Positions 1 through 64,000 of a stretch of 64,000 nt of DNA are shown one piece after another. Position numbers and translations under genes: made by a program. Source of the stretch: Streptomyces liliiviolaceus (lineage in GTDB: Bacteria; Actinomycetota; Actinomycetes; Streptomycetales; Streptomycetaceae); the NCBI RefSeq assembly GCF_018070025.1, contig NZ_JAGPYQ010000001.1, positions 2,480,001 to 2,544,000 on the forward strand. The letters are read 5' to 3'. How positions within the stretch are numbered: the stretch's first letter is position 1; each line of letters opens with the position of its first letter. The notes under the pieces are model-generated. The model was not told the DNA's origin and searched no databases. It was given only the letters and a program-made list of their open reading frames with translations.

Positions 1-2
1 AC

Positions 3-977
3 CCCTCCAGCTGGGAGATGTGCACCATCGGCGGCAACATCGGCACGGCCTCGGGCGGCCTGTGCTGTGTGAAGTACGGAGTGACGGCCGAGTACGTCCT
101 CGGCCTGGACGTCGTCCTCGCGGACGGCCGCCTGATGTCGACCGGCCGCCGCACCGCGAAGGGCGTCGCGGGATACGACCTGACGCGCCTGTTCGTCGGC
201 TCGGAGGGCTCACTCGGCATCGTCGTACGGGCCACGCTCGCCCTGAAACCCCAACCGCCCCAACAGCTCGTCCTGGCGGCGGAGTTCCCCTCCGGGGCGG
301 CGGCCTGCGACGCGGTCTGCCGGATCATGGAGGGCGGACATGTGCCGTCCCTCCTCGAACTGATGGATCGCACCACGGTGAAGGCCGTCAACGACATGGC
401 GCACATGGGCCTCCCGGAGAGCACCGAGGCCCTGCTCCTCGCCGCCTTCGACACCCACGACCCCGCCGCGGACCTCGCCGCGGTCGGCGCGCTGTGCGAG
501 GCGGCGGGCGCCACCCAGGTCGTACCGGCGGAGGACGCGGCCGAGTCGGAACTGCTGCTCCAGGCCCGCCGGCTGTCCCTCACGGGCCTTGAGGCGGTCA
601 AGGGCACGACGATGATCGACGACGTGTGCGTCCCGCGCTCCAGGCTCGCCGAGATGCTCGAAGGCGTCGACCGGATCGCCGAGAAGTACCGGCTGACCAT
701 CGGCGTCGTGGCCCACGCGGGCGACGGCAACACCCACCCGACCGTCTGCTTCGACGCGAGCGACCCCGACGAGTCCCGGCGCGCCCGCGAGTCCTTCGAC
801 GAGATCATGGCCCTCGGCCTGGAACTCGGCGGCACGATCACCGGCGAGCACGGCGTGGGCGTCCTCAAGAAGGAGTGGCTGGCCCGCGAGATCGGCCCGG
901 TCGGCGTCGAGATGCAACGGGCGGTGAAAACAGCTTTCGACCCCCTGGGCATCCTGAACCCGGGAAAACTCTTCTGA
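3..977 (+). CDS. FAD-linked oxidase, C-terminal part (glycolate/D-lactate dehydrogenase type)
   Basis: The reading frame is open from the first bases of the window, so the true start lies upstream and only the end of the FAD-binding domain plus the C-terminal domain are present. The visible part begins within the FAD-binding fold (GGNIGTASGG, then VGSEGSLGIV). It ends with the signatures of the FAD-oxidase C-terminal domain, HAGDGNTHP and GEHGVGVLK. The family oxidises 2-hydroxy acids such as glycolate or D-lactate and passes electrons to a quinone or cytochrome; the exact substrate cannot be read here. The visible part has no iron-sulfur cluster motif. The gene ends about 50 bases before the convergent ssgG. 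Confidence 0.9.
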   Translation, partial: PSSWEMCTIGGNIGTASGGLCCVKYGVTAEYVLGLDVVLADGRLMSTGRRTAKGVAGYDLTRLFVGSEGSLGIVVRATLALKPQPPQQLVLAAEFPSGAAACDAVCRIMEGGHVPSLLELMDRTTVKAVNDMAHMGLPESTEALLLAAFDTHDPAADLAAVGALCEAAGATQVVPAEDAAESELLLQARRLSLTGLEAVKGTTMIDDVCVPRSRLAEMLEGVDRIAEKYRLTIGVVAHAGDGNTHPTVCFDASDPDESRRARESFDEIMALGLELGGTITGEHGVGVLKKEWLAREIGPVGVEMQRAVKTAFDPLGILNPGKLF

Positions 978-1025
978 CGGAACTCTCCCCCTCCCGTCCC
1001 TCTCCCCTCTCCTCTCTCCCCTCTC

Positions 1026-1574
1026 TCACTCCCCGTCCTCGGACTCGTCGGAGGGCCACGGGTCGCTCAGCCACAGATCGTCGGCCGGGGCCGGCGCGAG
1101 CAGCTCGGCGAGGCCGTCGTCGAGACCGAGCCGAGCGGCCTCGGTGCCCGGCGGGACCGCCCGCAGCGTGCGCTCCAGCCACGCCGACACCTGCGCGGCG
1201 GGTGCTTCCAGCAGGGCGTCCCCGTCGGGCGAACTCAGCGCCATCAGGACGACGCCCCGCCCGCCGACCTTCGTCGGCCACGCCCGCACATCCCCGTGCC
1301 CGCACGGCCGGAACACCCCCTCGACGAGCAGTTCCCGCGCGAAGGTCCAGCTGACGGGGTGGTCGCTGCCGATGTGGAAGGTGACGTGGACGGCGTACGG
1401 ATCGTCGCTGCGGTAACTCAGCCGAGCCGGCACGGGGATGCTGCGTTCGGGGGACAGCACCAGCTTGAGCTCCAGCTCCCGTTCCACCACGGTCGTGTCG
1501 CTGTCCCTGTCCCTGTCGCGGTCTCTGCCGCCGTTCCGGCCGTCGTTCAGATCGTTGTTCACGTCGTTGCTCAT
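1026..1574 (-). CDS. ssgG: SsgA-like sporulation and cell-division protein, probably SsgG
   Basis: A 182-residue protein whose central part matches the SsgA-like family, which is restricted to morphologically complex actinomycetes. Typical features are VPARLSYRSDDPYAVHVTFH, then FARELLVEGV, then the ALSSPDGDALLEAP stretch. Family members steer septum placement and peptidoglycan remodelling during sporulation, and SsgG helps localise septa. The assignment to SsgG rests on family similarity plus remembered synteny with S. coelicolor SCO2924, which also lies between an FAD oxidase and RDD proteins. It has a charged, repetitive DR/DN-rich N-terminus (about residues 8-27) and an acidic C-terminal tail, which makes it longer than the roughly 137-residue SsgB. 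The start is ATG at 1574. Confidence 0.85.
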   Translation of the reverse strand: MSNDVNNDLNDGRNGGRDRDRDRDSDTTVVERELELKLVLSPERSIPVPARLSYRSDDPYAVHVTFHIGSDHPVSWTFARELLVEGVFRPCGHGDVRAWPTKVGGRGVVLMALSSPDGDALLEAPAAQVSAWLERTLRAVPPGTEAARLGLDDGLAELLAPAPADDLWLSDPWPSDESEDGE

Positions 1575-1838
1575 ACGGTCCGCTTCCTCTCGCGTGCGGG
1601 ACCCGAGGAGCGGGCCCGTACGAGTGGAGAGGCCGTGCGGGCCCCAGCATTACGCCGGTTCGGAGAACTTTTTTCGCGGGGTCCCCGGACCGTCACGCGT
1701 ATACCGCGCGGAGGCCGGAAAAGGTGGGGGAACCGCGCTCGAAGGGGGTAGGTACACCAGGAGCGGCAGTGGCGGTTGCGCCCGTCTGATAAATGTGGAC
1801 GCTCAACACGACCCCCGAGCAGATACGGGACGACGGAC

Positions 1839-3482
1839 ATGAGCGCCCCAACCCCGGCCCCCGGCGACGACAGGCCCCGCGAGGGGTACTACCCGGACCC
1901 GTCCATTCCTGGATATGTCCGGTACTGGAACGGCGCCGCATGGGTGCCGGGCACCAGCCGGCCGGCGCCCGGCGGCGACCCGGCAGCCTCGGCCGCCGCG
2001 CCCGCCCCGGCCGCGAACGCGCAGCCCGCACCCGTGTCCACGGAGGAGACGGGCCCGCACTTCTTCGACGAGGACCCGCCCGCCGCGGGCCCGTCGGCCG
2101 CCGCGGGCCCGTCGCCCGCCGAGGCCCAGCACGGCAGCCGCCCCGAACCGGCCACCGCGTGGGGCGCCGACCGCTCCCGGCAGACCGGCTTCGGCGGCGA
2201 TCCGGACCGCCGGGTCCGCTGGGGTTCACCGGACCCGCGCGTACCGTCGGAGCCCGCACAGCCCGCACAGCCCGCGCAGTCCGCACAGCCGGCCCAGCCC
2301 ACGCCGCAGGCACAGGCCGCGGCACCGCAGCCCCAGCCCGCACCCCCGGTCCAGCCCGCCGCGCAGCCCGACGGCAGGTCGGACCACACGGACGGCACGG
2401 CCACGTTCCACGGGGCCGACTCCGAGAGGGACCCCGGGGCGCCCACGCCTCCTCCCTCCGGCGGCACGGTGGTCTTCCGCAGGCCCACGGGTCCGGTACG
2501 CCCCACGGGTGCCGCCGGTGCGGCGGGCGCCGCGGGCACCGCGGGATCGGCCGGTGCCATGGGTGCCGGGCGCGCGCATGTCGCGGGCGCGGGGGCCGCC
2601 TCCTCCGGCGTCCCCGGCTCCCGCGAACCCCTCGCCGCCGAGGGCACGATGAGCTTCAGGCGGACGTCGCAGAAGGCAGGACAGCAGCGCGGTACGCAGT
2701 CGGCCGCGGCCCAACAGCCCCTGGCCGCGGCCCAGCCCGCGGCCCCGGCGCAGCCGTCCCCCGCCGCCCCGGCCCCGGCCCCGCAGCAGCAGTCCACCCC
2801 CACCGTCCCCCCGCAGGCCGTTTCCCCACAGCCGGCCACCCCGCAGGCGCAGGCGCCGATGAGCGCGGGTCCCGGCGGCGGACAGCCCTCCTGGGCCCAG
2901 CAGGTGCACCGGCTGGCCGGGCCGGACGAGGACCAGCCCGTCGTGCCGTGGAAGCCGGTGCGGGAGGACCCGTTCCAGTCGGTCGTCCGCTCCCAGGCCG
3001 AGGCGCGTCCGGCGGGGCTCGGGAAGCGGTTCGCCGCCCGGCTCCTGGACACGCTCGTGCTGGCCGCGGTCACCGGCGCGGCCGCGGTGCCGCTGGGCAC
3101 CCGGGCGATGGACCACGTCAACGAGAAGATCGACGCGGCCAAGCTCTCCGGCGAGACGGTCACGGTGTGGCTGCTGGACGGCACGACCGCCCTCTACCTC
3201 GGCATCGTCCTCGCCGTCCTGATCGTCTTCGGCGTCCTCTACGAGGCGCTGCCCAACGCCAAGTGGGGCCGCACCCTCGGCAAGAAGCTGTTCGGCCTCC
3301 AGGTACGGGACATCGAGGGCGGCGACCCGCCGTCGTTCGGCCTGGCCCTGCGCCGCTGGCTCGTCTACAGCGTCCCGTGCCTTCTCGGCATCGGTGTCGT
3401 GGGTGTCGTGTGGGGTCTGTTCGACCGCCCGTGGCGTCAGTGCTGGCACGACAAGGCGGCCCATACGTTCGTCGCGGGCTGA
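1839..3482 (+). CDS. Large RDD-family membrane protein with DUF2510 N-terminus and Pro/Ala/Gln-rich linker
   Basis: The ATG at 1839 is chosen because the protein then opens with a DUF2510-like motif (GYYPDPSIPGYVRYWNG, residues about 14-30), as is usual for this family. About 350 residues of low-complexity Pro/Ala/Gln/Gly sequence follow, then an RDD domain from about residue 390 to the end of the 547 residues. The RDD part shows GKRFAARLLDTLVL, a central hydrophobic segment, GRTLGKKLFGLQV, and a terminal WHDKAAHTFV. RDD proteins are polytopic membrane proteins of mostly unknown role; some transport ions. The next gene is a shorter RDD paralogue in the same direction, so the pair may act together. 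Confidence 0.85.
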   Translation: MSAPTPAPGDDRPREGYYPDPSIPGYVRYWNGAAWVPGTSRPAPGGDPAASAAAPAPAANAQPAPVSTEETGPHFFDEDPPAAGPSAAAGPSPAEAQHGSRPEPATAWGADRSRQTGFGGDPDRRVRWGSPDPRVPSEPAQPAQPAQSAQPAQPTPQAQAAAPQPQPAPPVQPAAQPDGRSDHTDGTATFHGADSERDPGAPTPPPSGGTVVFRRPTGPVRPTGAAGAAGAAGTAGSAGAMGAGRAHVAGAGAASSGVPGSREPLAAEGTMSFRRTSQKAGQQRGTQSAAAQQPLAAAQPAAPAQPSPAAPAPAPQQQSTPTVPPQAVSPQPATPQAQAPMSAGPGGGQPSWAQQVHRLAGPDEDQPVVPWKPVREDPFQSVVRSQAEARPAGLGKRFAARLLDTLVLAAVTGAAAVPLGTRAMDHVNEKIDAAKLSGETVTVWLLDGTTALYLGIVLAVLIVFGVLYEALPNAKWGRTLGKKLFGLQVRDIEGGDPPSFGLALRRWLVYSVPCLLGIGVVGVVWGLFDRPWRQCWHDKAAHTFVAG

Positions 3483-3591
3483 CGGCACCCGGCGGCCGTA
3501 CCGGAGGACCGTTCCGGACGGCCGCTGCGGCGGATACCCCGGACGGCCGCCACCCGTTGCGAGGCCGTGGGGTTCGCGTTCCACTCTGGAC

Positions 3592-4293
3592 ATGACCACC
3601 GAGCCGCCGCCCCCTCCGGACGACGATCCGTTCAAGAAGCCGCCGGACGAGGACCCGTTCAAGAAGCAGCCGCCGCCTCAGCAGTCTCAGCCGCCGCAGC
3701 CGCCACCCGGTCAGAGCGGTGGCTCCCCGTACGGCGCCACCCCGCCCCCGCCACCGCCCCCGCCCTACGGTGGCGGTCAGCATCCCTACGGCGGTGGCCA
3801 GGACCCGTACGGCGGCGGCCCGTACACCAACGATCCGCTCGCCGGGATGCCGCCGCTCGCCGACAGCGGCAAGCGCGTCCTCGCGAGGATCATCGACATG
3901 ATCCTCGTCATCATCGTGGTGTGGCTGCTGACCTGGGGCTTCGGTGTCAACGAGTACGACGTGGACACGGACAAGATCGAGTACGGCAAGTCCTTCGGGC
4001 AGTCGCTGATCGCCCTGCTGCTCTACGTCGGGTACGACACCTTCCTGACCACCAGGTCGGGGCAGACCCTCGGCAAGAAGTGGCTGCATCTGCGGGTGGC
4101 GAACCTCGACAACGGCTCCACGCCGTCCGTGCAGACCTCGCTGGTCCGCGCGCTGGTGCTGTGGGTGCCGTTCGCGTTCTGCTGCGCATGCGTCTGGACC
4201 GCCATCGCGGGCGGCTGGAGTTTCTTCGACAAGCCGTACAAGCAGGGGCTGCACGACAAGGCCGCCAAGACCGTGGTGGTCAGCACCGGCTGA
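3592..4293 (+). CDS. RDD-family membrane protein with proline-rich N-terminus
   Basis: A 233-residue paralogue of the preceding gene. The ATG at 3592 gives a proline-rich start with two copies of a DDPFKK-type motif, followed by Pro/Gly/Tyr repeats to about residue 85. The RDD domain then shows GKRVLARIIDMILVIIVVW, SGQTLGKKWLHLRV and a final LHDKAAKTVV. Three hydrophobic segments are visible, consistent with a small polytopic membrane protein with a cytoplasmic disordered head. The gene lies 109 bases downstream of the larger RDD gene, so the two may be co-transcribed. Function unknown. Confidence 0.85.
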   Translation: MTTEPPPPPDDDPFKKPPDEDPFKKQPPPQQSQPPQPPPGQSGGSPYGATPPPPPPPPYGGGQHPYGGGQDPYGGGPYTNDPLAGMPPLADSGKRVLARIIDMILVIIVVWLLTWGFGVNEYDVDTDKIEYGKSFGQSLIALLLYVGYDTFLTTRSGQTLGKKWLHLRVANLDNGSTPSVQTSLVRALVLWVPFAFCCACVWTAIAGGWSFFDKPYKQGLHDKAAKTVVVSTG

Positions 4294-4387
4294 ACCGCCC
4301 GCCGGCGAACGGCGGGCGGCAGCGCGGAACAGCGAGGTCGGTCCGGGACGGGCCGCGCGGACCGGGTCCGTCCGGACGGAAGCGGAC

Positions 4388-4693
4388 TCAGGCGCGTTCG
4401 CGTACCGGCTCGGACGCGCTCGCGGCGGCGACGGTCTCGCGCCGGGCCGAGAGCCGCGGTTCCGGAACGCGCCGGTCCGTCACGGCGGTGCGTGAGGGAG
4501 CGGCGGCCGCGGTCGCGGCGGGCTTCGGTGCGGGAACCGTCATGGCCACGAGGAGACCGAGCACGAGGGCGGAGAGCGCGATGATCACGACTCCCAGGCC
4601 CGAACTCGTCTGCGACAGCAGCAGCATGGCGAGCGTGGAGAAGAGCACGGTGCAGGAACCGTAGGCGAGCTGTGCGGCGGTCGGACGAGGCAT
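4388..4693 (-). CDS. Small membrane protein of unknown function
   Basis: A 101-residue protein from ATG 4693, with a GAGGA ribosome binding site about 10 bases upstream. The frame stays open further upstream, but that extension lacks protein-like character. Two hydrophobic helices are visible (residues about 9-30 and 33-53), followed by an Ala/Pro/Arg-rich cytoplasmic-type tail. It resembles the small two-helix membrane proteins common in Streptomyces, without a recognised domain. It converges on the RDD genes. Confidence 0.7.
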   Translation of the reverse strand: MPRPTAAQLAYGSCTVLFSTLAMLLLSQTSSGLGVVIIALSALVLGLLVAMTVPAPKPAATAAAAPSRTAVTDRRVPEPRLSARRETVAAASASEPVRERA

Positions 4694-5160
4694 GGCAGTT
4701 CCGTCCTCGGGGTGGGGGTCTCCCCCCGGTGCCTCTCGCATGGGGGAGGTGCGAATAAGAAGCAAGGCTGCGACAACGGTGTCGCTTGGCAAAACACCGG
4801 AAATCCGGCGCGCCGCCAACCGACTCTATTGGCCTGTCTGCCCGAGGGGAACGAGCAGTAAGCGTGACCTAACCCACGGTGCCGGTGCACAGGGGGCGCA
4901 CGGAATCATGGCTTCTGCCAACCCCTCTTTCGAACGCGCCTGTTGAGCGGTACACGGATCTGAGTGAGCGGACCGGTAGCGGAACGCGACCCCGGGCCGG
5001 CGAACGCATAGCTCACTTGATCTGTCCAAGTCAAGGTCTGTCTTTTCTCCTTCAACTCCGATCGAATGTCGTCACTTGTGACGCGCATAGAGCGCGCGCG
5101 GACTCCATAACCTGGACACCCTCCTTCCGCGCGCCCGGGCGTGAGGGAGGACTGCATCAA
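4694..5160. other. Intergenic region between divergent genes
   Basis: About 470 bases between the small membrane protein (minus strand) and the secreted protease (plus strand). It must hold both promoters. The only clear element is the GGGAGG ribosome binding site at about 5145-5151 for the protease. I see no convincing RNA gene, repeat or additional coding region. Confidence 0.6.
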
Positions 5161-7509
5161 GTGACCAGCAGACCATGGACGTTCAGAGCAGCCGCAGTGG
5201 GTGTCGCGCTCACCGCGGCAGCCGCCACGTTCTCGACCTTCGCGGTGGCGCAGGCCGCCGACGCCGGCGACCAGCCGGCCGCGGCCGCGAACCGGCAGGA
5301 CCCGGCACGCGCCGGGGACGACGCCGAGCACGAGCACGACCTGAAGGGGCCCCTGACCGACCGTCAGGAAGCCCAGCGCGAGGAGGCCCTCAAGCGGGTC
5401 ATCTCCGGTGACGCCAAGGCCGTCAAGCGCGGCGGTTCGCAGGTCGTGAAGCTCCAGAACGGCAAGTACGTGGAGCTCGGCCGGGAGAAGACCGACGAGA
5501 TCTTCACGATCCTCGTCGAGTTCGGCGACAAGGTGGACAGCCGCTACGGCGGCACCCCCGGACCGCTGCACAACCAGATAGCCGAGCCGGACCGTGCCGA
5601 GGACAACAGCACGGACTGGAAGGCGGACTACAACACCAAGCACTACCAGGACCTCTACTTCGGCACCGGCAAGGGTGTCGAGTCGATGAAGAAGTACTAC
5701 GAGAAGCAGTCCTCGGGCCGCTACTCCATCGACGGCACGGTCTCCGACTGGGTCAAGGTGCCCTACAACGAGGCCCGCTACGGCTCCAACAAGTGCGACC
5801 CCGACACCTGCGCGTGGAACGCCGTCGCCGACGGTGTCACCGCCTGGGTCGACGCCCAGAAGGCGGCCGGCAAGTCCGACGCCGACATCAAGTCCACGCT
5901 GTCCGCCTACGACAAGTGGGACCGCAACGACTTCGACGGCGACGGCGACTTCAACGAGCCCGACGGCTACATCGACCACTTCCAGATCGTGCACGCCGGT
6001 GAGGACGAGTCCGCGGGCGGCGGCGCCCAGGGCGAGGACGCCATCTGGGCCCACCGCTGGTACGCGTTCGGCACCGACGCCGGCGCCACCGGCCCCACGG
6101 GCAACAAGATGGGCGGCGCCCAGATCGGCGACTCCGGCATCTGGGTCGGCGACTACACGATCCAGCCGGAGAACGGCGGACTCGGCGTCTTCGCCCACGA
6201 GTACGGCCACGACCTCGGCCTGCCGGACCACTACGACACGACCAACACGGCGGAGAACTCCACCGCGTTCTGGACGCTGATGTCCTCCGGCTCGTGGCTC
6301 GGCACCGGCAAGAACGCCATCGGCGACCTGCCCGGCGACATGACCGCCTGGGACAAGCTCCAGCTCGGCTGGCTGAAGTACGACACGGCGAAGGCCGCGA
6401 AGCGCTCCACCCACACGCTGGGCGTGGCCGAGTACAACACCAAGAGGGCCCAGGCGCTGGTGGTCGAACTGCCGAAGAAGGCGGTCACCACCGAGGTCGT
6501 CCCCCCGGCGCAGGGCGCCACCCAGTGGTGGAGCGGCAGCGGGAACAACCTCAAGAACACGCTGACCCGTTCCGTGGACCTCACGGGCAAGTCGGCGGCG
6601 ACGCTGACCCTCGACGGGTACTACGACATCGAGACGGACTTCGACTACCTCTACACCGAGGTCTCCACCGACGGCGGCGCCAAGTGGACCGCCATCGACG
6701 GAACGGTCGACGGCCAGGCGATCCCGCGTGACGCCAGCGGCAGCCCCGCGCTGACCGGCACGTCGGCCGCGTACACGAAGCTGTCGTACCCGCTCGACGC
6801 CTACGCGGGCCAGAAGTTCGACCTGCGCTTCCGCTACTCCACCGACGGCGGCGTGGCCCAGAAGGGCTTCGCGGCGGACCGCATCACCGTCACCGCCGAC
6901 GGCTCCGCGGTCTTCTCGGACGACGCCGAGACCGCCGACGCGGCGTGGAAGGCCACCGGCTTCTCCCGTATCGGCGCGTCCTTCACCAACGACTACGCGC
7001 AGTACTACATCGCGGAGAACCGCCAGTACGTGTCGTACGACAAGACCCTCAAGGTCGGCCCGTACAACTTCGGCTTCGCGTCCACGCGTCCGTCCTGGGT
7101 GGAGCACTTCCCGTACCAGAACGGTCTGTTGATCTGGAAGTGGGACACCTCCCAGCGCGACAACAACGTCAGCCAGCACAAGGGCACCGGCCTGCTGCTG
7201 CCGGTGGACGCGCACCCGACGGCGCTGAAGTGGGCCGACGGCACGCTGATGCGCAACCGCATCCAGTCCTACGACTCGCCGTTCAGCTCGTACCGGACGG
7301 ACGGTCTCACGCTGCACAAGGCGGACGTCGCGACGAAGATCAAGTCGCAGCCGGGCAACCGGGTCTTCAACGACCGCACGAACACGTACTACGACCCGGC
7401 CAACCCGACCGGGGGTGTCAAGATCACTGACACCAACACGAAGATCGCGATCGTCAAGGAGCCCCGCGATGGCTCGACGATCACCGTGAAGGTCTCCGCC
7501 GCGAAGTAA
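5161..7509 (+). CDS. Secreted M6-family (immune inhibitor A-like) metalloprotease
   Basis: The GTG at 5161 is preceded by a strong GGGAGG site. The 782-residue product begins with a Sec signal peptide (TSRPWTF, then a hydrophobic Ala/Val/Thr stretch ending near AQAADA). A propeptide-like charged region follows, then the M6 peptidase domain with the zinc site HEYGHDLGLPDHYD (H346, E347, H350). The C-terminal half matches the immune inhibitor A layout, with a carbohydrate-binding-like region (STDGGAKWTAIDG). These are secreted zinc proteases that degrade extracellular proteins. The gene stands alone, with its own terminator. Synteny suggests the SCO2920 secreted protease. Confidence 0.93.
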   Translation: MTSRPWTFRAAAVGVALTAAAATFSTFAVAQAADAGDQPAAAANRQDPARAGDDAEHEHDLKGPLTDRQEAQREEALKRVISGDAKAVKRGGSQVVKLQNGKYVELGREKTDEIFTILVEFGDKVDSRYGGTPGPLHNQIAEPDRAEDNSTDWKADYNTKHYQDLYFGTGKGVESMKKYYEKQSSGRYSIDGTVSDWVKVPYNEARYGSNKCDPDTCAWNAVADGVTAWVDAQKAAGKSDADIKSTLSAYDKWDRNDFDGDGDFNEPDGYIDHFQIVHAGEDESAGGGAQGEDAIWAHRWYAFGTDAGATGPTGNKMGGAQIGDSGIWVGDYTIQPENGGLGVFAHEYGHDLGLPDHYDTTNTAENSTAFWTLMSSGSWLGTGKNAIGDLPGDMTAWDKLQLGWLKYDTAKAAKRSTHTLGVAEYNTKRAQALVVELPKKAVTTEVVPPAQGATQWWSGSGNNLKNTLTRSVDLTGKSAATLTLDGYYDIETDFDYLYTEVSTDGGAKWTAIDGTVDGQAIPRDASGSPALTGTSAAYTKLSYPLDAYAGQKFDLRFRYSTDGGVAQKGFAADRITVTADGSAVFSDDAETADAAWKATGFSRIGASFTNDYAQYYIAENRQYVSYDKTLKVGPYNFGFASTRPSWVEHFPYQNGLLIWKWDTSQRDNNVSQHKGTGLLLPVDAHPTALKWADGTLMRNRIQSYDSPFSSYRTDGLTLHKADVATKIKSQPGNRVFNDRTNTYYDPANPTGGVKITDTNTKIAIVKEPRDGSTITVKVSAAK

Positions 7510-7537
7510 TAAGAGACGTTTACGCAGGTCAAACCAT

Positions 7538-7573
7538 GATCGGCCGCGACCCCCTGGCGGGTCGCGGCCGATC
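7538..7573 (+). terminator. Rho-independent-type hairpin after the M6 protease
   Basis: A 15-bp GC-rich inverted repeat (7538-7552 with 7559-7573) with a six-base loop, followed by GTGTTTA. It lies about 30 bases past the protease stop. Confidence 0.8.
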
Positions 7574-7633
7574 GTGTTTAGGTGCGTCCTGTGACTCTCT
7601 TATTGACACCGGATCTCGCGGGGGTATGACCGA

Positions 7634-7966
7634 ATGGCCGCAGGAGGCTTCTGCAAGCTGCCGAACGGCACTGTCGTGGTGGCGTTGAACCTGCCCCGGC
7701 CGCTCGCCGCGGGCACCGGTTCGGTGCGGGTGCTGGTGCATGCGCACAACCGCGCCCGCGCGCTGACGCGGCTGCGCAACCTGGGGTTGCGGGCGGTGTA
7801 TCTGCGCGGCAACGGGCAGCCTCCTACGCCGGACGAGGTCACGGCCGTCCTGCACCATCCCGACGGGCTCATATGGCGCACGGCGCCGGGGGTGGACGCG
7901 CTGGCGTCGGAGCTCTGGCATCCGATCCGCACGCTGATACGCCGCCCTGCGGCGCCGACGCCGTAG
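7634..7966 (+). CDS. Small protein of unknown function
   Basis: A 110-residue frame with GC-rich third positions, starting at ATG 7634. The sequence reads like a soluble alpha/beta protein (GTVVVALNLPRP, VRVLVHAHNRARALTRLRNLG, TPDEVTAVL). I see no known motif, signal peptide or membrane helix. Its 3' end runs into the repeat region that starts 13 bases after the stop. It could be a conserved Streptomyces hypothetical; the family is not recognised. Confidence 0.6.
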   Translation: MAAGGFCKLPNGTVVVALNLPRPLAAGTGSVRVLVHAHNRARALTRLRNLGLRAVYLRGNGQPPTPDEVTAVLHHPDGLIWRTAPGVDALASELWHPIRTLIRRPAAPTP

Positions 7967-7978
7967 GCGCGCCCCGTC

Positions 7979-8305
7979 AGGGGCGCGGGGAACTGCGCGG
8001 CCGACCACGACGCGCCTGCGGCGGGCTGACGGCGTGCTGTTGCGGGTGTACGTATCGGCTGCGTCGGCCTGGGCCCCATAAGGGGCGCGGGGAACTGCGC
8101 GGCCGGCCACGACGTGCCTGCGGCGTGACGACGGCGTGCTGTTGCGGGTGTACGTGTCGGCTGCGTCGGCCTGGGCCCCGTAAGGGGCGCGGGGAACTGC
8201 GCGGCCGGCCACGACGCGCCTGCGGCGGGACGACGGCGTGCTGCGGGAGCGTATGTCGGCTGCGGGCCGGTGGGGGCTTGTCGCGCAGTTCCCCGCGCCC
8301 CTTAC
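7979..8305. repeat. 102-bp tandem repeat built on the GCGCGGGGAACTGCGC palindrome, plus inverted copy
   Basis: Two full units (7979-8080, 8081-8182) and a third partial unit (8183 to about 8260) repeat with a period of 102 bases and only a handful of differences. Each starts with AGGGGCGCGGGGAACTGCGC. An inverted copy of the core follows at 8280-8302, next to the end of pncA. The open frames across this stretch are by-products of the repeat. Confidence 0.9.
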
Positions 8306-8315
8306 GGGGCCCGGG

Positions 8316-8900
8316 TCAGACCACCGGTTTGCCGGAGAGTTCTACGCCTGCCTCTCGGAGCGTGTCCAGGGCCTGGGTCGTGGTGTCGGGGGCCACCCCG
8401 GCCGTGAGGTCGAGCAGGACCTGCGTGCGGAAACCCTCCCGCGCCGCGTCCAGGGCCGTCGCCTTCACGCAGTGGTCCGTGGCGATGCCCACGACGTCGA
8501 CCTCGGTGATCTCCCGCGTACGCAGCCAGTCGCCCAGCGAGACGCCGTTCTCGTCGGCGCCCTCGAAGCCGCTGTACGCCGCCGAGTACGCGCCCTTGTC
8601 GAACACGGCGTCGATCGCGCCGGAGGCGACCGCCGGAGCGAAGTTCGGGTGGAAGCCCACCCCCTCCGTGCCGGCCACGCAGTGCGCGGGCCAGGAGTGC
8701 ACGTAGTCGGGGTTGTCCGCGAAGTGGCCCCCGGGAGCGATGTGGTGGTCGCGGGTCGCCACCACGTGGCGGTAGCCGGCCGGGGCCTGCCCGATCAGCT
8801 CCGTGATCGCGGCGGCCACGTCCGCCCCGCCGGACACCGCGAGACTGCCTCCCTCGCAGAAGTCGTTCTGGACGTCTACGACGATCAGGGCGCGGCGCAT
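8316..8900 (-). CDS. pncA: Nicotinamidase (isochorismatase-like hydrolase)
   Basis: A 194-residue cysteine hydrolase that converts nicotinamide to nicotinate for NAD salvage. The catalytic triad is visible as D9 (LIVVDVQNDF), K102 (FDKGAYSAAYSGF) and C144 (GIATDHCVKAT). The metal-site residues D51 and H53 sit in TRDHH. Length and motif order match bacterial PncA. The neighbouring same-strand gene pncB supplies the next salvage step, using the nicotinate produced here. The two are separated by about 215 bases containing a repeat copy, so they may or may not share a transcript. Confidence 0.95.
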   Translation of the reverse strand: MRRALIVVDVQNDFCEGGSLAVSGGADVAAAITELIGQAPAGYRHVVATRDHHIAPGGHFADNPDYVHSWPAHCVAGTEGVGFHPNFAPAVASGAIDAVFDKGAYSAAYSGFEGADENGVSLGDWLRTREITEVDVVGIATDHCVKATALDAAREGFRTQVLLDLTAGVAPDTTTQALDTLREAGVELSGKPVV

Positions 8901-8972
8901 GGCGGTGTCCTTCGGCTCGGCACCGGCGCTCCGCGGGGGAGGCCGGTTGATGGTGTGCGGGTCGGTGGGGGC

Positions 8973-9004
8973 TTGTCGCGCAGTTCCCCGCGCCCCTTCA
9001 GGGC
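8973..9004. repeat. Copy of the Streptomyces GCGCAGTTCCCCGCGCCCC repeat
   Basis: A single inverted-orientation copy of the same palindromic intergenic repeat found at 7979-8305, 32775-33060, 36089-36350 and 62337-62410. It lies in the gap between pncB and pncA. Confidence 0.85.
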
Positions 9005-9115
9005 GCGTTGTCCGTGCGACCGAGCCTGACGCGGGCGTTGCCGTGCCCTTTCCCGGCTTGCCGCCCGTTCACTCCCGTACGGGCCCGGGCCGTGGGCCGG
9101 CCGGGCCCGTGGGTC

Positions 9116-10444
9116 TCACACGTACTCGGTCGGAATGACGGCTTCGCCCCGGGACAGCTGGGTCGCCGACAGGGGCAGGTTCGCGCGGGCCGCCGCGTGC
9201 CGGTCGCGTACGACGTCCAGCGGCTCGCGGGCGACGACCTCGCCGCCCTTGACCAGCTGCACCAGCAGCTGCCTGTCGGCGAGCTCGGCCGGGACCGCGC
9301 CCGTGCCGATCACCTCGGCCTCGGCGACCCCGTGCTCGTCGAGCCGCCGCGCGGCCCACTTGCGGCCGCCGATGGACGTCTTGCCGCCCGAGGACTTCTT
9401 GGCCACCGGCAGGAGCGGAGCCTTCGGGTCCGCGGACTCGGCACGCGCGACGATCTTGTAGACCATCGAACACGTCGGATGCCCGGAACCCGTCACCAGC
9501 TGCGTGCCCACCCCGTACGCGTCCACGGGCGCCGCGGCCAGCGAGGCGATCGCGTACTCGTCGAGGTCGGAGGTCACGGTGATCCGGGTCTTCACGGCGC
9601 CCAGCTCGTCCAGCTGCTGCCGTACCCGGTGCGCCACGAGCAGCAGGTCACCGGAGTCGATGCGGACGGCGCCCAGCTCGGGCCCGGCCACCTCGACGGC
9701 CAGCCGCACGGCCTCGGCGACGTCGTACGTGTCCACGAGCAGCGTGGTGCCCCGGCCCAGCGAGTCCACCTGGGCGCGGAAGGCGTCCCGCTCGGTGTCG
9801 TGCACGAGGGTGAAGGCGTGGGCGGACGTGCCGACCGTCGGGATGCCGTACCGGAAGCCCGCGGCCAGGTCGGAGGTGGTCGTGAAGCCGCCGACGTACG
9901 CCGCGCGGGACGCCGCCACCGCGGCCAGCTCGTGGGTGCGCCGGGCGCCCATCTCGATCAGCGGGCGCCCGCCGGCCGCCGAGGCCATCCGGGATGCGGC
10001 GGCCGCGATGGCCGAGTCGTGGTTGAGGATGGAGAGGATCACGGTCTCCAGGAGCACGCACTCCGCGAAGGAGCCCTCGACCCGCAGGACCGGCGACCCG
10101 GCGAAGTACACCTCGCCCTCCGGGTAGCCCCAGATGTCCCCGCCGAAGCGGTACGAGGCCAGCCACTCAAGGGTCGGCTCGTCCACGACGTTCCGCTCGC
10201 GCAGGAAGCCGATGACGTCCGGGTCGAATCGGAAGTTCTCCACCGCGTCCAGGACCCGTCCGGTGCCGGCGACGACACCGTAGCGGCGGCCCTCGGGCAG
10301 GCGGCGGGTGAAGACCTCGAAGACCGAACGCCGGTCGGCCGTGCCGCCCTTGAGCGCGGCCTGCAGCATGGTCAGCTCGTAGTGGTCCGTGAAGAGCGCT
10401 GTCGACGGCACATCCACCGGCAGCCCTAGGTCCGCAGTGTTCAT
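9116..10444 (-). CDS. pncB: Nicotinate phosphoribosyltransferase
   Basis: A 442-residue enzyme converting nicotinate and PRPP to nicotinate mononucleotide in the Preiss-Handler pathway. Typical features are FTDHYELTMLQAAL near the N-terminus (substrate pocket), EFMGAR-equivalent IEMGARRTHELAA, the TSAHAF stretch, and VRIDSGDL followed by VTSDLDEY for phosphoribosyl binding. The ATG at 10444 lacks a clear ribosome binding site. A TAGCAT -10 box lies seven bases upstream of it, so the transcript may be leaderless (inference). It diverges from clpS and precedes pncA, completing nicotinamide-to-NaMN salvage. Confidence 0.95.
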   Translation of the reverse strand: MNTADLGLPVDVPSTALFTDHYELTMLQAALKGGTADRRSVFEVFTRRLPEGRRYGVVAGTGRVLDAVENFRFDPDVIGFLRERNVVDEPTLEWLASYRFGGDIWGYPEGEVYFAGSPVLRVEGSFAECVLLETVILSILNHDSAIAAAASRMASAAGGRPLIEMGARRTHELAAVAASRAAYVGGFTTTSDLAAGFRYGIPTVGTSAHAFTLVHDTERDAFRAQVDSLGRGTTLLVDTYDVAEAVRLAVEVAGPELGAVRIDSGDLLLVAHRVRQQLDELGAVKTRITVTSDLDEYAIASLAAAPVDAYGVGTQLVTGSGHPTCSMVYKIVARAESADPKAPLLPVAKKSSGGKTSIGGRKWAARRLDEHGVAEAEVIGTGAVPAELADRQLLVQLVKGGEVVAREPLDVVRDRHAAARANLPLSATQLSRGEAVIPTEYV

Positions 10445-10566
10445 GACCAGGATGCTACCCCTATCTCGTCACTCTGACGATTTCTAGGCCGTGTGATGTG
10501 CGGCTCGCCCGCGGTGCGCATGATTTGCGGGCCTCGTTTGGCCGGGCACCCGCCTGTGGTGGCAGC

Positions 10567-10884
10567 ATGGGCCGTGTGACGGCTCCCGCACCCCTAGAGA
10601 CCGAAAAGACCGAGTCGGCTGAGGAGGTCTTCGCCGTAACCGAGCCCGACGTCCCCTGGGTGACCATCGTCCACAACGATCCGGTCAACCTGATGAGCTA
10701 CGTGACCTACGTCTTCCAGACGTACTTCGGGTACTCGAAGGACAAGGCCACCAAGCTGATGATGGACGTACACCACAAGGGCCGGGCCGTAGTCTCCAGC
10801 GGCACCCGTGAGGAGATGGAACGCGATGTGCAGGCCATGCACGGCTACGGTCTGTGGGCCACCCTCCAGCACGACCGGAAATGA
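10567..10884 (+). CDS. clpS: ATP-dependent Clp protease adaptor ClpS
   Basis: A 105-residue protein matching ClpS, which delivers N-degron substrates to ClpA/ClpC-ClpP. The N-terminus is disordered and acidic. The folded part opens with [22 protein letters not shown], followed by [20 protein letters not shown] and HGYGLWATL; these include the conserved binding-pocket residues. ATG 10567 is used; GTG 10576, three codons downstream, is an alternative. The next gene (DUF2017) follows in the same direction, an arrangement typical of actinobacteria. Confidence 0.93.
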
Positions 10885-11050
10885 CCTGGCCGCAGACCGC
10901 GAGACCGGACATCGCAGCCCCACCGGACATCGCGGGACCGCAGAGCGCAGGACCTGTCACGGCAGGACCGGCCGCGGCAGGACCGGCACCCGCCCGACGC
11001 CGGCGCAGCACCCGACGCCCGCGCAGTACTGGAAGTAGCGACGCAACCTG

Positions 11051-11656
11051 ATGCCAGGACACTTCGAACCGCTCCCCGGCGGCGGCGCGGCCGTCGCGCT
11101 CGACGAGGTCGAGATCTCCATCATCCGCTCCCTCGCCGTACAGCTCCTGGAGCTCATCGGACCGGGCCCCGGCGAGGACGTCTCCGACGATCCGCTCGCC
11201 GAACTGTTCGCGGAGGGGCCGAGCGAACCGCCCTCGGACCCCGTGCTGAAGCGCCTCTTCCCGGACGCGTACAGCGGGCCCGACGTCGAGGCCACCTCGC
11301 CCGAGCAGGCCGAGGAGCAGCGCGCGTACTCCTCGGAGTTCCGCCGCTTCACCGAGAACGACCTGCGCGCCGGCAAGCGGGACAACGCCCTCGTGGTGAT
11401 CCGCTCCCTGGACGGCGTCGCGGCCGTGGGGGAGGGCGGAGCGGTCCTGAAGCTGACCTCCGAGGAGTCGAAGCAGTGGCTCAGCTGCCTCAACGACCTG
11501 CGCCTCGCGATCGGCTCCCGGCTGGACGTCGTCGACGAGGAGGACACGGACCTCCTCTACCGGCTCCCCGACGAGGACCCGCGCAAGCCGATGGTGATGG
11601 CGTACCTGTGGCTCGGCGGGCTCCAGGAGACCCTCGTCGAGACGCTGATGCCGTGA
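11051..11656 (+). CDS. DUF2017 family protein
   Basis: A 201-residue acidic protein matching the actinobacterial DUF2017 family that commonly follows clpS. Recognisable parts are AVALDEVEISIIRSLAVQLLEL at the N-terminus and the LSCLNDLRLAIGSRL stretch in the C-terminal half. Its biochemical role is unknown; conserved adjacency suggests a link to Clp-dependent proteolysis. The 166 bases between clpS and this gene contain only proline/alanine-type shadow frames. Confidence 0.85.
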   Translation: MPGHFEPLPGGGAAVALDEVEISIIRSLAVQLLELIGPGPGEDVSDDPLAELFAEGPSEPPSDPVLKRLFPDAYSGPDVEATSPEQAEEQRAYSSEFRRFTENDLRAGKRDNALVVIRSLDGVAAVGEGGAVLKLTSEESKQWLSCLNDLRLAIGSRLDVVDEEDTDLLYRLPDEDPRKPMVMAYLWLGGLQETLVETLMP

Positions 11657-12011
11657 CGCGCAGCCGTCGATGACACGGCATCGATTGTTCGCTCAGCGGA
11701 CGCTCAAATCCGGATAACGATCACATCACCGCCCGGGCCTGCAATGTGGGCCCGGGTGTCGTATGTCCGCTTCTTCTTGTGGCATGCGCTACAAGCGGCA
11801 CGAAGGGCGAATGTTGCCGCCGTGATAAATCTTCACGATCGCCCGACGGGACACCACCCACGTCCCGCCGGGTGCGCCACCGAGCCGGCGACCGCCGGCC
11901 AGGCACGAGCGGGCTCGGGGAGCCCGCGCGACTCCAGTGATCCGGGGGGATTCGGAGACCGGACCGAAGCCGACGAAGGCTCGGACCGGCATGGAGAAAG
12001 GCGCATCACAC
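11657..12011. other. Intergenic region with a terminator and the permease promoter
   Basis: About 355 bases. It holds the hairpin at 11732-11756 and, just before the permease ATG, a GGAGAAAGG ribosome binding site at 11993-12001. No other coding or RNA feature is apparent. Confidence 0.6.
11732..11756 (+). terminator. Hairpin after the DUF2017 gene
   Basis: CCCGGGCC (11732-11739) pairs with GGCCCGGG (11749-11756) around a nine-base loop. It is a plausible but short transcription terminator with no U tract, as is usual in Streptomyces. Confidence 0.55.
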
Positions 12012-13472
12012 ATGACCTCGGTGCAGGTCGGTAAGCACGACGACGAGCGGGGCGGCAACGGCGCCGCCGACGGCGACGCCCCCGAAGAGGGCTACGAACG
12101 CGGGCTCGGCAGCCGTCAGGTCCAGATGATCGCGATCGGCGGCGCCATCGGCGTCGGCCTCTTCCTGGGAGCCGGGGCGAACATCGCCAAGGCGGGCCCC
12201 AGCCTCATCCTCATGTACGCCCTCGCGGGCGTCATCATCTTCTTCATCATGCGGGCCCTCGGTGAGCTGCTGCTCTACCGCCCGGTCTCGGGCTCCTTCG
12301 CGGAGTACTCCCGTGAGTTCCTCGGCCCGTTCTTCGGCTACTTCACCGGCTGGACGTACTGGCTGATGTGGGTGGTCACCGGCATGGCGGAACTCACCGC
12401 CGCCGCGATCTACGTCAACTACTGGTTCCCGCAGATCCCGCAGTGGGTCACGGCCCTGGTCTTCCTGGTCGTGCTCTTCGTGGCGAACCTGATCTCCGTC
12501 AAGCTCTTCGGCGAGATCGAGTTCTGGTTCTCGATGGTCAAGGTCACCGCCCTCATCGGCATGATCGTGATCGGCCTCGGCGTGCTCACCTTCGGCTTCA
12601 GCTCCGCGGGCGACACCGCCGCCGTGTCCAACCTCTGGGCCTTCGACGGCTTCTTCCCCAAGGGCATCGGCTCGTCCCTGATGACCCTCCAGGGCGTGAT
12701 GTTCGCCTACCTGGCCGTCGAACTCGTCGGCGTCACCGCGGGCGAGTCCGAGAACCCGGAGAAGACCCTCCCCAAGGCGATCAACACCCTGCCCTGGCGC
12801 ATCGCCCTCTTCTACGTCGGCGCGCTCACGGTCATCCTCTGCGTCGTGAAGTGGACGGAGTTCGCGCCGGGCGTGAGCCCCTTCGTCGCGGCCTTCGCGA
12901 AGATCGGCATCCCGGCGGGCGCCGGCATCGTCAACTTCGTCGTGCTGACGGCGGCCCTGTCCTCCTGCAACTCCGGCATGTACTCCACGGGCCGCATGCT
13001 GCGCACCCTGGCGGACAACGGCGAGGCCCCGAGGATCTTCAACAGGCTGTCCACCACCAGGACGCCCGCGTTCGGCATCACCCTCTCCGTGCTCTTCATG
13101 GGCGTCGGAGTGATCCTGAACTACATCGTCCCGGAGAAGGCCTTCGGCTACGTCGTCTCGGTGGCCACCGCGGCCGGCATCTGGACCTGGCTCATGATCC
13201 TCATCAGCCACATCCTGTACCGCCGGGCCGTCGACGCGGGCCGTCTGCCCGCCTCGCCCTTCCCGGCCCCGGGCGGCTCGAAGTTCAGCTGGGTCGCGGT
13301 CGCGTTCCTGCTCTTCGTCACCGGCCTCATCGCGTACGACGCCGACTCCCGCGTCTGCCTGTACGTGATGGCCGGCTGGGCCGCCGCGCTCGGCATCGGC
13401 TGGGCCGTGCTGAAGTCCCGCAACCCGGAGGTCACCGAGCGCCGCGAGCCGGAGTTCGAGAAGGTCAACTGA
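12012..13472 (+). CDS. Amino acid permease (APC superfamily, GABA/lysine-permease type)
   Basis: A 486-residue polytopic membrane protein of the APC amino-acid transporter family, which imports amino acids with protons. It has about twelve hydrophobic segments. The first carries the family signature QMIAIGGAIGVGLFLGAG, and TM3 holds TGWTYWLMW. EFWFSMVKVTALI and AVELVGVTAGESENPEKTLPKAIN mark the central region. The ATG at 12012 is favoured over an upstream ATG (11991) and an earlier in-frame start because of the well-spaced GGAGAAAGG site. Substrate not determinable. The terminator at 13537-13571 follows. Confidence 0.93.
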   Translation: MTSVQVGKHDDERGGNGAADGDAPEEGYERGLGSRQVQMIAIGGAIGVGLFLGAGANIAKAGPSLILMYALAGVIIFFIMRALGELLLYRPVSGSFAEYSREFLGPFFGYFTGWTYWLMWVVTGMAELTAAAIYVNYWFPQIPQWVTALVFLVVLFVANLISVKLFGEIEFWFSMVKVTALIGMIVIGLGVLTFGFSSAGDTAAVSNLWAFDGFFPKGIGSSLMTLQGVMFAYLAVELVGVTAGESENPEKTLPKAINTLPWRIALFYVGALTVILCVVKWTEFAPGVSPFVAAFAKIGIPAGAGIVNFVVLTAALSSCNSGMYSTGRMLRTLADNGEAPRIFNRLSTTRTPAFGITLSVLFMGVGVILNYIVPEKAFGYVVSVATAAGIWTWLMILISHILYRRAVDAGRLPASPFPAPGGSKFSWVAVAFLLFVTGLIAYDADSRVCLYVMAGWAAALGIGWAVLKSRNPEVTERREPEFEKVN

Positions 13473-13536
13473 CGCGGACCCGCCGGTCCCGTCCCGGAGG
13501 GCGCGCCTCTCGCCGCCCCCGGATGCCCAGCATGTG

Positions 13537-13571
13537 GGCAGCCCCGTACCACTCTCCGGTACGGGGCTGCC
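13537..13571 (+). terminator. Hairpin after the amino acid permease
   Basis: A perfect 14-bp inverted repeat, GGCAGCCCCGTACC with GGTACGGGGCTGCC, around a seven-base loop. It lies just upstream of the mec start. Confidence 0.8.
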
Positions 13572-13590
13572 GTCTGCCTATCCTGGCCCC

Positions 13591-14013
13591 ATGCTGACCA
13601 TCACCCAGGCCCTCGTCGACCAGATCGTCGCGCACGCGCGCCAGGACCATCCCGACGAGGCGTGCGGCGTGATCGCGGGCCCGGAGGGCACCGGCCGCCC
13701 CGAGCGCTTCATCCCCATGCTGAACGCGGCGATGTCACCCACGTTCTACGAGTTCGACTCCGGGGACCTGCTCAAGCTGTACCGCGAGATGGACGACCGC
13801 GACGAGGAACCGGTCGTCGTCTACCACTCGCACACCTCCACCGAGGCCCACCCCTCCCGCACGGACATCAACCTCGCGAGCGAGCCGAACGCCCATTACG
13901 TCCTCGTCTCGACCGCCGACACCGACGGGCTCGGAGACTTCCAGTTCCGCTCGTTCCGGATCGTGGACGGCGAGGTCACGGAGGAGGAGGTCACGGTGGT
14001 GGAGGCGTACTGA
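13591..14013 (+). CDS. mec: M67 (JAMM/MPN+) metalloprotease, Mec-type sulfur-carrier processing enzyme
   Basis: A 140-residue zinc protease of the JAB1/MPN/Mov34 family. The catalytic set is visible: E23 (DEACGVIAG) and the HSH...HPSxxD metal site with H79, H81 and D92. In mycobacteria the homologue Mec+ releases cysteine from the C-terminus of CysO in the CysO/CysM pathway. Here the genes follow in the same order (mec, cysO, cysM), which fixes the assignment. The ATG at 13591 begins 19 bases after a terminator hairpin. It may also trim the two extra residues found on CysO (see findings). Confidence 0.9.
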   Translation: MLTITQALVDQIVAHARQDHPDEACGVIAGPEGTGRPERFIPMLNAAMSPTFYEFDSGDLLKLYREMDDRDEEPVVVYHSHTSTEAHPSRTDINLASEPNAHYVLVSTADTDGLGDFQFRSFRIVDGEVTEEEVTVVEAY

Positions 14014-14101
14014 GCTTCCGTGGACGCCACCCGATCCCGTATGTCGGGCAGAATTCATCCACTATGCGAGATCACATTCCGGGACCCGGACCGGGAATCG
14101 A

Positions 14102-14107
14102 TACGAT
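14102..14107 (+). promoter_or_regulatory. -10 box for a leaderless cysO-cysM transcript
   Basis: TACGAT at 14102-14107 lies six bases before the ATG of the leader peptide at 14114. This is the spacing expected when transcription begins at the start codon itself. No convincing -35 box is seen. The placement is inference from spacing only. Confidence 0.5.
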
Positions 14108-14113
14108 GAGCCC

Positions 14114-14215
14114 ATGGTTTCCCACGACGTGAGCGACAAGACGCCGGGCATGCTGCTCGTGGCGCGGCTGCACGTCGACCTGTGCAGGCTGCAGAGCGCC
14201 ATCTGTACGCGCTGA
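14114..14215 (+). CDS. Cysteine-containing leader peptide of the cysO-cysM operon
   Basis: A 33-residue open frame with the C-terminal half LLVARLHVDLCRLQSAICTR. It matches the Streptomyces putative leader peptides found before sulfur and cysteine genes, which carry an RLHVDLCR-like motif and a C-terminal Cys. Two cysteine codons (TGC at 14183, TGT at 14204) near the end suit cysteine-responsive attenuation: ribosomes stalling for want of charged tRNA-Cys would alter downstream expression. No Shine-Dalgarno is visible, while a -10 box is spaced for a leaderless start. It lies between mec and cysO, 170 bases before cysO. Confidence 0.7.
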   Translation: MVSHDVSDKTPGMLLVARLHVDLCRLQSAICTR

Positions 14216-14385
14216 ACCCCGCCGCCGTACGGCAGTGAGAGCCTCGGCCCCGCACGGGCCGCGACCGGCGTCCCGCTGCCCCACCCGGCGCGGTTTCCGC
14301 ACGCACCGCCTCGCGCAAGCCCACGCAACACCACCCAGACCCGACTCGCCTTCCGACTTCCGCTTTCCGACAGGAGCCCGCAACC

Positions 14386-14664
14386 ATGGCCATCGAGGTC
14401 CGCATCCCCACCATCCTCCGCACCTACACCGACGGCCAGAAGGCCGTCGAGGGCGGCGGGGACACCCTTGCCGCGCTCTTCGCCGACCTCGAAAGCCGCC
14501 ACACGGGCATCCAGGCCCGCATCGTGGACGGGGGCGAACTGCGCCGCTTCGTGAACGTGTACCTGAACGACGAGGACGTCCGCTTCCTCGACGGCATCAA
14601 CACCAAGCTCACCGACGGCGACAGCGTCACCATCCTGCCGGCCGTCGCCGGCGGCATGGTCTGA
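14386..14664 (+). CDS. cysO: CysO sulfur-carrier protein (MoaD/ThiS ubiquitin-like)
   Basis: A 92-residue ubiquitin-fold sulfur carrier. It is activated at its C-terminal diglycine to a thiocarboxylate that CysM uses to make cysteine. Recognisable parts are RIPTILRTYTDGQK at the start, FVNVYLNDEDVRFLDG, and TKLTDGDSVTILPAVAGG near the end. The reading frame does not end at the diglycine: Met-Val follows (GGMV). Working carriers need a free GG, so the product probably has to be trimmed. The ATG at 14386 has an AGGAG site. It is followed after 25 bases by cysM. Confidence 0.93.
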   Translation: MAIEVRIPTILRTYTDGQKAVEGGGDTLAALFADLESRHTGIQARIVDGGELRRFVNVYLNDEDVRFLDGINTKLTDGDSVTILPAVAGGMV

Positions 14665-14683
14665 CCGGGCTGCCGGGCTCTGA

Positions 14684-15640
<957 letters not shown>

Positions 15641-15653
15641 GGGGGATTCACTT

Positions 15654-15800
15654 GCCCCCGCCGCCCCTACCCGTTCCCGTCAACGACTCGGGGGCCAGCC
15701 CCCGAACCCCCGGTCCTCAAACGCCGGACGGGCTGAAACGTATTCAGCCCGTCCGGCGTTTGAGGACACAGTGACGGGAACGGGTAGGGGCGGCGGGGGC
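15654..15800. repeat. Nested perfect palindromes between convergent genes (bidirectional terminator)
   Basis: Outer arms 15654-15682 and 15772-15800 are a perfect 29-base inverted repeat. Inside it, 15714-15737 and 15743-15766 form a second perfect 24-base inverted repeat with a five-base loop. The inner sequence (CCCGTCCGGCGTTTGAGGA type) is a motif that recurs across Streptomyces intergenic regions. It probably terminates cysM and the convergent PemK-like gene. Confidence 0.9.
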
Positions 15801-15811
15801 GAGGAAACGCC

Positions 15812-16267
15812 CTAACGGGCAAGGTGCCGCACCCGGTCCCAGATCCGCGCGTCCACTTCCCCGACCCGCCGCCGGAACTCCCGCACCGGCACCCCCCGCA
15901 ACTCACCCGTCTCAAGAAAACTCGCGCGCCCCCGCGCATCCCCCACCGCCCCCGCGGGCAGCGCGATCACCCCGCCCCGCCCGTCGTCGTGGTACTTCGT
16001 CGTGATCTTCGCGACCACGGCCCTGCGTCCGCGTACCGACAGGACCAGACAGGGCCGGTCCTTCGCCCCGGGCCCGTCCTCGAACGGCACGTTCGCCCAC
16101 CAGATCTCGGCGGGCCGCGGCCGCGACGGGCGCCGGATCCCATCGACCCGCCCCGGCGGACGCCGCCGGGCGGACGGCTTCCGCCCCCGCCCCCACCCGT
16201 CGACGAACGTCGCCACGGCCGCGAGCAGCACCACGGCCGCCAGCGCGAGCCACCACGACGTGTTCAT
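15812..16267 (-). CDS. Membrane-tethered PemK/MazF-like protein
   Basis: A 151-residue protein from ATG 16267. An N-terminal membrane helix (SWWLALAAVVLLAAVATFV) and a basic Arg/Pro linker lead into a PemK/MazF-type beta barrel: EIWWANVPFEDGPGAKDRPCLVLSV, then AVVAKITTKYHDD. MazF-like domains are RNA-cleaving toxins in toxin-antitoxin pairs. No antitoxin gene is adjacent and the domain is anchored to the membrane, so a toxin role is doubtful; it may have been recruited to another task. The frame continues open upstream, but the membrane-helix start at 16267 is the natural one. Confidence 0.8.
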   Translation of the reverse strand: MNTSWWLALAAVVLLAAVATFVDGWGRGRKPSARRRPPGRVDGIRRPSRPRPAEIWWANVPFEDGPGAKDRPCLVLSVRGRRAVVAKITTKYHDDGRGGVIALPAGAVGDARGRASFLETGELRGVPVREFRRRVGEVDARIWDRVRHLAR

Positions 16268-16458
16268 GCGTACGACGGTACCCGGCAGGCCCGAGCCCAC
16301 GCCCGCGCGCCCCCGAACCGGTGACACCGCAGGTGAGTTCCCCCACAACGGGCCTCGACGGAGGAGCGACCCGCCCTTTCGCGCCTTACGCTCGACGGAC
16401 CGCACGACCCCCGTCACGACCCCCGTATTCACCCCCCGCCCGCGGAGGTTTCTGCTCT

Positions 16459-17211
16459 ATGAAGCTCACCGTCGTCGGCTGCTCGGGGTCGTTCCCGTCC
16501 GCGGAATCGGCCTGTTCGAGCTACCTCGTCGAGGCCGACGGCTTCCGGCTGCTTCTCGACATGGGCAACGGTGCCCTTGGCGAGCTGCAGCGCCACTGCG
16601 GTCTCTACGACCTCGATGCGATCTTCCTCAGCCATCTGCACGCCGACCACTGCATCGACATGTGCGCGTACTTCGTCGCGCGCTACTACCGCCATGACGG
16701 CGGCCGCTGCGATCCGATCCCGGTCTACGGACCCGAGGGCACGGAGCAGCGCCTGACCACCGCGTACGCGGACACCCCCTCCGCCTCCTCCATGAGCGAG
16801 GTCTTCGACTTCCACACGGTCAAGCCGGGTTCCTTCGAGATCGGCCCGTTCTCGGTGCACACCGAGAAGGTCAGCCATCCCGTGGAGGCGTACGGCATCC
16901 GCGTGGAGCACGGCGGGCGGTCGCTGACCTACTCCGGGGACACGGGCGTGTGCGACACGCTCGACGAACTGGCCCGGGACACGGACCTGTTCCTCTGCGA
17001 GGCCGCGTTCACCCACGGCAAGGAGAACATCCCGGACCTGCACCTCAACGGCCGCGAGGCCGGCGAGACCGCGACCCGTGCCGGAGCGCGCCGCCTCGTC
17101 CTGACCCACATCCCCCCGTGGACGGACCCCCGGGCGAACCTGGACCACGCCCGCGAGGTCTTCACCGGGCCGGTGGAACTCGCGACGCCAAGAGCGACGT
17201 ACGACATCTAG
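16459..17211 (+). CDS. Metallo-beta-lactamase-fold hydrolase (RNase Z-like)
   Basis: A 250-residue MBL-fold enzyme. The metal-binding signature HLHADH is at residues 59-64, with later ligands in the KVSHPVEAYG, YSGDTGVCDTL and LTHIPPWTDP segments. The family hydrolyses phosphodiester, ester or amide bonds; overall it resembles the RNase Z/cyclic-phosphodiesterase branch, though the substrate is unknown. The ATG at 16459 has GGAGG at 16444-16448. It is divergent from the PemK-like gene and followed by a strong terminator. Confidence 0.9.
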   Translation: MKLTVVGCSGSFPSAESACSSYLVEADGFRLLLDMGNGALGELQRHCGLYDLDAIFLSHLHADHCIDMCAYFVARYYRHDGGRCDPIPVYGPEGTEQRLTTAYADTPSASSMSEVFDFHTVKPGSFEIGPFSVHTEKVSHPVEAYGIRVEHGGRSLTYSGDTGVCDTLDELARDTDLFLCEAAFTHGKENIPDLHLNGREAGETATRAGARRLVLTHIPPWTDPRANLDHAREVFTGPVELATPRATYDI

Positions 17212-17275
17212 CCCTCGGGCAGTCGGGCTCGTCAGGCACGTCGGGCGGTTCCCGCCCTCCTGCCCCGTGAACGCC

Positions 17276-17313
17276 GAATTCCCCGGACCGCGCTCAGGCG
17301 GTCCGGGGAATTC
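17276..17313. terminator. Bidirectional terminator between the MBL hydrolase and nagE2
   Basis: A perfect 16-base inverted repeat, GAATTCCCCGGACCGC with GCGGTCCGGGGAATTC, around a six-base loop, between two convergent genes. Confidence 0.85.
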
Positions 17314-17338
17314 TTCGTGGTCGAGGAGTGCCTCGGGG

Positions 17339-18601
<1,263 letters not shown>

Positions 18602-18715
18602 AACTTCCTCCTGGGTGTCCCCCCGGCCACGTCAGGCCGGGGGAGGGCAGAGCGCCGCCTGCGGACAGGGAAAAGGGAGACGGCAGCGTCTTCGGGGGAA
18701 CGCGGTCAATGACCG

Positions 18716-18748
18716 CGTGGTCTACACCACTCAGTGGTGTAGGCCTGT
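18716..18748 (-). promoter_or_regulatory. Two adjacent DasR-responsive elements (dre) upstream of nagE2
   Basis: CGTGGTCTACACCACT (18716-18731) and AGTGGTGTAGGCCTGT (18733-18748) each match the dre consensus ACTGGTCTAGACCAGT at 12 of 16 positions. They lie in the nagE2 promoter region. DasR is the GntR-type GlcNAc regulator of Streptomyces. Confidence 0.75.
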
Positions 18749-18851
18749 TGTAGCACGGTGAAGGTGAGATAAGGAACCCGCCAGTTCTGTGGCCCCGGCG
18801 ACAGCGGGAGGGTCGGCTCAGATCGTTATGAACGCGGCCCCGGAGCACGCC

Positions 18852-18886
18852 GAAGGGCCCCCGGACCGGTCGGCCGGGGGCCCTTC
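18852..18886 (-). terminator. Hairpin downstream of nagE1
   Basis: GAAGGGCCCCCGG (18852-18864) pairs perfectly with CCGGGGGCCCTTC (18874-18886) around a nine-base loop. It separates nagE1 from nagE2, implying separate transcripts. Confidence 0.8.
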
Positions 18887-18968
18887 ACTACGTACGCGGA
18901 GCGCAGGGCCCCTTCACCAGGTACGCGCAGTACGGGGCCCCGTTCACCAGGTACGCGCAGTACGGGGC
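18880..18968. repeat. 30-base tandem repeat
   Basis: Two near-identical 30-base units, 18909-18938 and 18939-18968 (core TTCACCAGGTACGCGCAGTA), preceded by a degenerate third copy from about 18880. They lie just past the nagE1 stop. Confidence 0.8.
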
Positions 18969-18982
18969 CTCTCGCCCGCGCG

Positions 18983-20269
18983 CTACGCCTTCGTCACGTC
19001 CTCGACCTCGTCCTCCGGCTCACGGCCCGGCGTCCGCAGATCGAACTTCGTGATCGCGAAGCGGAAGACCACGTAATAGACGACCGCGAAGCACAGCCCG
19101 ATCGGGATGATCGCCCAGGGTCTCGTGGCGAGGTTCCAGTTGATGACGTAGTCGATCAGGCCGGCCGAGAAACTGAAACCGTCATGCACCCCGAGCCCCC
19201 ACGTCACCGCCATCGATACGCCGGTGAGCACCGCGTGGATCGCGTACAGGAGCGGCGCGATGAACACGAACGAGTACTCGATCGGCTCCGTGATGCCCGT
19301 GACGAACGAGGTCAGCGCGATCGACAGCATCAGACCGCCGATCTCCTTGCGGCGATGCGGCTTCGCGCAGTGCGTCATGGCCAGACACGCGGCCGGCAGC
19401 GCGAACATCATGATGGGGAAGAACCCGGACGTGAACTGACCCGCGTTCGGGTCGCCCGCCAGGAACATGTTGATGTCACCGTGGACGACCGACCCGTCCG
19501 GCTTGGTGAAGCTGCCGAACTGGAACCAGATGGGCACGTTCAGGAACTGGTGCAGCCCGATCACCAGCAGCGCGCGGTTGGCGATACCGAAGACACCCGC
19601 ACCCCACGCGCCCAGACTCACCAGCCAGTCGCTGAAGTCCTCCAGGCCCCGGCCGATCGGCGGCCACACCCACAGACACAGCGCGGCGAACGCGATCGCC
19701 ACGAACGCCATGATGATCGGCACCAGCCGGCGGCCGTTGAAGAAGCCCAGCCAGTCGACGAGCCTCGTACGGTGGTAGCGCTGCCAGAAGTAGGCCGCCA
19801 TCAGCCCGATCGCGATACCGCCGAACACCCCCGGATTCTGGTACGTGAAGACCGCGACCGTGCCGTCCTGCGCCTGGCAGCCCGCCGCCACCACCTTGGC
19901 CTGGTCCGCGCAGTCCTCCGGGAACTGCCGCAGCACGCTGTAGTAGACGAGGAAACCCGCCGTGGCCGCCAGCGCCGTCGAGCCGTCCGCCTTCTTCGCC
20001 ATCCCGATGGCCACACCGACGCAGAACAGCAGCGGCAGACCGAGCGAACCGTCGAGCAGCGCGCCGCCCGCGCCCGCCATCACCTTCGAGACGTTCGTCC
20101 AGCCGAGACCGTCGGCCCCGAACACGTCCGGCTGCCCCAGCCGGTTGAGGATGCCCGCCGCCGGCAGTACCGCGATGGGCAGTTGGAGGCTGCGGCCCAT
20201 CTTCTGCAGGCCCTGGAACAGATCGCTCCACCGGGAGCGCGCGGGCACGGCCGCGCTGTCGGCACTCAT
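18983..20269 (-). CDS. nagE1: PTS sugar permease, EIIC component (NagE1-type)
   Basis: A 428-residue EIIC paralogue of nagE2, sharing KMGRSLQLPIAVLPAAGILNRLG, GVAIGMAKKADGS, GLHQFLNVPIWFQ and TEPIEYSF. It has about ten membrane helices and no EIIB domain. Relative to NagE2 it has an insertion after the ALAATAGFLVYYSVL segment (FPEDCADQAK...). The ATG at 20269 has GGAGGACAC upstream. It diverges from nagF across a near-perfect dre box at 20309-20324, so DasR probably controls both. In S. coelicolor the equivalent gene is not the principal GlcNAc importer, so the substrate here is less certain. Confidence 0.88.
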   Translation of the reverse strand: MSADSAAVPARSRWSDLFQGLQKMGRSLQLPIAVLPAAGILNRLGQPDVFGADGLGWTNVSKVMAGAGGALLDGSLGLPLLFCVGVAIGMAKKADGSTALAATAGFLVYYSVLRQFPEDCADQAKVVAAGCQAQDGTVAVFTYQNPGVFGGIAIGLMAAYFWQRYHRTRLVDWLGFFNGRRLVPIIMAFVAIAFAALCLWVWPPIGRGLEDFSDWLVSLGAWGAGVFGIANRALLVIGLHQFLNVPIWFQFGSFTKPDGSVVHGDINMFLAGDPNAGQFTSGFFPIMMFALPAACLAMTHCAKPHRRKEIGGLMLSIALTSFVTGITEPIEYSFVFIAPLLYAIHAVLTGVSMAVTWGLGVHDGFSFSAGLIDYVINWNLATRPWAIIPIGLCFAVVYYVVFRFAITKFDLRTPGREPEDEVEDVTKA

Positions 20270-20308
20270 GGGTGTCCTCCTGCGTCCCAGGTTTGGCGGC
20301 CGCTGAAA

Positions 20309-20324
20309 ACTGGTGTAGACCAGT
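20309..20324. promoter_or_regulatory. DasR-responsive element between nagE1 and nagF
   Basis: ACTGGTGTAGACCAGT matches the dre consensus ACTGGTCTAGACCAGT at 15 of 16 positions. It sits in the divergent promoter region, 40 bases before nagE1 and about 140 before nagF. Confidence 0.9.
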
Positions 20325-20466
20325 CAGCGAACGATGTGCGAACGGTTCTCGCTGTCGTGATCGTCATCATTCGGCAGAGGCGACGTGGCCGCTCGCGAAG
20401 ATGGGCCAACTGTGGGTTACTGCGACAAAGCGCTGCGACAAAGCGGTTCGGATCAGGGAGAAGTAC

Positions 20467-20700
20467 ATGGCCAGCAAGGCTGAGAAGATCGTCGCCGGGC
20501 TCGGTGGCATCGAGAACATCGAAGAGGTCGAGGGCTGCATCACCCGGCTGCGCACCGAGGTCGTCGACCCGAGCAAGGTCGACGAGGCCGCCCTGAAGGC
20601 CGCGGGCGCCCACGGCGTCGTCAAGATGGGCACCGCGATCCAGGTCGTCATCGGCACCGACGCCGACCCGATCGCCGCCGACATCGAAGACATGATGTAA
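20467..20700 (+). CDS. nagF: GlcNAc PTS EIIB component
   Basis: A 77-residue stand-alone EIIB domain. The phosphorylated cysteine is C24 in EVEGCITRLR. AEKIVAGLGG precedes it, and HGVVKMGTAIQVVIG completes the fold. EIIB passes phosphate from EIIA (Crr, encoded elsewhere) to sugar crossing NagE. The ATG at 20467 has a GGGAG site. It is divergent from nagE1 and shares its dre operator. Confidence 0.93.
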   Translation: MASKAEKIVAGLGGIENIEEVEGCITRLRTEVVDPSKVDEAALKAAGAHGVVKMGTAIQVVIGTDADPIAADIEDMM

Positions 20701-20793
20701 CTGCCGGGACGCACGTCGAGGTCCCACCCGGTCGAGGGGCCGCTTCCGTGGACGGGGGCGGCCCCTCACCCGTATACGACTAGGCTCTTCGCC

Positions 20794-21531
20794 ATGTCTC
20801 GCATCGACGGCCGCACGCCCGAACAGCTCCGCCCGATCACCATCGAACGCGGCTGGAGCAAGCACGCCGAGGGCTCCGTCCTCGTCTCCTTCGGCGACAC
20901 GAAGGTCTTCTGCACCGCCTCCGTCACCGAAGGCGTCCCGCGCTGGCGCAAGGGCAGCGGCGAAGGCTGGGTGACCGCCGAGTACTCCATGCTTCCCCGC
21001 GCCACCAACTCCCGCGGCGACCGCGAGTCCGTCCGCGGCAAGATCGGCGGCCGTACCCACGAGATCAGCCGGCTCATCGGCCGTTCCCTGCGCGCGGTCA
21101 TCGACTACAAGGCGCTCGGCGAGAACACCATCGTCCTGGACTGCGACGTCCTCCAGGCCGACGGAGGCACCCGCACCGCCGCCATCACCGGCGCGTACGT
21201 CGCCCTCGCCGACGCCGTCACCTGGGCCCAGGGCAAGAAGCTCATCAAGGCCAACCGGCAGCCCCTCACCGGAACGGTCAGCGCCGTCTCCGTCGGCATC
21301 GTCGGCGGCATCCCCCTTCTCGACCTCTGCTACGAGGAGGACGTCCGCGCCGACACCGACATGAACGTCGTCTGCACCGGTGACGGCCGCTTCGTCGAGG
21401 TCCAGGGCACCGCCGAGGCCGAGCCGTTCGACCGCGACGAACTCAACTCCCTTCTGGATCTGGCCGTTCTGGGCTGCACGGAACTCACTGTCGCCCAGCG
21501 CACGGCACTTGATACGGTCCTCGAAAGGTAA
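20794..21531 (+). CDS. rph: Ribonuclease PH
   Basis: A 245-residue phosphorolytic 3'-5' exoribonuclease that trims tRNA 3' ends. The family core is clear: [19 protein letters not shown] at the start, [30 protein letters not shown] (phosphate-binding arginines), and [17 protein letters not shown]. The C-terminus shows [18 protein letters not shown]. Length is normal. It is followed by a lipoprotein gene and rdgB, a conserved actinobacterial order. Confidence 0.96.
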
Positions 21532-21699
21532 AGGGCGTCCCAAGAAGGTCGCAGGTCGCGGGCAACCACGGCACCGACGGTCGCGTCCCTAAAGGTGCGG
21601 GCGAACGGCACACCACCGTCTCGCCCGGCCAGTACCAAACGGGGGCCCTGAGGCCTACGAAACGGGGCCCTCGGGGGCCTGACACGGGAGGACCGTTCC

Positions 21700-22104
21700 A
21701 TGGCCGCGAGCCGCCGCCGACCACGCCGTATCACCGCCGTCGCCGCAGCAGTGGCAGCCGTCGCGCTGACGGCCGGGCTCACCACCGGCTGCGACGCAGT
21801 CAACAAGGCGCTCGACTGCGTCCAGACCGCCGACACGATCGCCGACAGCGTCACCGACCTCCAGCAGGCCGTGGAGAACGCGGGCGACGACCCGACGAAG
21901 GCCGACGAGGCACTCGACTCGATCGACAAGAACCTCGACACCATCGGCGACAAGACCGACGACACCGACATCAACAAGGCCGTCGACGACCTCCAGAAGG
22001 CCGTCGGCAACGTCCGCGACTCCATCAACGAGGGCGACGCGACCCCGGACATCAGCCCCGTCACCGACGCGGCGGGCGAACTGACCAAGGTCTGCACCCC
22101 GTAG
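21700..22104 (+). CDS. Small secreted lipoprotein of unknown function
   Basis: A 134-residue protein from ATG 21700. A twin-arginine-rich N-terminus (RRRPRR) leads into a hydrophobic Ala/Val stretch and a lipobox LTTGC with Cys at residue 31, so it is probably lipid-anchored outside the membrane. The mature part is Asp-rich and helical, with heptad-like DSIDKNLDTIGDKTDDTDINK spacing suggesting coiled-coil helices, and two more cysteines that may form a disulfide. Located between rph and rdgB. No known domain. Confidence 0.82.
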   Translation: MAASRRRPRRITAVAAAVAAVALTAGLTTGCDAVNKALDCVQTADTIADSVTDLQQAVENAGDDPTKADEALDSIDKNLDTIGDKTDDTDINKAVDDLQKAVGNVRDSINEGDATPDISPVTDAAGELTKVCTP

Positions 22105-22185
22105 CGGCACCGGCCGGCCCCGCGGGCGGCGAACGATCACGGGCGGCACGCGAACAGCGCCGTCCACCTGGCTAGGGTGAGCACC

Positions 22186-22788
22186 ATGACCCGCCTGATC
22201 CTCGCCACCCGCAACCCCGGAAAGATCACCGAGCTGAGGGCGATCCTCGCCGCGGCGGATCTGCCCCACGAACTCGTCGGCGCCGACGCCTACCCGGAGA
22301 TCCCCGACGTCAAGGAGACCGGCGTCACCTTCGCCGAGAACGCGCTCCTCAAGGCCCACGCCCTCGCCCGGGCCACCGGACTCCCGGCCGTCGCCGACGA
22401 CTCCGGCCTGTGCGTCGACGTCCTCGGCGGCGCCCCCGGCATCTTCTCCGCCCGCTGGTCCGGCACCCACGGCGACGACCGCGCCAACCTCGACCTCCTC
22501 CTCGCCCAGCTCGGCGACATCGCCGACGGACACCGGGCCGCCCACTTCGCCTGCGCCGCCGCCCTCGCCCTGCCCGACGGCACCGAGCGCGTGGTCGAGG
22601 GCCGGCTGCGCGGCACCCTGCGCCACACACCCGCCGGCACCCACGGCTTCGGCTACGACCCGATCCTCCAGCCCGACGGCGACACCCGCACCTGCGCGGA
22701 ACTGACCCCAGACGAGAAGAACGCGATCAGCCACCGCGGCAAGGCCTTCAGAGGCCTGGTACCGGCGGTGACGGAACTGCTGGGCTGA
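22186..22788 (+). CDS. rdgB: Non-canonical purine NTP pyrophosphatase (RdgB/HAM1)
   Basis: A 200-residue house-cleaning enzyme hydrolysing XTP, ITP and dITP to monophosphates. The signature ILATRNPGKITEL occurs at the N-terminus, VADDSGLCVDVLGGAPG in the middle, and HGFGYDPILQPDG then ISHRGKAF near the end. The ATG at 22186 is the conventional start; a GTG three codons upstream (22177) is possible. It is followed by a bidirectional terminator. Confidence 0.95.
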   Translation: MTRLILATRNPGKITELRAILAAADLPHELVGADAYPEIPDVKETGVTFAENALLKAHALARATGLPAVADDSGLCVDVLGGAPGIFSARWSGTHGDDRANLDLLLAQLGDIADGHRAAHFACAAALALPDGTERVVEGRLRGTLRHTPAGTHGFGYDPILQPDGDTRTCAELTPDEKNAISHRGKAFRGLVPAVTELLG

Positions 22789-22829
22789 CAGAGCGACGGC
22801 CTGGAGAGACCGGAGTGAGGGCTCGACGT

Positions 22830-22870
22830 GACGAAGGCCCGGCCCGCGAGGTGCGGGCCGGGCCTTCGTC
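22830..22870. terminator. Bidirectional terminator between rdgB and the tRNA gene
   Basis: A perfect 18-base inverted repeat (22830-22847 with 22853-22870, GACGAAGGCCCGGCCCGC type) around a five-base loop, between convergent genes. The 3' end of the tRNA lies only six bases away. Confidence 0.9.
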
Positions 22871-22876
22871 CTCGGT

Positions 22877-22948
22877 GCGCCCGGTCGGATTCGAACCGAC
22901 AGACACGACCACCTAAAGATCGCCGCTCAGCCCTTGGCGTACGGGCGC
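22877..22948 (-). tRNA. Atypical tRNA, anticodon UAG, class I shape
   Basis: A complete 72-base cloverleaf on the minus strand. The acceptor stem is 7 bp (GCGCCCG with CGGGCGC). The D stem is three base pairs. The anticodon stem is CGATC with GGTCG and the loop is TTTAGGT, giving anticodon UAG with U33 and G37. The variable loop is only five bases, and the T arm is canonical (GTCGG TTCGAAT CCGAC). The next base is A73; the gene then reads CCG, so CCA is not fully encoded. UAG would read CUA leucine codons, but tRNA-Leu normally has a long variable arm, so the amino acid is uncertain. It lies 55 bases downstream of the HNH gene pair, same strand. Confidence 0.8.
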
Positions 22949-23003
22949 AAGAACCGTGTCCTACTCTACTGGCCGAGGCCGACTGCTGGTGAGGAGAGGC
23001 CGA

Positions 23004-23666
23004 CTACAGGTGTCGCCGCCGGCCTCCTCGGCACCAAGTGCTGGTGACCGAATGACAGTTCGGGCACAGCAGACGGAGGTTCTCAGCGCGGTCGTCGGCC
23101 CAGTCGCCACTGATGTGATCGATCTCCAGTGTCATCGGATCGCCGAGCCATTCCGGGCCGGTCCCACACTCGGCGCATTCCTCCGGTACGCCGGATTCGA
23201 GCAGCGCCCGGCGCAGGAGTGACGTCCTCGTGCGGCGCCCGCCGCTGTGCTTGACGAGCAGGTCCTCCGGTCGTTTCAGGGGTGTCGGCCCGGGCTTCCC
23301 GCGTTGGTGGGCCTGTCCGAGGAAATGCGAGGTGTCGATGCCGTATTCGTCGGTCAACCGGGGAAGCAGTGTGCGCAGTCGCGAGTTGTCCGGGCACCTC
23401 AGGGCGCGAAGAACTCCCGCGATGGATATGGACTGCGCGACGGCTTGTCGCAGTTCGCTCTCGCTCGGCAGATCGTGGGAACCGCGTCGGCGTCTGCGGG
23501 GGAAGTGCGAGATGTCGATCTCGAAGTGCTCGAATCGTCTGTAGAGGTGAAGGCCGAGCTTGCCGTACGGCTTGGTGCCGAAGAAGGCGATGACCTCATC
23601 GATGTCCGAGCACTGTTCGGCGGCCTGGGCCAAACGCTCACGGGTGTACTGCACGCGATTGCTCAC
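23004..23666 (-). CDS. HNH endonuclease with repeated N-terminal recognition-type domains (copy 1)
   Basis: A 220-residue protein ending in an HNH nuclease domain. The zinc-knuckle pair CAECG and CPNCH brackets the catalytic segment LEIDHISGDW...AENLRLLCPNCH. The N-terminal two thirds contain two similar helical units, each ending in a (G/E)IDxSHF motif (EIDISHF, GIDTSHF), suggesting repeated DNA- or RNA-binding modules. It overlaps the paralogous gene upstream by four bases (ATGA), indicating translational coupling. HNH enzymes nick or cut nucleic acids; the target here is unknown. The unusual tRNA follows 55 bases downstream. Confidence 0.88.
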   Translation of the reverse strand: MSNRVQYTRERLAQAAEQCSDIDEVIAFFGTKPYGKLGLHLYRRFEHFEIDISHFPRRRRRGSHDLPSESELRQAVAQSISIAGVLRALRCPDNSRLRTLLPRLTDEYGIDTSHFLGQAHQRGKPGPTPLKRPEDLLVKHSGGRRTRTSLLRRALLESGVPEECAECGTGPEWLGDPMTLEIDHISGDWADDRAENLRLLCPNCHSVTSTWCRGGRRRHL

Positions 23667-24316
23667 CGGACGTCGCCCTTTGCGCGCCCTTTGGAGCGAC
23701 CTCGGTAACCGTCCGTCGTGGAGTGGCAGTTGGGGCAGAGGAAGCGAAGATTCCCGATGCGGTTGTCACGCCAGTCGCCGTCGATGTGGTCGACCTCCAA
23801 GGGGAGCGGGCGTCCGCGCCAGACCGGACCCGTACCGCAGCGTGCGCAACACTCCCGTACTCCCGTAGCCGTCATCGCCCGTCGAAGGCGGTTGCTCGGG
23901 ATGCGCCGGACATGAGCGCCCGTCTGCTCGACGAGCAAGGCTTCCGGTGTTCGGGGGCGTCTGGTCTCTCCTCGCCGGGACGGTGCCTGGAAGTGTGAGG
24001 TATCGATACCGAAGGCCCTCACCCTGCGGCTGATGTGGGTGTGATGTCCGCCGACGACCTCAAGGCCGAGCCGGCGCAGCACTTCACACATGTTCGTCGA
24101 GGCGGAGACCGCGGTTTCGAGGATTTCTCTGGTCCACCGCGCTCCCTCGCGCTCGAAGTGCGAAGTGTCCACCCCCAACTTCTTCATGCGCGCGTGTACG
24201 TACCGTCGTGTCCCGCTCCTCGGATCCACCCCCAACCTCCCCAGGGCCTCCGACAGCGTCCGCGACGACCTCGCTGCCTCCTCCAGCCGCTCCTTGGTGT
24301 ACGGGCTGGCCGCCAT
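23663..24316 (-). CDS. HNH endonuclease with repeated N-terminal recognition-type domains (copy 2)
   Basis: A 217-residue paralogue of the next gene with the same layout. Two N-terminal units end in GVDTSHF and GIDTSHF, a basic Arg-rich linker follows, and then the HNH domain CARCG...LEVDHIDGDWRDN...NLRFLCPNCH. Its stop overlaps the start of copy 1 by four bases, so the pair forms one translational unit, suggesting the two proteins work together (a heterodimer is possible). The start is ATG 24316. I see no intein, intron or methyltransferase nearby. Confidence 0.88.
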   Translation of the reverse strand: MAASPYTKERLEEAARSSRTLSEALGRLGVDPRSGTRRYVHARMKKLGVDTSHFEREGARWTREILETAVSASTNMCEVLRRLGLEVVGGHHTHISRRVRAFGIDTSHFQAPSRRGETRRPRTPEALLVEQTGAHVRRIPSNRLRRAMTATGVRECCARCGTGPVWRGRPLPLEVDHIDGDWRDNRIGNLRFLCPNCHSTTDGYRGRSKGRAKGDVR

Positions 24317-24400
24317 GATCCCCTCCGTTCCGGCCGTCTGTTCGCGGCCTCGTACGGAGTAACGAATCGCTTATCGGATGGTCACGTCCGGAATGCGGAA

Positions 24401-24430
24401 CGGCCCGCGCCGCTTTCGCGGGGCGGGCCG
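24401..24430 (-). terminator. Hairpin downstream of bcp
   Basis: A 13-base stem (24401-24413 with 24418-24430, one mismatch) with a TTTC tetraloop, 56 bases past the bcp stop on the minus strand. Confidence 0.8.
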
Positions 24431-24485
24431 GTACGGAGGAGCGGGTGCTCCTGGACCTCGGATCCGTGACCTCGGATCCGGGACG

Positions 24486-24953
24486 TCAGATCTCCAGGTC
24501 CTTGATGATCTTGGCGACGTGGCCGGTCGCTCGGACGTTGTACAGGGCCCGTTCCACCTTGCCCTTCTCGTCCACCACGATCGTGGAGCGGATGACGCCC
24601 ATGTAGGTCTTGCCGTAGTTCTTCTTCTCGCCGAAGGCGCCGTACGCGTCCAGGACCTTCTTGTCCGGGTCGGCGACCAGGGTGACCTTCAGGTTCTCCT
24701 GCTCGCGGAACTTGGCGAGTTTCTCCGGCTTGTCGGGGGAGACGCCGATGACGTCGTAGCCGGCGCCCGCGAGCAGGTCCAGGTTGTCGGTGAAGTCGCA
24801 GGCCTGCTTGGTGCAGCCCGGGGTGAGGGCCGACGGGTAGAAGTACACGATGACCTTGCGGCCCTTGTGGTCGGCAAGGGACACCTCGTTGCCGTCGGCG
24901 TCGGGCAGGGTGAAGGCGGGGGCGGTGTCGCCGGGCTGGAGTCGCTCGCTCAT
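24486..24953 (-). CDS. bcp: Thioredoxin-dependent thiol peroxidase (Bcp/PrxQ)
   Basis: A 155-residue peroxiredoxin that reduces hydrogen peroxide and organic peroxides. The active site PSALTPGCTKQACDF gives peroxidatic C47 and resolving C52, the spacing of atypical 2-Cys PrxQ enzymes. GVSPDKPEKLAKFREQ and FGEKKNYGKTYMGVIRST follow the family. The ATG at 24953 is chosen because the fold begins there (GDTAPAFTLPDADG); the longer open frame upstream is not protein-like. A terminator follows. Confidence 0.95.
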   Translation of the reverse strand: MSERLQPGDTAPAFTLPDADGNEVSLADHKGRKVIVYFYPSALTPGCTKQACDFTDNLDLLAGAGYDVIGVSPDKPEKLAKFREQENLKVTLVADPDKKVLDAYGAFGEKKNYGKTYMGVIRSTIVVDEKGKVERALYNVRATGHVAKIIKDLEI

Positions 24954-25121
24954 CTCGGTTCGGTCTCCTTGCGAGGTGGTGGATACGGAACCGAGCGTAA
25001 TGGGGGTGCCGGGCGGTGCGCGGAGGGCGAAGCTGACAGACTGTCGATCAGGTGCAGGGCCGACAGGAACCGGCCATGGACCGGCCACGGGAAGAAACGA
25101 CCACGATTACGGAGGCAGCGC

Positions 25122-25460
25122 GTGTCGGACACGTCGAGCACGCCGGACACCAGGACTCCGGCGCAGATCGAGGCGGACATCAAACGCCGTCGCGAAACCC
25201 TCGCCGAGACGCTCGACGAGATCGGGGTCCGGGTGCACCCGAAGACCATCGTCGGGGACGCCAAGGCCAAGGTGGCGTCCAGCGTCGACCACACCCTCGG
25301 ACGCGCCTACGTCGGCGTCAACCGCGTCGTCGACGATGTGAAGGGCCAGTTCGTCACGGAGGACGGGGCGCCGCGGCTGGACCGCATCGTGCCCGTGGCC
25401 CTCGTGGTGGTCGGCGTCGTCGGACTGCTCACCCTGGGCACCAGGCGCCGCAGGCGTTGA
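25122..25460 (+). CDS. DUF3618 family membrane-anchored protein
   Basis: A 112-residue protein starting at GTG 25122 with GGAGG ten bases upstream. It matches DUF3618: RTPAQIEADIKRRRETLAETLDE near the start, a central KAKVASSVDHTLGRAY helix, and a single C-terminal membrane helix (VPVALVVVGVVGLLTLG) followed by an Arg-rich end. Related proteins accompany phage holin-like membrane genes in actinobacteria. Function unknown. It is divergent from bcp. Confidence 0.85.
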   Translation: MSDTSSTPDTRTPAQIEADIKRRRETLAETLDEIGVRVHPKTIVGDAKAKVASSVDHTLGRAYVGVNRVVDDVKGQFVTEDGAPRLDRIVPVALVVVGVVGLLTLGTRRRRR

Positions 25461-25525
25461 ACCGGGCCGAAGCCTTCCGCACCCCACCCGCGTACGACCG
25501 GCGCGAAGGCAGGTAAATTCGGACC

Positions 25526-25882
25526 GTGAGCGCCAAGAGGACTGAGCCCAGCAGCCAGCACGACAAGCTGCCCATCCGGATGCTGCACGACCGTGTGCTC
25601 GTGCGGCAGGACGCCGCCGAGGGCGAGCGCCGGTCCGGTGGCGGCATCCTGATCCCCGCGACCGCCGCGGTGGGCCGGCGGCTCGCCTGGGCCGAGGTCG
25701 TGGCGGTCGGGCAGAACGTACGGACGGTGGAGCCGGGCGACCGGGTGCTGTACGACCCGGAGGACCGCGCCGAGGTCGAGGTGCGCGGAACCGCGTACGT
25801 GCTGATGCGCGAGCGGGATCTGCACGCCGTCGCCGCGGACCGGTTCGAGGGGTCCGAGGACTCCACCGGGCTCTATCTGTAA
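25526..25882 (+). CDS. GroES-like co-chaperonin family protein
   Basis: A 118-residue protein starting at GTG 25526 that carries a Cpn10 fold: IRMLHDRVLVRQD, then GGILIPATAAVG in place of the GroES mobile loop, then VVAVGQNVRTVEPGDRVLYDPE. It is a divergent, stand-alone GroES homologue with no groEL beside it, so it is probably not the main co-chaperonin. Actinobacteria often carry such an extra copy. A strong hairpin follows. Confidence 0.85.
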   Translation: MSAKRTEPSSQHDKLPIRMLHDRVLVRQDAAEGERRSGGGILIPATAAVGRRLAWAEVVAVGQNVRTVEPGDRVLYDPEDRAEVEVRGTAYVLMRERDLHAVAADRFEGSEDSTGLYL

Positions 25883-25908
25883 GGACGGCCGGGTCACGGA
25901 AACGTCGG

Positions 25909-25940
25909 AAGGGGCTGGTGACCATCGTCACCAGCCCCTT
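25909..25940 (+). terminator. Hairpin after the GroES-like gene
   Basis: AAGGGGCTGGTGA (25909-25921) pairs perfectly with TCACCAGCCCCTT (25928-25940) around a six-base loop. It is just upstream of the guanidine riboswitch. Confidence 0.85.
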
Positions 25941-25968
25941 CTGCCTGCTCCTTGCTACCTTGGAAGCA

Positions 25969-26012
25969 ACCCGACGAGACGCGCCGTACCGGGCAGGCAA
26001 AGACGACGCACC
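25969..26012 (+). ncRNA. Guanidine-III (ykkC-III) riboswitch
   Basis: The stretch CCCGACGAGACGCGCCGTAC followed by CGGGCAGGCAAAGACGACGC closely follows the ykkC-III consensus as I recall it: ACGAG, GCGCCGUACC, CAGG and CAAGACG-CGC blocks in order. CCCG (25970-25973) can pair with CGGG (25990-25993), and the 3' GCGC-type strand can form the pseudoknot. It ends about 28 bases before the ATG of an SMR guanidinium exporter, the classic gene for this switch. GCACC at 26008-26012 can pair with GGTGC at 26033-26037 over the ribosome binding site, which suggests translational control. Confidence 0.85.
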
Positions 26013-26040
26013 CCTGTTGATTCCTTCACGGAGGTGCCTC

Positions 26041-26361
26041 ATGGCCTGGGTCCTGCTGATCGTCGCCGGTCTGCTCGAAGTCGGCTGGTCGGTCGGTATG
26101 AAGTACACCGACGGGTTCACGCGGCTCGTGCCCAGCGTGCTCACCGGTGCCGGCATCGTCGCCAGCATGCTGCTGCTGTCGTACGCGGCGAAGACGCTGC
26201 CCATCGGTACCGCGTACGGCGTCTGGGTGGGCATCGGCGCGGCCGGGGCGGCGGTGTACGGCATGGCGGTGCTCGGTGAACCGACGACCGCCGCCCGGAT
26301 CTTCTTCGTCTGTCTGCTGCTGGTGGCCGTGGTCGGGCTGAAGGCGACCTCCGGCCACTAG
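26041..26361 (+). CDS. sugE: SMR-family guanidinium exporter (Gdx/SugE)
   Basis: A 106-residue protein with four membrane helices. The essential membrane glutamate is E13 in AGLLEVGWSVGMKYTDGFTRL, a start typical of the Gdx/SugE branch rather than EmrE; YGVWVGIGAAGAA and VLGEPTTAARIFF match the family. Gdx proteins export guanidinium in exchange for protons as dual-topology dimers. The guanidine-III riboswitch upstream supports guanidinium as substrate. The ATG at 26041 has GGAGG at about 26030-26034. Confidence 0.93.
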   Translation: MAWVLLIVAGLLEVGWSVGMKYTDGFTRLVPSVLTGAGIVASMLLLSYAAKTLPIGTAYGVWVGIGAAGAAVYGMAVLGEPTTAARIFFVCLLLVAVVGLKATSGH

Positions 26362-26393
26362 CCTCCGCCCGACCCCCTCGTGGGACGCCGGGG

Positions 26394-29060
26394 CTACGGG
26401 AAGTCCCCGAACGTCGTCCCCGTGCTCCCGACCCCGCCGTCCCCGGTGGTGCCGCCCGTGCCGCCGTCCGTCGTCGCGCCGCCGTCCCCGGTGGTGCCGC
26501 CCGTGCCGCCGTCCGTGGTCGCGCCGCCGTCGGTCGTCGTGCCGCCGGTGCCGGTGGTACCGCCGCCCGTGGTGGTGCCACCGCCGTCGGTGGTCGTACC
26601 CCCGGTGTCGGTGGTGCCCCCGTCGTCGGTGGTGCCGCCGTTGTCCTGGCCCTGGGTGTCCGGGGTCTCCTCGCCTCCGGTGGTCGTACCGCCGTCGGTG
26701 GTGGTGCCGCCCGTGGTGGTCGCGTCCTCGTCGGGGTCGGCCGGCGGGAGCTCCTGCTCCTCGGCGCCGTCCTGGAGGTCCAGGTCGAAGTCCTTGACCG
26801 CGACCCCCTTCAGCGCGGCCTTCGTGTACTGGGCCCAGATCTGCGCCGGGTACCCGCCGCCGTTGATACGGGCCTGCCCGAGCGCCCCGTACAGCGACTT
26901 GTGCTCGCCGCTGTCGGGGTCCTGGCCCATCACGGCGACGACCGTGGCGAGGTTCGGGGTGTAGCCCGCGAACCAGGCCGCCTTGTCGTCCTCCGCGGTG
27001 CCCGTCTTGCCCGCCACGGGACGCCCGGCGGCCTGCGCGGCCGTACCGGTGCCGCCCTCGACGACGCTCTGCAGGATCGAGGTCGTCGTGTCGGCGGACT
27101 CCCGGCTGACGGCCTGCTCGGTCGCCTTGTCCGGCAGCTTCACGTCCTCGGAGCCGTCCTTGGTGACCTTCTCGATCATCGTGTACGTGCCGTGCTTGCC
27201 GTGGTTGGCGAGCGTCGCGTACGCCTCCGCCATGTCGAGGACGCTCGCGGTGGCTGTGCCGAGCGCGATGGACGGGGACGCGTTCAGGTCGGGGGTGTCG
27301 GCCGGGATGCCGAGGTCGACGGCGGTCTGCTCGACCTTCGCGGAGCCGACGTCCACGGCCATCTGCGCGTACACCGAGTTCACGGACTTGTCGGTGGCGG
27401 TACGGACCGGGATCTGGCCGTACGAGACCTGGTCCTCGTTCTCCGGGGCGTACGTGCCGCCGTCCCAGCCCTGCACGGGCCGCTTGTTCGTGCCGTCGTA
27501 GACGGTGTTCGGGGTGATCGTGCGGCCGTCCTGGGTGACCGAGTCGTTCTGCACGGCCGAGGTGAACACGAACGGCTTGAAGATGGAGCCGACCTGGTAG
27601 TCCCGGCGCGTGGCGTTGTTGTAGTACTGCTTCGTGTAGTCGATGCCGCCGTACATCGCGAGGACCTTGCCGGTCTTCGGGTCGATGGAGGCGCCGCCCG
27701 CGCGGACGTAGTTGTCGACCTTGCGGTTCTTCTTGTCGAGTTCGTCCATCACCTGGTCGTCGACGGCCTTCACGAAGGCGTCCTGCTTGGGCTTCTGCAG
27801 GGTGGTCGTGATGCGGTAGCCGCCCGCGTTCAGCGCGTCCTCGCCGAGGATCTTGTTGTCGGCGAGGTAGTCGTTGACGGCCTTGACGATGTAGCCGCGC
27901 TGGCCCGACATCCCGGCCGCGACCACCGTCTCCTTGGGCGCGGGGAACTCGACGTCGGCCCGCTCCGACGCGCTGATCCACTTCTTCTTGACCATGCCGT
28001 CGAGCACGTAGTTCCAGCGGGCCAGCGCGGCCGGCTTGTTCTCGGGGTGCGCGACCACGTCGTACTCGCTCGGCGCGTTCAGGAGCGCCGCCAGGTAGGC
28101 GCCCTGCCCGGCCGACAGGCCCTTGGCGTCGACGCCGTAGTAGGCCTGGGCCGCGGCCTGGATGCCGTACGCGTTGCGGCCGAAGTAGCTGGTGTTGAGG
28201 TAGCCCTCAAGGATGTCGTCCTTGCTCTTCTCCCGGTCCAGCTTGATGGAGATGAAGAACTCCTTCACCTTCCGCGTGACCGTCTGCTCCTGAGCCAGGT
28301 AGTAGTTCTTCACGTACTGCTGGGTGATCGTCGAGCCGGACTGCTTGCCCTTGCCGGTCGCGGTGTTCCAGCCGGCGCGGAGCATTGCCTTGGGGTCGAC
28401 CGCGGACTCGGTGTAGAAGTCGCGGTCCTCGGCGGCGAGCACCGCGTGCTGGGCGTCCTTGGAGATCAGCGACAGGTCCACGTTCTCGCGGTTGACCTCG
28501 CCGTCGCGGGCGAGCTGGCTGCCGTCCGCGTACAGGTAGACGTTGCTCTGCTTGATCGCGGTCGCGTTCGCCGACGGGATCTTCACCAGGTAGTAGCCGA
28601 GCGCGAACGCGCCGACGAGCAGCAGGATCACGCCGACGAACGTGCCGAGCACCATCCGCCAGGTCGGGATCAGCCGCTTCCAGCCGGTGCGCTTGGGCCG
28701 CTTGGCCTTCTTGGCCTTCTTGGACTTACCGGGCTCGACGGGCTCGTCGGGCCGCTCACCGGGCGCGGCGTCCGCGTCGACGGACGCGGCCGTCAGCGCG
28801 ACGGTCGCGTCGTCGCGCGGGCCCGGGCCGGCGGGGTCGTCCGGTGCGTCCCGGTCGTCAGGCGACCCGCCCGGTGCGGCCGGTGCGGCCGGCTCACTCG
28901 GCTTACCCGGCTTACCCGGCTCACTCGGCTTACCCGGTGTGCTCGACGCGCCCGACGCGCTCGACGCGCCCGGTGTGTCCGACGCGCCCGCCGGGGCGGA
29001 GTCGGGATCTCGTGGTGCCCAGCCCTCGCTCGGCTGCTGCGGCTGCGGCTGGTCGTTCAT
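26394..29060 (-). CDS. Class A penicillin-binding protein (transglycosylase/transpeptidase)
   Basis: An 888-residue bifunctional cell-wall synthase. A disordered Pro/Gly/Ser-rich cytoplasmic region (residues 1-110) and a Lys/Arg patch precede one membrane helix (about 135-158). The glycosyltransferase domain follows (LAAEDRDFYTESAVDPKAMLRA, then GSTITQQYVKN). The transpeptidase domain has SIFK (SxxK), SVN and KTGTAE motifs. The tail from about residue 780 is nearly all Gly, Thr and Asp repeats, exposed outside the cell. It polymerises and cross-links peptidoglycan. It corresponds by memory of synteny to the SCO2897 penicillin-binding protein. Confidence 0.93.
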   Translation of the reverse strand: MNDQPQPQQPSEGWAPRDPDSAPAGASDTPGASSASGASSTPGKPSEPGKPGKPSEPAAPAAPGGSPDDRDAPDDPAGPGPRDDATVALTAASVDADAAPGERPDEPVEPGKSKKAKKAKRPKRTGWKRLIPTWRMVLGTFVGVILLLVGAFALGYYLVKIPSANATAIKQSNVYLYADGSQLARDGEVNRENVDLSLISKDAQHAVLAAEDRDFYTESAVDPKAMLRAGWNTATGKGKQSGSTITQQYVKNYYLAQEQTVTRKVKEFFISIKLDREKSKDDILEGYLNTSYFGRNAYGIQAAAQAYYGVDAKGLSAGQGAYLAALLNAPSEYDVVAHPENKPAALARWNYVLDGMVKKKWISASERADVEFPAPKETVVAAGMSGQRGYIVKAVNDYLADNKILGEDALNAGGYRITTTLQKPKQDAFVKAVDDQVMDELDKKNRKVDNYVRAGGASIDPKTGKVLAMYGGIDYTKQYYNNATRRDYQVGSIFKPFVFTSAVQNDSVTQDGRTITPNTVYDGTNKRPVQGWDGGTYAPENEDQVSYGQIPVRTATDKSVNSVYAQMAVDVGSAKVEQTAVDLGIPADTPDLNASPSIALGTATASVLDMAEAYATLANHGKHGTYTMIEKVTKDGSEDVKLPDKATEQAVSRESADTTTSILQSVVEGGTGTAAQAAGRPVAGKTGTAEDDKAAWFAGYTPNLATVVAVMGQDPDSGEHKSLYGALGQARINGGGYPAQIWAQYTKAALKGVAVKDFDLDLQDGAEEQELPPADPDEDATTTGGTTTDGGTTTGGEETPDTQGQDNGGTTDDGGTTDTGGTTTDGGGTTTGGGTTGTGGTTTDGGATTDGGTGGTTGDGGATTDGGTGGTTGDGGVGSTGTTFGDFP

Positions 29061-29255
29061 CTTGTGCCGTGCTCCCGTTTCACGTCGTACGTCTGGTACG
29101 CCCTCGTACGCCTGCTGCGCCCTCCCTTGAAGACTGTCCCATCCGGCGAATCGTTCCCAGTGTGTGGCACGCGTCCCAGGAGAAAATGCCTGGCACGCGG
29201 CGCCGACCCCGGACTAGGCTCCAGCGCTTTGGCTCAGAACGGCTGGAGAGGGTTC

Positions 29256-30068
29256 GTGGTGCGGGCGTGGAGGTTGTACTGGGCCGTCGCGGCGGGCGGG
29301 TTCCGGCGGTACGCGACCTATCGGGTGGCCACCGCCGCGGGCGTGTTCACCAACACGGTCTTCGGGCTGATCCTGGCGTACACGTACATCGCGCTGTGGG
29401 ACGAGAGGCCCGGGCTCGGCGGGTACGACCAGGCCCAGGCGGTGACGTACGTGTGGGTGGGGCAGGGGCTGCTGGCGGTGGTCGCGGTGATGGGCGGCGG
29501 CTTCGAGGACGAGCTGATCGAGAGAATCCGTACGGGTGACATCGCGATCGACCTCTACCGGCCCGCGGACCTCCAGGCGTGGTGGCTGGCGGCGGACGCG
29601 GGACGGGCCGCGTTCCAGCTGCTGGGGCGCGGGGTGGTGCCGATGGTGTTCGGCGGGCTCGTGTTCCAGCTCGCGCTGCCGGCGGACGCCGGGACCTGGC
29701 TGGCGTTCCTCGTCGCCGTGGCGCTGGGGGTCCTGGTGAGTTACGCGATCCGCTACCTCGTGGCGCTGGCGGCTTTCTGGTTCATGGACGGGGCGGGGGT
29801 GCAGCAACTGGCCGTCCTGGCGGGACTGTTCTTCTCCGGGATGACCCTGCCGCTGAACGTCTTCCCGGGCGCGCTCGGCGAACTGGCCCGCGTACTGCCC
29901 TGGTCCGCGCTGATCCAGGCCCCGGCGGACGTGCTGCTGGGCGAGCGCACGGGTCTCGCGCTGCTGCGGACGTACGCCTTCCAGGCCGCCTGGGCCGTCG
30001 GGCTGCTGGCGCTGGGCCGTCTGGTCCAGTCGGCGGCGACACGGAGGGTGGTGGTCCAGGGTGGCTGA
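29256..30068 (+). CDS. ABC-2 type transporter permease (first subunit)
   Basis: A 270-residue integral membrane protein with about six helices, of the ABC-2 (DUF990-like) permease class. AVAAGGFRRYATYRVATAAGVFTN opens the protein, and the FMDGAGVQQLAVLAGLFFSGMTLPL segment lies near the end. GTG 29256 or the next codon GTG 29259 could start translation; GGAGAG at 29245-29250 slightly favours the latter. It overlaps the next permease gene by eight bases, forming one operon with the ATPase at 30988. Probably exports a lipid, polysaccharide or peptide; substrate unknown. Confidence 0.88.
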   Translation: MVRAWRLYWAVAAGGFRRYATYRVATAAGVFTNTVFGLILAYTYIALWDERPGLGGYDQAQAVTYVWVGQGLLAVVAVMGGGFEDELIERIRTGDIAIDLYRPADLQAWWLAADAGRAAFQLLGRGVVPMVFGGLVFQLALPADAGTWLAFLVAVALGVLVSYAIRYLVALAAFWFMDGAGVQQLAVLAGLFFSGMTLPLNVFPGALGELARVLPWSALIQAPADVLLGERTGLALLRTYAFQAAWAVGLLALGRLVQSAATRRVVVQGG

Positions 30069-30981
30069 CCTGAGGGAGAAGACCGGCTCCGGCGGCGGTA
30101 CCGGCTCGGGCAGCGGTACGGGCTCCGGCCCCGGGCCCGACAACGGCTTCGGGTCCGCGCCGACGTACGCATCGCGGCTGGTGGACGGGTTGCGGGCCTA
30201 CCGGCTGATCGCCTGGATGTGGATCCGCTCGACGATGGCGTACCGCGCGTCCTTCGCGATGACCCTCTTCGGCAACTTCGCCGGGACCGTGCTCGACTTC
30301 GTCGCGATCCTGCTGATGTTCTCGCGCGTCGACCAGCTCGGCGGCTACTCGCTCGGCGAGGTCGCGTTCCTGTACGGGCTGTCCACCGCGGCGTTCGGCG
30401 TCGCCGACCTGACGCTCGGCTCGATGGACCGGCTCGGGCAGCGGGTGCGGGACGGCACGCTCGACACCCTGCTCGTACGCCCCGCGCCGGTGCTCGCGCA
30501 GGTCGCCGCCGACCGGTTCGCGCTGCGGCGGCTGGGCCGGATCACCCAGGGGCTGCTGGTCCTCGGGTACGCGCTCGCCGTGGTCGACATCGACTGGACC
30601 CCGGCGAAGGTGCTGCTGATGCCGGTGATGGTGGTCAGCGGGGCCGCCATCTTCTCGTCGGTGTTCGTGGCGGGCGGGGCCTTCCAGTTCGTGGCGCAGG
30701 ACGCGTCCCAGGTGCAGAACTCGTTCACGTACGGCGGCACCACGCTGCTGCAGTATCCGCCGACCGTCTTCGCGAAGGACCTGGTGCGCGGGGTGACCTT
30801 CGTGCTGCCGCTGGCCTTCGTCAACTGGCTGCCCGCGCTGTACGTGCTCGGGCTGCCGTATCCGCTCGACCTGCCGCAGTGGACGGCGTTCCTGCCGCCA
30901 CTCGTGGCCCTCGCCTGCTGCGGGCTCTCGGGGCTCGCATGGCGGGCGGGCCTTCGTTCGTACCGCAGCACGGGGAGTTGA
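30061..30981 (+). CDS. ABC-2 type transporter permease (second subunit)
   Basis: A 306-residue partner permease starting at GTG 30061 inside the previous gene. The first 40 residues are a Gly/Ser-rich cytoplasmic extension; the rest has about six membrane helices. Recognisable parts are WMWIRSTMAYRASFAMTLFGNF, DGTLDTLLVRPAP and the final LSGLAWRAGLRSYRSTGS, typical of the C-terminal end of DUF990-type permeases. Two unlike permeases plus one ATPase make a heteromeric exporter. Confidence 0.88.
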   Translation: MADLREKTGSGGGTGSGSGTGSGPGPDNGFGSAPTYASRLVDGLRAYRLIAWMWIRSTMAYRASFAMTLFGNFAGTVLDFVAILLMFSRVDQLGGYSLGEVAFLYGLSTAAFGVADLTLGSMDRLGQRVRDGTLDTLLVRPAPVLAQVAADRFALRRLGRITQGLLVLGYALAVVDIDWTPAKVLLMPVMVVSGAAIFSSVFVAGGAFQFVAQDASQVQNSFTYGGTTLLQYPPTVFAKDLVRGVTFVLPLAFVNWLPALYVLGLPYPLDLPQWTAFLPPLVALACCGLSGLAWRAGLRSYRSTGS

Positions 30982-30987
30982 CCGCAC

Positions 30988-31995
30988 ATGAAATCCACTC
31001 ACGCGGACACCGGCGTGACCGACTCGGACCCGGACTCCGACTTCATCAGCCTCGACGGCGTGGAGAAGGTCTTCGACGTACGCAAGAAGACCGGCTTCCT
31101 GCGCAGCGAGCGGCGGCAGGTGCGGGCGGTCGACTCGATCTCCTTCACCGTGTCGCGCGGTGAGATGGTCGGCTACATCGGGCCGAACGGCGCGGGGAAG
31201 TCCACCACCATCAAGATGCTCACCGGCATCCTCACACCCAGCGGCGGGCGCCTGCGCGTCGCGGGCATCGACCCCTCCCGTGAACGCACCCGGCTCGCGC
31301 AGCGCATCGGCGTGGTCTTCGGGCAGCGGACCACCCTGTGGTGGGACCTCCCGCTCATCGACTCGTACCGGCTGATGCACCGCATGTACCGGATTCCCGA
31401 CGCCCGGTACGCGGAGAACCTCGACCGGTGCGTCGAACTCCTCGAACTGGGCGAACTGCTGGACGTGCCCGTACGGCAGCTCTCGCTCGGGCAGCGGATG
31501 CGCGGGGACATCGCGGCGGCGCTGCTGCACGACCCCGAGGTGCTGTACCTGGACGAGCCGACGATCGGGCTCGACGTGGTCAGCAAGGTGCGGGTGCGGG
31601 AATTCCTGCGGAACCTCAACGCGGAGCGCGGCACGACCGTGCTTCTCACGACCCACGACCTCTCCGACATCGAGCAGTTGTGCCGGCGGGTGATGGTCAT
31701 CGACCACGGACGCCTGATGTACGACGGTGCGCTGACCGGGCTGCACGAGATCGGCGAGAGCGAGCGGACCCTGGTCGTGGACCTGGAGCGCGAACTCCCG
31801 CCCATCGACGTGGAGTCGGCGCGGGTGGTGAAGGTCGAGGGGCCCCGGCAGTGGCTCGCCTTCCCGGCGGCGCAGTCGGCGGCGCCGCTGGTGGCGCGGA
31901 TCGCGGCGGAGTATCCGCTGGTCGACCTGTCGGTGCGGGAACCCGACATCGAGGCGGTCATCAGCCGCATGTACGCGGGGAAGGCAACCTCGTAG
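30988..31995 (+). CDS. ABC transporter ATP-binding protein
   Basis: A 335-residue ATPase of the DRA/ABC-2 exporter type. Walker A is GPNGAGKST (residues 65-73), the signature is LSLGQRMR, Walker B with the following loop is LYLDEPTIGLD, and TTHDLSDIE gives the H-loop. The C-terminal about 70 residues after the nucleotide domain are an extension common in this class. It starts six bases after the second permease and energises the exporter formed by the two preceding genes. Confidence 0.93.
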   Translation: MKSTHADTGVTDSDPDSDFISLDGVEKVFDVRKKTGFLRSERRQVRAVDSISFTVSRGEMVGYIGPNGAGKSTTIKMLTGILTPSGGRLRVAGIDPSRERTRLAQRIGVVFGQRTTLWWDLPLIDSYRLMHRMYRIPDARYAENLDRCVELLELGELLDVPVRQLSLGQRMRGDIAAALLHDPEVLYLDEPTIGLDVVSKVRVREFLRNLNAERGTTVLLTTHDLSDIEQLCRRVMVIDHGRLMYDGALTGLHEIGESERTLVVDLERELPPIDVESARVVKVEGPRQWLAFPAAQSAAPLVARIAAEYPLVDLSVREPDIEAVISRMYAGKATS

Positions 31996-32005
31996 GCTGC
32001 TGTCC

Positions 32006-32749
32006 ATGACGGACGAACTCCCGGCCGAACCTTCCGCCTCACTCCCCGAGTTGCGCGCCTCCGACGCCGACCGCGAACAGGTCGCCGAAGTGCTGAGGGA
32101 CGCCCTCGCCGAGGGCCGCCTGGACATGGCGGAGTTCGAGGAGCGGCTGGACGCCACGTACAAGGCGCGTACGTACGGGGAGTTGGAGCCGATCACCCGG
32201 GATCTGCCCGCGGCGGGCGTCCCGGCCCCCGCTCCCGCCGTGTCGATGGTCAAGCGGCCCGCGGGCGCCGTCGGTACGGGGAACTGGTCGAGCCGGATCG
32301 TCGGTGGTGAGGGCACGTCCCGGTGGGGCGTCGCGGTCATGTCGGGGTTCGAGCGCAGGGGGCGCTGGACCGTGCCGAAACGGTTCAACTGCTTCGCGTT
32401 CTGGGGCGGTGGAGTCGTGGACCTGCGCGAGGCGAACTTCGCGGACGGCGAGGTCGTGGTCAATTGCGTCGCCGTCATGGGCGGGTTGAACGTCGTGGTC
32501 CCGCCGGGGGTCGAGGTCGTGGTCCGCGGGATCGGGATCATGGGCGGGTTCGACCACGGCCAGGAGGGCGTGGCGGGGGCGCCGGGCGCTCCGCGGGTCG
32601 TCGTGACCGGGTTCGCGTTCTGGGGCGGGGTGGGGGTGGAGCGGAAGCTTTCGAAGGCTGAGCGGCTTCGCCTCCGGGAGGAGCGGCGGCGGGAGAAGCT
32701 TGAACGCAAGGCCGCGCGGCGGGACGAACTGGAGGCGGGCCTGGACTGA
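32006..32749 (+). CDS. DUF1707 (SHOCT-like) and cell-wall-stress-type domain protein
   Basis: A 247-residue protein. The N-terminal DUF1707 domain is clear: LRASDADREQVAEVLRDALAEGRLDMAEFEERLDATYKARTYGELEPITRDLP. The central region resembles the C-terminal domain of LiaF-type envelope-stress proteins (FERRGRWTVPKRFNCFAFWGG, DLREANF, VPPGVEVVVRGIGIMGGF). The end is a Lys/Arg/Glu-rich helix. It has no membrane segment, so it is probably cytoplasmic. It begins 11 bases after the ABC ATPase and may be in its operon. Function unknown. Confidence 0.83.
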   Translation: MTDELPAEPSASLPELRASDADREQVAEVLRDALAEGRLDMAEFEERLDATYKARTYGELEPITRDLPAAGVPAPAPAVSMVKRPAGAVGTGNWSSRIVGGEGTSRWGVAVMSGFERRGRWTVPKRFNCFAFWGGGVVDLREANFADGEVVVNCVAVMGGLNVVVPPGVEVVVRGIGIMGGFDHGQEGVAGAPGAPRVVVTGFAFWGGVGVERKLSKAERLRLREERRREKLERKAARRDELEAGLD

Positions 32750-32774
32750 GAGTGGGTGCCCCCTCATGGCCCCC

Positions 32775-33060
32775 TTCGCTTCCGCGGGTTGTTCGTCGTC
32801 TGCGGGTGCGTCGTGGCTGGCCGCGCAGTTCCCCGCGCCCCTAAAAGCCAAAAGACTGCGCAGTTCCCCGCGCCCCTAGGAGGGGCTGCGCCCCTTCAGG
32901 GGCGCGGGGAACGGCGCGAGCAACCCCCACCGACCCGCAGTCGAAGCCTTTAAGGGGCGCGGGGAACTGCGCGGCCCACCCCCACCGGCCCGCGGCCGAA
33001 GCACAAGCTTTCAAGGGGCGCGGGGAACTGCGCGATCAGCCCCCACCGGGGCGCGGTCTA
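32775..33060. repeat. Cluster of GCGCGGGGAACTGCGC palindromes (direct repeat with 36089-36350)
   Basis: At least five copies of the repeat in alternating orientation, starting with TTCGCTTCCGCGGGTTGTTC. Nearly the same roughly 280-base block recurs at 36089-36350 in the same orientation. It fills the intergenic stretch 32750-33083; no gene is visible. Confidence 0.9.
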
Positions 33061-33083
33061 CGTACAAGCCCCGCCCGGCAGGG

Positions 33084-34406
33084 CTAAAGCTGGGCCGGGG
33101 CCGAGCCCTTCAGTGTGTTGACGTCGAAGATCTCCGCCATGCGCTTGTAGCCCCGGTCGCTCGGGTGCAGATGATCCCCCGAGTCGTAGTCGGACCGCAG
33201 CCGCCGAGGGTTGTACGGATCACGCAACGCCTCGTCGAAGTCGGCGTAGTCGTCGAAGACCTTCCCCGCCCGGATCTGCGCGTTGACCGCCTGCCGCGTG
33301 TCCTCCAGATGCGCCCGGTACCCCCGATGCCCCTGGAACGGCATGAGCGTGGCCCCCACGACCCGCAGCCCCCGCGCATGCGCCTGCCGCTTCAGTTCAC
33401 GCAACCCCGCGGTGATCCGGTTCGCGTCGGTCTGGTTGGGCGTCCGCAGGATGTCGTTGACGCCGAGGGCGATCACGACCGCCTTGACGTTGGTGCGGCC
33501 GAGCACGTCACGGTCGAAGCGGGTCAGCCCGCTCGGGTTCTCGGCGGGCCGCCCGAGCCCGCTCGCCAGGACGCGGTTGCCGCTGATCCCCTGGTTGACC
33601 ACGCTGTAGCGGGGCCCGTCCGAGCCGTCCGCGTGCAGTCGCTCGCCGAGGACGTCGGTCCAGCGCCGGTTCTCGCCCACGGTGGAGGTCACGCCGTCGG
33701 TGAGCGAGTCGCCGATGACGACGACCGTGCCCTGCGACTCGTTGCTCAGCACGTCCAGCGCGGTCAGATACCGCCAGTAGGGCGTCTGCCCGGTGTACGC
33801 GACCCCGCTGACGTCCTCCGTACGGTCGCCCTCCGCGGTGTACGAGATCTGCCGCGCCTGCGGGTGGTAGGTGACGGGTCCGGACGGGGTCGGCGAGTAC
33901 GTGGTCACCAGCACGTCGCTGCCGTGCGGGACCAGCAGCCGTACGGCGTCGCTGACGACCTGCTGCCCGGCGGGCACCACCACCGAGGGACGGCCCCCGA
34001 AGGTGAGGCGCCGCATGGTGTCGGCGGCGGCGGTGGCGTTGTTCGCGGTGGCCGCGACGGCGACCGAGGCGTGCGTGATGTTCAGCGGCTGCTGCCCGTA
34101 GAGGTTGGACAGGGTGATCCGGGCCGCGGTGCCGCCGACGCCGACGTGCACCACGTTGCGTACGGAGCGGCCCGCCATGCCGTTCGCCTCGGTGCCCGGC
34201 TCCGATCCGGCGGGGGACGCCGACCAGGCGCCCACCCAGGTGCCGACGGACGCGGGGGCCGCCGAGTTGTGCGGGGTCCGGCCACCGACGACCGCGGTGG
34301 TCTCCCCGCCGTCGTCGGCGGCGACTCCGACGTATATGGCGGTCGAAATGGCGACGATCACAGCGACGATCGCGGCCAGCAAGGCATAACCGTGACGCTT
34401 GGTCAT
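33084..34406 (-). CDS. Secreted or membrane-anchored SGNH/GDSL hydrolase
   Basis: A 440-residue protein starting at ATG 34406 (GGAGA site). Basic MTKRHGY plus a hydrophobic helix (LLAAIVAVIVAISTAIYVGV) makes a signal peptide or anchor. An N-terminal beta-rich part (GTWVGAWSASP, VVHVGVGGTAARITLSNLYG) precedes the SGNH hydrolase. Block I is VVIGDSLTDG (nucleophile Ser), block II has NQGISGNRVL, block III has ALGVNDI, and block V SGDHLHPSDRGY gives the catalytic Asp/His. The family hydrolyses esters of lipids or sugars; substrate unknown. It has no partner gene. Confidence 0.92.
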   Translation of the reverse strand: MTKRHGYALLAAIVAVIVAISTAIYVGVAADDGGETTAVVGGRTPHNSAAPASVGTWVGAWSASPAGSEPGTEANGMAGRSVRNVVHVGVGGTAARITLSNLYGQQPLNITHASVAVAATANNATAAADTMRRLTFGGRPSVVVPAGQQVVSDAVRLLVPHGSDVLVTTYSPTPSGPVTYHPQARQISYTAEGDRTEDVSGVAYTGQTPYWRYLTALDVLSNESQGTVVVIGDSLTDGVTSTVGENRRWTDVLGERLHADGSDGPRYSVVNQGISGNRVLASGLGRPAENPSGLTRFDRDVLGRTNVKAVVIALGVNDILRTPNQTDANRITAGLRELKRQAHARGLRVVGATLMPFQGHRGYRAHLEDTRQAVNAQIRAGKVFDDYADFDEALRDPYNPRRLRSDYDSGDHLHPSDRGYKRMAEIFDVNTLKGSAPAQL

Positions 34407-34605
34407 GCGGTGCGTATCTCCTCGGAAAAGTGGGAGCCCGGAGCTCCGGTGTGATGACCCCATGATGAGGCATGGCGTGGGAGGAACCCGACAGGACCCC
34501 TCGGGACACCCCAGGACGCCGGTGTCCCGGTGAAATCCCCCGCCCGGACAGACGCGGGGAACTCCTGTTCCGTTCCAGGAGTCGGTCAGGTTGGAACAAT
34601 GCGTT

Positions 34606-36084
34606 ATGGGGGACCGGGAACGGATGGAGCGGATGGAACGAACGAAAGAGGACGAAACAGGGGAAACGGGTCCGGAAGGGCAGCCTTCCCGCGCCGACGG
34701 TGTGGCGAACCCCACGAACCCCGCGAGCGCCATCGGGACCGAGGGGTCCGCCCCGGGAGCCGCGGGAGCCGCGGGAGCCACGGGAGCCGCAGGGCCCGAC
34801 CGTGCCGCGCCGAACCGGGCGATGAACTCGTTCAGCCCCGCCGACGAGGAGAAGTTCCGCGGTGTCCGCCGCATGAAACTCATGGCGACCGGACTGCTGC
34901 TGTTCGTCGCTCTCGTCTACGTACTCGCCAAGTGGGCCGGGAACTCCGGCGCGGGCGCCTGGACGGGTTACGTGGCCGCCGCCGCCGAGGCCGGCATGGT
35001 GGGCGCGCTCGCCGACTGGTTCGCCGTCACCGCACTGTTCCGGCGGCCGATGGGCCTGCCCATCCCGCACACCGCGATCATCCCGACCAAGAAGGACCAG
35101 CTCGGCGTGTCGCTGGGCGAGTTCGTGGGCGAGAACTTCCTCTCGCAGGACGTCGTACGGCAGCGGCTGCGCGCCGTCGGCATCGGCAGCCGGCTCGGTA
35201 CCTGGCTGGCCCTGCCCGAGCACGCCGACCGGGTGACCGACGAGCTGGCCACCGCGCTCAGGGGAGCCCTCGCGGTGCTCCGCGACTCGGACGTGCAGGC
35301 CGTCGTCGGCGAGGCCATCAACCGGCGGGCCGACGCCCAGGAGATCGCCCCCGGCATAGGGAAGACGCTGGAGAAGGTCGTCGCGGACGGCGGCCACCGG
35401 CGGGTCGTCGACCTGATCTGCGTACGCGCCCACGACTGGCTCGTCCTCCACAACGACCAGGTGATGGACGCCGTACAGGGCGGCGCCCCCGGCTGGACCC
35501 CGCGGTTCGTCGACAAGCGGGTCGGGGAGCGCGTCTACAAGGAGCTGCTGCGGTTCGTCACCGAGATGCGCGACATGCCGGCCCATCCGGCGCGGGGCGC
35601 CCTCGACCGGTTCCTCACCGACTTCGCCTCCGACCTGCAGTCCGACACGGACACGCGGGCGCGGGTGGAGAACCTCAAGCGCGAGGTCCTCGGCCGGGGC
35701 GAGGTCCAGGACCTGATCGCGTCCGCCTGGTCCTCCGTACGGCAGATGATCGTGTCCGCGGCAGAGGACGAGCGCAGTGAGCTGCGCCTGCGGGTGCGGG
35801 CGTCGCTGCTGTCGCTCGGGACGCGGATGGCGACCGACGCGCGGCTGCAGGGCAAGGTCGACGGGTGGGTCGAGGGGGCGGCGGTGTACGTCGTGACGAC
35901 GTACCGGGACGAGATCACCTCGCTCATCACCGAGACGGTCGCCGGGTGGGACGCGGAGCATACGTCTCGGAAGATCGAGGCGCACATCGGGCGGGATCTG
36001 CAGTTCATCCGGATCAACGGCACGGTTGTCGGCTCGCTGGCGGGCCTGCTCATCTATGCGGTGTCCAAGGCGCTGGGGGCGTGA
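34606..36084 (+). CDS. DUF445 family membrane protein
   Basis: About 492 residues, depending on the start (ATG 34606 used; ATG 34624 and TTG 34591 are alternatives, and none has a strong site). A disordered Gly/Ala/Pro/Asn-rich head leads to a helix (KLMATGLLLFVALVYVLAKW). The DUF445 core is EAGMVGALADWFAVTALFRRPMGLPIPHTAIIP, then VGENFLSQDVV. A long helical stretch and a terminal hydrophobic helix (INGTVVGSLAGLLIYAVSKAL) follow. DUF445 proteins (YjiN type) are envelope proteins of unknown role. Confidence 0.87.
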   Translation: MGDRERMERMERTKEDETGETGPEGQPSRADGVANPTNPASAIGTEGSAPGAAGAAGATGAAGPDRAAPNRAMNSFSPADEEKFRGVRRMKLMATGLLLFVALVYVLAKWAGNSGAGAWTGYVAAAAEAGMVGALADWFAVTALFRRPMGLPIPHTAIIPTKKDQLGVSLGEFVGENFLSQDVVRQRLRAVGIGSRLGTWLALPEHADRVTDELATALRGALAVLRDSDVQAVVGEAINRRADAQEIAPGIGKTLEKVVADGGHRRVVDLICVRAHDWLVLHNDQVMDAVQGGAPGWTPRFVDKRVGERVYKELLRFVTEMRDMPAHPARGALDRFLTDFASDLQSDTDTRARVENLKREVLGRGEVQDLIASAWSSVRQMIVSAAEDERSELRLRVRASLLSLGTRMATDARLQGKVDGWVEGAAVYVVTTYRDEITSLITETVAGWDAEHTSRKIEAHIGRDLQFIRINGTVVGSLAGLLIYAVSKALGA

Positions 36085-36088
36085 CGGG

Positions 36089-36350
36089 TTCGCTTCCGCG
36101 GGTTGTTCGTCGTCCGCGGGTGCGTCGTGGCTGGTCGCGCAGTTCCCCGCGCCCCTAAAGGCAAAAGATTGCGCCGTTCCCCGCGCCCCTTTGGAGGGGC
36201 TGCGCCCCTTTAGGGGCGCGGGGAACGGCGCGGGCAACCCCCACCGACCCGCGGCCGAAGCACAAGCTTTTAAGGGGCGCGGGGAACTGCGCGAACGGCC
36301 CCCACCGGCCCGCAGCCGACGCGCAACCCGCAGAGCGCCCCCCACCGGTC
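36089..36350. repeat. Second cluster of GCGCGGGGAACTGCGC palindromes
   Basis: Nearly the same block as 32775-33060: TTCGCTTCCGCGGGTTGTTC, then repeated GCGCAGTTCCCCGCGCCCC elements in both orientations. The stretch 36085-36413 holds only this and, at its end, the AAGGAGG site of the MFS gene. Confidence 0.9.
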
Positions 36351-36413
36351 AGGTGAGAGCTCCGTGGATCGGGGAACTCGGGGAGATGTTCCCGAGCCGC
36401 AAGGAGGGGTGCC

Positions 36414-37880
36414 ATGGCCGTCACCGATGCAGGGTCCGCGGAAACCGGAGCCGTCACCACCGCCGTGCCCGCCCGACTGGACCGCCTGCCCTGGTCCCGC
36501 TGGCACTGGACCATCGTCATCGGGCTCGGCACGGTCTGGATCCTGGACGGCCTCGAAGTCACCGTCGTCGGCAACATCGCCGGCCGGCTCTCCGAGGAAG
36601 GCAGCGGACTGCCCATCTCGGCCGCCCAGGTCACCGGCATCGCCGCCGCCCTGTACGTGGCCGGAGCCTGCGCGGGCGCCCTGTTCTTCGGCCGGCTGAC
36701 GGACAAGTTCGGCCGCCGCAAGCTGTTCATGGTCACCCTGGCCGTCTATCTCGCGGCCACCGCCATGACGGCGCTCTCCTTCTCCACCTGGTGGTTCCTC
36801 CTCTTCCGTTTCTTCACCGGCTTCGGCATCGGCGGCGAGTACGCGGCCATCAACTCGGCGATCGACGAACTGATCCCCTCGAAGTACCGCGGCCGCGTCG
36901 ACCTGATCATCAACGGCAGTTTCTGGCTGGGCGCGATCGCCGGCTCGCTCCTGTCGATCGTCGCGCTGAACACGGACCTGTTCGCGATGAACGTCGGCTG
37001 GCGGCTCACCTTCCTCCTCGGTGTCGTCCTCGGCCTGGTGATCCTGCTCGTCCGCCGCAACGTCCCCGAAAGCCCGCGATGGCTGTTCATCCACGGCAAG
37101 GGCGACGAGGCGGAACGCCTGGTCACCGAGGCCGAGCGGCAGATCCAGGAGGAGACCGGCCGCGACCTGCCACCGCCCGCGGGCGAGATCACCATCCACC
37201 AGCGCAAGAGCATCGGCTTCGGCATGATCGCCCGTACGGTCTTCACGACGTACCGCAAGCGCGCCGTCCTCGGCCTCTCCCTCTTCATCGGGCAGGCGTT
37301 CCTCTACAACGCGATCACCTTCGGCTTCGGCGCGATCCTCACCAAGTTCTTCGACGTCCCCACCGGCAACACCGGTTACTACTTCGCCGTCATCGCGGTC
37401 GGCAACTTCCTCGGCCCGCTGCTCCTCGGCAAGTTCTTCGACACCGTGGGCCGCCGGATCATGATCTCGTCCACGTATCTGCTCTCCGGCATCCTGCTCT
37501 TCGGCACGGCCTGGCTCTTCGACCGGGGCTCGCTGACCGCGACCACCCTGACCGCCTGCTGGTGCGTGGTCCTGTTCTTCGCCTCGGCGGGCGCGAGCAG
37601 CGCGTATCTGACGGTCTCCGAGATCTTCCCGATGGAGACCCGCGCGATGGCCATCGCCTTCTTCTACGCCGTCGGCACCGCGGCGGGCGGTATCAGCGGC
37701 CCGCTGATCTTCTCGGAGCTGACCAGCACGGGGGTCGTCGGCGACACGGTCCTCGCCTTCCAGATCGGCGCCGGGCTGATGTGCGCGGCGGGCCTCGTCG
37801 CGGCACTGCTCGCGGTACGGGCGGAGGGCCGTTCCCTGGAGGACATCGCCAGCCCCCTGTCGACGGCGGAAGCCTCCTAG
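36414..37880 (+). CDS. MFS sugar/organic-acid transporter
   Basis: A 488-residue major facilitator with twelve membrane helices, of the sugar-porter/metabolite-proton symporter group. [18 protein letters not shown] lies in TM1, the loop 2-3 motif is [13 protein letters not shown], and [20 protein letters not shown] and [14 protein letters not shown] are sugar-porter-type marks. The loop 8-9 counterpart is [18 protein letters not shown] 36414 follows AAGGAGGGG. Substrate unknown; no catabolic genes adjoin. Confidence 0.92.
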
Positions 37881-37993
37881 CCGCCGGGCGGCGGGGGGAG
37901 GGGGCGGTTGAGGAGCGGGACTCAGAGGAACCGGCGGGAACTGAGTACGCGTACTCTGTCGGCCCTGTGTACGGCAGAGGGACCTTTGTTCCC

Positions 37994-38563
37994 ATGACCG
38001 AGAAGCTGCTGGGCCCGCTGTCGAAGCGCCCCTGGACGGAACGCTGGCCGACCCGCCTGCTGGGTGCCGCCCTGTCCTCGGCGGCGTACCTCCTCTGCCT
38101 CCCCCGGGATCTGCGCGACCACCCGGCGTCGCCCGGTTCGACCACGGAGGCGACGCCGGTGACCGTCGTCGGAGTCGTGGCCCTGGCCGTGCTGCTGCTC
38201 CTGCTGGCCGTCTACTTCGGCCACCGTGACGCCCTCGCCTGGCCCCTGCTGCTGGTGGCGGTGCCGCCGGCCGCGCTCATGTACCTCTCGTTCCACACAC
38301 ACCCGGAGCCGCCCGAACCGGCCGAGGTGCCCGGCTGGCCGTGGCAGCTGATCTGGGCGTCGTCCACACTCGTCATCGCCGCGGGCGTGCTCGTCGCGAC
38401 GTCCGTGGGCCGGCGGCTCAGGGCGGACGCGGAGGAGTCGCTGGACGGACTGGTGTCCGCCCACGAGTCCCGGCCGCAGTCCCAGTCCCAGTACCAGTAC
38501 CAGCCCCGGACTCAGGCTCAGGCTCATCCCCGGCCCAGGCCCCGGCACCAGCAGCGGGTGTGA
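37994..38563 (+). CDS. Membrane protein of unknown function
   Basis: A 189-residue protein starting at ATG 37994. Three to four hydrophobic helices are visible (for example VTVVGVVALAVLLLLLAVYF and ALAWPLLLVAVPPAALMYL), followed by LRADAEESLDGLVSA and a Gln/Tyr/Arg/Pro-rich repetitive tail. Similar small membrane proteins are common in Streptomyces. It converges on the next gene with a gap of only three bases. Confidence 0.72.
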   Translation: MTEKLLGPLSKRPWTERWPTRLLGAALSSAAYLLCLPRDLRDHPASPGSTTEATPVTVVGVVALAVLLLLLAVYFGHRDALAWPLLLVAVPPAALMYLSFHTHPEPPEPAEVPGWPWQLIWASSTLVIAAGVLVATSVGRRLRADAEESLDGLVSAHESRPQSQSQYQYQPRTQAQAHPRPRPRHQQRV

Positions 38564-38566
38564 GCG

Positions 38567-39121
38567 TCAGGCGCCCGTCGTGGACCCGGGCCGCACGATC
38601 ATGAGGATCGTGACGGTGGCCCAGAGCAGATTGAAGATGCCGGTGAACATGGCGAGCCGGACCGTCACCCGGGGGTCCACGGCGACCACGACGGACGCGG
38701 CGGACGCCGTGGACGCGCCGGCGGCGGACGTGCCCGCCGCGCCGGGCACTTCCGCCGCCTCGGGTGCCTTCGCGGCCCCCGCCTCCACCGCTTCGATGAT
38801 CTCCTCCTGGCGCGGCAGCACCAGCGCCAGCAGGACGGCCGCCGCGATCCCGGTCAGGACCATCGAGACGATCAGCCAGGTGTCGTAGAGCACGCCCATG
38901 CTGAGAGCCGTGGCCATGCCGAGGACGGGAACGGCGATGCCCAGGCCCGCGTACACCCGGCAGATCCGGTGCAGCAGGCGCACGGTCTCCGTGGCCCGTG
39001 GATCGTCCGGCTCGGCGAGGGCCCGCCGGGCGCTGGGCGGGAACATGCTGGCCGCGACGGTGACGGGACCGACGGCGACGATCGCGACGAGGACATGGAG
39101 GACGAGGAGGAACTTGGTCAC
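38567..39121 (-). CDS. DUF2269-like integral membrane protein
   Basis: A 184-residue protein starting at GTG 39121. TKFLLVLHVLVAIVAVGPVTVAASMFPP opens the first helix, with the His of the DUF2269-type signature. Further helices are at IAVPVLGMATALSMGVLYD, LIVSMVLTGIAAAVLLALVLP and near the C-terminus. An Ala/Glu-rich loop (about residues 105-145) lies between helices three and four. It may bind heme through the helix-1 histidine, by analogy only. It converges on the preceding gene. Confidence 0.75.
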   Translation of the reverse strand: MTKFLLVLHVLVAIVAVGPVTVAASMFPPSARRALAEPDDPRATETVRLLHRICRVYAGLGIAVPVLGMATALSMGVLYDTWLIVSMVLTGIAAAVLLALVLPRQEEIIEAVEAGAAKAPEAAEVPGAAGTSAAGASTASAASVVVAVDPRVTVRLAMFTGIFNLLWATVTILMIVRPGSTTGA

Positions 39122-39285
39122 GAGGGGACGGTAGGCGGCGTACCGGATCTTCGGGAAGTGGCGGTATCGCCAGCCTTCAACGGATTCTCGCCAGCCGTGG
39201 CGCAGCCCTGCATGCGCGCCGCACAGGGGCTCTGGCTCCCTGACCGCCGCTTGGCCGGAATCCGTGGCCTGCCTATGCTTTTGCC

Positions 39286-40329
39286 ATGCACACCGTGGCC
39301 GTACTGGCGCTCGACCAGGTCATCCCGTTCGATCTGTCCGCCCCGATCGACACCTTCAACTGGGCCCGGCTGCCCGACGGCCGCGCGCCCTACCGGATCA
39401 AGGTCTGCTCGCCGGCCGGGGAGGTGAGCGCGGGGGCGTTCACCGTGCGGGCGCCGTACGGGCTTGAGGCGCTGGCCGAGGCGGACACGATCATCGTGCC
39501 CGGCACCACGGACCCGACCTCCCCGCTGCCGCCCGGGGTCGCCGAGGCCCTGCGCGCGGCGGCGGCGAACGGTACGCGCATCGCCTCGATCTGCGTCGGC
39601 GCGTTCATCTTCGCCGCCACCGGGCTGCTCGACGGGCAGCGGGCGACCACGCACTGGATCGCCGCAGCGGACCTGGCGGCGATGCACCCGGAGGTGGCGG
39701 TCGACCCCAACGTCCTCTACGTCGACAACGGCCAGTTCCTCACCTCGGCGGGCGCCGCCGCGGCGATGGACATGTGCCTGCACATGATCCGCAAGGACTA
39801 CGGCTCGGCCGTCGCCGCCCACGCGGCCCGGATGTCCGTCATGCCGCTCGAACGGGAGGGCGGGCAGGCCCAGTTCATCGTCCACACCCAGCCCCCGGCC
39901 CCGGCGGGCACGACGATGGAACCCCTGCTGAACTGGCTGGAGGAGAACGCCGGCCGCGATCTGACGCTGGACGACATCGCCACCCGGGCGGGCACCAGCG
40001 CCCGTACGCTCAACCGCCGTTTCCGCGAACAGACTGGCACGACGCCGCTGCAGTGGCTGCACCGGGCGCGGGTGCGCAGGGCCCAGCACCTCCTGGAGAA
40101 CACGTCCCACCCCGTCGAACGGATCGCGGTGCAGGCGGGGTTCGGTTCGCCGACGGCCTTCCGGGACCGGTTCAAGAGGGTGGTGGGGACGAGCCCGCAG
40201 GCGTACCGGAGGGCGTTCCGGGGAGCGCCGGAGGGCGCGGAGACCGGCTCCGGCCCGCTGACGGACACCGTTCTCGCCGGGCCGACGGACTCCCCTCACG
40301 CCCGGCTGAGCGGGGCCCGGCAGGGCTGA
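39286..40329 (+). CDS. GlxA-family transcriptional regulator (DJ-1/PfpI plus AraC HTH)
   Basis: A 347-residue protein with an N-terminal class I glutamine amidotransferase-like (DJ-1/PfpI) domain: TVAVLALDQVIPFDLSAPIDTF, then ICVGAFIFAATGLLDGQRATTHW. It has a C-terminal AraC/XylS DNA-binding domain (LTLDDIATRAGTSARTLNRRF, then VERIAVQAGFGSPTAFRDRFKRVVGTSPQAYRR). This fusion defines the GlxA/FtrA group of regulators sensing metabolites. The ATG is at 39286. Target genes are not evident nearby. Confidence 0.92.
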   Translation: MHTVAVLALDQVIPFDLSAPIDTFNWARLPDGRAPYRIKVCSPAGEVSAGAFTVRAPYGLEALAEADTIIVPGTTDPTSPLPPGVAEALRAAAANGTRIASICVGAFIFAATGLLDGQRATTHWIAAADLAAMHPEVAVDPNVLYVDNGQFLTSAGAAAAMDMCLHMIRKDYGSAVAAHAARMSVMPLEREGGQAQFIVHTQPPAPAGTTMEPLLNWLEENAGRDLTLDDIATRAGTSARTLNRRFREQTGTTPLQWLHRARVRRAQHLLENTSHPVERIAVQAGFGSPTAFRDRFKRVVGTSPQAYRRAFRGAPEGAETGSGPLTDTVLAGPTDSPHARLSGARQG

Positions 40330-40425
40330 ACCGGGGTGGGTGGCGCGGCGGCGGGGCCGGGTCCCAGCCCCGCGGGTCGGCCCGCAGGTCGACCGCGCAG
40401 ATCAGCCCGCGATTCAGCCCGCAGT

Positions 40426-40728
40426 TCAGCTCCGCCGGTCGGCCACGGCCCACGACGCCAGGGCGACGGCCCCGGCCGCCCCGAACACCGCGGGCCACGC
40501 CCCGACCTTCTTGGCGAGCGGATGAGATCCGGCGAAGGCGGCCACATACGCGGCGGTCAGCGCCCCGGCGGCCCGCCCGCCGGCCTGCTGCCGCCACTGC
40601 TGGGCGGCGGCTGCCCCGGCGGCGGCGAGCACGACCCCGCCGAGCTGCCGCTTGCGGGTCCAGCGGGCGACCCCGTACCCGCCGATGAGCCCACTCGCGG
40701 CCACCACCGCGGCCGGTACCTTCGCCAT
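40426..40728 (-). CDS. Small hydrophobic protein of unknown function
   Basis: A 100-residue Ala-rich protein starting at ATG 40728 with AGGAGG just upstream. It has hydrophobic helices at the N-terminus (AAVVAASGLIGGYGVARW), in the middle (AALTAAYVAAFAGS) and at the end (AVFGAAGAVALASWAV), with basic residues between. It is probably a membrane protein. No recognised family. Confidence 0.75.
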   Translation of the reverse strand: MAKVPAAVVAASGLIGGYGVARWTRKRQLGGVVLAAAGAAAAQQWRQQAGGRAAGALTAAYVAAFAGSHPLAKKVGAWPAVFGAAGAVALASWAVADRRS

Positions 40729-40868
40729 CACTGCCTCCTGCTGCTGTCGCGTCCGACGGTCGAGTCCCGACGTGGCCACGTCCGGCGGTCACGTCCGAGG
40801 CGGCCACGTCCGCCGGTCAGCCGAGACTAGCCCGCCGGTCCGTCGCCCCGCCCACTCGCCCACTCGCC

Positions 40869-41723
40869 CTATCGGGCGAGGCCCGGGACCACCTCTCCCG
40901 ACAGCGGCAGCCCCAGCCCCGCCACCGCGCGGGCGACGAGGCGGGCCATCTCGACGGCGCCGCGCTCCTGGAAGTGGGTGTTGTCCTGCACCCCGTTCGG
41001 GAAGTTCGGGTACTGCCCGGCGGTCAGCCACAGGAAGATCCCCTTGGAGGCCTCGACGCCGATCCCGTCGAGATAGGCGCGGCTGGACGCCGAGAGGTCG
41101 ACCAGTGGAGCGCCCTCCTCCTGCGCGACCGCCTTCGCGGCATCCACGTACGCGGGGAAGGAGACGTTGAACTTCCCGGTGGTCGCGTCGTACGAACGCC
41201 GCGAGACGGGCGTCACGACGACGGGTGTCGCGCCGCGCGCCCGGGTGCCGCGGATGTAGTCGTTGCGCAGGTACTCCTTGTAGTCGGCGGGGGAGGTGTA
41301 CCGCTCCGCGTTGCCCACGGTGGCGTCGTTGTGCCCGAACTGCACGAAGAGATAGTCGCCGGCCTTGATCACCTGATGGATCGCGGCCAGCCGCCCCTGC
41401 TCGATGAAGGAACGCGAACTGCGCCCGCCGATGGCACGGTTGGCGACGGTGATGTTCGACGTGAAGTACGAGGACAGCTTCTGGCCCCAGCCGGCCTGGG
41501 GGTAGTAGCCGGAGCTGTAGGTCTGGGCGGTGGAGTCACTGGCGATGTAGAGGGTCCCGGTCGCCGCGGCGGCGGCGTGCGCGGCCCCGGGCAGCCCCAG
41601 CACCCCGAGGGCCCCACCACCGACGACCCCGGCAGAACCGACCAGGAACCGCCGACGACTGCCTACCTGGCCACGGCCACTACCACTGCTGTTGCTACTG
41701 CGTCTGCTGCTGTTGCGGCTCAT
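40869..41723 (-). CDS. Secreted rhamnogalacturonan acetylesterase-like SGNH hydrolase
   Basis: A 284-residue protein starting at ATG 41723 (GGGAAGG site). The start of the signal peptide, SRRRFLVGSAGVVGGG, is a Tat twin-arginine motif, and cleavage is likely near AHAAAA. The mature enzyme shows LYIASDSTAQTY (block I nucleophile), a central QFGHND (block III) and DNTHFQERGA (catalytic Asp/His), the pattern of CE12-type rhamnogalacturonan acetylesterases that deacetylate pectin. It fits a plant-polymer degrader. Upstream of it in the same direction lies an unrelated gene of unknown function. Confidence 0.9.
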   Translation of the reverse strand: MSRNSSRRSSNSSGSGRGQVGSRRRFLVGSAGVVGGGALGVLGLPGAAHAAAAATGTLYIASDSTAQTYSSGYYPQAGWGQKLSSYFTSNITVANRAIGGRSSRSFIEQGRLAAIHQVIKAGDYLFVQFGHNDATVGNAERYTSPADYKEYLRNDYIRGTRARGATPVVVTPVSRRSYDATTGKFNVSFPAYVDAAKAVAQEEGAPLVDLSASSRAYLDGIGVEASKGIFLWLTAGQYPNFPNGVQDNTHFQERGAVEMARLVARAVAGLGLPLSGEVVPGLAR

Positions 41724-41805
41724 CTGACCTTCCCTGTAAGGGAGATGGGGGGATGTCAGAGAGGGGTGGCAGCAGACGAGGGAAAGGTTGCCGTCGCTCG
41801 GCTGC

Positions 41806-42492
41806 TCACTGCTGGGCGTCCGCCAGCCAGGTACGCCAGACAATGGGGCTGTTCGGCACGTCGGGCCGATCGAGAAGCCACAGCACGTACCCGGCGTGCA
41901 ACCGGGCCCACGGATTCTCCGAACGCCGGGCCGCCTCCAGCCGCACGCGCAGCGGAGGCCCGTCGACGACCCGGGCCACGCGCACGTACTCGCGGTCCTT
42001 GCAGCGATAGGCCCGCCGCACGACGATCTCCACCAGGTCGATCAACTTGGTCCGGGCCACCGGATCCCGCCCGACGGAGTCCACGGCCAGCTCCCGGATG
42101 AGCTTCTCCTTCGTCCCCCACTCCTTGGCGGCGAGGGTCCACTCGTCCGGATACCGGGCCTCCCACTCCAGGAAGAGCAGGGCGTAGGGCAGCCCCGGCC
42201 ACTCGGCGATGTCGTCGTGATCCAGGCTGTTCCACACACCGTCGGGCAGCGAACGGGCCGCGGCCCGCAACCGCTCCTCCCAGGCCGACCGCAGAGCCGG
42301 AACCTCGTACGGCTCCTCCACCCCCTCTTCCTGCAGCGACATCAACGTCGTGTTGAAGCGCGCCACAGCCTCCTCCGCCGTCTTCTGGGCGGAGGCCAAG
42401 TGATCGAGTGCGACGGCCCGCTCGGCAGGATTCTTCGAAATCAGTCCGTACGCCCAGGCCAACCGCTCGTCCCACGCCAGGGCGTCGTCCAT
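41806..42492 (-). CDS. Soluble protein of unknown function
   Basis: A 228-residue protein starting at ATG 42492 (GGGGGCGG close upstream). An alternative ATG ten codons upstream (42522) is possible. The sequence is helical and Trp/Arg-rich (DDALAWDERLAWAYGLISKNPAERAVALDHL, then WEERLRAAARSLPDGVWNSLD, then ENPWARLHAGYVLWLLDRPD) with no signal or membrane helix. I do not recognise the domain. It is 82 bases upstream of the acetylesterase on the same strand. It marks the last GC-rich gene before the accessory region. Confidence 0.7.
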   Translation of the reverse strand: MDDALAWDERLAWAYGLISKNPAERAVALDHLASAQKTAEEAVARFNTTLMSLQEEGVEEPYEVPALRSAWEERLRAAARSLPDGVWNSLDHDDIAEWPGLPYALLFLEWEARYPDEWTLAAKEWGTKEKLIRELAVDSVGRDPVARTKLIDLVEIVVRRAYRCKDREYVRVARVVDGPPLRVRLEAARRSENPWARLHAGYVLWLLDRPDVPNSPIVWRTWLADAQQ

Positions 42493-42987
42493 GTCCGCCC
42501 CGCGCCCTTTCTCATGCCCCATGTGCCCCATGGGACAGATCATCCCCGAGCGGACCGGACACCACCCCTCCGGGCACCAATACCGAGAGGGAACGAAAAG
42601 GAAAGGCGGCGGATCAGACGCGGGTCGAGGGGCCCAACATCCCCCCACGCGGCCACCCCACCGAAAGCCGCTAACCCAACCCGGCGTGCTGGCGAGACGC
42701 GACCGCGAACCCCGCCCCACAGCCCAACCAACCCGCTCGCATCCCACCCAGCGGGCCCCCGCTTTTCCGGGCCGCGCGCTCGCTTCTCACCCGTGCTGGA
42801 GCGGGCCGAGTCAAGGGTGAAGCGAAGCGCAATCGCCGCAGGCGACGGCCGCAGGCCGCCCTTTACACGGCCCGTGGAGGCACGACACTGCCAAGAAGCG
42901 CGCGGCCTAAGAGCCACTTCGCAGGCGGGTCCCACCGAAACCCACCTACGGCCACCCCGGACTCAGGGGTGGCCGTAGGCACGGGGG
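42493..42987. other. Gene-poor boundary of the accessory region
   Basis: About 495 bases with no convincing gene; the open frames here have arginine/proline-rich shadow character. It holds the terminator at 42945-42979 and the transition to less GC-rich DNA. I found no integrase, tRNA or obvious attachment duplication. Confidence 0.55.
42945..42979 (-). terminator. Terminator of the radical SAM operon
   Basis: A perfect 14-base inverted repeat, CCTACGGCCACCCC with GGGGTGGCCGTAGG, around a seven-base loop, nine bases past the stop of the 42988-43335 gene. Confidence 0.85.
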
Positions 42988-43335
42988 TCAGTGGCCGGTA
43001 GGAACAGTGGCGCTCTGTTTCCTCAACTCAGCCAATCGCCGCTGATACAGAGGTCCGGCAGCGAATGCGCCTCGTGCCTCACTCGGAGTGGACAACTCCA
43101 TGAGGTGATGAGCTACGGCCTTGAGGTGCGCAGACCAGGCCAGCACATGCTGTTGAGCGGTCCGCCCACATTCCTGCGGTTCACCGGGAAGGCACAACGG
43201 AAGCTGTGGCCCCAACTTGTTTGCCGCATGCCGGACGTAACGCGCAATCGAGGCCCATTCCTCGTCGGTCCGCTGTACGGCGTTGTTGCCGCCCTCCCGG
43301 CCCCACGGCCCGAAGTCGTCTCCGTGGTCGTCCAT
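42988..43335 (-). CDS. Small protein of unknown function in the radical SAM operon
   Basis: A 115-residue protein. ATG 43335 is chosen over 43353 because AGGAG lies eight bases upstream. It is helical and soluble (DEEWASIARYVRHAANKLG, AQQHVLAWSAHLKAVAHHLMEL), with an acidic start and no metal or catalytic motif. It follows the radical SAM gene by 14 bases on the same strand, and a terminator ends the unit after it. It could be a partner or carrier for the modified product. Family not recognised. Confidence 0.7.
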   Translation of the reverse strand: MDDHGDDFGPWGREGGNNAVQRTDEEWASIARYVRHAANKLGPQLPLCLPGEPQECGRTAQQHVLAWSAHLKAVAHHLMELSTPSEARGAFAAGPLYQRRLAELRKQSATVPTGH

Positions 43336-43349
43336 GTGCGGGCTCCTGA

Positions 43350-44261
43350 TCATCGCAACGGATTGGCCGGTACGCCGATCGTAGCGACGCCGTCCGTTTC
43401 CCTGGGGTCACAGTGCCCGACTGAGGGAACACATGGACCACACGGGCCGCACATGGGCAAGAACTGAGGCGGAGTACAGGACTGCGCACCTTCCCCGTGG
43501 ATGGCAGTGATGTCCGAGAGAACCGCTGTCATTCGTTCTCCACCCCAAATCTCGGGGAGAGGAGCACTCAGTACGTTTCCGATGGTGAGGAACCGGCCCA
43601 GGACACACGGCCACACGTCACCGGTCGGACCGATTGCGCATTTCTCGTGAGCGCAGTGACCGCACAGATCGCTGATCGTCGGGGCAGCACCCTTACTCGC
43701 CCGTCCGAATGCCCGGGTCTTGTCACCGCCCACCATGCCCACGCCGAGCATCGTCAGGTCTCTTGCCGCCTCACGGACGCGTTGGCCTTCCCGGACCGCA
43801 ACGACTCCGCCACGAAGAGGGATGTCGAGGCTCAGCGCCTTTTCCACGTTCGTCCGCGTTCGCCTGTGTGAACCCCTGAGCCGGGTCACCGAGTCGTGCT
43901 CCTCCGCTGTGTCGGAGTAGTACGACGTGGCGAGTTTGACCCCGCATTCCTTGAACGTCTCCCACAGCTCGTCCCGGATGTGCGTCATGTTGGAGAACAC
44001 CTCGACGGAGAGTCCTGAGCCATGAGCGTGCCGAATCAAAGCCGGAAGGCCCGGATGCAGGGTTGGTTCGCCACCGATGAACTGAACATCGAGTGCTCCG
44101 AGGTCCGCGAGTTGGTCAATGACGTGCGACCAGTCCTGAACGCTCAGGGCGCCGTGCGTCCCTTTGGGCGAAGAGTCCGCATAGCAGTGATCGCAGAACT
44201 CATTGCACAGTCCCGTGACCTCCAACCATGCAAACTTGAGTGCATTTTGGGCAGCGCTCAT
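43350..44261 (-). CDS. Radical SAM protein with SPASM-like auxiliary cysteine clusters
   Basis: A 303-residue enzyme. The radical SAM motif CX3CX2C is C19, C23, C26 (TGLCNEFCDHCYAD). FIGGEPTLHP provides the GGE motif for SAM binding. The C-terminal half carries C200, C203, C208 and C219, and a second group C262, C271, C274, C277 and C284, a SPASM/twitch-like pattern for auxiliary iron-sulfur clusters. Such enzymes mostly modify ribosomally made peptides, so a peptide substrate is likely (inference). The start at ATG 44261 has AAGGAG. It is followed by a small gene and a terminator. A possible precursor peptide is divergent (44313-44444). Confidence 0.88.
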   Translation of the reverse strand: MSAAQNALKFAWLEVTGLCNEFCDHCYADSSPKGTHGALSVQDWSHVIDQLADLGALDVQFIGGEPTLHPGLPALIRHAHGSGLSVEVFSNMTHIRDELWETFKECGVKLATSYYSDTAEEHDSVTRLRGSHRRTRTNVEKALSLDIPLRGGVVAVREGQRVREAARDLTMLGVGMVGGDKTRAFGRASKGAAPTISDLCGHCAHEKCAIGPTGDVWPCVLGRFLTIGNVLSAPLPEIWGGERMTAVLSDITAIHGEGAQSCTPPQFLPMCGPCGPCVPSVGHCDPRETDGVATIGVPANPLR

Positions 44262-44312
44262 TACAGGACTCCTTGCGGGGGTCGTCTCGTGATTCAGGAG
44301 GCCGGGGCGACG

Positions 44313-44444
44313 ATGGCAGGTGGGCGGTCCGGTGACATCAGCACCCGGGCCTACAGCGCGAAGGTTCCTGTTGCGGCCCTCACCCCGGCATTTCGTCGGC
44401 TCGGCTCTGGAGCAAGCGTCTTCTACGCGTCGATCAGCGACTAG
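44313..44444 (+). CDS. Candidate small peptide, possible radical SAM substrate
   Basis: A 43-residue open frame between the divergent radical SAM and XRE genes. AGGAGG (44296-44301) lies 11 bases before ATG 44313; an in-frame GTG at 44289 would make it eight residues longer. The C-terminus reads FRRLGSGASVFYASISD: a flexible GSG, then an aromatic/Ser-rich end such as rSAM enzymes often modify. The third codon position is the most GC-rich (31 of 43), mildly supporting coding. It does not fit the FXSXX-COOH peptide motif. It is speculative: it could be a chance frame over the regulator promoter. Confidence 0.4.
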   Translation: MAGGRSGDISTRAYSAKVPVAALTPAFRRLGSGASVFYASISD

Positions 44445-44482
44445 TGGCCCCGTGTAGGCCGGCTGTCGGCCAGAATCGGCAC

Positions 44483-45712
44483 ATGGGCAGCAGCATCGGG
44501 GCCAACATTCGGCACCTACGCGAACAGCGGGGGTGGAGTCAGGCACGGCTGGCGCGTGAGGTTTGTCAGGCAGCGCGGGTATGCGGCGAACCAGTCGGAC
44601 GGCAAGAGGTCAGCCGGTGGGAGACCGGCAAGCGCACGCCTCGCGAATGGTTGCCGTTCCTCGCCACCGCGCTGGGCGTGAACGTGGACGCTCTCGGTGC
44701 CCTTCAGAAACCGACTGAGCCTGCCGTACCGACTCTCGCTGAATTCCTGCCCGAAGGGGACCCGCTGAGTCCGTTGGAATACGGTACGGGGCGACGCATC
44801 GGAATGGGCACCGTCAACGAGTTGCAACAGCGGGTGCACGGGCTCAGGCTTGCTGATGATGTGCTCGCGGGGGGAGACCTGATCCGGCCCGCACTCAGAG
44901 ACTTGAGACGTACGGTGAAGCTGTACCGGGAAAGCTCACACACCGGTGAGGTAGGGCAGCAACTTCTCCGTCAAATCGGTGAGTTGGCACAGATCGCGGG
45001 GTGGATCGCCAGCGATGCCGGGCAGCACGAGGAGGCAGAGCGGATCTACCGGCTGGGGATCAGTGCTGCGCACCAAGCCGAAGACCACACACTTTCGGGG
45101 AATCTCGCCGGATCACTCGCCTACCAGATGAGCAACACAGGGCGAGAGACCGAAGGGCTGGCGCTGGCCCGTGCTGCCCTAAACGACGCTGGCGCCGAAG
45201 CACCCCCGAAAGCTCGTGCACTGTACCTGGACCGTGTGGCATGGGCTCACACGAAGTCCGGGGGCGCAGCCGACGAACAACAAGCCATGCGCGCATTGGG
45301 AGAGGCCGAACAGGCGCTCAGCGAGGACGACGAGGGAATCGAGTCACCCGTCTACCTGTATTGGGTGGACGCCGGTGAACTCAAGGTGATGGAATCACGC
45401 GTTTACACAGAGCTTCACCGGCCCTTACGTGCTGTGCCGCTGCTCCGGAAAGTCCTTGGCGGCTACGACGCGACACACGCCCGGGAGATGGCTCTGTACT
45501 TGTCCTGGCTCGCCGTCGCCCTGGCTGACGCCAACGAACCGGAAGAGGCAGCAGCCGTAGCCGAGCGTGTCATCTCCCTTGGTTCCGACACATCGTCAAA
45601 GAGAGTGATGGAACGGCTGCGCGTCATTCTCGGTCGGTTGCGGGATTTCGCGGACGTGCCGGCAGTCGCTGCCCTGTTGGCCGAGCACCAGCGGTCTACA
45701 AATCCCGTATGA
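44483..45712 (+). CDS. XRE-family regulator with TPR-like C-terminal domain
   Basis: A 409-residue protein starting at ATG 44483. The N-terminal Cro/CI HTH is at about residues 5-65 (IGANIRHLREQRGWSQARLAREV...GRQEVSRWETGKRTPREWLPFLATALGV). The remainder is helical with tetratricopeptide-like repeats (AGWIASDAGQHEEAERIYRLGISAAH; LAGSLAYQMSNTGRETEGLALARAAL; YLSWLAVALADANEPEEAAAVAERV). In Streptomyces this layout is common in regulators that sense small ligands or peptides. It overlaps the convergent DUF397 gene by 17 bases. It probably controls the neighbouring radical SAM locus (inference). Confidence 0.88.
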   Translation: MGSSIGANIRHLREQRGWSQARLAREVCQAARVCGEPVGRQEVSRWETGKRTPREWLPFLATALGVNVDALGALQKPTEPAVPTLAEFLPEGDPLSPLEYGTGRRIGMGTVNELQQRVHGLRLADDVLAGGDLIRPALRDLRRTVKLYRESSHTGEVGQQLLRQIGELAQIAGWIASDAGQHEEAERIYRLGISAAHQAEDHTLSGNLAGSLAYQMSNTGRETEGLALARAALNDAGAEAPPKARALYLDRVAWAHTKSGGAADEQQAMRALGEAEQALSEDDEGIESPVYLYWVDAGELKVMESRVYTELHRPLRAVPLLRKVLGGYDATHAREMALYLSWLAVALADANEPEEAAAVAERVISLGSDTSSKRVMERLRVILGRLRDFADVPAVAALLAEHQRSTNPV

Positions 45713-45890
45713 AGGCACGCCAAGCGTGAACACGCACGGAGAGTATGGGTCCTTCGGCCTTCTTGGAGTCGCGCACGAGGGCTGTGTCGACGGCGTGGGC
45801 GCACTCGACACACTCACCGCCCGCGCCGTTGCTGTAGGAGGACTTGAACCACGACGAGGGAGCGTCGGTGGCAGGCCGTGCAATCTTCAT
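45696..45890 (-). CDS. DUF397 family protein
   Basis: A 64-residue protein with the DUF397 signature: SSWFKSSYSNGAGGECVECAH near the start, VRDSKKAEGPILSV, then WRAFI at the end. DUF397 proteins almost always pair with a DUF5753-type HTH regulator, as here: the start codon overlaps the stop of the HTH gene by four bases (ATGA). In S. coelicolor such pairs (WhiJ/AbaA-like systems) influence development and antibiotic production. Confidence 0.92.
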   Translation of the reverse strand: MKIARPATDAPSSWFKSSYSNGAGGECVECAHAVDTALVRDSKKAEGPILSVRVHAWRAFIRDL

Positions 45891-46735
45891 CCTGCGTAAT
45901 CCTTAAGGACGGACTCGATCAGCTGGGTAGAGCGCTGAGGACTCAAGGCGGCGGCCCGCAATCCATCGAACGCCCTGACGTACTCACGCACATGATGCTC
46001 CCCTTCGAGGTAGACGGCATCGGTGATGCCGTCCCGGTACACGATGTCCGGATCCTCCTGGTCGGGGAAGCCGAGCATGGTGAACGATCCGGTGGCCGGG
46101 TAGGTGCCGGAATCGAACGGTAGGACTTGCAGAGTGACACTCGGCAACGCGGCTGCCGTCAGTACGCGTTCGAGCTGTTCTTTCATCAATGCCCGTTCGC
46201 CGATGACATTCCTGAGGGATGCCTCGTTCACCACGAACCAGGCGTCCGGGGCTCCGGGGCGCGTCAGCAGGGTTTGGCGCTCCATGCGTACGCGCACGGC
46301 CCGTTCGATGTCCTGGGCCGGCAGATGGGCCCCCGTCGTGTGTAGTTCGCCCGCGTATGCCGGAGTCTGCATGAGCCCGGGGAGCAGCTCGCACTGGTAC
46401 TGGCGGAACGTGGAGGCCTCCTGCTCCAGGCCGATGTAGATGGAGAACCACTGGGGCACTCCTGTGCCGTGCTCCTGCCACCAGCCGCGTGTCTTGGCCT
46501 GCCGCGCAAGGGACTTCAGGAACTCCCGCAACTCGTCATCGGTCTCGTAGTAGCGGCACAGCGCATCGATGTCGGACGGCTGGACCCTGCCGCTCCCCGT
46601 CTCCATCCGATTGACCTTGGAGCCGCTCCAGTCCAAGGCCGCGCCCACTTGCGCACAGGTGAGGGCATTGGCCTCGCGCAACTTCTTCAGCTCGATCGAG
46701 AGGCGACGACGACGTGCCGTCGGTGAACCCGCCAT
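45887..46735 (-). CDS. XRE-family regulator with DUF5753 domain
   Basis: A 282-residue protein starting at ATG 46735; the longer open frame upstream lacks family similarity. The N-terminal HTH (LSIELKKLREANALTCAQVGAALDWSGSKVNRMETG) is followed by a helical linker and the DUF5753 domain (FRQYQCELLPGLMQTPAYA, RQTLLTRPGAPDAWFVVNEASLRNVIG, VTLQVLPFDSGTYPATGSFTMLGFPD). It partners with the DUF397 protein translated just after it and is divergent from an RsbW-like ATPase gene, the usual three-gene Streptomyces regulatory set. Confidence 0.92.
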   Translation of the reverse strand: MAGSPTARRRRLSIELKKLREANALTCAQVGAALDWSGSKVNRMETGSGRVQPSDIDALCRYYETDDELREFLKSLARQAKTRGWWQEHGTGVPQWFSIYIGLEQEASTFRQYQCELLPGLMQTPAYAGELHTTGAHLPAQDIERAVRVRMERQTLLTRPGAPDAWFVVNEASLRNVIGERALMKEQLERVLTAAALPSVTLQVLPFDSGTYPATGSFTMLGFPDQEDPDIVYRDGITDAVYLEGEHHVREYVRAFDGLRAAALSPQRSTQLIESVLKDYAG

Positions 46736-46942
46736 TCCCAGGACCCTTCGCAGTAACCGGCGTTCAGTCTCGTGCCAAGAGGCTTGCTTGCCAATCACTC
46801 GGAAGTGGGAATCCCGCCGTGCACATTGCATTTCGGGATACGCAGGCGTCATTCTGACGATCGACGCCACTCACTGTGCGTGTTTGATCGACTCCATAAG
46901 GCAGTGAAGTGACGGTGCCGACGGAGTCTGAGAGGGGAGCCT

Positions 46943-47431
46943 GTGATCGAGGACTCGTGCACGTCCCAGAAGTTGTGGGACTTGGCTTTCATGGCAGAGC
47001 CGGAGGAGGTGGCCGCCCTGCGCCGTTTCACGGGGTTGCACCTGGAAGCATGGGGACTGGGGCAACTGATCGACGAGGCTCAACTGTGTGTGAGCGAGCT
47101 CGTGGCGAACGTCATCACACACGTCGGGCCCGGCACACCGGCCAGACTCGTGATCTCGGTGAGCGGCACGCATGTGCGCATCGAGGTCCACGACCCCGAC
47201 ACCCGCGCCCTCCCTATTCTGCTCGACGCGACGTCGGACGCCGAGAATGGCCGGGGGATGGCTCTGGTCGGGGCGATCACCGCTCGCTGGGGCGTCCAAC
47301 TTCTTGCCGATCGGAAGGTGACGTGGTGCGAACTGGAGGCGGGCCTCCCTACAGCTCATGGGAATCAGGGAGGTGCCCAAGCGTCGAAGCAGCATGCCCC
47401 GTGGAGCTGCTACCCCTGCAAGAAAGCCTGA
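46943..47431 (+). CDS. RsbW-like ATP-binding (anti-sigma/histidine-kinase fold) protein
   Basis: A 162-residue GHKL-fold protein starting at GTG 46943 (GGGGAG site). The N box is LCVSELVANVITHV, the G1-like motif is DAENGRGMALVGAIT, and RIEVHDPDTRALP lies between. These small ATPases resemble anti-sigma kinases and often sit beside HTH/DUF397 pairs. It has a Cys-containing C-terminal tail (WSCYPCKKA). Its 3' end overlaps the convergent restriction gene by 22 bases. Its partner is unknown; no sigma factor or anti-anti-sigma gene is adjacent. Confidence 0.85.
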   Translation: MIEDSCTSQKLWDLAFMAEPEEVAALRRFTGLHLEAWGLGQLIDEAQLCVSELVANVITHVGPGTPARLVISVSGTHVRIEVHDPDTRALPILLDATSDAENGRGMALVGAITARWGVQLLADRKVTWCELEAGLPTAHGNQGGAQASKQHAPWSCYPCKKA

Positions 47432-48819
47432 TGGCGGTTACGAGCAACCACCAGCAACTTCTTCTGCAGCGCGACGCGCTCTTTTCCTCGTGTTTTGAGG
47501 GCGTGGCAGTTCGGACACAAGGCGATCATGACTTCGGGGATGTCTTGCCCCGTGCGGGCCAAGCCGTTGACGTGATCGACCTCCAGGAGGGGCGCGTCAG
47601 CGTCCGTACGCTCAAGCGGATGCCCCATGCAGGAGGGGTTTTCACAGCGGTTTTCACTGCGGAGGATCACGGCTTCACGAGCAGCAGGTGAGCGCAGGTA
47701 ACGTTCCACCCGACTTAGCTTCGAGCTGCGCGTTCGGTTAGCTGCCGTCCGGCGAGCAGCTGCCGTCAGCTTCTTGTACTTCTGCCGAGCGTTGGTTCGC
47801 AGCGACTCCGCGGGCAGGTCCACTTCCATGGGGATCACGTCGACAGAGTCGTCGTGGAGCTGACCGTCATCCTGGTTCAGAGCTTCGGCGACCTCGTCAA
47901 GCCAGGTGTCGGGCGCCGGTGACGGAACTGGTGCCAGTATCCAAACGAACTCGCGTCGGGGTTGTTTGTCTTGGCCGTGGCCCCAGCGGCGACGGCGTTG
48001 AACGATGACGGCCCAAGTCTCGAACGTCCAGTGGCCGCCGTGCGGTTTGTGCCAATACCGCAAGGCCTTCCGTTGTTCCTGGTGCCGCGCCATGGTGCGG
48101 TTGCCCCCGGAGAGCGTTTGGTCGCCAGACAGGCCATCGCCTGTGTAAGCGATCCAGTCCATCCCAGGGATGCGCTTATCGTCGTACGGGCCCTTGTCGT
48201 CCGAGTAGACGCTGAGGAGGCCGTCCGCGAGCGGCGTGATCCCTCCTACACGATTTCCGCCGTAGACGTCGGCTATGGCGCCGCGATGCCGATACGGCTC
48301 CCCGGGAAGAGGTTGCAGGTGGGCGGTGATCTCGCCTGCCATCAACTCCTGCAGTTCTAGAGCCTCTAGTAGCCGCGGGGGCGTGGGGTTGAAGAACCGT
48401 ACGAGCAGGGTGCCGACAGCTCGTGCCGCTAGTTCAAAGTCTCCACTCAGCCGGTCGTAGTCCTCCTCCGGCAGCCCAGCAAGCGGGTCGGTTTCGTCCA
48501 GCGCGGACAATGTGGGGCGTCGCCCTTGGCTCGTGAGGGAGAGGTCGGCGGGATCCGTCACTTCCCACAACTTGTCCCGCTGCAAAGCCCAGAAGGGATA
48601 CAACGCAGCCTGCTGGCCGTCAGCCGAACCGGCGAACTCGCTGAGCAGCGGCCCCACGGCATCCTTGACCACCGACCAAGGTTGCGCACGCGGACGGCCG
48701 TGTGCGGCTTGGGCGATGGCCCACAGGAGCAGCAACGGACGATGCAGCGGTTGACCTGTAGTTCGCTGAGCAGGACGTAGCTTGCCTATCCGCTCGATCA
48801 AGTCTCGTGCGTCGGCCAC
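47410..48819 (-). CDS. ScoMcrA-like HNH endonuclease (probable type IV restriction enzyme)
   Basis: About 469 residues. GTG 48819 with GGAG upstream is preferred; the frame is open to 48885. Three parts are seen. The N-terminal LRPAQRTTGQPLHRPLLLLWAI...ALYPFWALQRDKLWEV region resembles the sulfur-binding domain of ScoMcrA. The middle VYSDDKGPYDDKRIPGMDWIAYTGDG...LSGGNRTMARHQ resembles an SRA/YDG-type modified-base reader. The C-terminal HNH nuclease has CENPSC, LLEVDHVNG and CPNCHALKTRG. ScoMcrA cuts DNA carrying 5-methylcytosine or phosphorothioate. The domain calls are by eye. It lies 126 bases downstream of a second restriction-like gene on the same strand. Confidence 0.8.
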   Translation of the reverse strand: MADARDLIERIGKLRPAQRTTGQPLHRPLLLLWAIAQAAHGRPRAQPWSVVKDAVGPLLSEFAGSADGQQAALYPFWALQRDKLWEVTDPADLSLTSQGRRPTLSALDETDPLAGLPEEDYDRLSGDFELAARAVGTLLVRFFNPTPPRLLEALELQELMAGEITAHLQPLPGEPYRHRGAIADVYGGNRVGGITPLADGLLSVYSDDKGPYDDKRIPGMDWIAYTGDGLSGDQTLSGGNRTMARHQEQRKALRYWHKPHGGHWTFETWAVIVQRRRRWGHGQDKQPRREFVWILAPVPSPAPDTWLDEVAEALNQDDGQLHDDSVDVIPMEVDLPAESLRTNARQKYKKLTAAARRTAANRTRSSKLSRVERYLRSPAAREAVILRSENRCENPSCMGHPLERTDADAPLLEVDHVNGLARTGQDIPEVMIALCPNCHALKTRGKERVALQKKLLVVARNRHQAFLQG

Positions 48820-48945
48820 TTCAGCACTCCAGCCCTCTAGCGTCACTAGTAGGACTATCTGACCAGACGGCACTGACATCGCCACTGAAGCCTGGCTCAG
48901 CTGCGGTGCCTGTTGCTTCGCTGAGACGCGTCTCCTGGCGGTCTC

Positions 48946-51900
48946 TTAACCCGCCGCGATCGCTGAGTACGTCCACACATCGGCCGGAAGCTCATGCTTC
49001 AGGCGCCAAGTGATCGCCATCGGCTTGCTGCCGGTGTGCTCCACGTATGTTGCCGGGCCCAGGAGCATCCAGGGCTGGGACTTGCCGATGTCGTTGTTCT
49101 TGTAGCGGCGCATGAACAGGAGGATGTGGCTGCCCTGCTGTGCGTGTCGCTGGTAGCGCAGGCCGGTCGGGGAGTTCTCCGCCGTTGCGTTCTGCGATTC
49201 CCAGTGGAAGAGAGCGGGACTCAGCGCGTAGTCCTTGTAGCGGATGGTGGGGGAGAAGTCCTTTTCGTTCTTCTCCAGTGTGATCAACAGGGCGTCAGTC
49301 TGGATCTCATTGACGTACTGCACGCCCTGGGCGAAGGACCTCGGCATCTGGCCGCCGAAGCGGGCAACGCCGAGGGCGGCCAGGATCTCAGAACGGTTGT
49401 AGGCGCTGTGAACCTTCAAGGGGACATCATGGTGAGGGCCTGCGAGCGGGATCGGGAAGTGATCGGAGCGATCGATGACGTAGGACAGTACTTGTCGGAG
49501 TTCATCGCGGAACATATTTTGCGTGCGTAGCGATTCCAGGCCCTCTTGGAAGCTGGTGAAGCCCCCGGCGTTGTCCCACAGGTTGAAGAAGAGCATGCGG
49601 GCGTACATCTGGTCGAGGGGAGCTAGATCTGCGTACGTGGGTGCGTCATCCGAGAGCAGCCGAAGGTAAGCGCCGGCACGCTCGGGGTCGTCGACGTGTA
49701 GGAACGCGTGGACGCGCTTGAGAAGTGCCGCTTCCCTCGTGGGCGCCGGATCTTCGACGAGATCGGCCTTGCGCAGAACTGCCGTCCAGGAGTTGTCGCT
49801 CTTGTAGAGCTCCTTGATCTCTCGGCGGCTTTCGCGGAGATAGTCCGCGAGCCGCGGTGTGCTGTACGACTTGGCCTCGTTCGCCAACGTCTTGATCGTG
49901 GCGCCCAGCTGTGTGCGGATGTTGTCGAGGACGAGGTCCTTGGATTTCCCTTCCAGGATGATCTGGCACCCGGAGGGGAGCTGTGGGAAGTCTCGCTCGA
50001 TGTGGTCTACGAGCCGGTTCCGTGTGAGGTTCGTCAGGGCTCGGAACTGTTCCTCGAAACGGAACTCCGCCCGATGCTGGCCGATGAAGTCCAGGACGGT
50101 GAGTACCGGCTTCGTCTGCGTGCGGCGTAGGCCGCGGCCTAGCTGCTGAAGGAAGATCGTGGCGCTGTTGGTGGGACGCAGGAGCAGAAGAGTATCGACG
50201 TCCGGAATGTCCAACCCTTCGTTGAACAAGTCGACGGAGAAGATCACCTGAAGTTTGCCGTCGCGTAGGTCGGCCAGAGCATCTGCACGCACTGCGGTGG
50301 GCGAGTCACTGTCGAGCGCCACGGCTTGGAACCCCGACGTGCGGAAACAGTCGGCCATGAAGTGAGCGTGAGCCTTGGACACACAGAAACCCAAGGCCCG
50401 CATGACTCCTGGGTTCGGAATCTTGTCCTGGATTTGCTTGATCACGATGCGGGCGCGGGCGTGGTGGCCCGTGTAGAGGTTGCTGAGTTCTTGTTCCGCG
50501 TACGTACCCTTCTGCCACCCGAGACGAGTCAGGTCTGTGCCATCCGGGATGCCGAAGTAGTGGAAGGGGCACAGCAAGTCATTCTCAAGGGCTTCCCACA
50601 GCCGCATCTCTGCTGCAATGCGGCCTTCGAAGAACTCATCTTGGACGTTTCGTCCGTCCATCCGCTCGGGTGTGGCAGTGAGACCGAGCAGTTCCTTCGG
50701 CTTGAAGTGGTCGAGGACTCGTCGGTACGTCGCAGCCGTGGCGTGGTGGAACTCGTCGATGACGATGACATCGAAGTGGTCGGACGCGAGTCGCTCCAGC
50801 CGCTCGACCTTTAGCGATTGGACGCTGGCGAAGATGTGGTCCCAGTCCCTCGGGTCCTCGCCGCCATGGAGCAATTCTCCAAAAGAGGCGTCGTCTAGTA
50901 CCTCGCGGTACGTGCGCAGCGACTGCCGCAGGATCTCCTTGCGATGAGCGACGAACAGAAGCCTCGGTTTCCCATTGCCGAACTTCTCGTGCAGGGACCG
51001 GTAGTCCAGAGCCGCCATCACTGTTTTGCCCGTGCCGGTGGCTGCGACGAGGAGGTTGTGGTGCCGGTCGCGAAGCTCACGCTCAATGGTGAGGCGCTCC
51101 AACATGTCCTGCTGATGTGGGAAGGCGTGTACCTGGAGTCCGGAAAGGTTGATCTGCAGATCGGTGGCGGAACCTGTGCCGCTTGCTTGAGCTAGAGCTC
51201 GATCGAGTCGCTCACCGTCACCGTCAGGGTCGTAGGACTCGAAGGCGATGTCGTTCCAGTACGCGTCGAAGGTTGCCTCGAATTTGTCCAGGACCGCGGG
51301 GGTTGCCACCGACGACAGACGTACGTTCCACTCCAAGCCGTCGAGCAACGCAGCCTTAGACAGGTTCGAGCTGCCGACATACGCGGTGTCGAAACCGCTG
51401 TTGCGTCGGAACAGCCATGCCTTTGCATGCAGTCGCGTAGACCGGATCTCGTAGTTGACCTTTACCTCGGCACCGAAGTCACGGACCAGGCGGTCCAGTG
51501 CGAGTCGATCGGTGGCACCGATGTAAGTCGTCGTGATGACGCGAATCCGTACGTTCCGCTCCTTAGCGGCCCGGAGCGAATCTTCCAGTACGCGGATGCC
51601 GTACCACTTCACGAAGGCACACAGGAGGTCAACGCTGTCCGCGGTAGCCAACTCGGCTCGTAGTTCCGCGCCCAGACTTGGGTCATCCGAGGCGTTGGTG
51701 ATAAGTGCCGTCTCTGACAGAGGCGTGAGGGGGCGGAGTGCGTAAACGCCCGGCGCCTCTTGCTCCGCGAGGGACAGCAGCTGCCGTGGGCCGTCCATGA
51801 TGGCGCCGACAGCCTCGTCCGGCTCCGGCGCACTCTCATCGAGCGACGACAGGATCTGGTTAGCGGCGGCGACTCGCTTGTCGTGCGGTAGGCGGCTCAG

Positions 51901-52086
51901 CCTCCGCCCCACAGCTTCGGCGATGTAGCGAGCGAGTACATGCGGAGCCGATTGCGCACTGACTTCCTCGTGGATCGCCTTCCAGCCCGATGCTTCGAGC
52001 TGCTCTATCTGACCGTGAAGACTTTCAGTGATGAGCTGCTCATAGACACCCGCGTCCGGCTGCGCCAGATCCCCCGGCTCCGCCAC
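48946..52086 (-). CDS. SauUSI-like PLD nuclease-helicase with DUF3427-type C-terminus
   Basis: About 1046 residues. GTG 52086 (GAGGGAG seven bases upstream) is preferred over GTG 52107. The N-terminal phospholipase-D-type nuclease has H220 and K222 (RLHAKAW) plus GSSNLSKAAL. A superfamily 2 helicase follows: Walker A ATGTGKT at 349-355, DEFHH at 444-448, TATPERMDG, and QQLGRGLRR as motif VI. The C-terminal about 500 residues match the DUF3427-type region. This order is that of SauUSI, an ATP-dependent type IV restriction enzyme that cuts 5-methylcytosine DNA. The target here is unknown. It probably defends against modified phage or plasmid DNA. Confidence 0.85.
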   Translation of the reverse strand: MAEPGDLAQPDAGVYEQLITESLHGQIEQLEASGWKAIHEEVSAQSAPHVLARYIAEAVGRRLSRLPHDKRVAAANQILSSLDESAPEPDEAVGAIMDGPRQLLSLAEQEAPGVYALRPLTPLSETALITNASDDPSLGAELRAELATADSVDLLCAFVKWYGIRVLEDSLRAAKERNVRIRVITTTYIGATDRLALDRLVRDFGAEVKVNYEIRSTRLHAKAWLFRRNSGFDTAYVGSSNLSKAALLDGLEWNVRLSSVATPAVLDKFEATFDAYWNDIAFESYDPDGDGERLDRALAQASGTGSATDLQINLSGLQVHAFPHQQDMLERLTIERELRDRHHNLLVAATGTGKTVMAALDYRSLHEKFGNGKPRLLFVAHRKEILRQSLRTYREVLDDASFGELLHGGEDPRDWDHIFASVQSLKVERLERLASDHFDVIVIDEFHHATAATYRRVLDHFKPKELLGLTATPERMDGRNVQDEFFEGRIAAEMRLWEALENDLLCPFHYFGIPDGTDLTRLGWQKGTYAEQELSNLYTGHHARARIVIKQIQDKIPNPGVMRALGFCVSKAHAHFMADCFRTSGFQAVALDSDSPTAVRADALADLRDGKLQVIFSVDLFNEGLDIPDVDTLLLLRPTNSATIFLQQLGRGLRRTQTKPVLTVLDFIGQHRAEFRFEEQFRALTNLTRNRLVDHIERDFPQLPSGCQIILEGKSKDLVLDNIRTQLGATIKTLANEAKSYSTPRLADYLRESRREIKELYKSDNSWTAVLRKADLVEDPAPTREAALLKRVHAFLHVDDPERAGAYLRLLSDDAPTYADLAPLDQMYARMLFFNLWDNAGGFTSFQEGLESLRTQNMFRDELRQVLSYVIDRSDHFPIPLAGPHHDVPLKVHSAYNRSEILAALGVARFGGQMPRSFAQGVQYVNEIQTDALLITLEKNEKDFSPTIRYKDYALSPALFHWESQNATAENSPTGLRYQRHAQQGSHILLFMRRYKNNDIGKSQPWMLLGPATYVEHTGSKPMAITWRLKHELPADVWTYSAIAAG

Positions 52087-52133
52087 CCGATACTCCCTCG
52101 ATTGCACACTGCTACGTAGTGGGGGAAATCAGG

Positions 52134-53150
52134 TCACGCATCGCTGCCGTGGCACTCCCCATACCCCCGCCCCGACCCACACCAACACCCCGCCCCCCGC
52201 TCCGGCGGCCAAGCCACAGCGCGGCCCCGTGCCGCCAGCGTCGTCGCGTACTGCGGTAGCAGCGATGCTTCGCTCGGGGATGCCAGTTCCGAGGCTGCGA
52301 AGGCCTCGTACGACGGGACCGTGCCTGTGACGATGCCCAGGTTCGGGGTGCCCGAGGCGGACAGTTCGCGCAGGGAGGCCTCTATCGTCGACAGGTGGTC
52401 CTCGTGGGACGGGTACTCCGTGGACAGGTCCGGGTACGCCGTCAGGAGTTCGGTCAGTTCGGGGGCCGGCCAGTGGAGGACCGCCACCGGGAACGGGCGC
52501 GACAACGCCTCGCGGAACGTGCCCAGTTCGGCGCGCAGGCGGCTGATCTCCGCCTGCAGTTCCGCCGGGTTGTCCGAGCCCAGCGACCACACCCGCTTCG
52601 GGTCGTGCAGCTCGTCCAGGGTGACCGGGGAGGAGTTGAGCGTGTCCGCGAGGGAGTCCCAGTCGTCGTGGGACAGGCCCAGCATGCGGCGTACGCGATG
52701 GCGGCCGAAGAGGACCGGGTGCGTCGCGTACGGCGGCTCCGGGACGTCGGTCAGGAGGTGGACCGCCGCCTCCGTGAACGTCTCCTGCGCCGCCTCCAGC
52801 TCGTCGTGGGACTCCAGGGACTCGGCGACGATCACCCAGGGGGCCGGGTCGCGCGGTGCCGCGGCGCGGACGCCCTCGATGATCGCCCTGGCCTCCGCCT
52901 CGTGGCCGTACTCCCAGAGGTTGGCCGCCTTCAGGGCCCGTACCAGGAACGGGTTCTCCAGCGGGGTCGTGCTGGAGAGCAGGCTGTCGTAGAGAGAGGT
53001 GGCTCGCGGGCGGTCGTCGGCCAGTTCGAGGTGGGCCGCCGCCTGCACGAGCAGGTGTTCGGCGTCCTCGGGATACAGGCCGGCTGTCCGCTCCAGGCGT
53101 GCTGCTTCGGCGTTGTGGTCGACGTACTCGGCAGACGTGTCGGGGCGCAT
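52134..53150 (-). CDS. SEC-C motif protein with TPR-like repeats
   Basis: A 338-residue acidic helical protein. ATG 53150 is preferred to the longer frame start because the domain begins there. The first half looks TPR-like (AGLYPEDAEHLLVQAAAHLELADDRPRATSLYDSLL; AANLWEYGHEAEARAIIEGVRA). A coiled-coil-like segment (ELQAEISRLRAELGTFREAL) lies in the middle. The C-terminus is a zinc-binding SEC-C motif, CWCGSGRGYGECHG. Function unknown. It lies 47 bases upstream of the SauUSI-like gene on the same strand, so read-through expression is possible, but its base use resembles the core genome. Confidence 0.85.
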   Translation of the reverse strand: MRPDTSAEYVDHNAEAARLERTAGLYPEDAEHLLVQAAAHLELADDRPRATSLYDSLLSSTTPLENPFLVRALKAANLWEYGHEAEARAIIEGVRAAAPRDPAPWVIVAESLESHDELEAAQETFTEAAVHLLTDVPEPPYATHPVLFGRHRVRRMLGLSHDDWDSLADTLNSSPVTLDELHDPKRVWSLGSDNPAELQAEISRLRAELGTFREALSRPFPVAVLHWPAPELTELLTAYPDLSTEYPSHEDHLSTIEASLRELSASGTPNLGIVTGTVPSYEAFAASELASPSEASLLPQYATTLAARGRAVAWPPERGAGCWCGSGRGYGECHGSDA

Positions 53151-53367
53151 GAGTGACACCGTACTGCCGACCGCCGACAGAGGTGAGGTATGTGCAGGCC
53201 AGGGGTCGGATCGGCGCGCAGTGTTCAGCTGGTTGTCCAGCTGCCTGTCCAGCTGCCGGTTCAGCTTGCTGTGCGGCCGGGCGTTCATGGGGATGGTGAG
53301 TTGAGGGCCCAGCCCTTATCGTGCGGGCCCGGTCCCTGAGCCCCGGTCCCTGGCAGGAGGCGCGCGC

Positions 53368-54177
53368 GTGCGGGTTCCCGTCGTCCATCAGCAGGGTCGG
53401 CGGCGGCGTGCGCGGTACGCCCGGCTCCTCTGGAACGGCGCCGAAGTCGTCGTGACCCTCGGTGTCGTCCTCCTGCTCCTCGTCGCCCATCAACTGTGGT
53501 GGACCAACCGGCAGGCCAGGGAAGGCGCCGAGCGCAAGGTCCAGGCCCTGGAACGGGAGTGGGAGGCGGAGGGGGAGAAGGAGGGGGAGGGCGGCCGTGA
53601 GGACGGGGTGGCGTCCGGAGAGAGTGGCGCGGCTCCTCCCGCGTCGCGTACCGGTTCAGGTTCCAGTTCCGGTTCAGGTTCCGGTTCCGGCGAGGGCCGC
53701 TCCGGCACCGACTCACCGCCCCGCTGGGACCAGGCCTACGCCGTCCTCCGCATTCCCCGGCTCGGGCTCCGTGTGCCCGTCGCCGAAGGGGTCGGGAAGT
53801 CCGGTGTGCTCGACAAGGGGTACGTCGGGCACTATCCGGACACCGCCCAGCCCGGCCGCGTCGGGAACTTCGCTCTCGCCGGGCACCGGAACACCCATGG
53901 CGAGCCGTTCCGGTACCTCGACCGGCTGCGCCGCGGGGACCGGGTCGTGGTCGAGACCCGGGCCGCCGTCTACACGTACGCCGTCGACCGGACGCTGCCG
54001 CGGACCTCGCCCGGGGACGGCGGGACGATACGGGCGATTCCTCGCAGTACGGTCAAGCCGGCGTACGGGTACACCGAGCCCGCGCACTATCTGACGCTCA
54101 CCACCTGCACACCCCAGTACACCTCCAAGTACCGCCTGGTCGTCTGGGGGAAGCTCCGTTCCGTGCGGCCCCGCTAG
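53368..54177 (+). CDS. srtE: Class E sortase
   Basis: A 269-residue membrane-anchored transpeptidase starting at GTG 53368 with GGAGG upstream. One N-terminal helix (VVVTLGVVLLLLVAHQLWW) is followed by a charged linker with a Gly/Ser repeat (SGSSSGSGSGSGEG). The sortase barrel begins at WDQAYAVLRIPRLGLRVPV. Catalytic His is in ALAGHRNTHGEPF, Cys in LTLTTCTPQYTSKYRLVVWG (TLxTC), with Arg in YRLV. Streptomyces class E sortases attach chaplins and other LAXTG-type proteins to the wall. No substrate gene is adjacent. Converges on the kinase operon. Confidence 0.93.
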   Translation: MRVPVVHQQGRRRRARYARLLWNGAEVVVTLGVVLLLLVAHQLWWTNRQAREGAERKVQALEREWEAEGEKEGEGGREDGVASGESGAAPPASRTGSGSSSGSGSGSGEGRSGTDSPPRWDQAYAVLRIPRLGLRVPVAEGVGKSGVLDKGYVGHYPDTAQPGRVGNFALAGHRNTHGEPFRYLDRLRRGDRVVVETRAAVYTYAVDRTLPRTSPGDGGTIRAIPRSTVKPAYGYTEPAHYLTLTTCTPQYTSKYRLVVWGKLRSVRPR

Positions 54178-54185
54178 CCCTCGAC

Positions 54186-54232
54186 CCCTCAGTCCCTCGA
54201 TCCCTCAGTCCCTCGATCCCTCAGTTCCTCGA

Positions 54233-54233
<1 letters not shown>
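54186..54233. repeat. Three 16-base tandem repeats
   Basis: CCCTCAGTCCCTCGAT occurs at 54186-54201 and 54202-54217, with a one-base variant at 54218-54233, exactly between the convergent sortase and kinase genes. Confidence 0.9.
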
Positions 54234-56548
<2,315 letters not shown>

Positions 56549-56550
56549 CG

Positions 56551-58899
56551 CTACACCTTGGAGGGGGCTTCGCCGAGGTAGCGGAACCTGCCGCCCTCGA
56601 CCTGGTGCAGGAAGATGCCCCAGCCGGCGAACGTGCCGTCCTCCGGCTTGAAGGAGAACTCCTTGGTGATGCCCTTGTAGCGGCTCGCGCGCAGCAGCTC
56701 CACGAGCTTCTTGCGGCTCGGGGGACGGGCGGAAACCTGCTTGTTCTTGGCGTTCGTGGCCTTCAGCAGCTCCTGGACGACGAGGTTGACGGTGTCGTAC
56801 GCCTCGGCCGCGTAGTAGCCGGGCGCGGCGTCGTAGCGTTTGCGGAACGCGGCGGTGAAGGCCTTCGCGGCCGGTACGGAGGCCGGGTCGACGAAGGACG
56901 CGGTCATCAGCCAGCCCTCGGCGGCCTCCCCGGCGCTCTTCAGGAACTCCGGGTCGATCACGGCCTGCGAGGCGAGCCGCGGTCCGTCGAAACCGGCCGC
57001 CGACAGCTCCCGGGCCACCCGGGCCGCGCCCGGCGCGTATCCGGCGTAGACGAACGAGCCGATCCCGGCCCGCAGCATGTCGGTGACGACCGGTCCCACG
57101 TCCTCGGTGCCCGCCGGGATCACCCGGGGGTAGGCCGGGCGGCCCAGACTGCGCATCATGGTGGCGTTGATCCCGGCGGACTCCTGGGCGTACGTCTGCC
57201 CGGTGCGGTCCTGGAGCAGACCGGCACGCAGCGCTCCCGCTCCCGGTGCCGACTGCTCCGTGGCCTTCGTGTGCTTCATGAGATAGACGCTCATGGGGAG
57301 GGAGAGGGCCGCGTCGCTGGGCCGGCAGTGCACGAAGGACCGGTACTCCTTCGAGGTCAGGAGCAGCCCTCCGGCCGAGACCGACAGCAACGGCAGCAGG
57401 GCCTCGTCGTACGTGCCGAGGACCGCGACGGCCGCCTCGTCGCTGGTGGGGCCGAGCACGGCGAGCACGTCGGTGTCCTGGATCAGCTTCTTCGCCGCGC
57501 CCGGCGCCCCCGCCGCGCTGCCCCCGTCGTCCACGGCCTTCAGGGCGAGCTCGAAGGGCTTGTCCTTACGGGAGTTGTACTGCTCGACCGCCAGCCGGGC
57601 GCCCCGCACCTGCGCCTCGCCCGCCTTCCGGGAGGCACCGCTCAGATCCGCCTGTACGCCGATGGCCCAGCGGCGGGTCCCCGGCGTACCCGGGTCGTCG
57701 TCGCGCAGGGCCGCCCAGGCCGCGGTACCGCCCGCCGCCATGAGCAGCGCCGCGCCGGACGCGAGGAGCAGCCGTCGGCGGCCGGGGGACGCGGGCTCCG
57801 CCGCCATGTCCTTGGTCTCGCCCGAGCCCCCGGAGCCCACTGTGCTTTCCGCGCCCCCAGTGCCCCCAGTGCCCCCAGTGCCCCCTGTGCCTTCCGGGTC
57901 CCCGGTCCGGGTTCCGGCGGCCGTCGGCTCGATGTCGGGGAGCGCCAGCATCTCGGCCGAACGGTCGGCGATGCCCCGTACGACGTCCTCGGGCAGCCAG
58001 GCGATCTGCTCGCCCCGGGGGATCGCGTCCTCGACCAGCAGGACCGTGTCGATCTGTTCGGCCGTCGGACGGTCCGCCGGGTCCTTCGCCAGGCACAGGC
58101 GCAGCAGCGTCAGCAGGTCGACACCACCGGCGGAATCGGCGGAGTCGGCGGAATCCGTGGAGTCGTCGGCGTCGGTGGGGGCGGCGGGGACGCCGGACAG
58201 GTCCGGTTCGTCGTGGACCGTGCGGTAGAGCAGGGCGTCCGCTGTGCCGAAGCCGAACGGCGGCCGGCCGCTCGCCGCGTACGCCAGCAGACAGCCCAGC
58301 GAGAAGATGTCGCTCGCCGGGCCCACCGCCGCGCCGCGCGCCTCGGCCTGCTCGGGGGAGAGGAAACCGGGCGTGCCGACGACCAGGTCGGTGGAGGTGA
58401 TCGCGGTCCCGTCGGTCGACCGGGCGATCCCGAAGTCGATCAGGCGGGGGCCGTCCATGGCGAGCAGGACGTTGGCGGGCTTGACGTCGCGGTGGACCAG
58501 CCCGGCCGCGTGCACCTCGCGCAGCGCGGCGGCGAGCATCCTGGCCAGGGCGAGCACGCTGCGGGTGGGCAGCGGGCCGTGCCGGACGACCGACTCCTCA
58601 AGCGAGGGGCCCGGTACGAAGGCGGTGGCCAGCCACGGCTCGTCCGCGTCCGGGTCCGCGCCGGTGACCGGCACCGCCCAGGGGCTGCTCACCCGGCGGG
58701 CCGTCTCGACCTCCCGGCGGAAGCGGGCACGGAAGTCGGGCTCGTCCGCGTACTCGGACCGGACGACCTTGACGGCGGCCAGGGCGCCGGCCTCGGTACG
58801 GCCGAGGTAGACCACGCCCATGCCGCCCGCGCCGAGCCGGGCCAGCAGCCGGTGGCCGCCGATCCGTGCGGGGTCGGTGGGGAGCAGCGGCCCGCTCAT
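56551..58899 (-). CDS. Receptor Ser/Thr protein kinase fused to ABC-type ligand-binding domain (copy 2)
   Basis: A 782-residue paralogue with the same layout. The kinase has GAGGMG (23-28), K44, HRD 136-138 and DFG 155-157. A Gly-Gly-Thr repeat linker is followed by a membrane helix and a type I periplasmic-binding domain (WAIGVQADLSGASRK, FELALKAVDDGGS, YDEALLPLLSVSAGG, APGYYAAEAYDTVNLVVQEL). The start ATG 58899 overlaps the stop of the upstream lipoprotein gene (ATGA). All motifs needed for an active kinase are present. Together with copy 1 and the lipoprotein it forms a tight three-gene operon. Confidence 0.92.
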   Translation of the reverse strand: MSGPLLPTDPARIGGHRLLARLGAGGMGVVYLGRTEAGALAAVKVVRSEYADEPDFRARFRREVETARRVSSPWAVPVTGADPDADEPWLATAFVPGPSLEESVVRHGPLPTRSVLALARMLAAALREVHAAGLVHRDVKPANVLLAMDGPRLIDFGIARSTDGTAITSTDLVVGTPGFLSPEQAEARGAAVGPASDIFSLGCLLAYAASGRPPFGFGTADALLYRTVHDEPDLSGVPAAPTDADDSTDSADSADSAGGVDLLTLLRLCLAKDPADRPTAEQIDTVLLVEDAIPRGEQIAWLPEDVVRGIADRSAEMLALPDIEPTAAGTRTGDPEGTGGTGGTGGTGGAESTVGSGGSGETKDMAAEPASPGRRRLLLASGAALLMAAGGTAAWAALRDDDPGTPGTRRWAIGVQADLSGASRKAGEAQVRGARLAVEQYNSRKDKPFELALKAVDDGGSAAGAPGAAKKLIQDTDVLAVLGPTSDEAAVAVLGTYDEALLPLLSVSAGGLLLTSKEYRSFVHCRPSDAALSLPMSVYLMKHTKATEQSAPGAGALRAGLLQDRTGQTYAQESAGINATMMRSLGRPAYPRVIPAGTEDVGPVVTDMLRAGIGSFVYAGYAPGAARVARELSAAGFDGPRLASQAVIDPEFLKSAGEAAEGWLMTASFVDPASVPAAKAFTAAFRKRYDAAPGYYAAEAYDTVNLVVQELLKATNAKNKQVSARPPSRKKLVELLRASRYKGITKEFSFKPEDGTFAGWGIFLHQVEGGRFRYLGEAPSKV

Positions 58900-59732
58900 T
58901 GCGGTGCCTCCAGTTCGGTCTCGACGCGGCTCAGCATCTGACCCGCTCCCTGTCGCAGCGCGGAGTCGACGTCGTCGTCGGAGCGCCCCTTCGCCCCCCG
59001 GCCGACGACGGCCACGGTGACCTGGCCCAGCCGGCTCTGCACCCAGTAGTAGTAGTGGGGGCCGCCGAGTGTGTCGCTGTAGTACTTGCCGCCCTCCGTG
59101 AGCGAGTCCTCGGAGGTGAAGTTGGCCAGCAGACCGTAGGCCGCGCCCTGCGAGAGCAGTCCGGTGATCCGCTCGCCCTGGCGGAGCTGCTGGTCGGGAC
59201 AGCGCAGCGCTTCCTCCAGCATGCCGGCCATTTCCCAGTCGGCGTCGTTCACGGTCCGGTGCACGGTGACGACGGCGGTGACGCGGATCGGGCCCTTGCC
59301 GCCCTCCGCGGGCAGTTCGCTGTTGCGGGTGAGGCTGGCGAGCACCGTCGAGGGCAGCGGCTCGCGCTCCCACACACAGTCGGAGTCGAGTACGGGCCAG
59401 GAGCCGGGGTCGCTCTCGTACGGGCTGCGCCGTACGAAGCCGGGGCCCCAGTTGGTGGGCGTCGCCGCGACCGCGCGGGCCAGGCGCAGGCCCTCGGCGC
59501 GGGTCTTCGGCGCGCGGTCGGGATCGGGGGTGAACCCCAGGGTGGTGGCGCTCGCGCTGGGGGCGGCGCCGGTGGAGCCGGTGGTGGTGGGGGCCGGGCT
59601 CGGGGGCGAGCCGGAGCGGGTGGATCCGGCGGACCCGTCACCTCCGGTCCCCGAACAGGCTCCCAGGCCCCCCAGTAACAGCCCGGTGGCCACGACACCC
59701 GTGAACAGCCGCACGGGTCTCCGGTATCCCAT
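58896..59732 (-). CDS. Lipoprotein encoded with the receptor kinases
   Basis: A 278-residue protein. ATG 59732 with GGGGG just upstream is used; ATGs at 59744 and 59750 are possible. A signal peptide with lipobox LLGGLGAC is followed by a Ser/Thr/Gly/Pro-rich linker and a soluble domain with many short strands (GPIRVTAVVTVHRTVNDADWEMAG, YYYWVQSRLGQVTVAVVG). Two further cysteines may form a disulfide. No catalytic motif is seen. Its stop overlaps the kinase start, so it may be an accessory sensor or a target at the cell surface. Confidence 0.85.
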   Translation of the reverse strand: MGYRRPVRLFTGVVATGLLLGGLGACSGTGGDGSAGSTRSGSPPSPAPTTTGSTGAAPSASATTLGFTPDPDRAPKTRAEGLRLARAVAATPTNWGPGFVRRSPYESDPGSWPVLDSDCVWEREPLPSTVLASLTRNSELPAEGGKGPIRVTAVVTVHRTVNDADWEMAGMLEEALRCPDQQLRQGERITGLLSQGAAYGLLANFTSEDSLTEGGKYYSDTLGGPHYYYWVQSRLGQVTVAVVGRGAKGRSDDDVDSALRQGAGQMLSRVETELEAPQ

Positions 59733-59954
59733 CAGCGCCCCCATCCGCACACGCGTTCCACGCGTTCCCCGCTGGGAGGGTACCGACTATGCCCCTGGGG
59801 TACTACGGGCTTGCTGGAGTCCGTCCGGCGGCCCCCGGCGGCGCATCCTGTATAACGGCAGGAGGCCATGGAGCGCGGAGAAGCTGCGGGTGATCGCCGA
59901 TCATGGCGGACCGTCGCGGAACAGAGTCGCGGAACAGAGGGGAGGGAGCAGTCG

Positions 59955-60269
59955 ATGACACGGACCTGGGCGCACGTGAAGCCCGCCGTCCTGCTGCTCG
60001 TCCTCCTTCTGCAGGTGGCGTTCCTGGACACCGGCAGCCTCTCCGGAGCCGTCGCCGTCACGTTCGCGGCGACCGCCGCGGCCGGGTCGGCGCTCGCCGC
60101 CTGTTCCCTGATCTCCTCACGCCTCGCGCCCGCCGTGCCCCGGACCCGGGTCCGCACCGCCATGCGCGACCGTGAGCAGCGCACGGCGTTCCTGCCGCAG
60201 CGCGATCCCGACGCGCGGGGGCGCAGGCGTCCCCGCGCCCCGGGCCGGTCCCTCCTGACGGCCGCGTAG
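59955..60269 (+). CDS. Small membrane protein (DUF6412-like)
   Basis: A 104-residue protein starting at ATG 59955 with GGAGGGAG upstream. Two hydrophobic helices (VKPAVLLLVLLLQVAFLDT and GAVAVTFAATAAAGSALAACSLI) are followed by a basic cytoplasmic tail rich in Arg/Pro. It precedes the YidC-like gene, an arrangement I associate with DUF6412 proteins. It may assist that insertase; function unknown. Confidence 0.75.
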   Translation: MTRTWAHVKPAVLLLVLLLQVAFLDTGSLSGAVAVTFAATAAAGSALAACSLISSRLAPAVPRTRVRTAMRDREQRTAFLPQRDPDARGRRRPRAPGRSLLTAA

Positions 60270-60457
60270 GGACTCCGCAGCAGCGTTCACCCGATCCTCC
60301 TGATCGTGTTCCTCCTGTTCCTCCTGCTCCGCCTGCTTGCGCAGTGCCCCTCGCGGGTCGTCATGCCGACGCACGTCACGTCCCACTGCGACGCACGTGC
60401 CGCCACGTCACATCTCCTCGGCATCGACGCACCACGAGACCCACGGAGGGCTCACCC

Positions 60458-61246
60458 ATGTTCGCCACCTTCATGTCCGCTTTCGCGAGCCTCGTCGAAG
60501 GACTCGCCGATCTGCTCGGCCCGCTCTTCCACGACTCGGCGACGGCCGCCGCGATCGTCCTGTTCACCGCGTTCGTACGGCTCCTCGTGCACCCCCTGTC
60601 GCGGGCCTCGGCGCGCGGGCAGCGGGCGCGGGCCGCGTTGCAGCCGCGGATCGCCGAGCTGCGCAAGAAGCACGGCAAGAACCCCGAGAAGCTGCAGAAG
60701 GCGGTGATGGAACTGCACGCGGCGGAGAAGGTGTCCCCGCTCTCCGGGTGCCTGCCGAGCCTCTTCCAGCTGCCGGCCTTCTTCCTCCTCTACCACCTGT
60801 TCTCCAACTCCCGGATCGGCGACGAGGCGAACTCCCTGCTCGCCCACAAGCTGTTCGCGGCGCCGCTGGGGGACCGGTGGGCGGACGCGCTGGGCGACGG
60901 CGGGGTCCTCGGGGCGCAGGGCCTTGTGTACATCGGGCTGTTCGTGATCGTCGCCGTCGTCGCGACCTTCAACTACCGCCGGACCAAGCGGACGATGGCC
61001 GCGGGGGCGGCGGCGAACGCGGGCGGTGCCTCGGCATCCGGCGAGGGGCAGCAGGCGGTGCCGGGCATGGGAGCGATCACCAAGATCATGCCGCTGATGT
61101 CCTTCTTCACGCTGCTGACCGTGGCGTTCGTGCCGCTGGCCGCCGCGCTGTACGTGGTGACCAGCACGACCTGGAGCGCGGTCGAGCGGGCGGTGCTGTA
61201 CCGGGACATGCCGGGGGCCGTGCCGGCCGCCGCGGTCATGGGCTGA
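60458..61246 (+). CDS. YidC/Oxa1-family membrane protein insertase
   Basis: A 262-residue protein starting at ATG 60458 (GGAGGG site). It has the YidC/Oxa1 core with about five helices: TAFVRLLVHPLSRASARGQRAR holds the hydrophilic-groove arginine in the first core helix. The amphipathic loop (PRIAELRKKHGKNPEKLQKAVMELHAAEKVSPLSGCLPSLFQLP) follows, and TMPLMSFFTLLTVAFVPLAAALYVV-like sequence ends it. It is shorter than the housekeeping YidC and lacks a large extracellular domain, so it is probably a second, specialised insertase. Paired with the small membrane gene upstream. Confidence 0.9.
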   Translation: MFATFMSAFASLVEGLADLLGPLFHDSATAAAIVLFTAFVRLLVHPLSRASARGQRARAALQPRIAELRKKHGKNPEKLQKAVMELHAAEKVSPLSGCLPSLFQLPAFFLLYHLFSNSRIGDEANSLLAHKLFAAPLGDRWADALGDGGVLGAQGLVYIGLFVIVAVVATFNYRRTKRTMAAGAAANAGGASASGEGQQAVPGMGAITKIMPLMSFFTLLTVAFVPLAAALYVVTSTTWSAVERAVLYRDMPGAVPAAAVMG

Positions 61247-61406
61247 CGGACGTGCCCGTCCTCGCGGTCGACGGACCGGCTCCCGTGGTGACGGTCCAGT
61301 CCGTGAACCGGGTATTGCGGACTGGACGCCGACCTTGGAGGATCGACCAGTCCTCCGATGGCTGCACCCATCGGTCGGCCGCCCGCGATCAAGGGAGACA
61401 CTGCTC

Positions 61407-62264
61407 ATGAAGCTGCTGCGAGTCGGTACGGCGGGGGCCGAGCGTCCCGCGCTGCTCGATGCCGAGGGAGTACTGCGGGACCTGTCGGGCGTCGTGCCGG
61501 ACATCGACGGGGCGCTGCTCGCCGACGACGTGGCGCTCGGCCGGATCCGTACCGCCGCCGAGGCCGGGGAACTGCCCGCGCTCGACGCGGACGGGCTGCG
61601 GGTCGGGCCGCCGGTCGCCCGGATAGGCAAGGTCGTCTGCATTGGCCTCAACTACCACGACCACGCGCGCGAGACGGGGGCCGAGCCGCCCGCCGAGCCG
61701 GTGATCTTCTTCAAGGCCGCGGACACGGTGGTCGGGCCGCACGACACGGTGCTCGTGCCGCGTGGCTCGGTCAAGACCGACTGGGAGGTCGAGCTGGCCG
61801 TCGTCATCGGGCGTACGGCGCGCTACCTCGGCTCGCGCGAGGAGGCGCTCGCGCATGTCGCCGGGTACGCGGTCGCGCACGACGTGTCCGAGCGGGAGTT
61901 CCAGATCGAGCGTGGCGGGACCTGGGACAAGGGGAAGAACTGCGAGACGTTCAATCCGCTGGGGCCGTGGCTGGTGACGGCCGACGAGGTGCCGGATCCG
62001 CAGGCGCTCGGGCTGAAGCTGTGGGTGAACGGGGAGTTGCGGCAGGACGGCAGCACGGGCGATCAGATCTTCTCCGTCGCGGAAGTGGTGCGGTACGTGA
62101 GTCAGTTCATGACTCTCTATCCCGGGGATGTCATCAACACCGGGACGCCTGCGGGGGTTGCTTTGGGGATGCCTGAGCCGAAGCCGTTCCTTCGGGCGGG
62201 GGATGTCGTGGAGTTGGAGATCGGGGGGTTGGGGCGGCAGCGGCAGGTTTTCGCTCCTGCGTAG
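61407..62264 (+). CDS. Fumarylacetoacetate hydrolase-family protein
   Basis: A 285-residue FAH-superfamily enzyme starting at ATG 61407 with GGGAGA upstream. The metal and active-site pattern is present: CIGLNYHDHARETG, VIFFKAADTVVGPHD, DWEVELAVVIGR (metal ligands), then KNCETFNPLGPWLVTADEV and NTGTPAGVALGM. The group includes ureidoglycolate lyase, 2,4-diketo-3-deoxy-L-fuconate hydrolase and acylpyruvases, so it cleaves C-C bonds in keto-acids or lyases similar substrates; the exact one is not determinable. It stands alone before a repeat cluster. Confidence 0.9.
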   Translation: MKLLRVGTAGAERPALLDAEGVLRDLSGVVPDIDGALLADDVALGRIRTAAEAGELPALDADGLRVGPPVARIGKVVCIGLNYHDHARETGAEPPAEPVIFFKAADTVVGPHDTVLVPRGSVKTDWEVELAVVIGRTARYLGSREEALAHVAGYAVAHDVSEREFQIERGGTWDKGKNCETFNPLGPWLVTADEVPDPQALGLKLWVNGELRQDGSTGDQIFSVAEVVRYVSQFMTLYPGDVINTGTPAGVALGMPEPKPFLRAGDVVELEIGGLGRQRQVFAPA

Positions 62265-62336
62265 GCGTTCCACTCGGGGGCGGGGAACTCGGCGGGGGCG
62301 GGGAACGTCGGCGCGTTGTCGGCTGCGGCGCCGTCG

Positions 62337-62410
62337 TGGCTGGTCGCGCAGTTCCCCGCGCCCCTTGGGGGCTGCGCCCCCTGAAAGATTGCGCCGTTCC
62401 CCGCGCCCCT
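62337..62410. repeat. Two copies of the GCGCAGTTCCCCGCGCCCC repeat
   Basis: GTGGCTGGTCGCGCAGTTCC at 62337 and a second GCGCCGTTCCCCGCGCCCC copy at 62390-62408, directly before the stop of the convergent heme-degrading-domain gene. Confidence 0.85.
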
Positions 62411-62902
62411 TTACTCGGTCAGGAAGCGTGTCAGGGCTTCCACCACCATGGCGTGGTCCTCCAGTTGGGGGAGGCCCGAGACCACCACCGTGCCGATCAC
62501 GCCTGTGTCCTTGACCGTGATCGGGAACGCTCCACCGTGGGCCGCGTACGTGTCGGGGTCCAGGCGGGAGGAGTCCTCGAACGTCGTGTTCTTGGCGCGG
62601 AAGCGGGTGCCGACCAGGAGGGACGAGGCGGCGTAGCGTTCGACGACCCGGCGCTTGCGGTCGATCCAGGCGTCGTTGTCCTGGGTCGAGCCGGGGAGCG
62701 CGGCGTGGAAGAGCTGCTGGCCGCCGCGGCGGATGTCGATGGCGACGGGCGCGCCGCGCTCGCGGGCCAGCTCGACGAGGAGCGAGCCGAGGGTCCACGC
62801 GTCGTCGTGGGTGAAGCGGGGGAGCGTCAGGCTTCGCTCCTGCTCCTCCAACTCGGCGACGGTCGGCGCCGGCGAGGGCGTGGAGGGCGTGGGAGTGCTC
62901 AC
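62411..62902 (-). CDS. Heme-degrading domain (UPF0303/HbpS-like) family protein
   Basis: A 163-residue protein starting at GTG 62902, which overlaps the stop of the oxidoreductase gene by four bases. After a Ser/Thr/Pro-rich start it shows EEQERSLTLPRFTHDDAWTLGSLLVELARERGAPVAIDIRRGGQQLFHAALPG and a later FPITVKDTGVIGTVVVSGLPQLEDHAMVVEALT, matching the UPF0303/GlcG-HbpS fold that binds heme or small ligands. Its tight coupling to a Gfo/Idh/MocA dehydrogenase is a common Streptomyces pairing. Function of this one unknown. Confidence 0.88.
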   Translation of the reverse strand: MSTPTPSTPSPAPTVAELEEQERSLTLPRFTHDDAWTLGSLLVELARERGAPVAIDIRRGGQQLFHAALPGSTQDNDAWIDRKRRVVERYAASSLLVGTRFRAKNTTFEDSSRLDPDTYAAHGGAFPITVKDTGVIGTVVVSGLPQLEDHAMVVEALTRFLTE

Positions 62903-64000
62903 AGGGTCACCGTCACGTTCTCGTGGGCCGAGCGGTACGCGGCCTCCAGGACGTCCAGGGCCGCGGCCGCCTCCAGCGCGGTGACCGGGTTCTCGCCTGT
63001 GCCGCGCAGGGCCTCGGCGACCGCCGCGTAGTACGCGGGGTACGCGCCCGGCACGGTCGGGACCGGGGTGCCGCCGCCGGTCAGCGGGGACTCTCCGGAG
63101 CCGACGCGGCCCCACAGCTGCTCCGGCTCCACGCCCCACTCCTTCTCGCCGCCCGCGACCGGGCGTCCGCCGTCGCGCAGGGTGGCCTCCTGGGGGTCGA
63201 GGCCGTACTTCACGTAACCGGCCTTCGAGCCCAGCGTCCGGAAGCGCGGGCCGAGTTGGGCCGTCGTCGCGGAGGCGTAGAGGTGGGAGCGGACGCCGTT
63301 CGTGTGCGTGATCGCGATGAACGTGTCGTCGTCGGCCTCGGCGCCGGCGCGGCGGACGTCCGACTCCGCGTACACGGTGGCCGCGGGGCCGAAGAGGACG
63401 AGCGCCTGGTCGACCACGTGGCTGCCGAGGTCGTACAGCAGACCTCCGATCTCTGCTGGGTCGCCGGACTCGCGCCAGCCGCCCTTGAGTTCGGGGCGCC
63501 AGCGCTCGAAGCGGGACTCGAAGCGGTACACGTCGCCGAGTTCGCCGTCGACGATCAGCTTCCGGAGCGTCAGGAAGTCGTTGTCCCAGCGGCGGTTCTG
63601 GAAGACGGAGAGCAGCAGGCCGCGTTCGTCGGCGAGGGCGGCCAGCTCGCGGGCCTCGGCCGCCGCGCCCGCGATCGGCTTGTCGACGACCACCGGCAGG
63701 CCCGCTTCGAGGGCCGCCCTGGCGATCGGGACGTGCGTCTTGTTCGGGGACGCGATGACGATCAGGTCCAGCTCGTCCGCGCGCTGCCAGAGCTCGTCGG
63801 GGGACGTCGCGAACCGCACGCCGGGGAACTCGTCCCGCGCCTGTGCCTGCCGGTCCGGGTTCCCCGTGACGACCGTGTCGAGGACGAGGCCCTCGGTGGC
63901 GGCGATCAGCGGCGCGTGGAAGACGGAGCCCGCGAGGCCGTAGCCGACGAGACCCACGCGGAAGGGGCCTTCGCGGCGGGAGTCCGGGCGGAGAGAGGTG
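62899..64000 (-). CDS. Gfo/Idh/MocA-family oxidoreductase (5' end beyond window)
   Basis: The reading frame remains open to the window edge; the likely start is past 64000, since residues upstream of the GTG at 63957 (SRREGPFR) continue the protein. The N-terminal Rossmann motif is VGLVGYGLAGSVFHAPLI. ASPNKTHVPIA and VVVDKPIAG (catalytic Lys) mark the family, and the GGLLYDLGSHVVDQAL segment follows. These NAD(P)-dependent enzymes oxidise or reduce sugars such as inositol or glucose derivatives. It is translationally coupled to the heme-degrading-domain gene. Confidence 0.92.
   Translation of the reverse strand, partial: TSLRPDSRREGPFRVGLVGYGLAGSVFHAPLIAATEGLVLDTVVTGNPDRQAQARDEFPGVRFATSPDELWQRADELDLIVIASPNKTHVPIARAALEAGLPVVVDKPIAGAAAEARELAALADERGLLLSVFQNRRWDNDFLTLRKLIVDGELGDVYRFESRFERWRPELKGGWRESGDPAEIGGLLYDLGSHVVDQALVLFGPAATVYAESDVRRAGAEADDDTFIAITHTNGVRSHLYASATTAQLGPRFRTLGSKAGYVKYGLDPQEATLRDGGRPVAGGEKEWGVEPEQLWGRVGSGESPLTGGGTPVPTVPGAYPAYYAAVAEALRGTGENPVTALEAAAALDVLEAAYRSAHENVTVTL

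Follow-up and report, generated by a model that had tools for sequence, protein, structure and literature searches.

Among described restriction enzymes, SauUSI and ScoMcrA stand closest to the two proteins compared here. SauUSI of S. aureus (PDB 7CLG) is reported to be dimeric and to combine a PLD nuclease with an SF2 motor that translocates and a reader of SRA fold that recognizes Sm5CNGS (PMC7913695); its substrates are m5C and hm5C (PMC3874153), and cleavage is ATP-dependent and takes place at two Sm5CNGS sites (PMC7913695, PMC3874153). ScoMcrA (Sco4631) of S. coelicolor (PDB 5ZMM) joins a sulfur-binding domain (SBD), an SRA-like domain, and an HNH nuclease domain behind an N-terminal head. 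Its restriction to GpsGCC goes with an acidic loop formed by E156, D157, and D160, and in an E156R/D157R mutant the contexts extend to GpsAAC and GpsATC (PMC7470945). N522 has been termed critical (PMC6224610), and H508A is the only catalytic mutant reported in the sections of the ScoMcrA paper that we saw (PMC3009677).

The window, a stretch of 64,000 nucleotides from Streptomyces liliiviolaceus, carries a gene of each type, and both genes proved to be real and to lie where the preliminary description had placed them. The SauUSI-type ATP-dependent type IV restriction enzyme (48946..52086, minus strand; 1046 aa) is read from a GTG at 52086, which fits as the start since the majority of its close relatives are also 1046 aa, although the open frame extends to 52107. 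Downstream on the same strand, the headless ScoMcrA-type SBD-SRA-HNH endonuclease (47410..48885; 491 aa) has 20 open codons, and no more, upstream of its start, and an ATG two codons inside the predicted start may be the true one. Only 60 bases separate the two genes, so they could be co-transcribed. No methyltransferase gene was found among the scanned neighboring genes. The region from approximately 42.9 to 52.1 kb has a G+C content of 62.9% versus 70.8% in the remainder of the window and is thus foreign in composition. On one side the pair is bordered by A2 (52134..53288, minus strand), a chromosomal anchor gene with a SEC-C motif that is common across the genus. On the other side, a HATPase_c_2 protein gene (46943..47431, plus strand) is convergent with the headless gene and overlaps its end by 22 bases, and is followed by an HTH_31-DUF5753 regulator identified by Pfam (45887..46870, minus strand), whose true start, as read from the translation, is probably near 46735.

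The large enzyme shares with SauUSI a PLD nuclease, an SF2 motor, and an SRA-type DUF3427 reader in one chain, and its Pfam domains follow the order PLDc_2, ResIII, Helicase_C, DUF3427. The PLD nuclease domain (51256..51585, minus strand; PLDc_2 E 8e-11) contains the HxK...GSSN catalytic motif, and H220, K222, and N241 (numbered from 52086) are invariant in 52 aligned sequences including the window's own. The helicase-like motor occupies 50125..51126 (minus strand; ResIII E 4e-38, Helicase_C E 2e-13), and the C-terminal target-recognition region, which in SauUSI has an SRA fold, occupies 48967..49569 (minus strand; Pfam and profile). With phmmer alone, only residues 149-682 align to SauUSI, but positions 128-1011 of a profile built from the 52 sequences align to residues 30-921 (of 953) of 7clg at E 4e-125, a span that takes in nuclease, motor, and coupler as well as the greater part of the reader. 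The protein thus has the domain set of a SauUSI-type enzyme, coupler included. A structure model of the reader was middling (pLDDT 69.0, pTM 0.51), and for this reason what we say about the reader is based on the Pfam match and the profile alignment. The enzyme nevertheless differs from SauUSI in sequence (about 24% identity), in having approximately 100 extra N-terminal residues with no SauUSI counterpart, and in scoring far better on a different PADLOC type IV model (PDLC03659, 1837 bits over 941 positions; PDLC03658, 265 bits). In another Streptomyces, a 1985-aa protein (L188:347-6304) couples AAA ATPase regions to an SF2 helicase whose similarity to the SauUSI-type motor is about 52%; Pfam finds neither PLD nor DUF3427 in it, and it may belong to the large NTP-dependent conflict proteins.

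The small enzyme is 51% identical to ScoMcrA over 474 aligned residues and has the same three domains in identical order, all read on the minus strand. Alignment to ScoMcrA places the SBD at residues 27-190 (48316..48807) and the SRA-like domain at residues 191-340 (47866..48315, boundaries approximate), and Pfam together with the alignment places the HNH nuclease domain at residues 387-470 (47476..47727, boundaries approximate). It keeps the ScoMcrA sulfur-cavity residues H116, R117, Y164, P165, and A168, as well as the base readers S187, R190, and R191. In the HNH domain, the counterparts of H508 and H531 and all four zinc cysteines are present, with D437, H438, and H461 kept. Unlike ScoMcrA, the protein has no N-terminal head, as the alignment begins only at ScoMcrA residue 95; D160 and R188 are replaced by Q and E156 by A, while D157 is kept; and N522 is replaced by V452, which is preceded by E451. 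Because of the valine, we regard the small enzyme as ScoMcrA-type by architecture and not as an ScoMcrA orthologue with the same active site. The genomic setting differs too, since this gene is at the chromosomal A2 site and that of ScoMcrA is on the SLP1 element (PMC3009677). SprMcrA and EcoWI likewise combine an SBD with an HNH domain and are not known to have a separate head domain. They have no SRA domain, and the catalytic residues of SprMcrA are H-N-R (PMC7461809). The detection by Pfam and alignment of SBD and SRA-like domains in the small enzyme and of DUF3427 in the large one agrees with the preliminary description, which had proposed two unrelated modification-dependent enzymes. Both do belong to type IV families and their nucleases differ (Pfam, PADLOC), but "unrelated" goes too far, considering that ScoMcrA has an SRA-like domain and the SauUSI reader an SRA fold (PMC7913695). 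Carriage of the small enzyme by plasmids or phages was also considered and set aside, as searches gave no match at E 1e-30 in plasmids or at E 1e-10 in phages.

The missing head and asparagine are features of a whole branch. We aligned 121 rows, consisting of the window protein and 120 of 171 homologues among the matches listed, which comprise 57 head-bearing rows, 47 headless rows (the window's included), and 17 whose annotated start lies within the SBD, among them P0009, which is the window protein itself annotated from a later start. N522 is kept in 57/57 head-bearing rows, 1/47 headless rows, and 1/17 late-start rows, whereas none of the 121 rows departs from D507, H508, H531, or the four zinc cysteines. 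An acidic residue occupies position 521 in a single head-bearing row (1/57), in 46/47 headless rows, and in 17/17 late-start rows. A role for E521 as a substitute for N522 is suggestive, but P0032 and P0053 carry both E and N, so E521 need not be compensatory. Pfam PF26345 (precomputed) was seen on long rows only, among the matches listed, and we take it to be the head domain. In the ScoMcrA-type tree, midpoint rooted for drawing only, three groups remain; we therefore say that the branch lacks the head, not that the head was lost or gained. Mean pairwise identity among headless rows is 72.5% for the HNH domain, 67.1% for the SRA-like domain, and 52.7% for the SBD, compared with 79.4%, 82.6%, and 74.0% among head-bearing rows. 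This pattern suits a nuclease that still works, though with different chemistry, and a reader in the course of diversification, and because the remaining catalytic and zinc residues are invariant, the small enzyme is expected to be active with catalysis altered relative to ScoMcrA. Without the head and the middle HNH asparagine its chemistry probably differs from that of ScoMcrA, for instance in slower cutting, nicking, or another metal preference, although the absence of N522 may also mean a weak or dead nuclease. Broken headless genes were seen at G387:C1:3989655-3991108 and G614:C1:802127-803468 (split frame; internal stops). No title naming the headless branch or its pairing with SauUSI-type genes was found among the matches listed from the restriction and Streptomyces hotspot literature, as far as these sources were available. 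The small enzyme belongs to a branch in which the head domain, N522, and most of the acidic specificity loop are absent but the other features are kept, and this branch is a natural test of what these three elements do in sulfur-sensing restriction enzymes.

Changes in that loop may bear on which sulfur contexts are recognized. Residues 156 and 157 are both acidic in 48/57 head-bearing rows versus 2/47 headless rows, and the loop carries a mean net charge of -1.6 and -0.9, respectively, making the headless loop less acidic but not basic. The less acidic loop may widen the sulfur contexts, a prediction for which the argument is weak: the published change was to arginine, the headless acids are mostly replaced by neutral residues, and the window protein keeps D157. 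By our own criterion the sulfur cavity is altered in 9/47 headless rows, and the window protein is unaltered. No DndC was found in the host's own genome, so a phosphorothioate would be a foreign mark here. Across 28 genomes with a ScoMcrA-type gene, none had a DndC match above the cut-off (one match, in G614, was below it), but DndC occurs in only 18/382 genus genomes, and 4.7% of 28 predicts 1.3, so a zero says little. The idea that ScoMcrA-type genes exclude phosphorothioate modification was accordingly not retained from this search for DndC. A single candidate m5C methyltransferase is encoded by the host, on the second contig, and its activity at overlapping sequences, if any, would be in conflict with an enzyme that targets m5C. 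By eye, this frame (L142) follows a gene resembling phosphoadenosine-phosphosulfate reductase, and the region is perhaps in a mobile element.

The preliminary description further spoke of a two-enzyme island. Across 392 genus genomes, a SauUSI-type gene is present in 117 and a ScoMcrA-type gene in 15 (10 head-bearing; 5 headless, one of them split), but adjacent headless pairs are present in only three, that is, 3/117 SauUSI-type genomes and 3/5 headless genomes. This is not the distribution of a fixed two-enzyme system, and the term overstates the case; 3/5 paired nevertheless has a chance of about 3e-8 under random placement in a 9-Mb genome. The co-location is therefore beyond random placement, although a shared hotspot may be enough to explain it. 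Counted by genome, SauUSI-type genes accompany head-bearing genes in 7/10 cases (Fisher p 0.009), always elsewhere in the genome and never adjacent (0/10), and headless genes in 3/5 (p 0.16), all of them adjoining. Adjacency, not genome-level co-occurrence, sets the headless branch apart. We extended the comparison to 17 headless and 18 head-bearing loci drawn from the genus set, the loci of a window-peptide search, and a family-wide search (394 genomes). Three of these (L007, L091, and L134) end at contig ends, L141 is only 34% identical, and L013, a 68-residue match, was dropped. A SauUSI-type gene lies within 5 kb at 7/17 headless loci versus 0/18 head-bearing loci (Fisher p 0.003, kinship ignored).

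At six of the seven paired loci the two genes are direct neighbors within about 320 bases. In the window and in L001, the headless gene follows the SauUSI-type gene on the same strand; in L002 it is 4.4 kb downstream, and in L003, L004, L005, and L031 it is divergent and upstream of the SauUSI-type gene; the L004 copy was missed by the gene caller and shown by tblastn. In a 22-row tree of SauUSI-type proteins, the paired genes are spread over three places, and an unpaired gene is also present in two of these. L002 is placed differently in two trees, and several relevant forks have moderate support. These trees suggest that the two genes probably met more than once, or parted often.

The meeting place is the A2 site. 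The A2 gene is present in 126/159 genomes and lies within six genes upstream at 52 of the 73 SauUSI-type loci that were read (68 of 116 other genus genomes, the window, and four from the window-peptide search), with no A2 match at eight. The site holds many different guest genes. In Streptomyces, the SauUSI-type gene is a frequent resident there and the headless gene a rare guest: it is found at A2 without a SauUSI-type gene in L009, and at none of 40 control A2 loci, which were chosen, mostly on long contigs, from A2-bearing genomes without a SauUSI-type match and of which only G045 is from a genome known to have a headless gene. We do not regard the site as a defense island, since only one of 10 guest families gave a PADLOC match, and that was to regulator (HTH) models alone. 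Across L030-L109, guest families that match neither Pfam nor PADLOC are repeatedly found next to the SauUSI-type gene (for example f19, f38, and f39; 344, 324, and 446 aa).

Regulators are frequent at the same site. At 48/73 loci, the first six genes downstream of the SauUSI-type gene include an ATPase or HTH gene of the families in the window. Within 14 kb of A2, the ATPase/HTH pair occurs at 42/65 SauUSI-type loci versus 15/40 control loci (Fisher p 0.009, kinship ignored), and within 10 kb at 7/40 control loci. The HTH proteins at the site are 36 to 85% identical to the window's, varying as if exchanged. The suggestion that the regulators at 45.7-47.4 kb may control the enzymes is not supported, because the ATPase gene is convergent and the pair is also found at the site without a SauUSI-type gene. 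The HTH-DUF5753 and ATPase genes look like members of the XRE-DUF397/WhiJ-AbaA-BldB clusters, which are described, in the sources as far as seen, as regulators of development and antibiotics; no link to restriction was found among the matches listed, in the parts available to us.

We consider it likely that the locus holds two autonomous type IV enzymes side by side in a variable Streptomyces site. Domain order, residues, and placement are observed; for substrates, motor, and cleavage we infer from characterized relatives. As in SauUSI, the large enzyme would most likely read 5-methyl- or 5-hydroxymethyl-cytosine through its C-terminal SRA-type domain, move along DNA on ATP by means of its SF2 motor, and, once two complexes meet, cut by means of a dimeric PLD nuclease. 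In the small enzyme, the SBD would most likely bind Rp-phosphorothioate DNA and/or the SRA-like domain modified cytosine, with cutting or nicking nearby by the metal-dependent HNH domain. Together they would most likely form two independent type IV barriers, one ATP-driven and directed at m5C DNA and the other directed at phosphorothioate and/or m5C. A reading that fits this account, and which we rate at slightly better than even, is that the A2 site simply collects foreign genes, so that enzymes meet there without a working relation. The wide distribution of A2 with its many guests, the foreign composition of the region, and the solitary headless gene of L009 are all consistent with this, and a hotspot explains both the trees and the arrangements. 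The close spacing at six of seven paired loci argues against it, as does, weakly given the single genome known to carry a headless gene, the absence of that gene from the 40 control sites.

A working relation, in which the headless protein has become mainly a mark reader or nickase and its binding or nick brings in or sets off the neighboring ATP-driven PLD enzyme on the same DNA, seems unlikely to us. Adjacency confined to the headless branch, paired genes in three tree places, two arrangements that suggest repeated juxtaposition, and the near-universal lack of N522 in headless rows could all be read in this way. Against this, 10 of 17 headless loci have no SauUSI-type gene in the stretch read (for L007, 1.3 kb on one side), L009 lacks one at the very same site, 114 of 117 SauUSI-type genus genomes have no headless gene, genome-level co-occurrence is no greater for headless than for head-bearing genes (3/5 versus 7/10), and invariant HNH catalytic residues argue for cleavage of its own. 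More specifically, the headless, N522-less branch might be a ScoMcrA put to a new use, repeatedly recruited next to the ATP-driven SauUSI-type nuclease, to which it would hand marked DNA as a nickase or a broad sensor of phosphorothioate/5mC; we think this quite improbable, but if true, the two proteins would be a two-component type IV system. Very unlikely, in our estimation, is that the small enzyme is a degenerating ScoMcrA with a dead nuclease, on its way out. The replacement of N522 and the broken copies at 2/17 headless loci would suit decay, but D507, H508, H531, and the zinc cysteines are invariant in the forty-six other headless sequences, and the HNH domain is better conserved than any other in the branch. 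Returning to two autonomous enzymes as the preferred account, the A2 site is a chromosomal place where type IV enzymes can meet, and these enzymes may explain part of the cloning barrier in such Streptomyces.

Two further groups of genes in the window were observed. Next to the regulators, a radical SAM/SPASM gene (43350-44546, minus strand) has as neighbors a 121-aa gene to which Pfam assigns no family and, in divergent orientation, an NsdA-type TPR regulator (44444-45712, plus strand), and together (42988-45712) they could be a small peptide-modification locus. Beyond A2, a sortase gene (53368-54177, plus strand) adjoins two tandem genes (54233-59373, minus strand), each of which encodes a serine/threonine kinase domain fused to a Peripla_BP_6 periplasmic-binding-protein domain.
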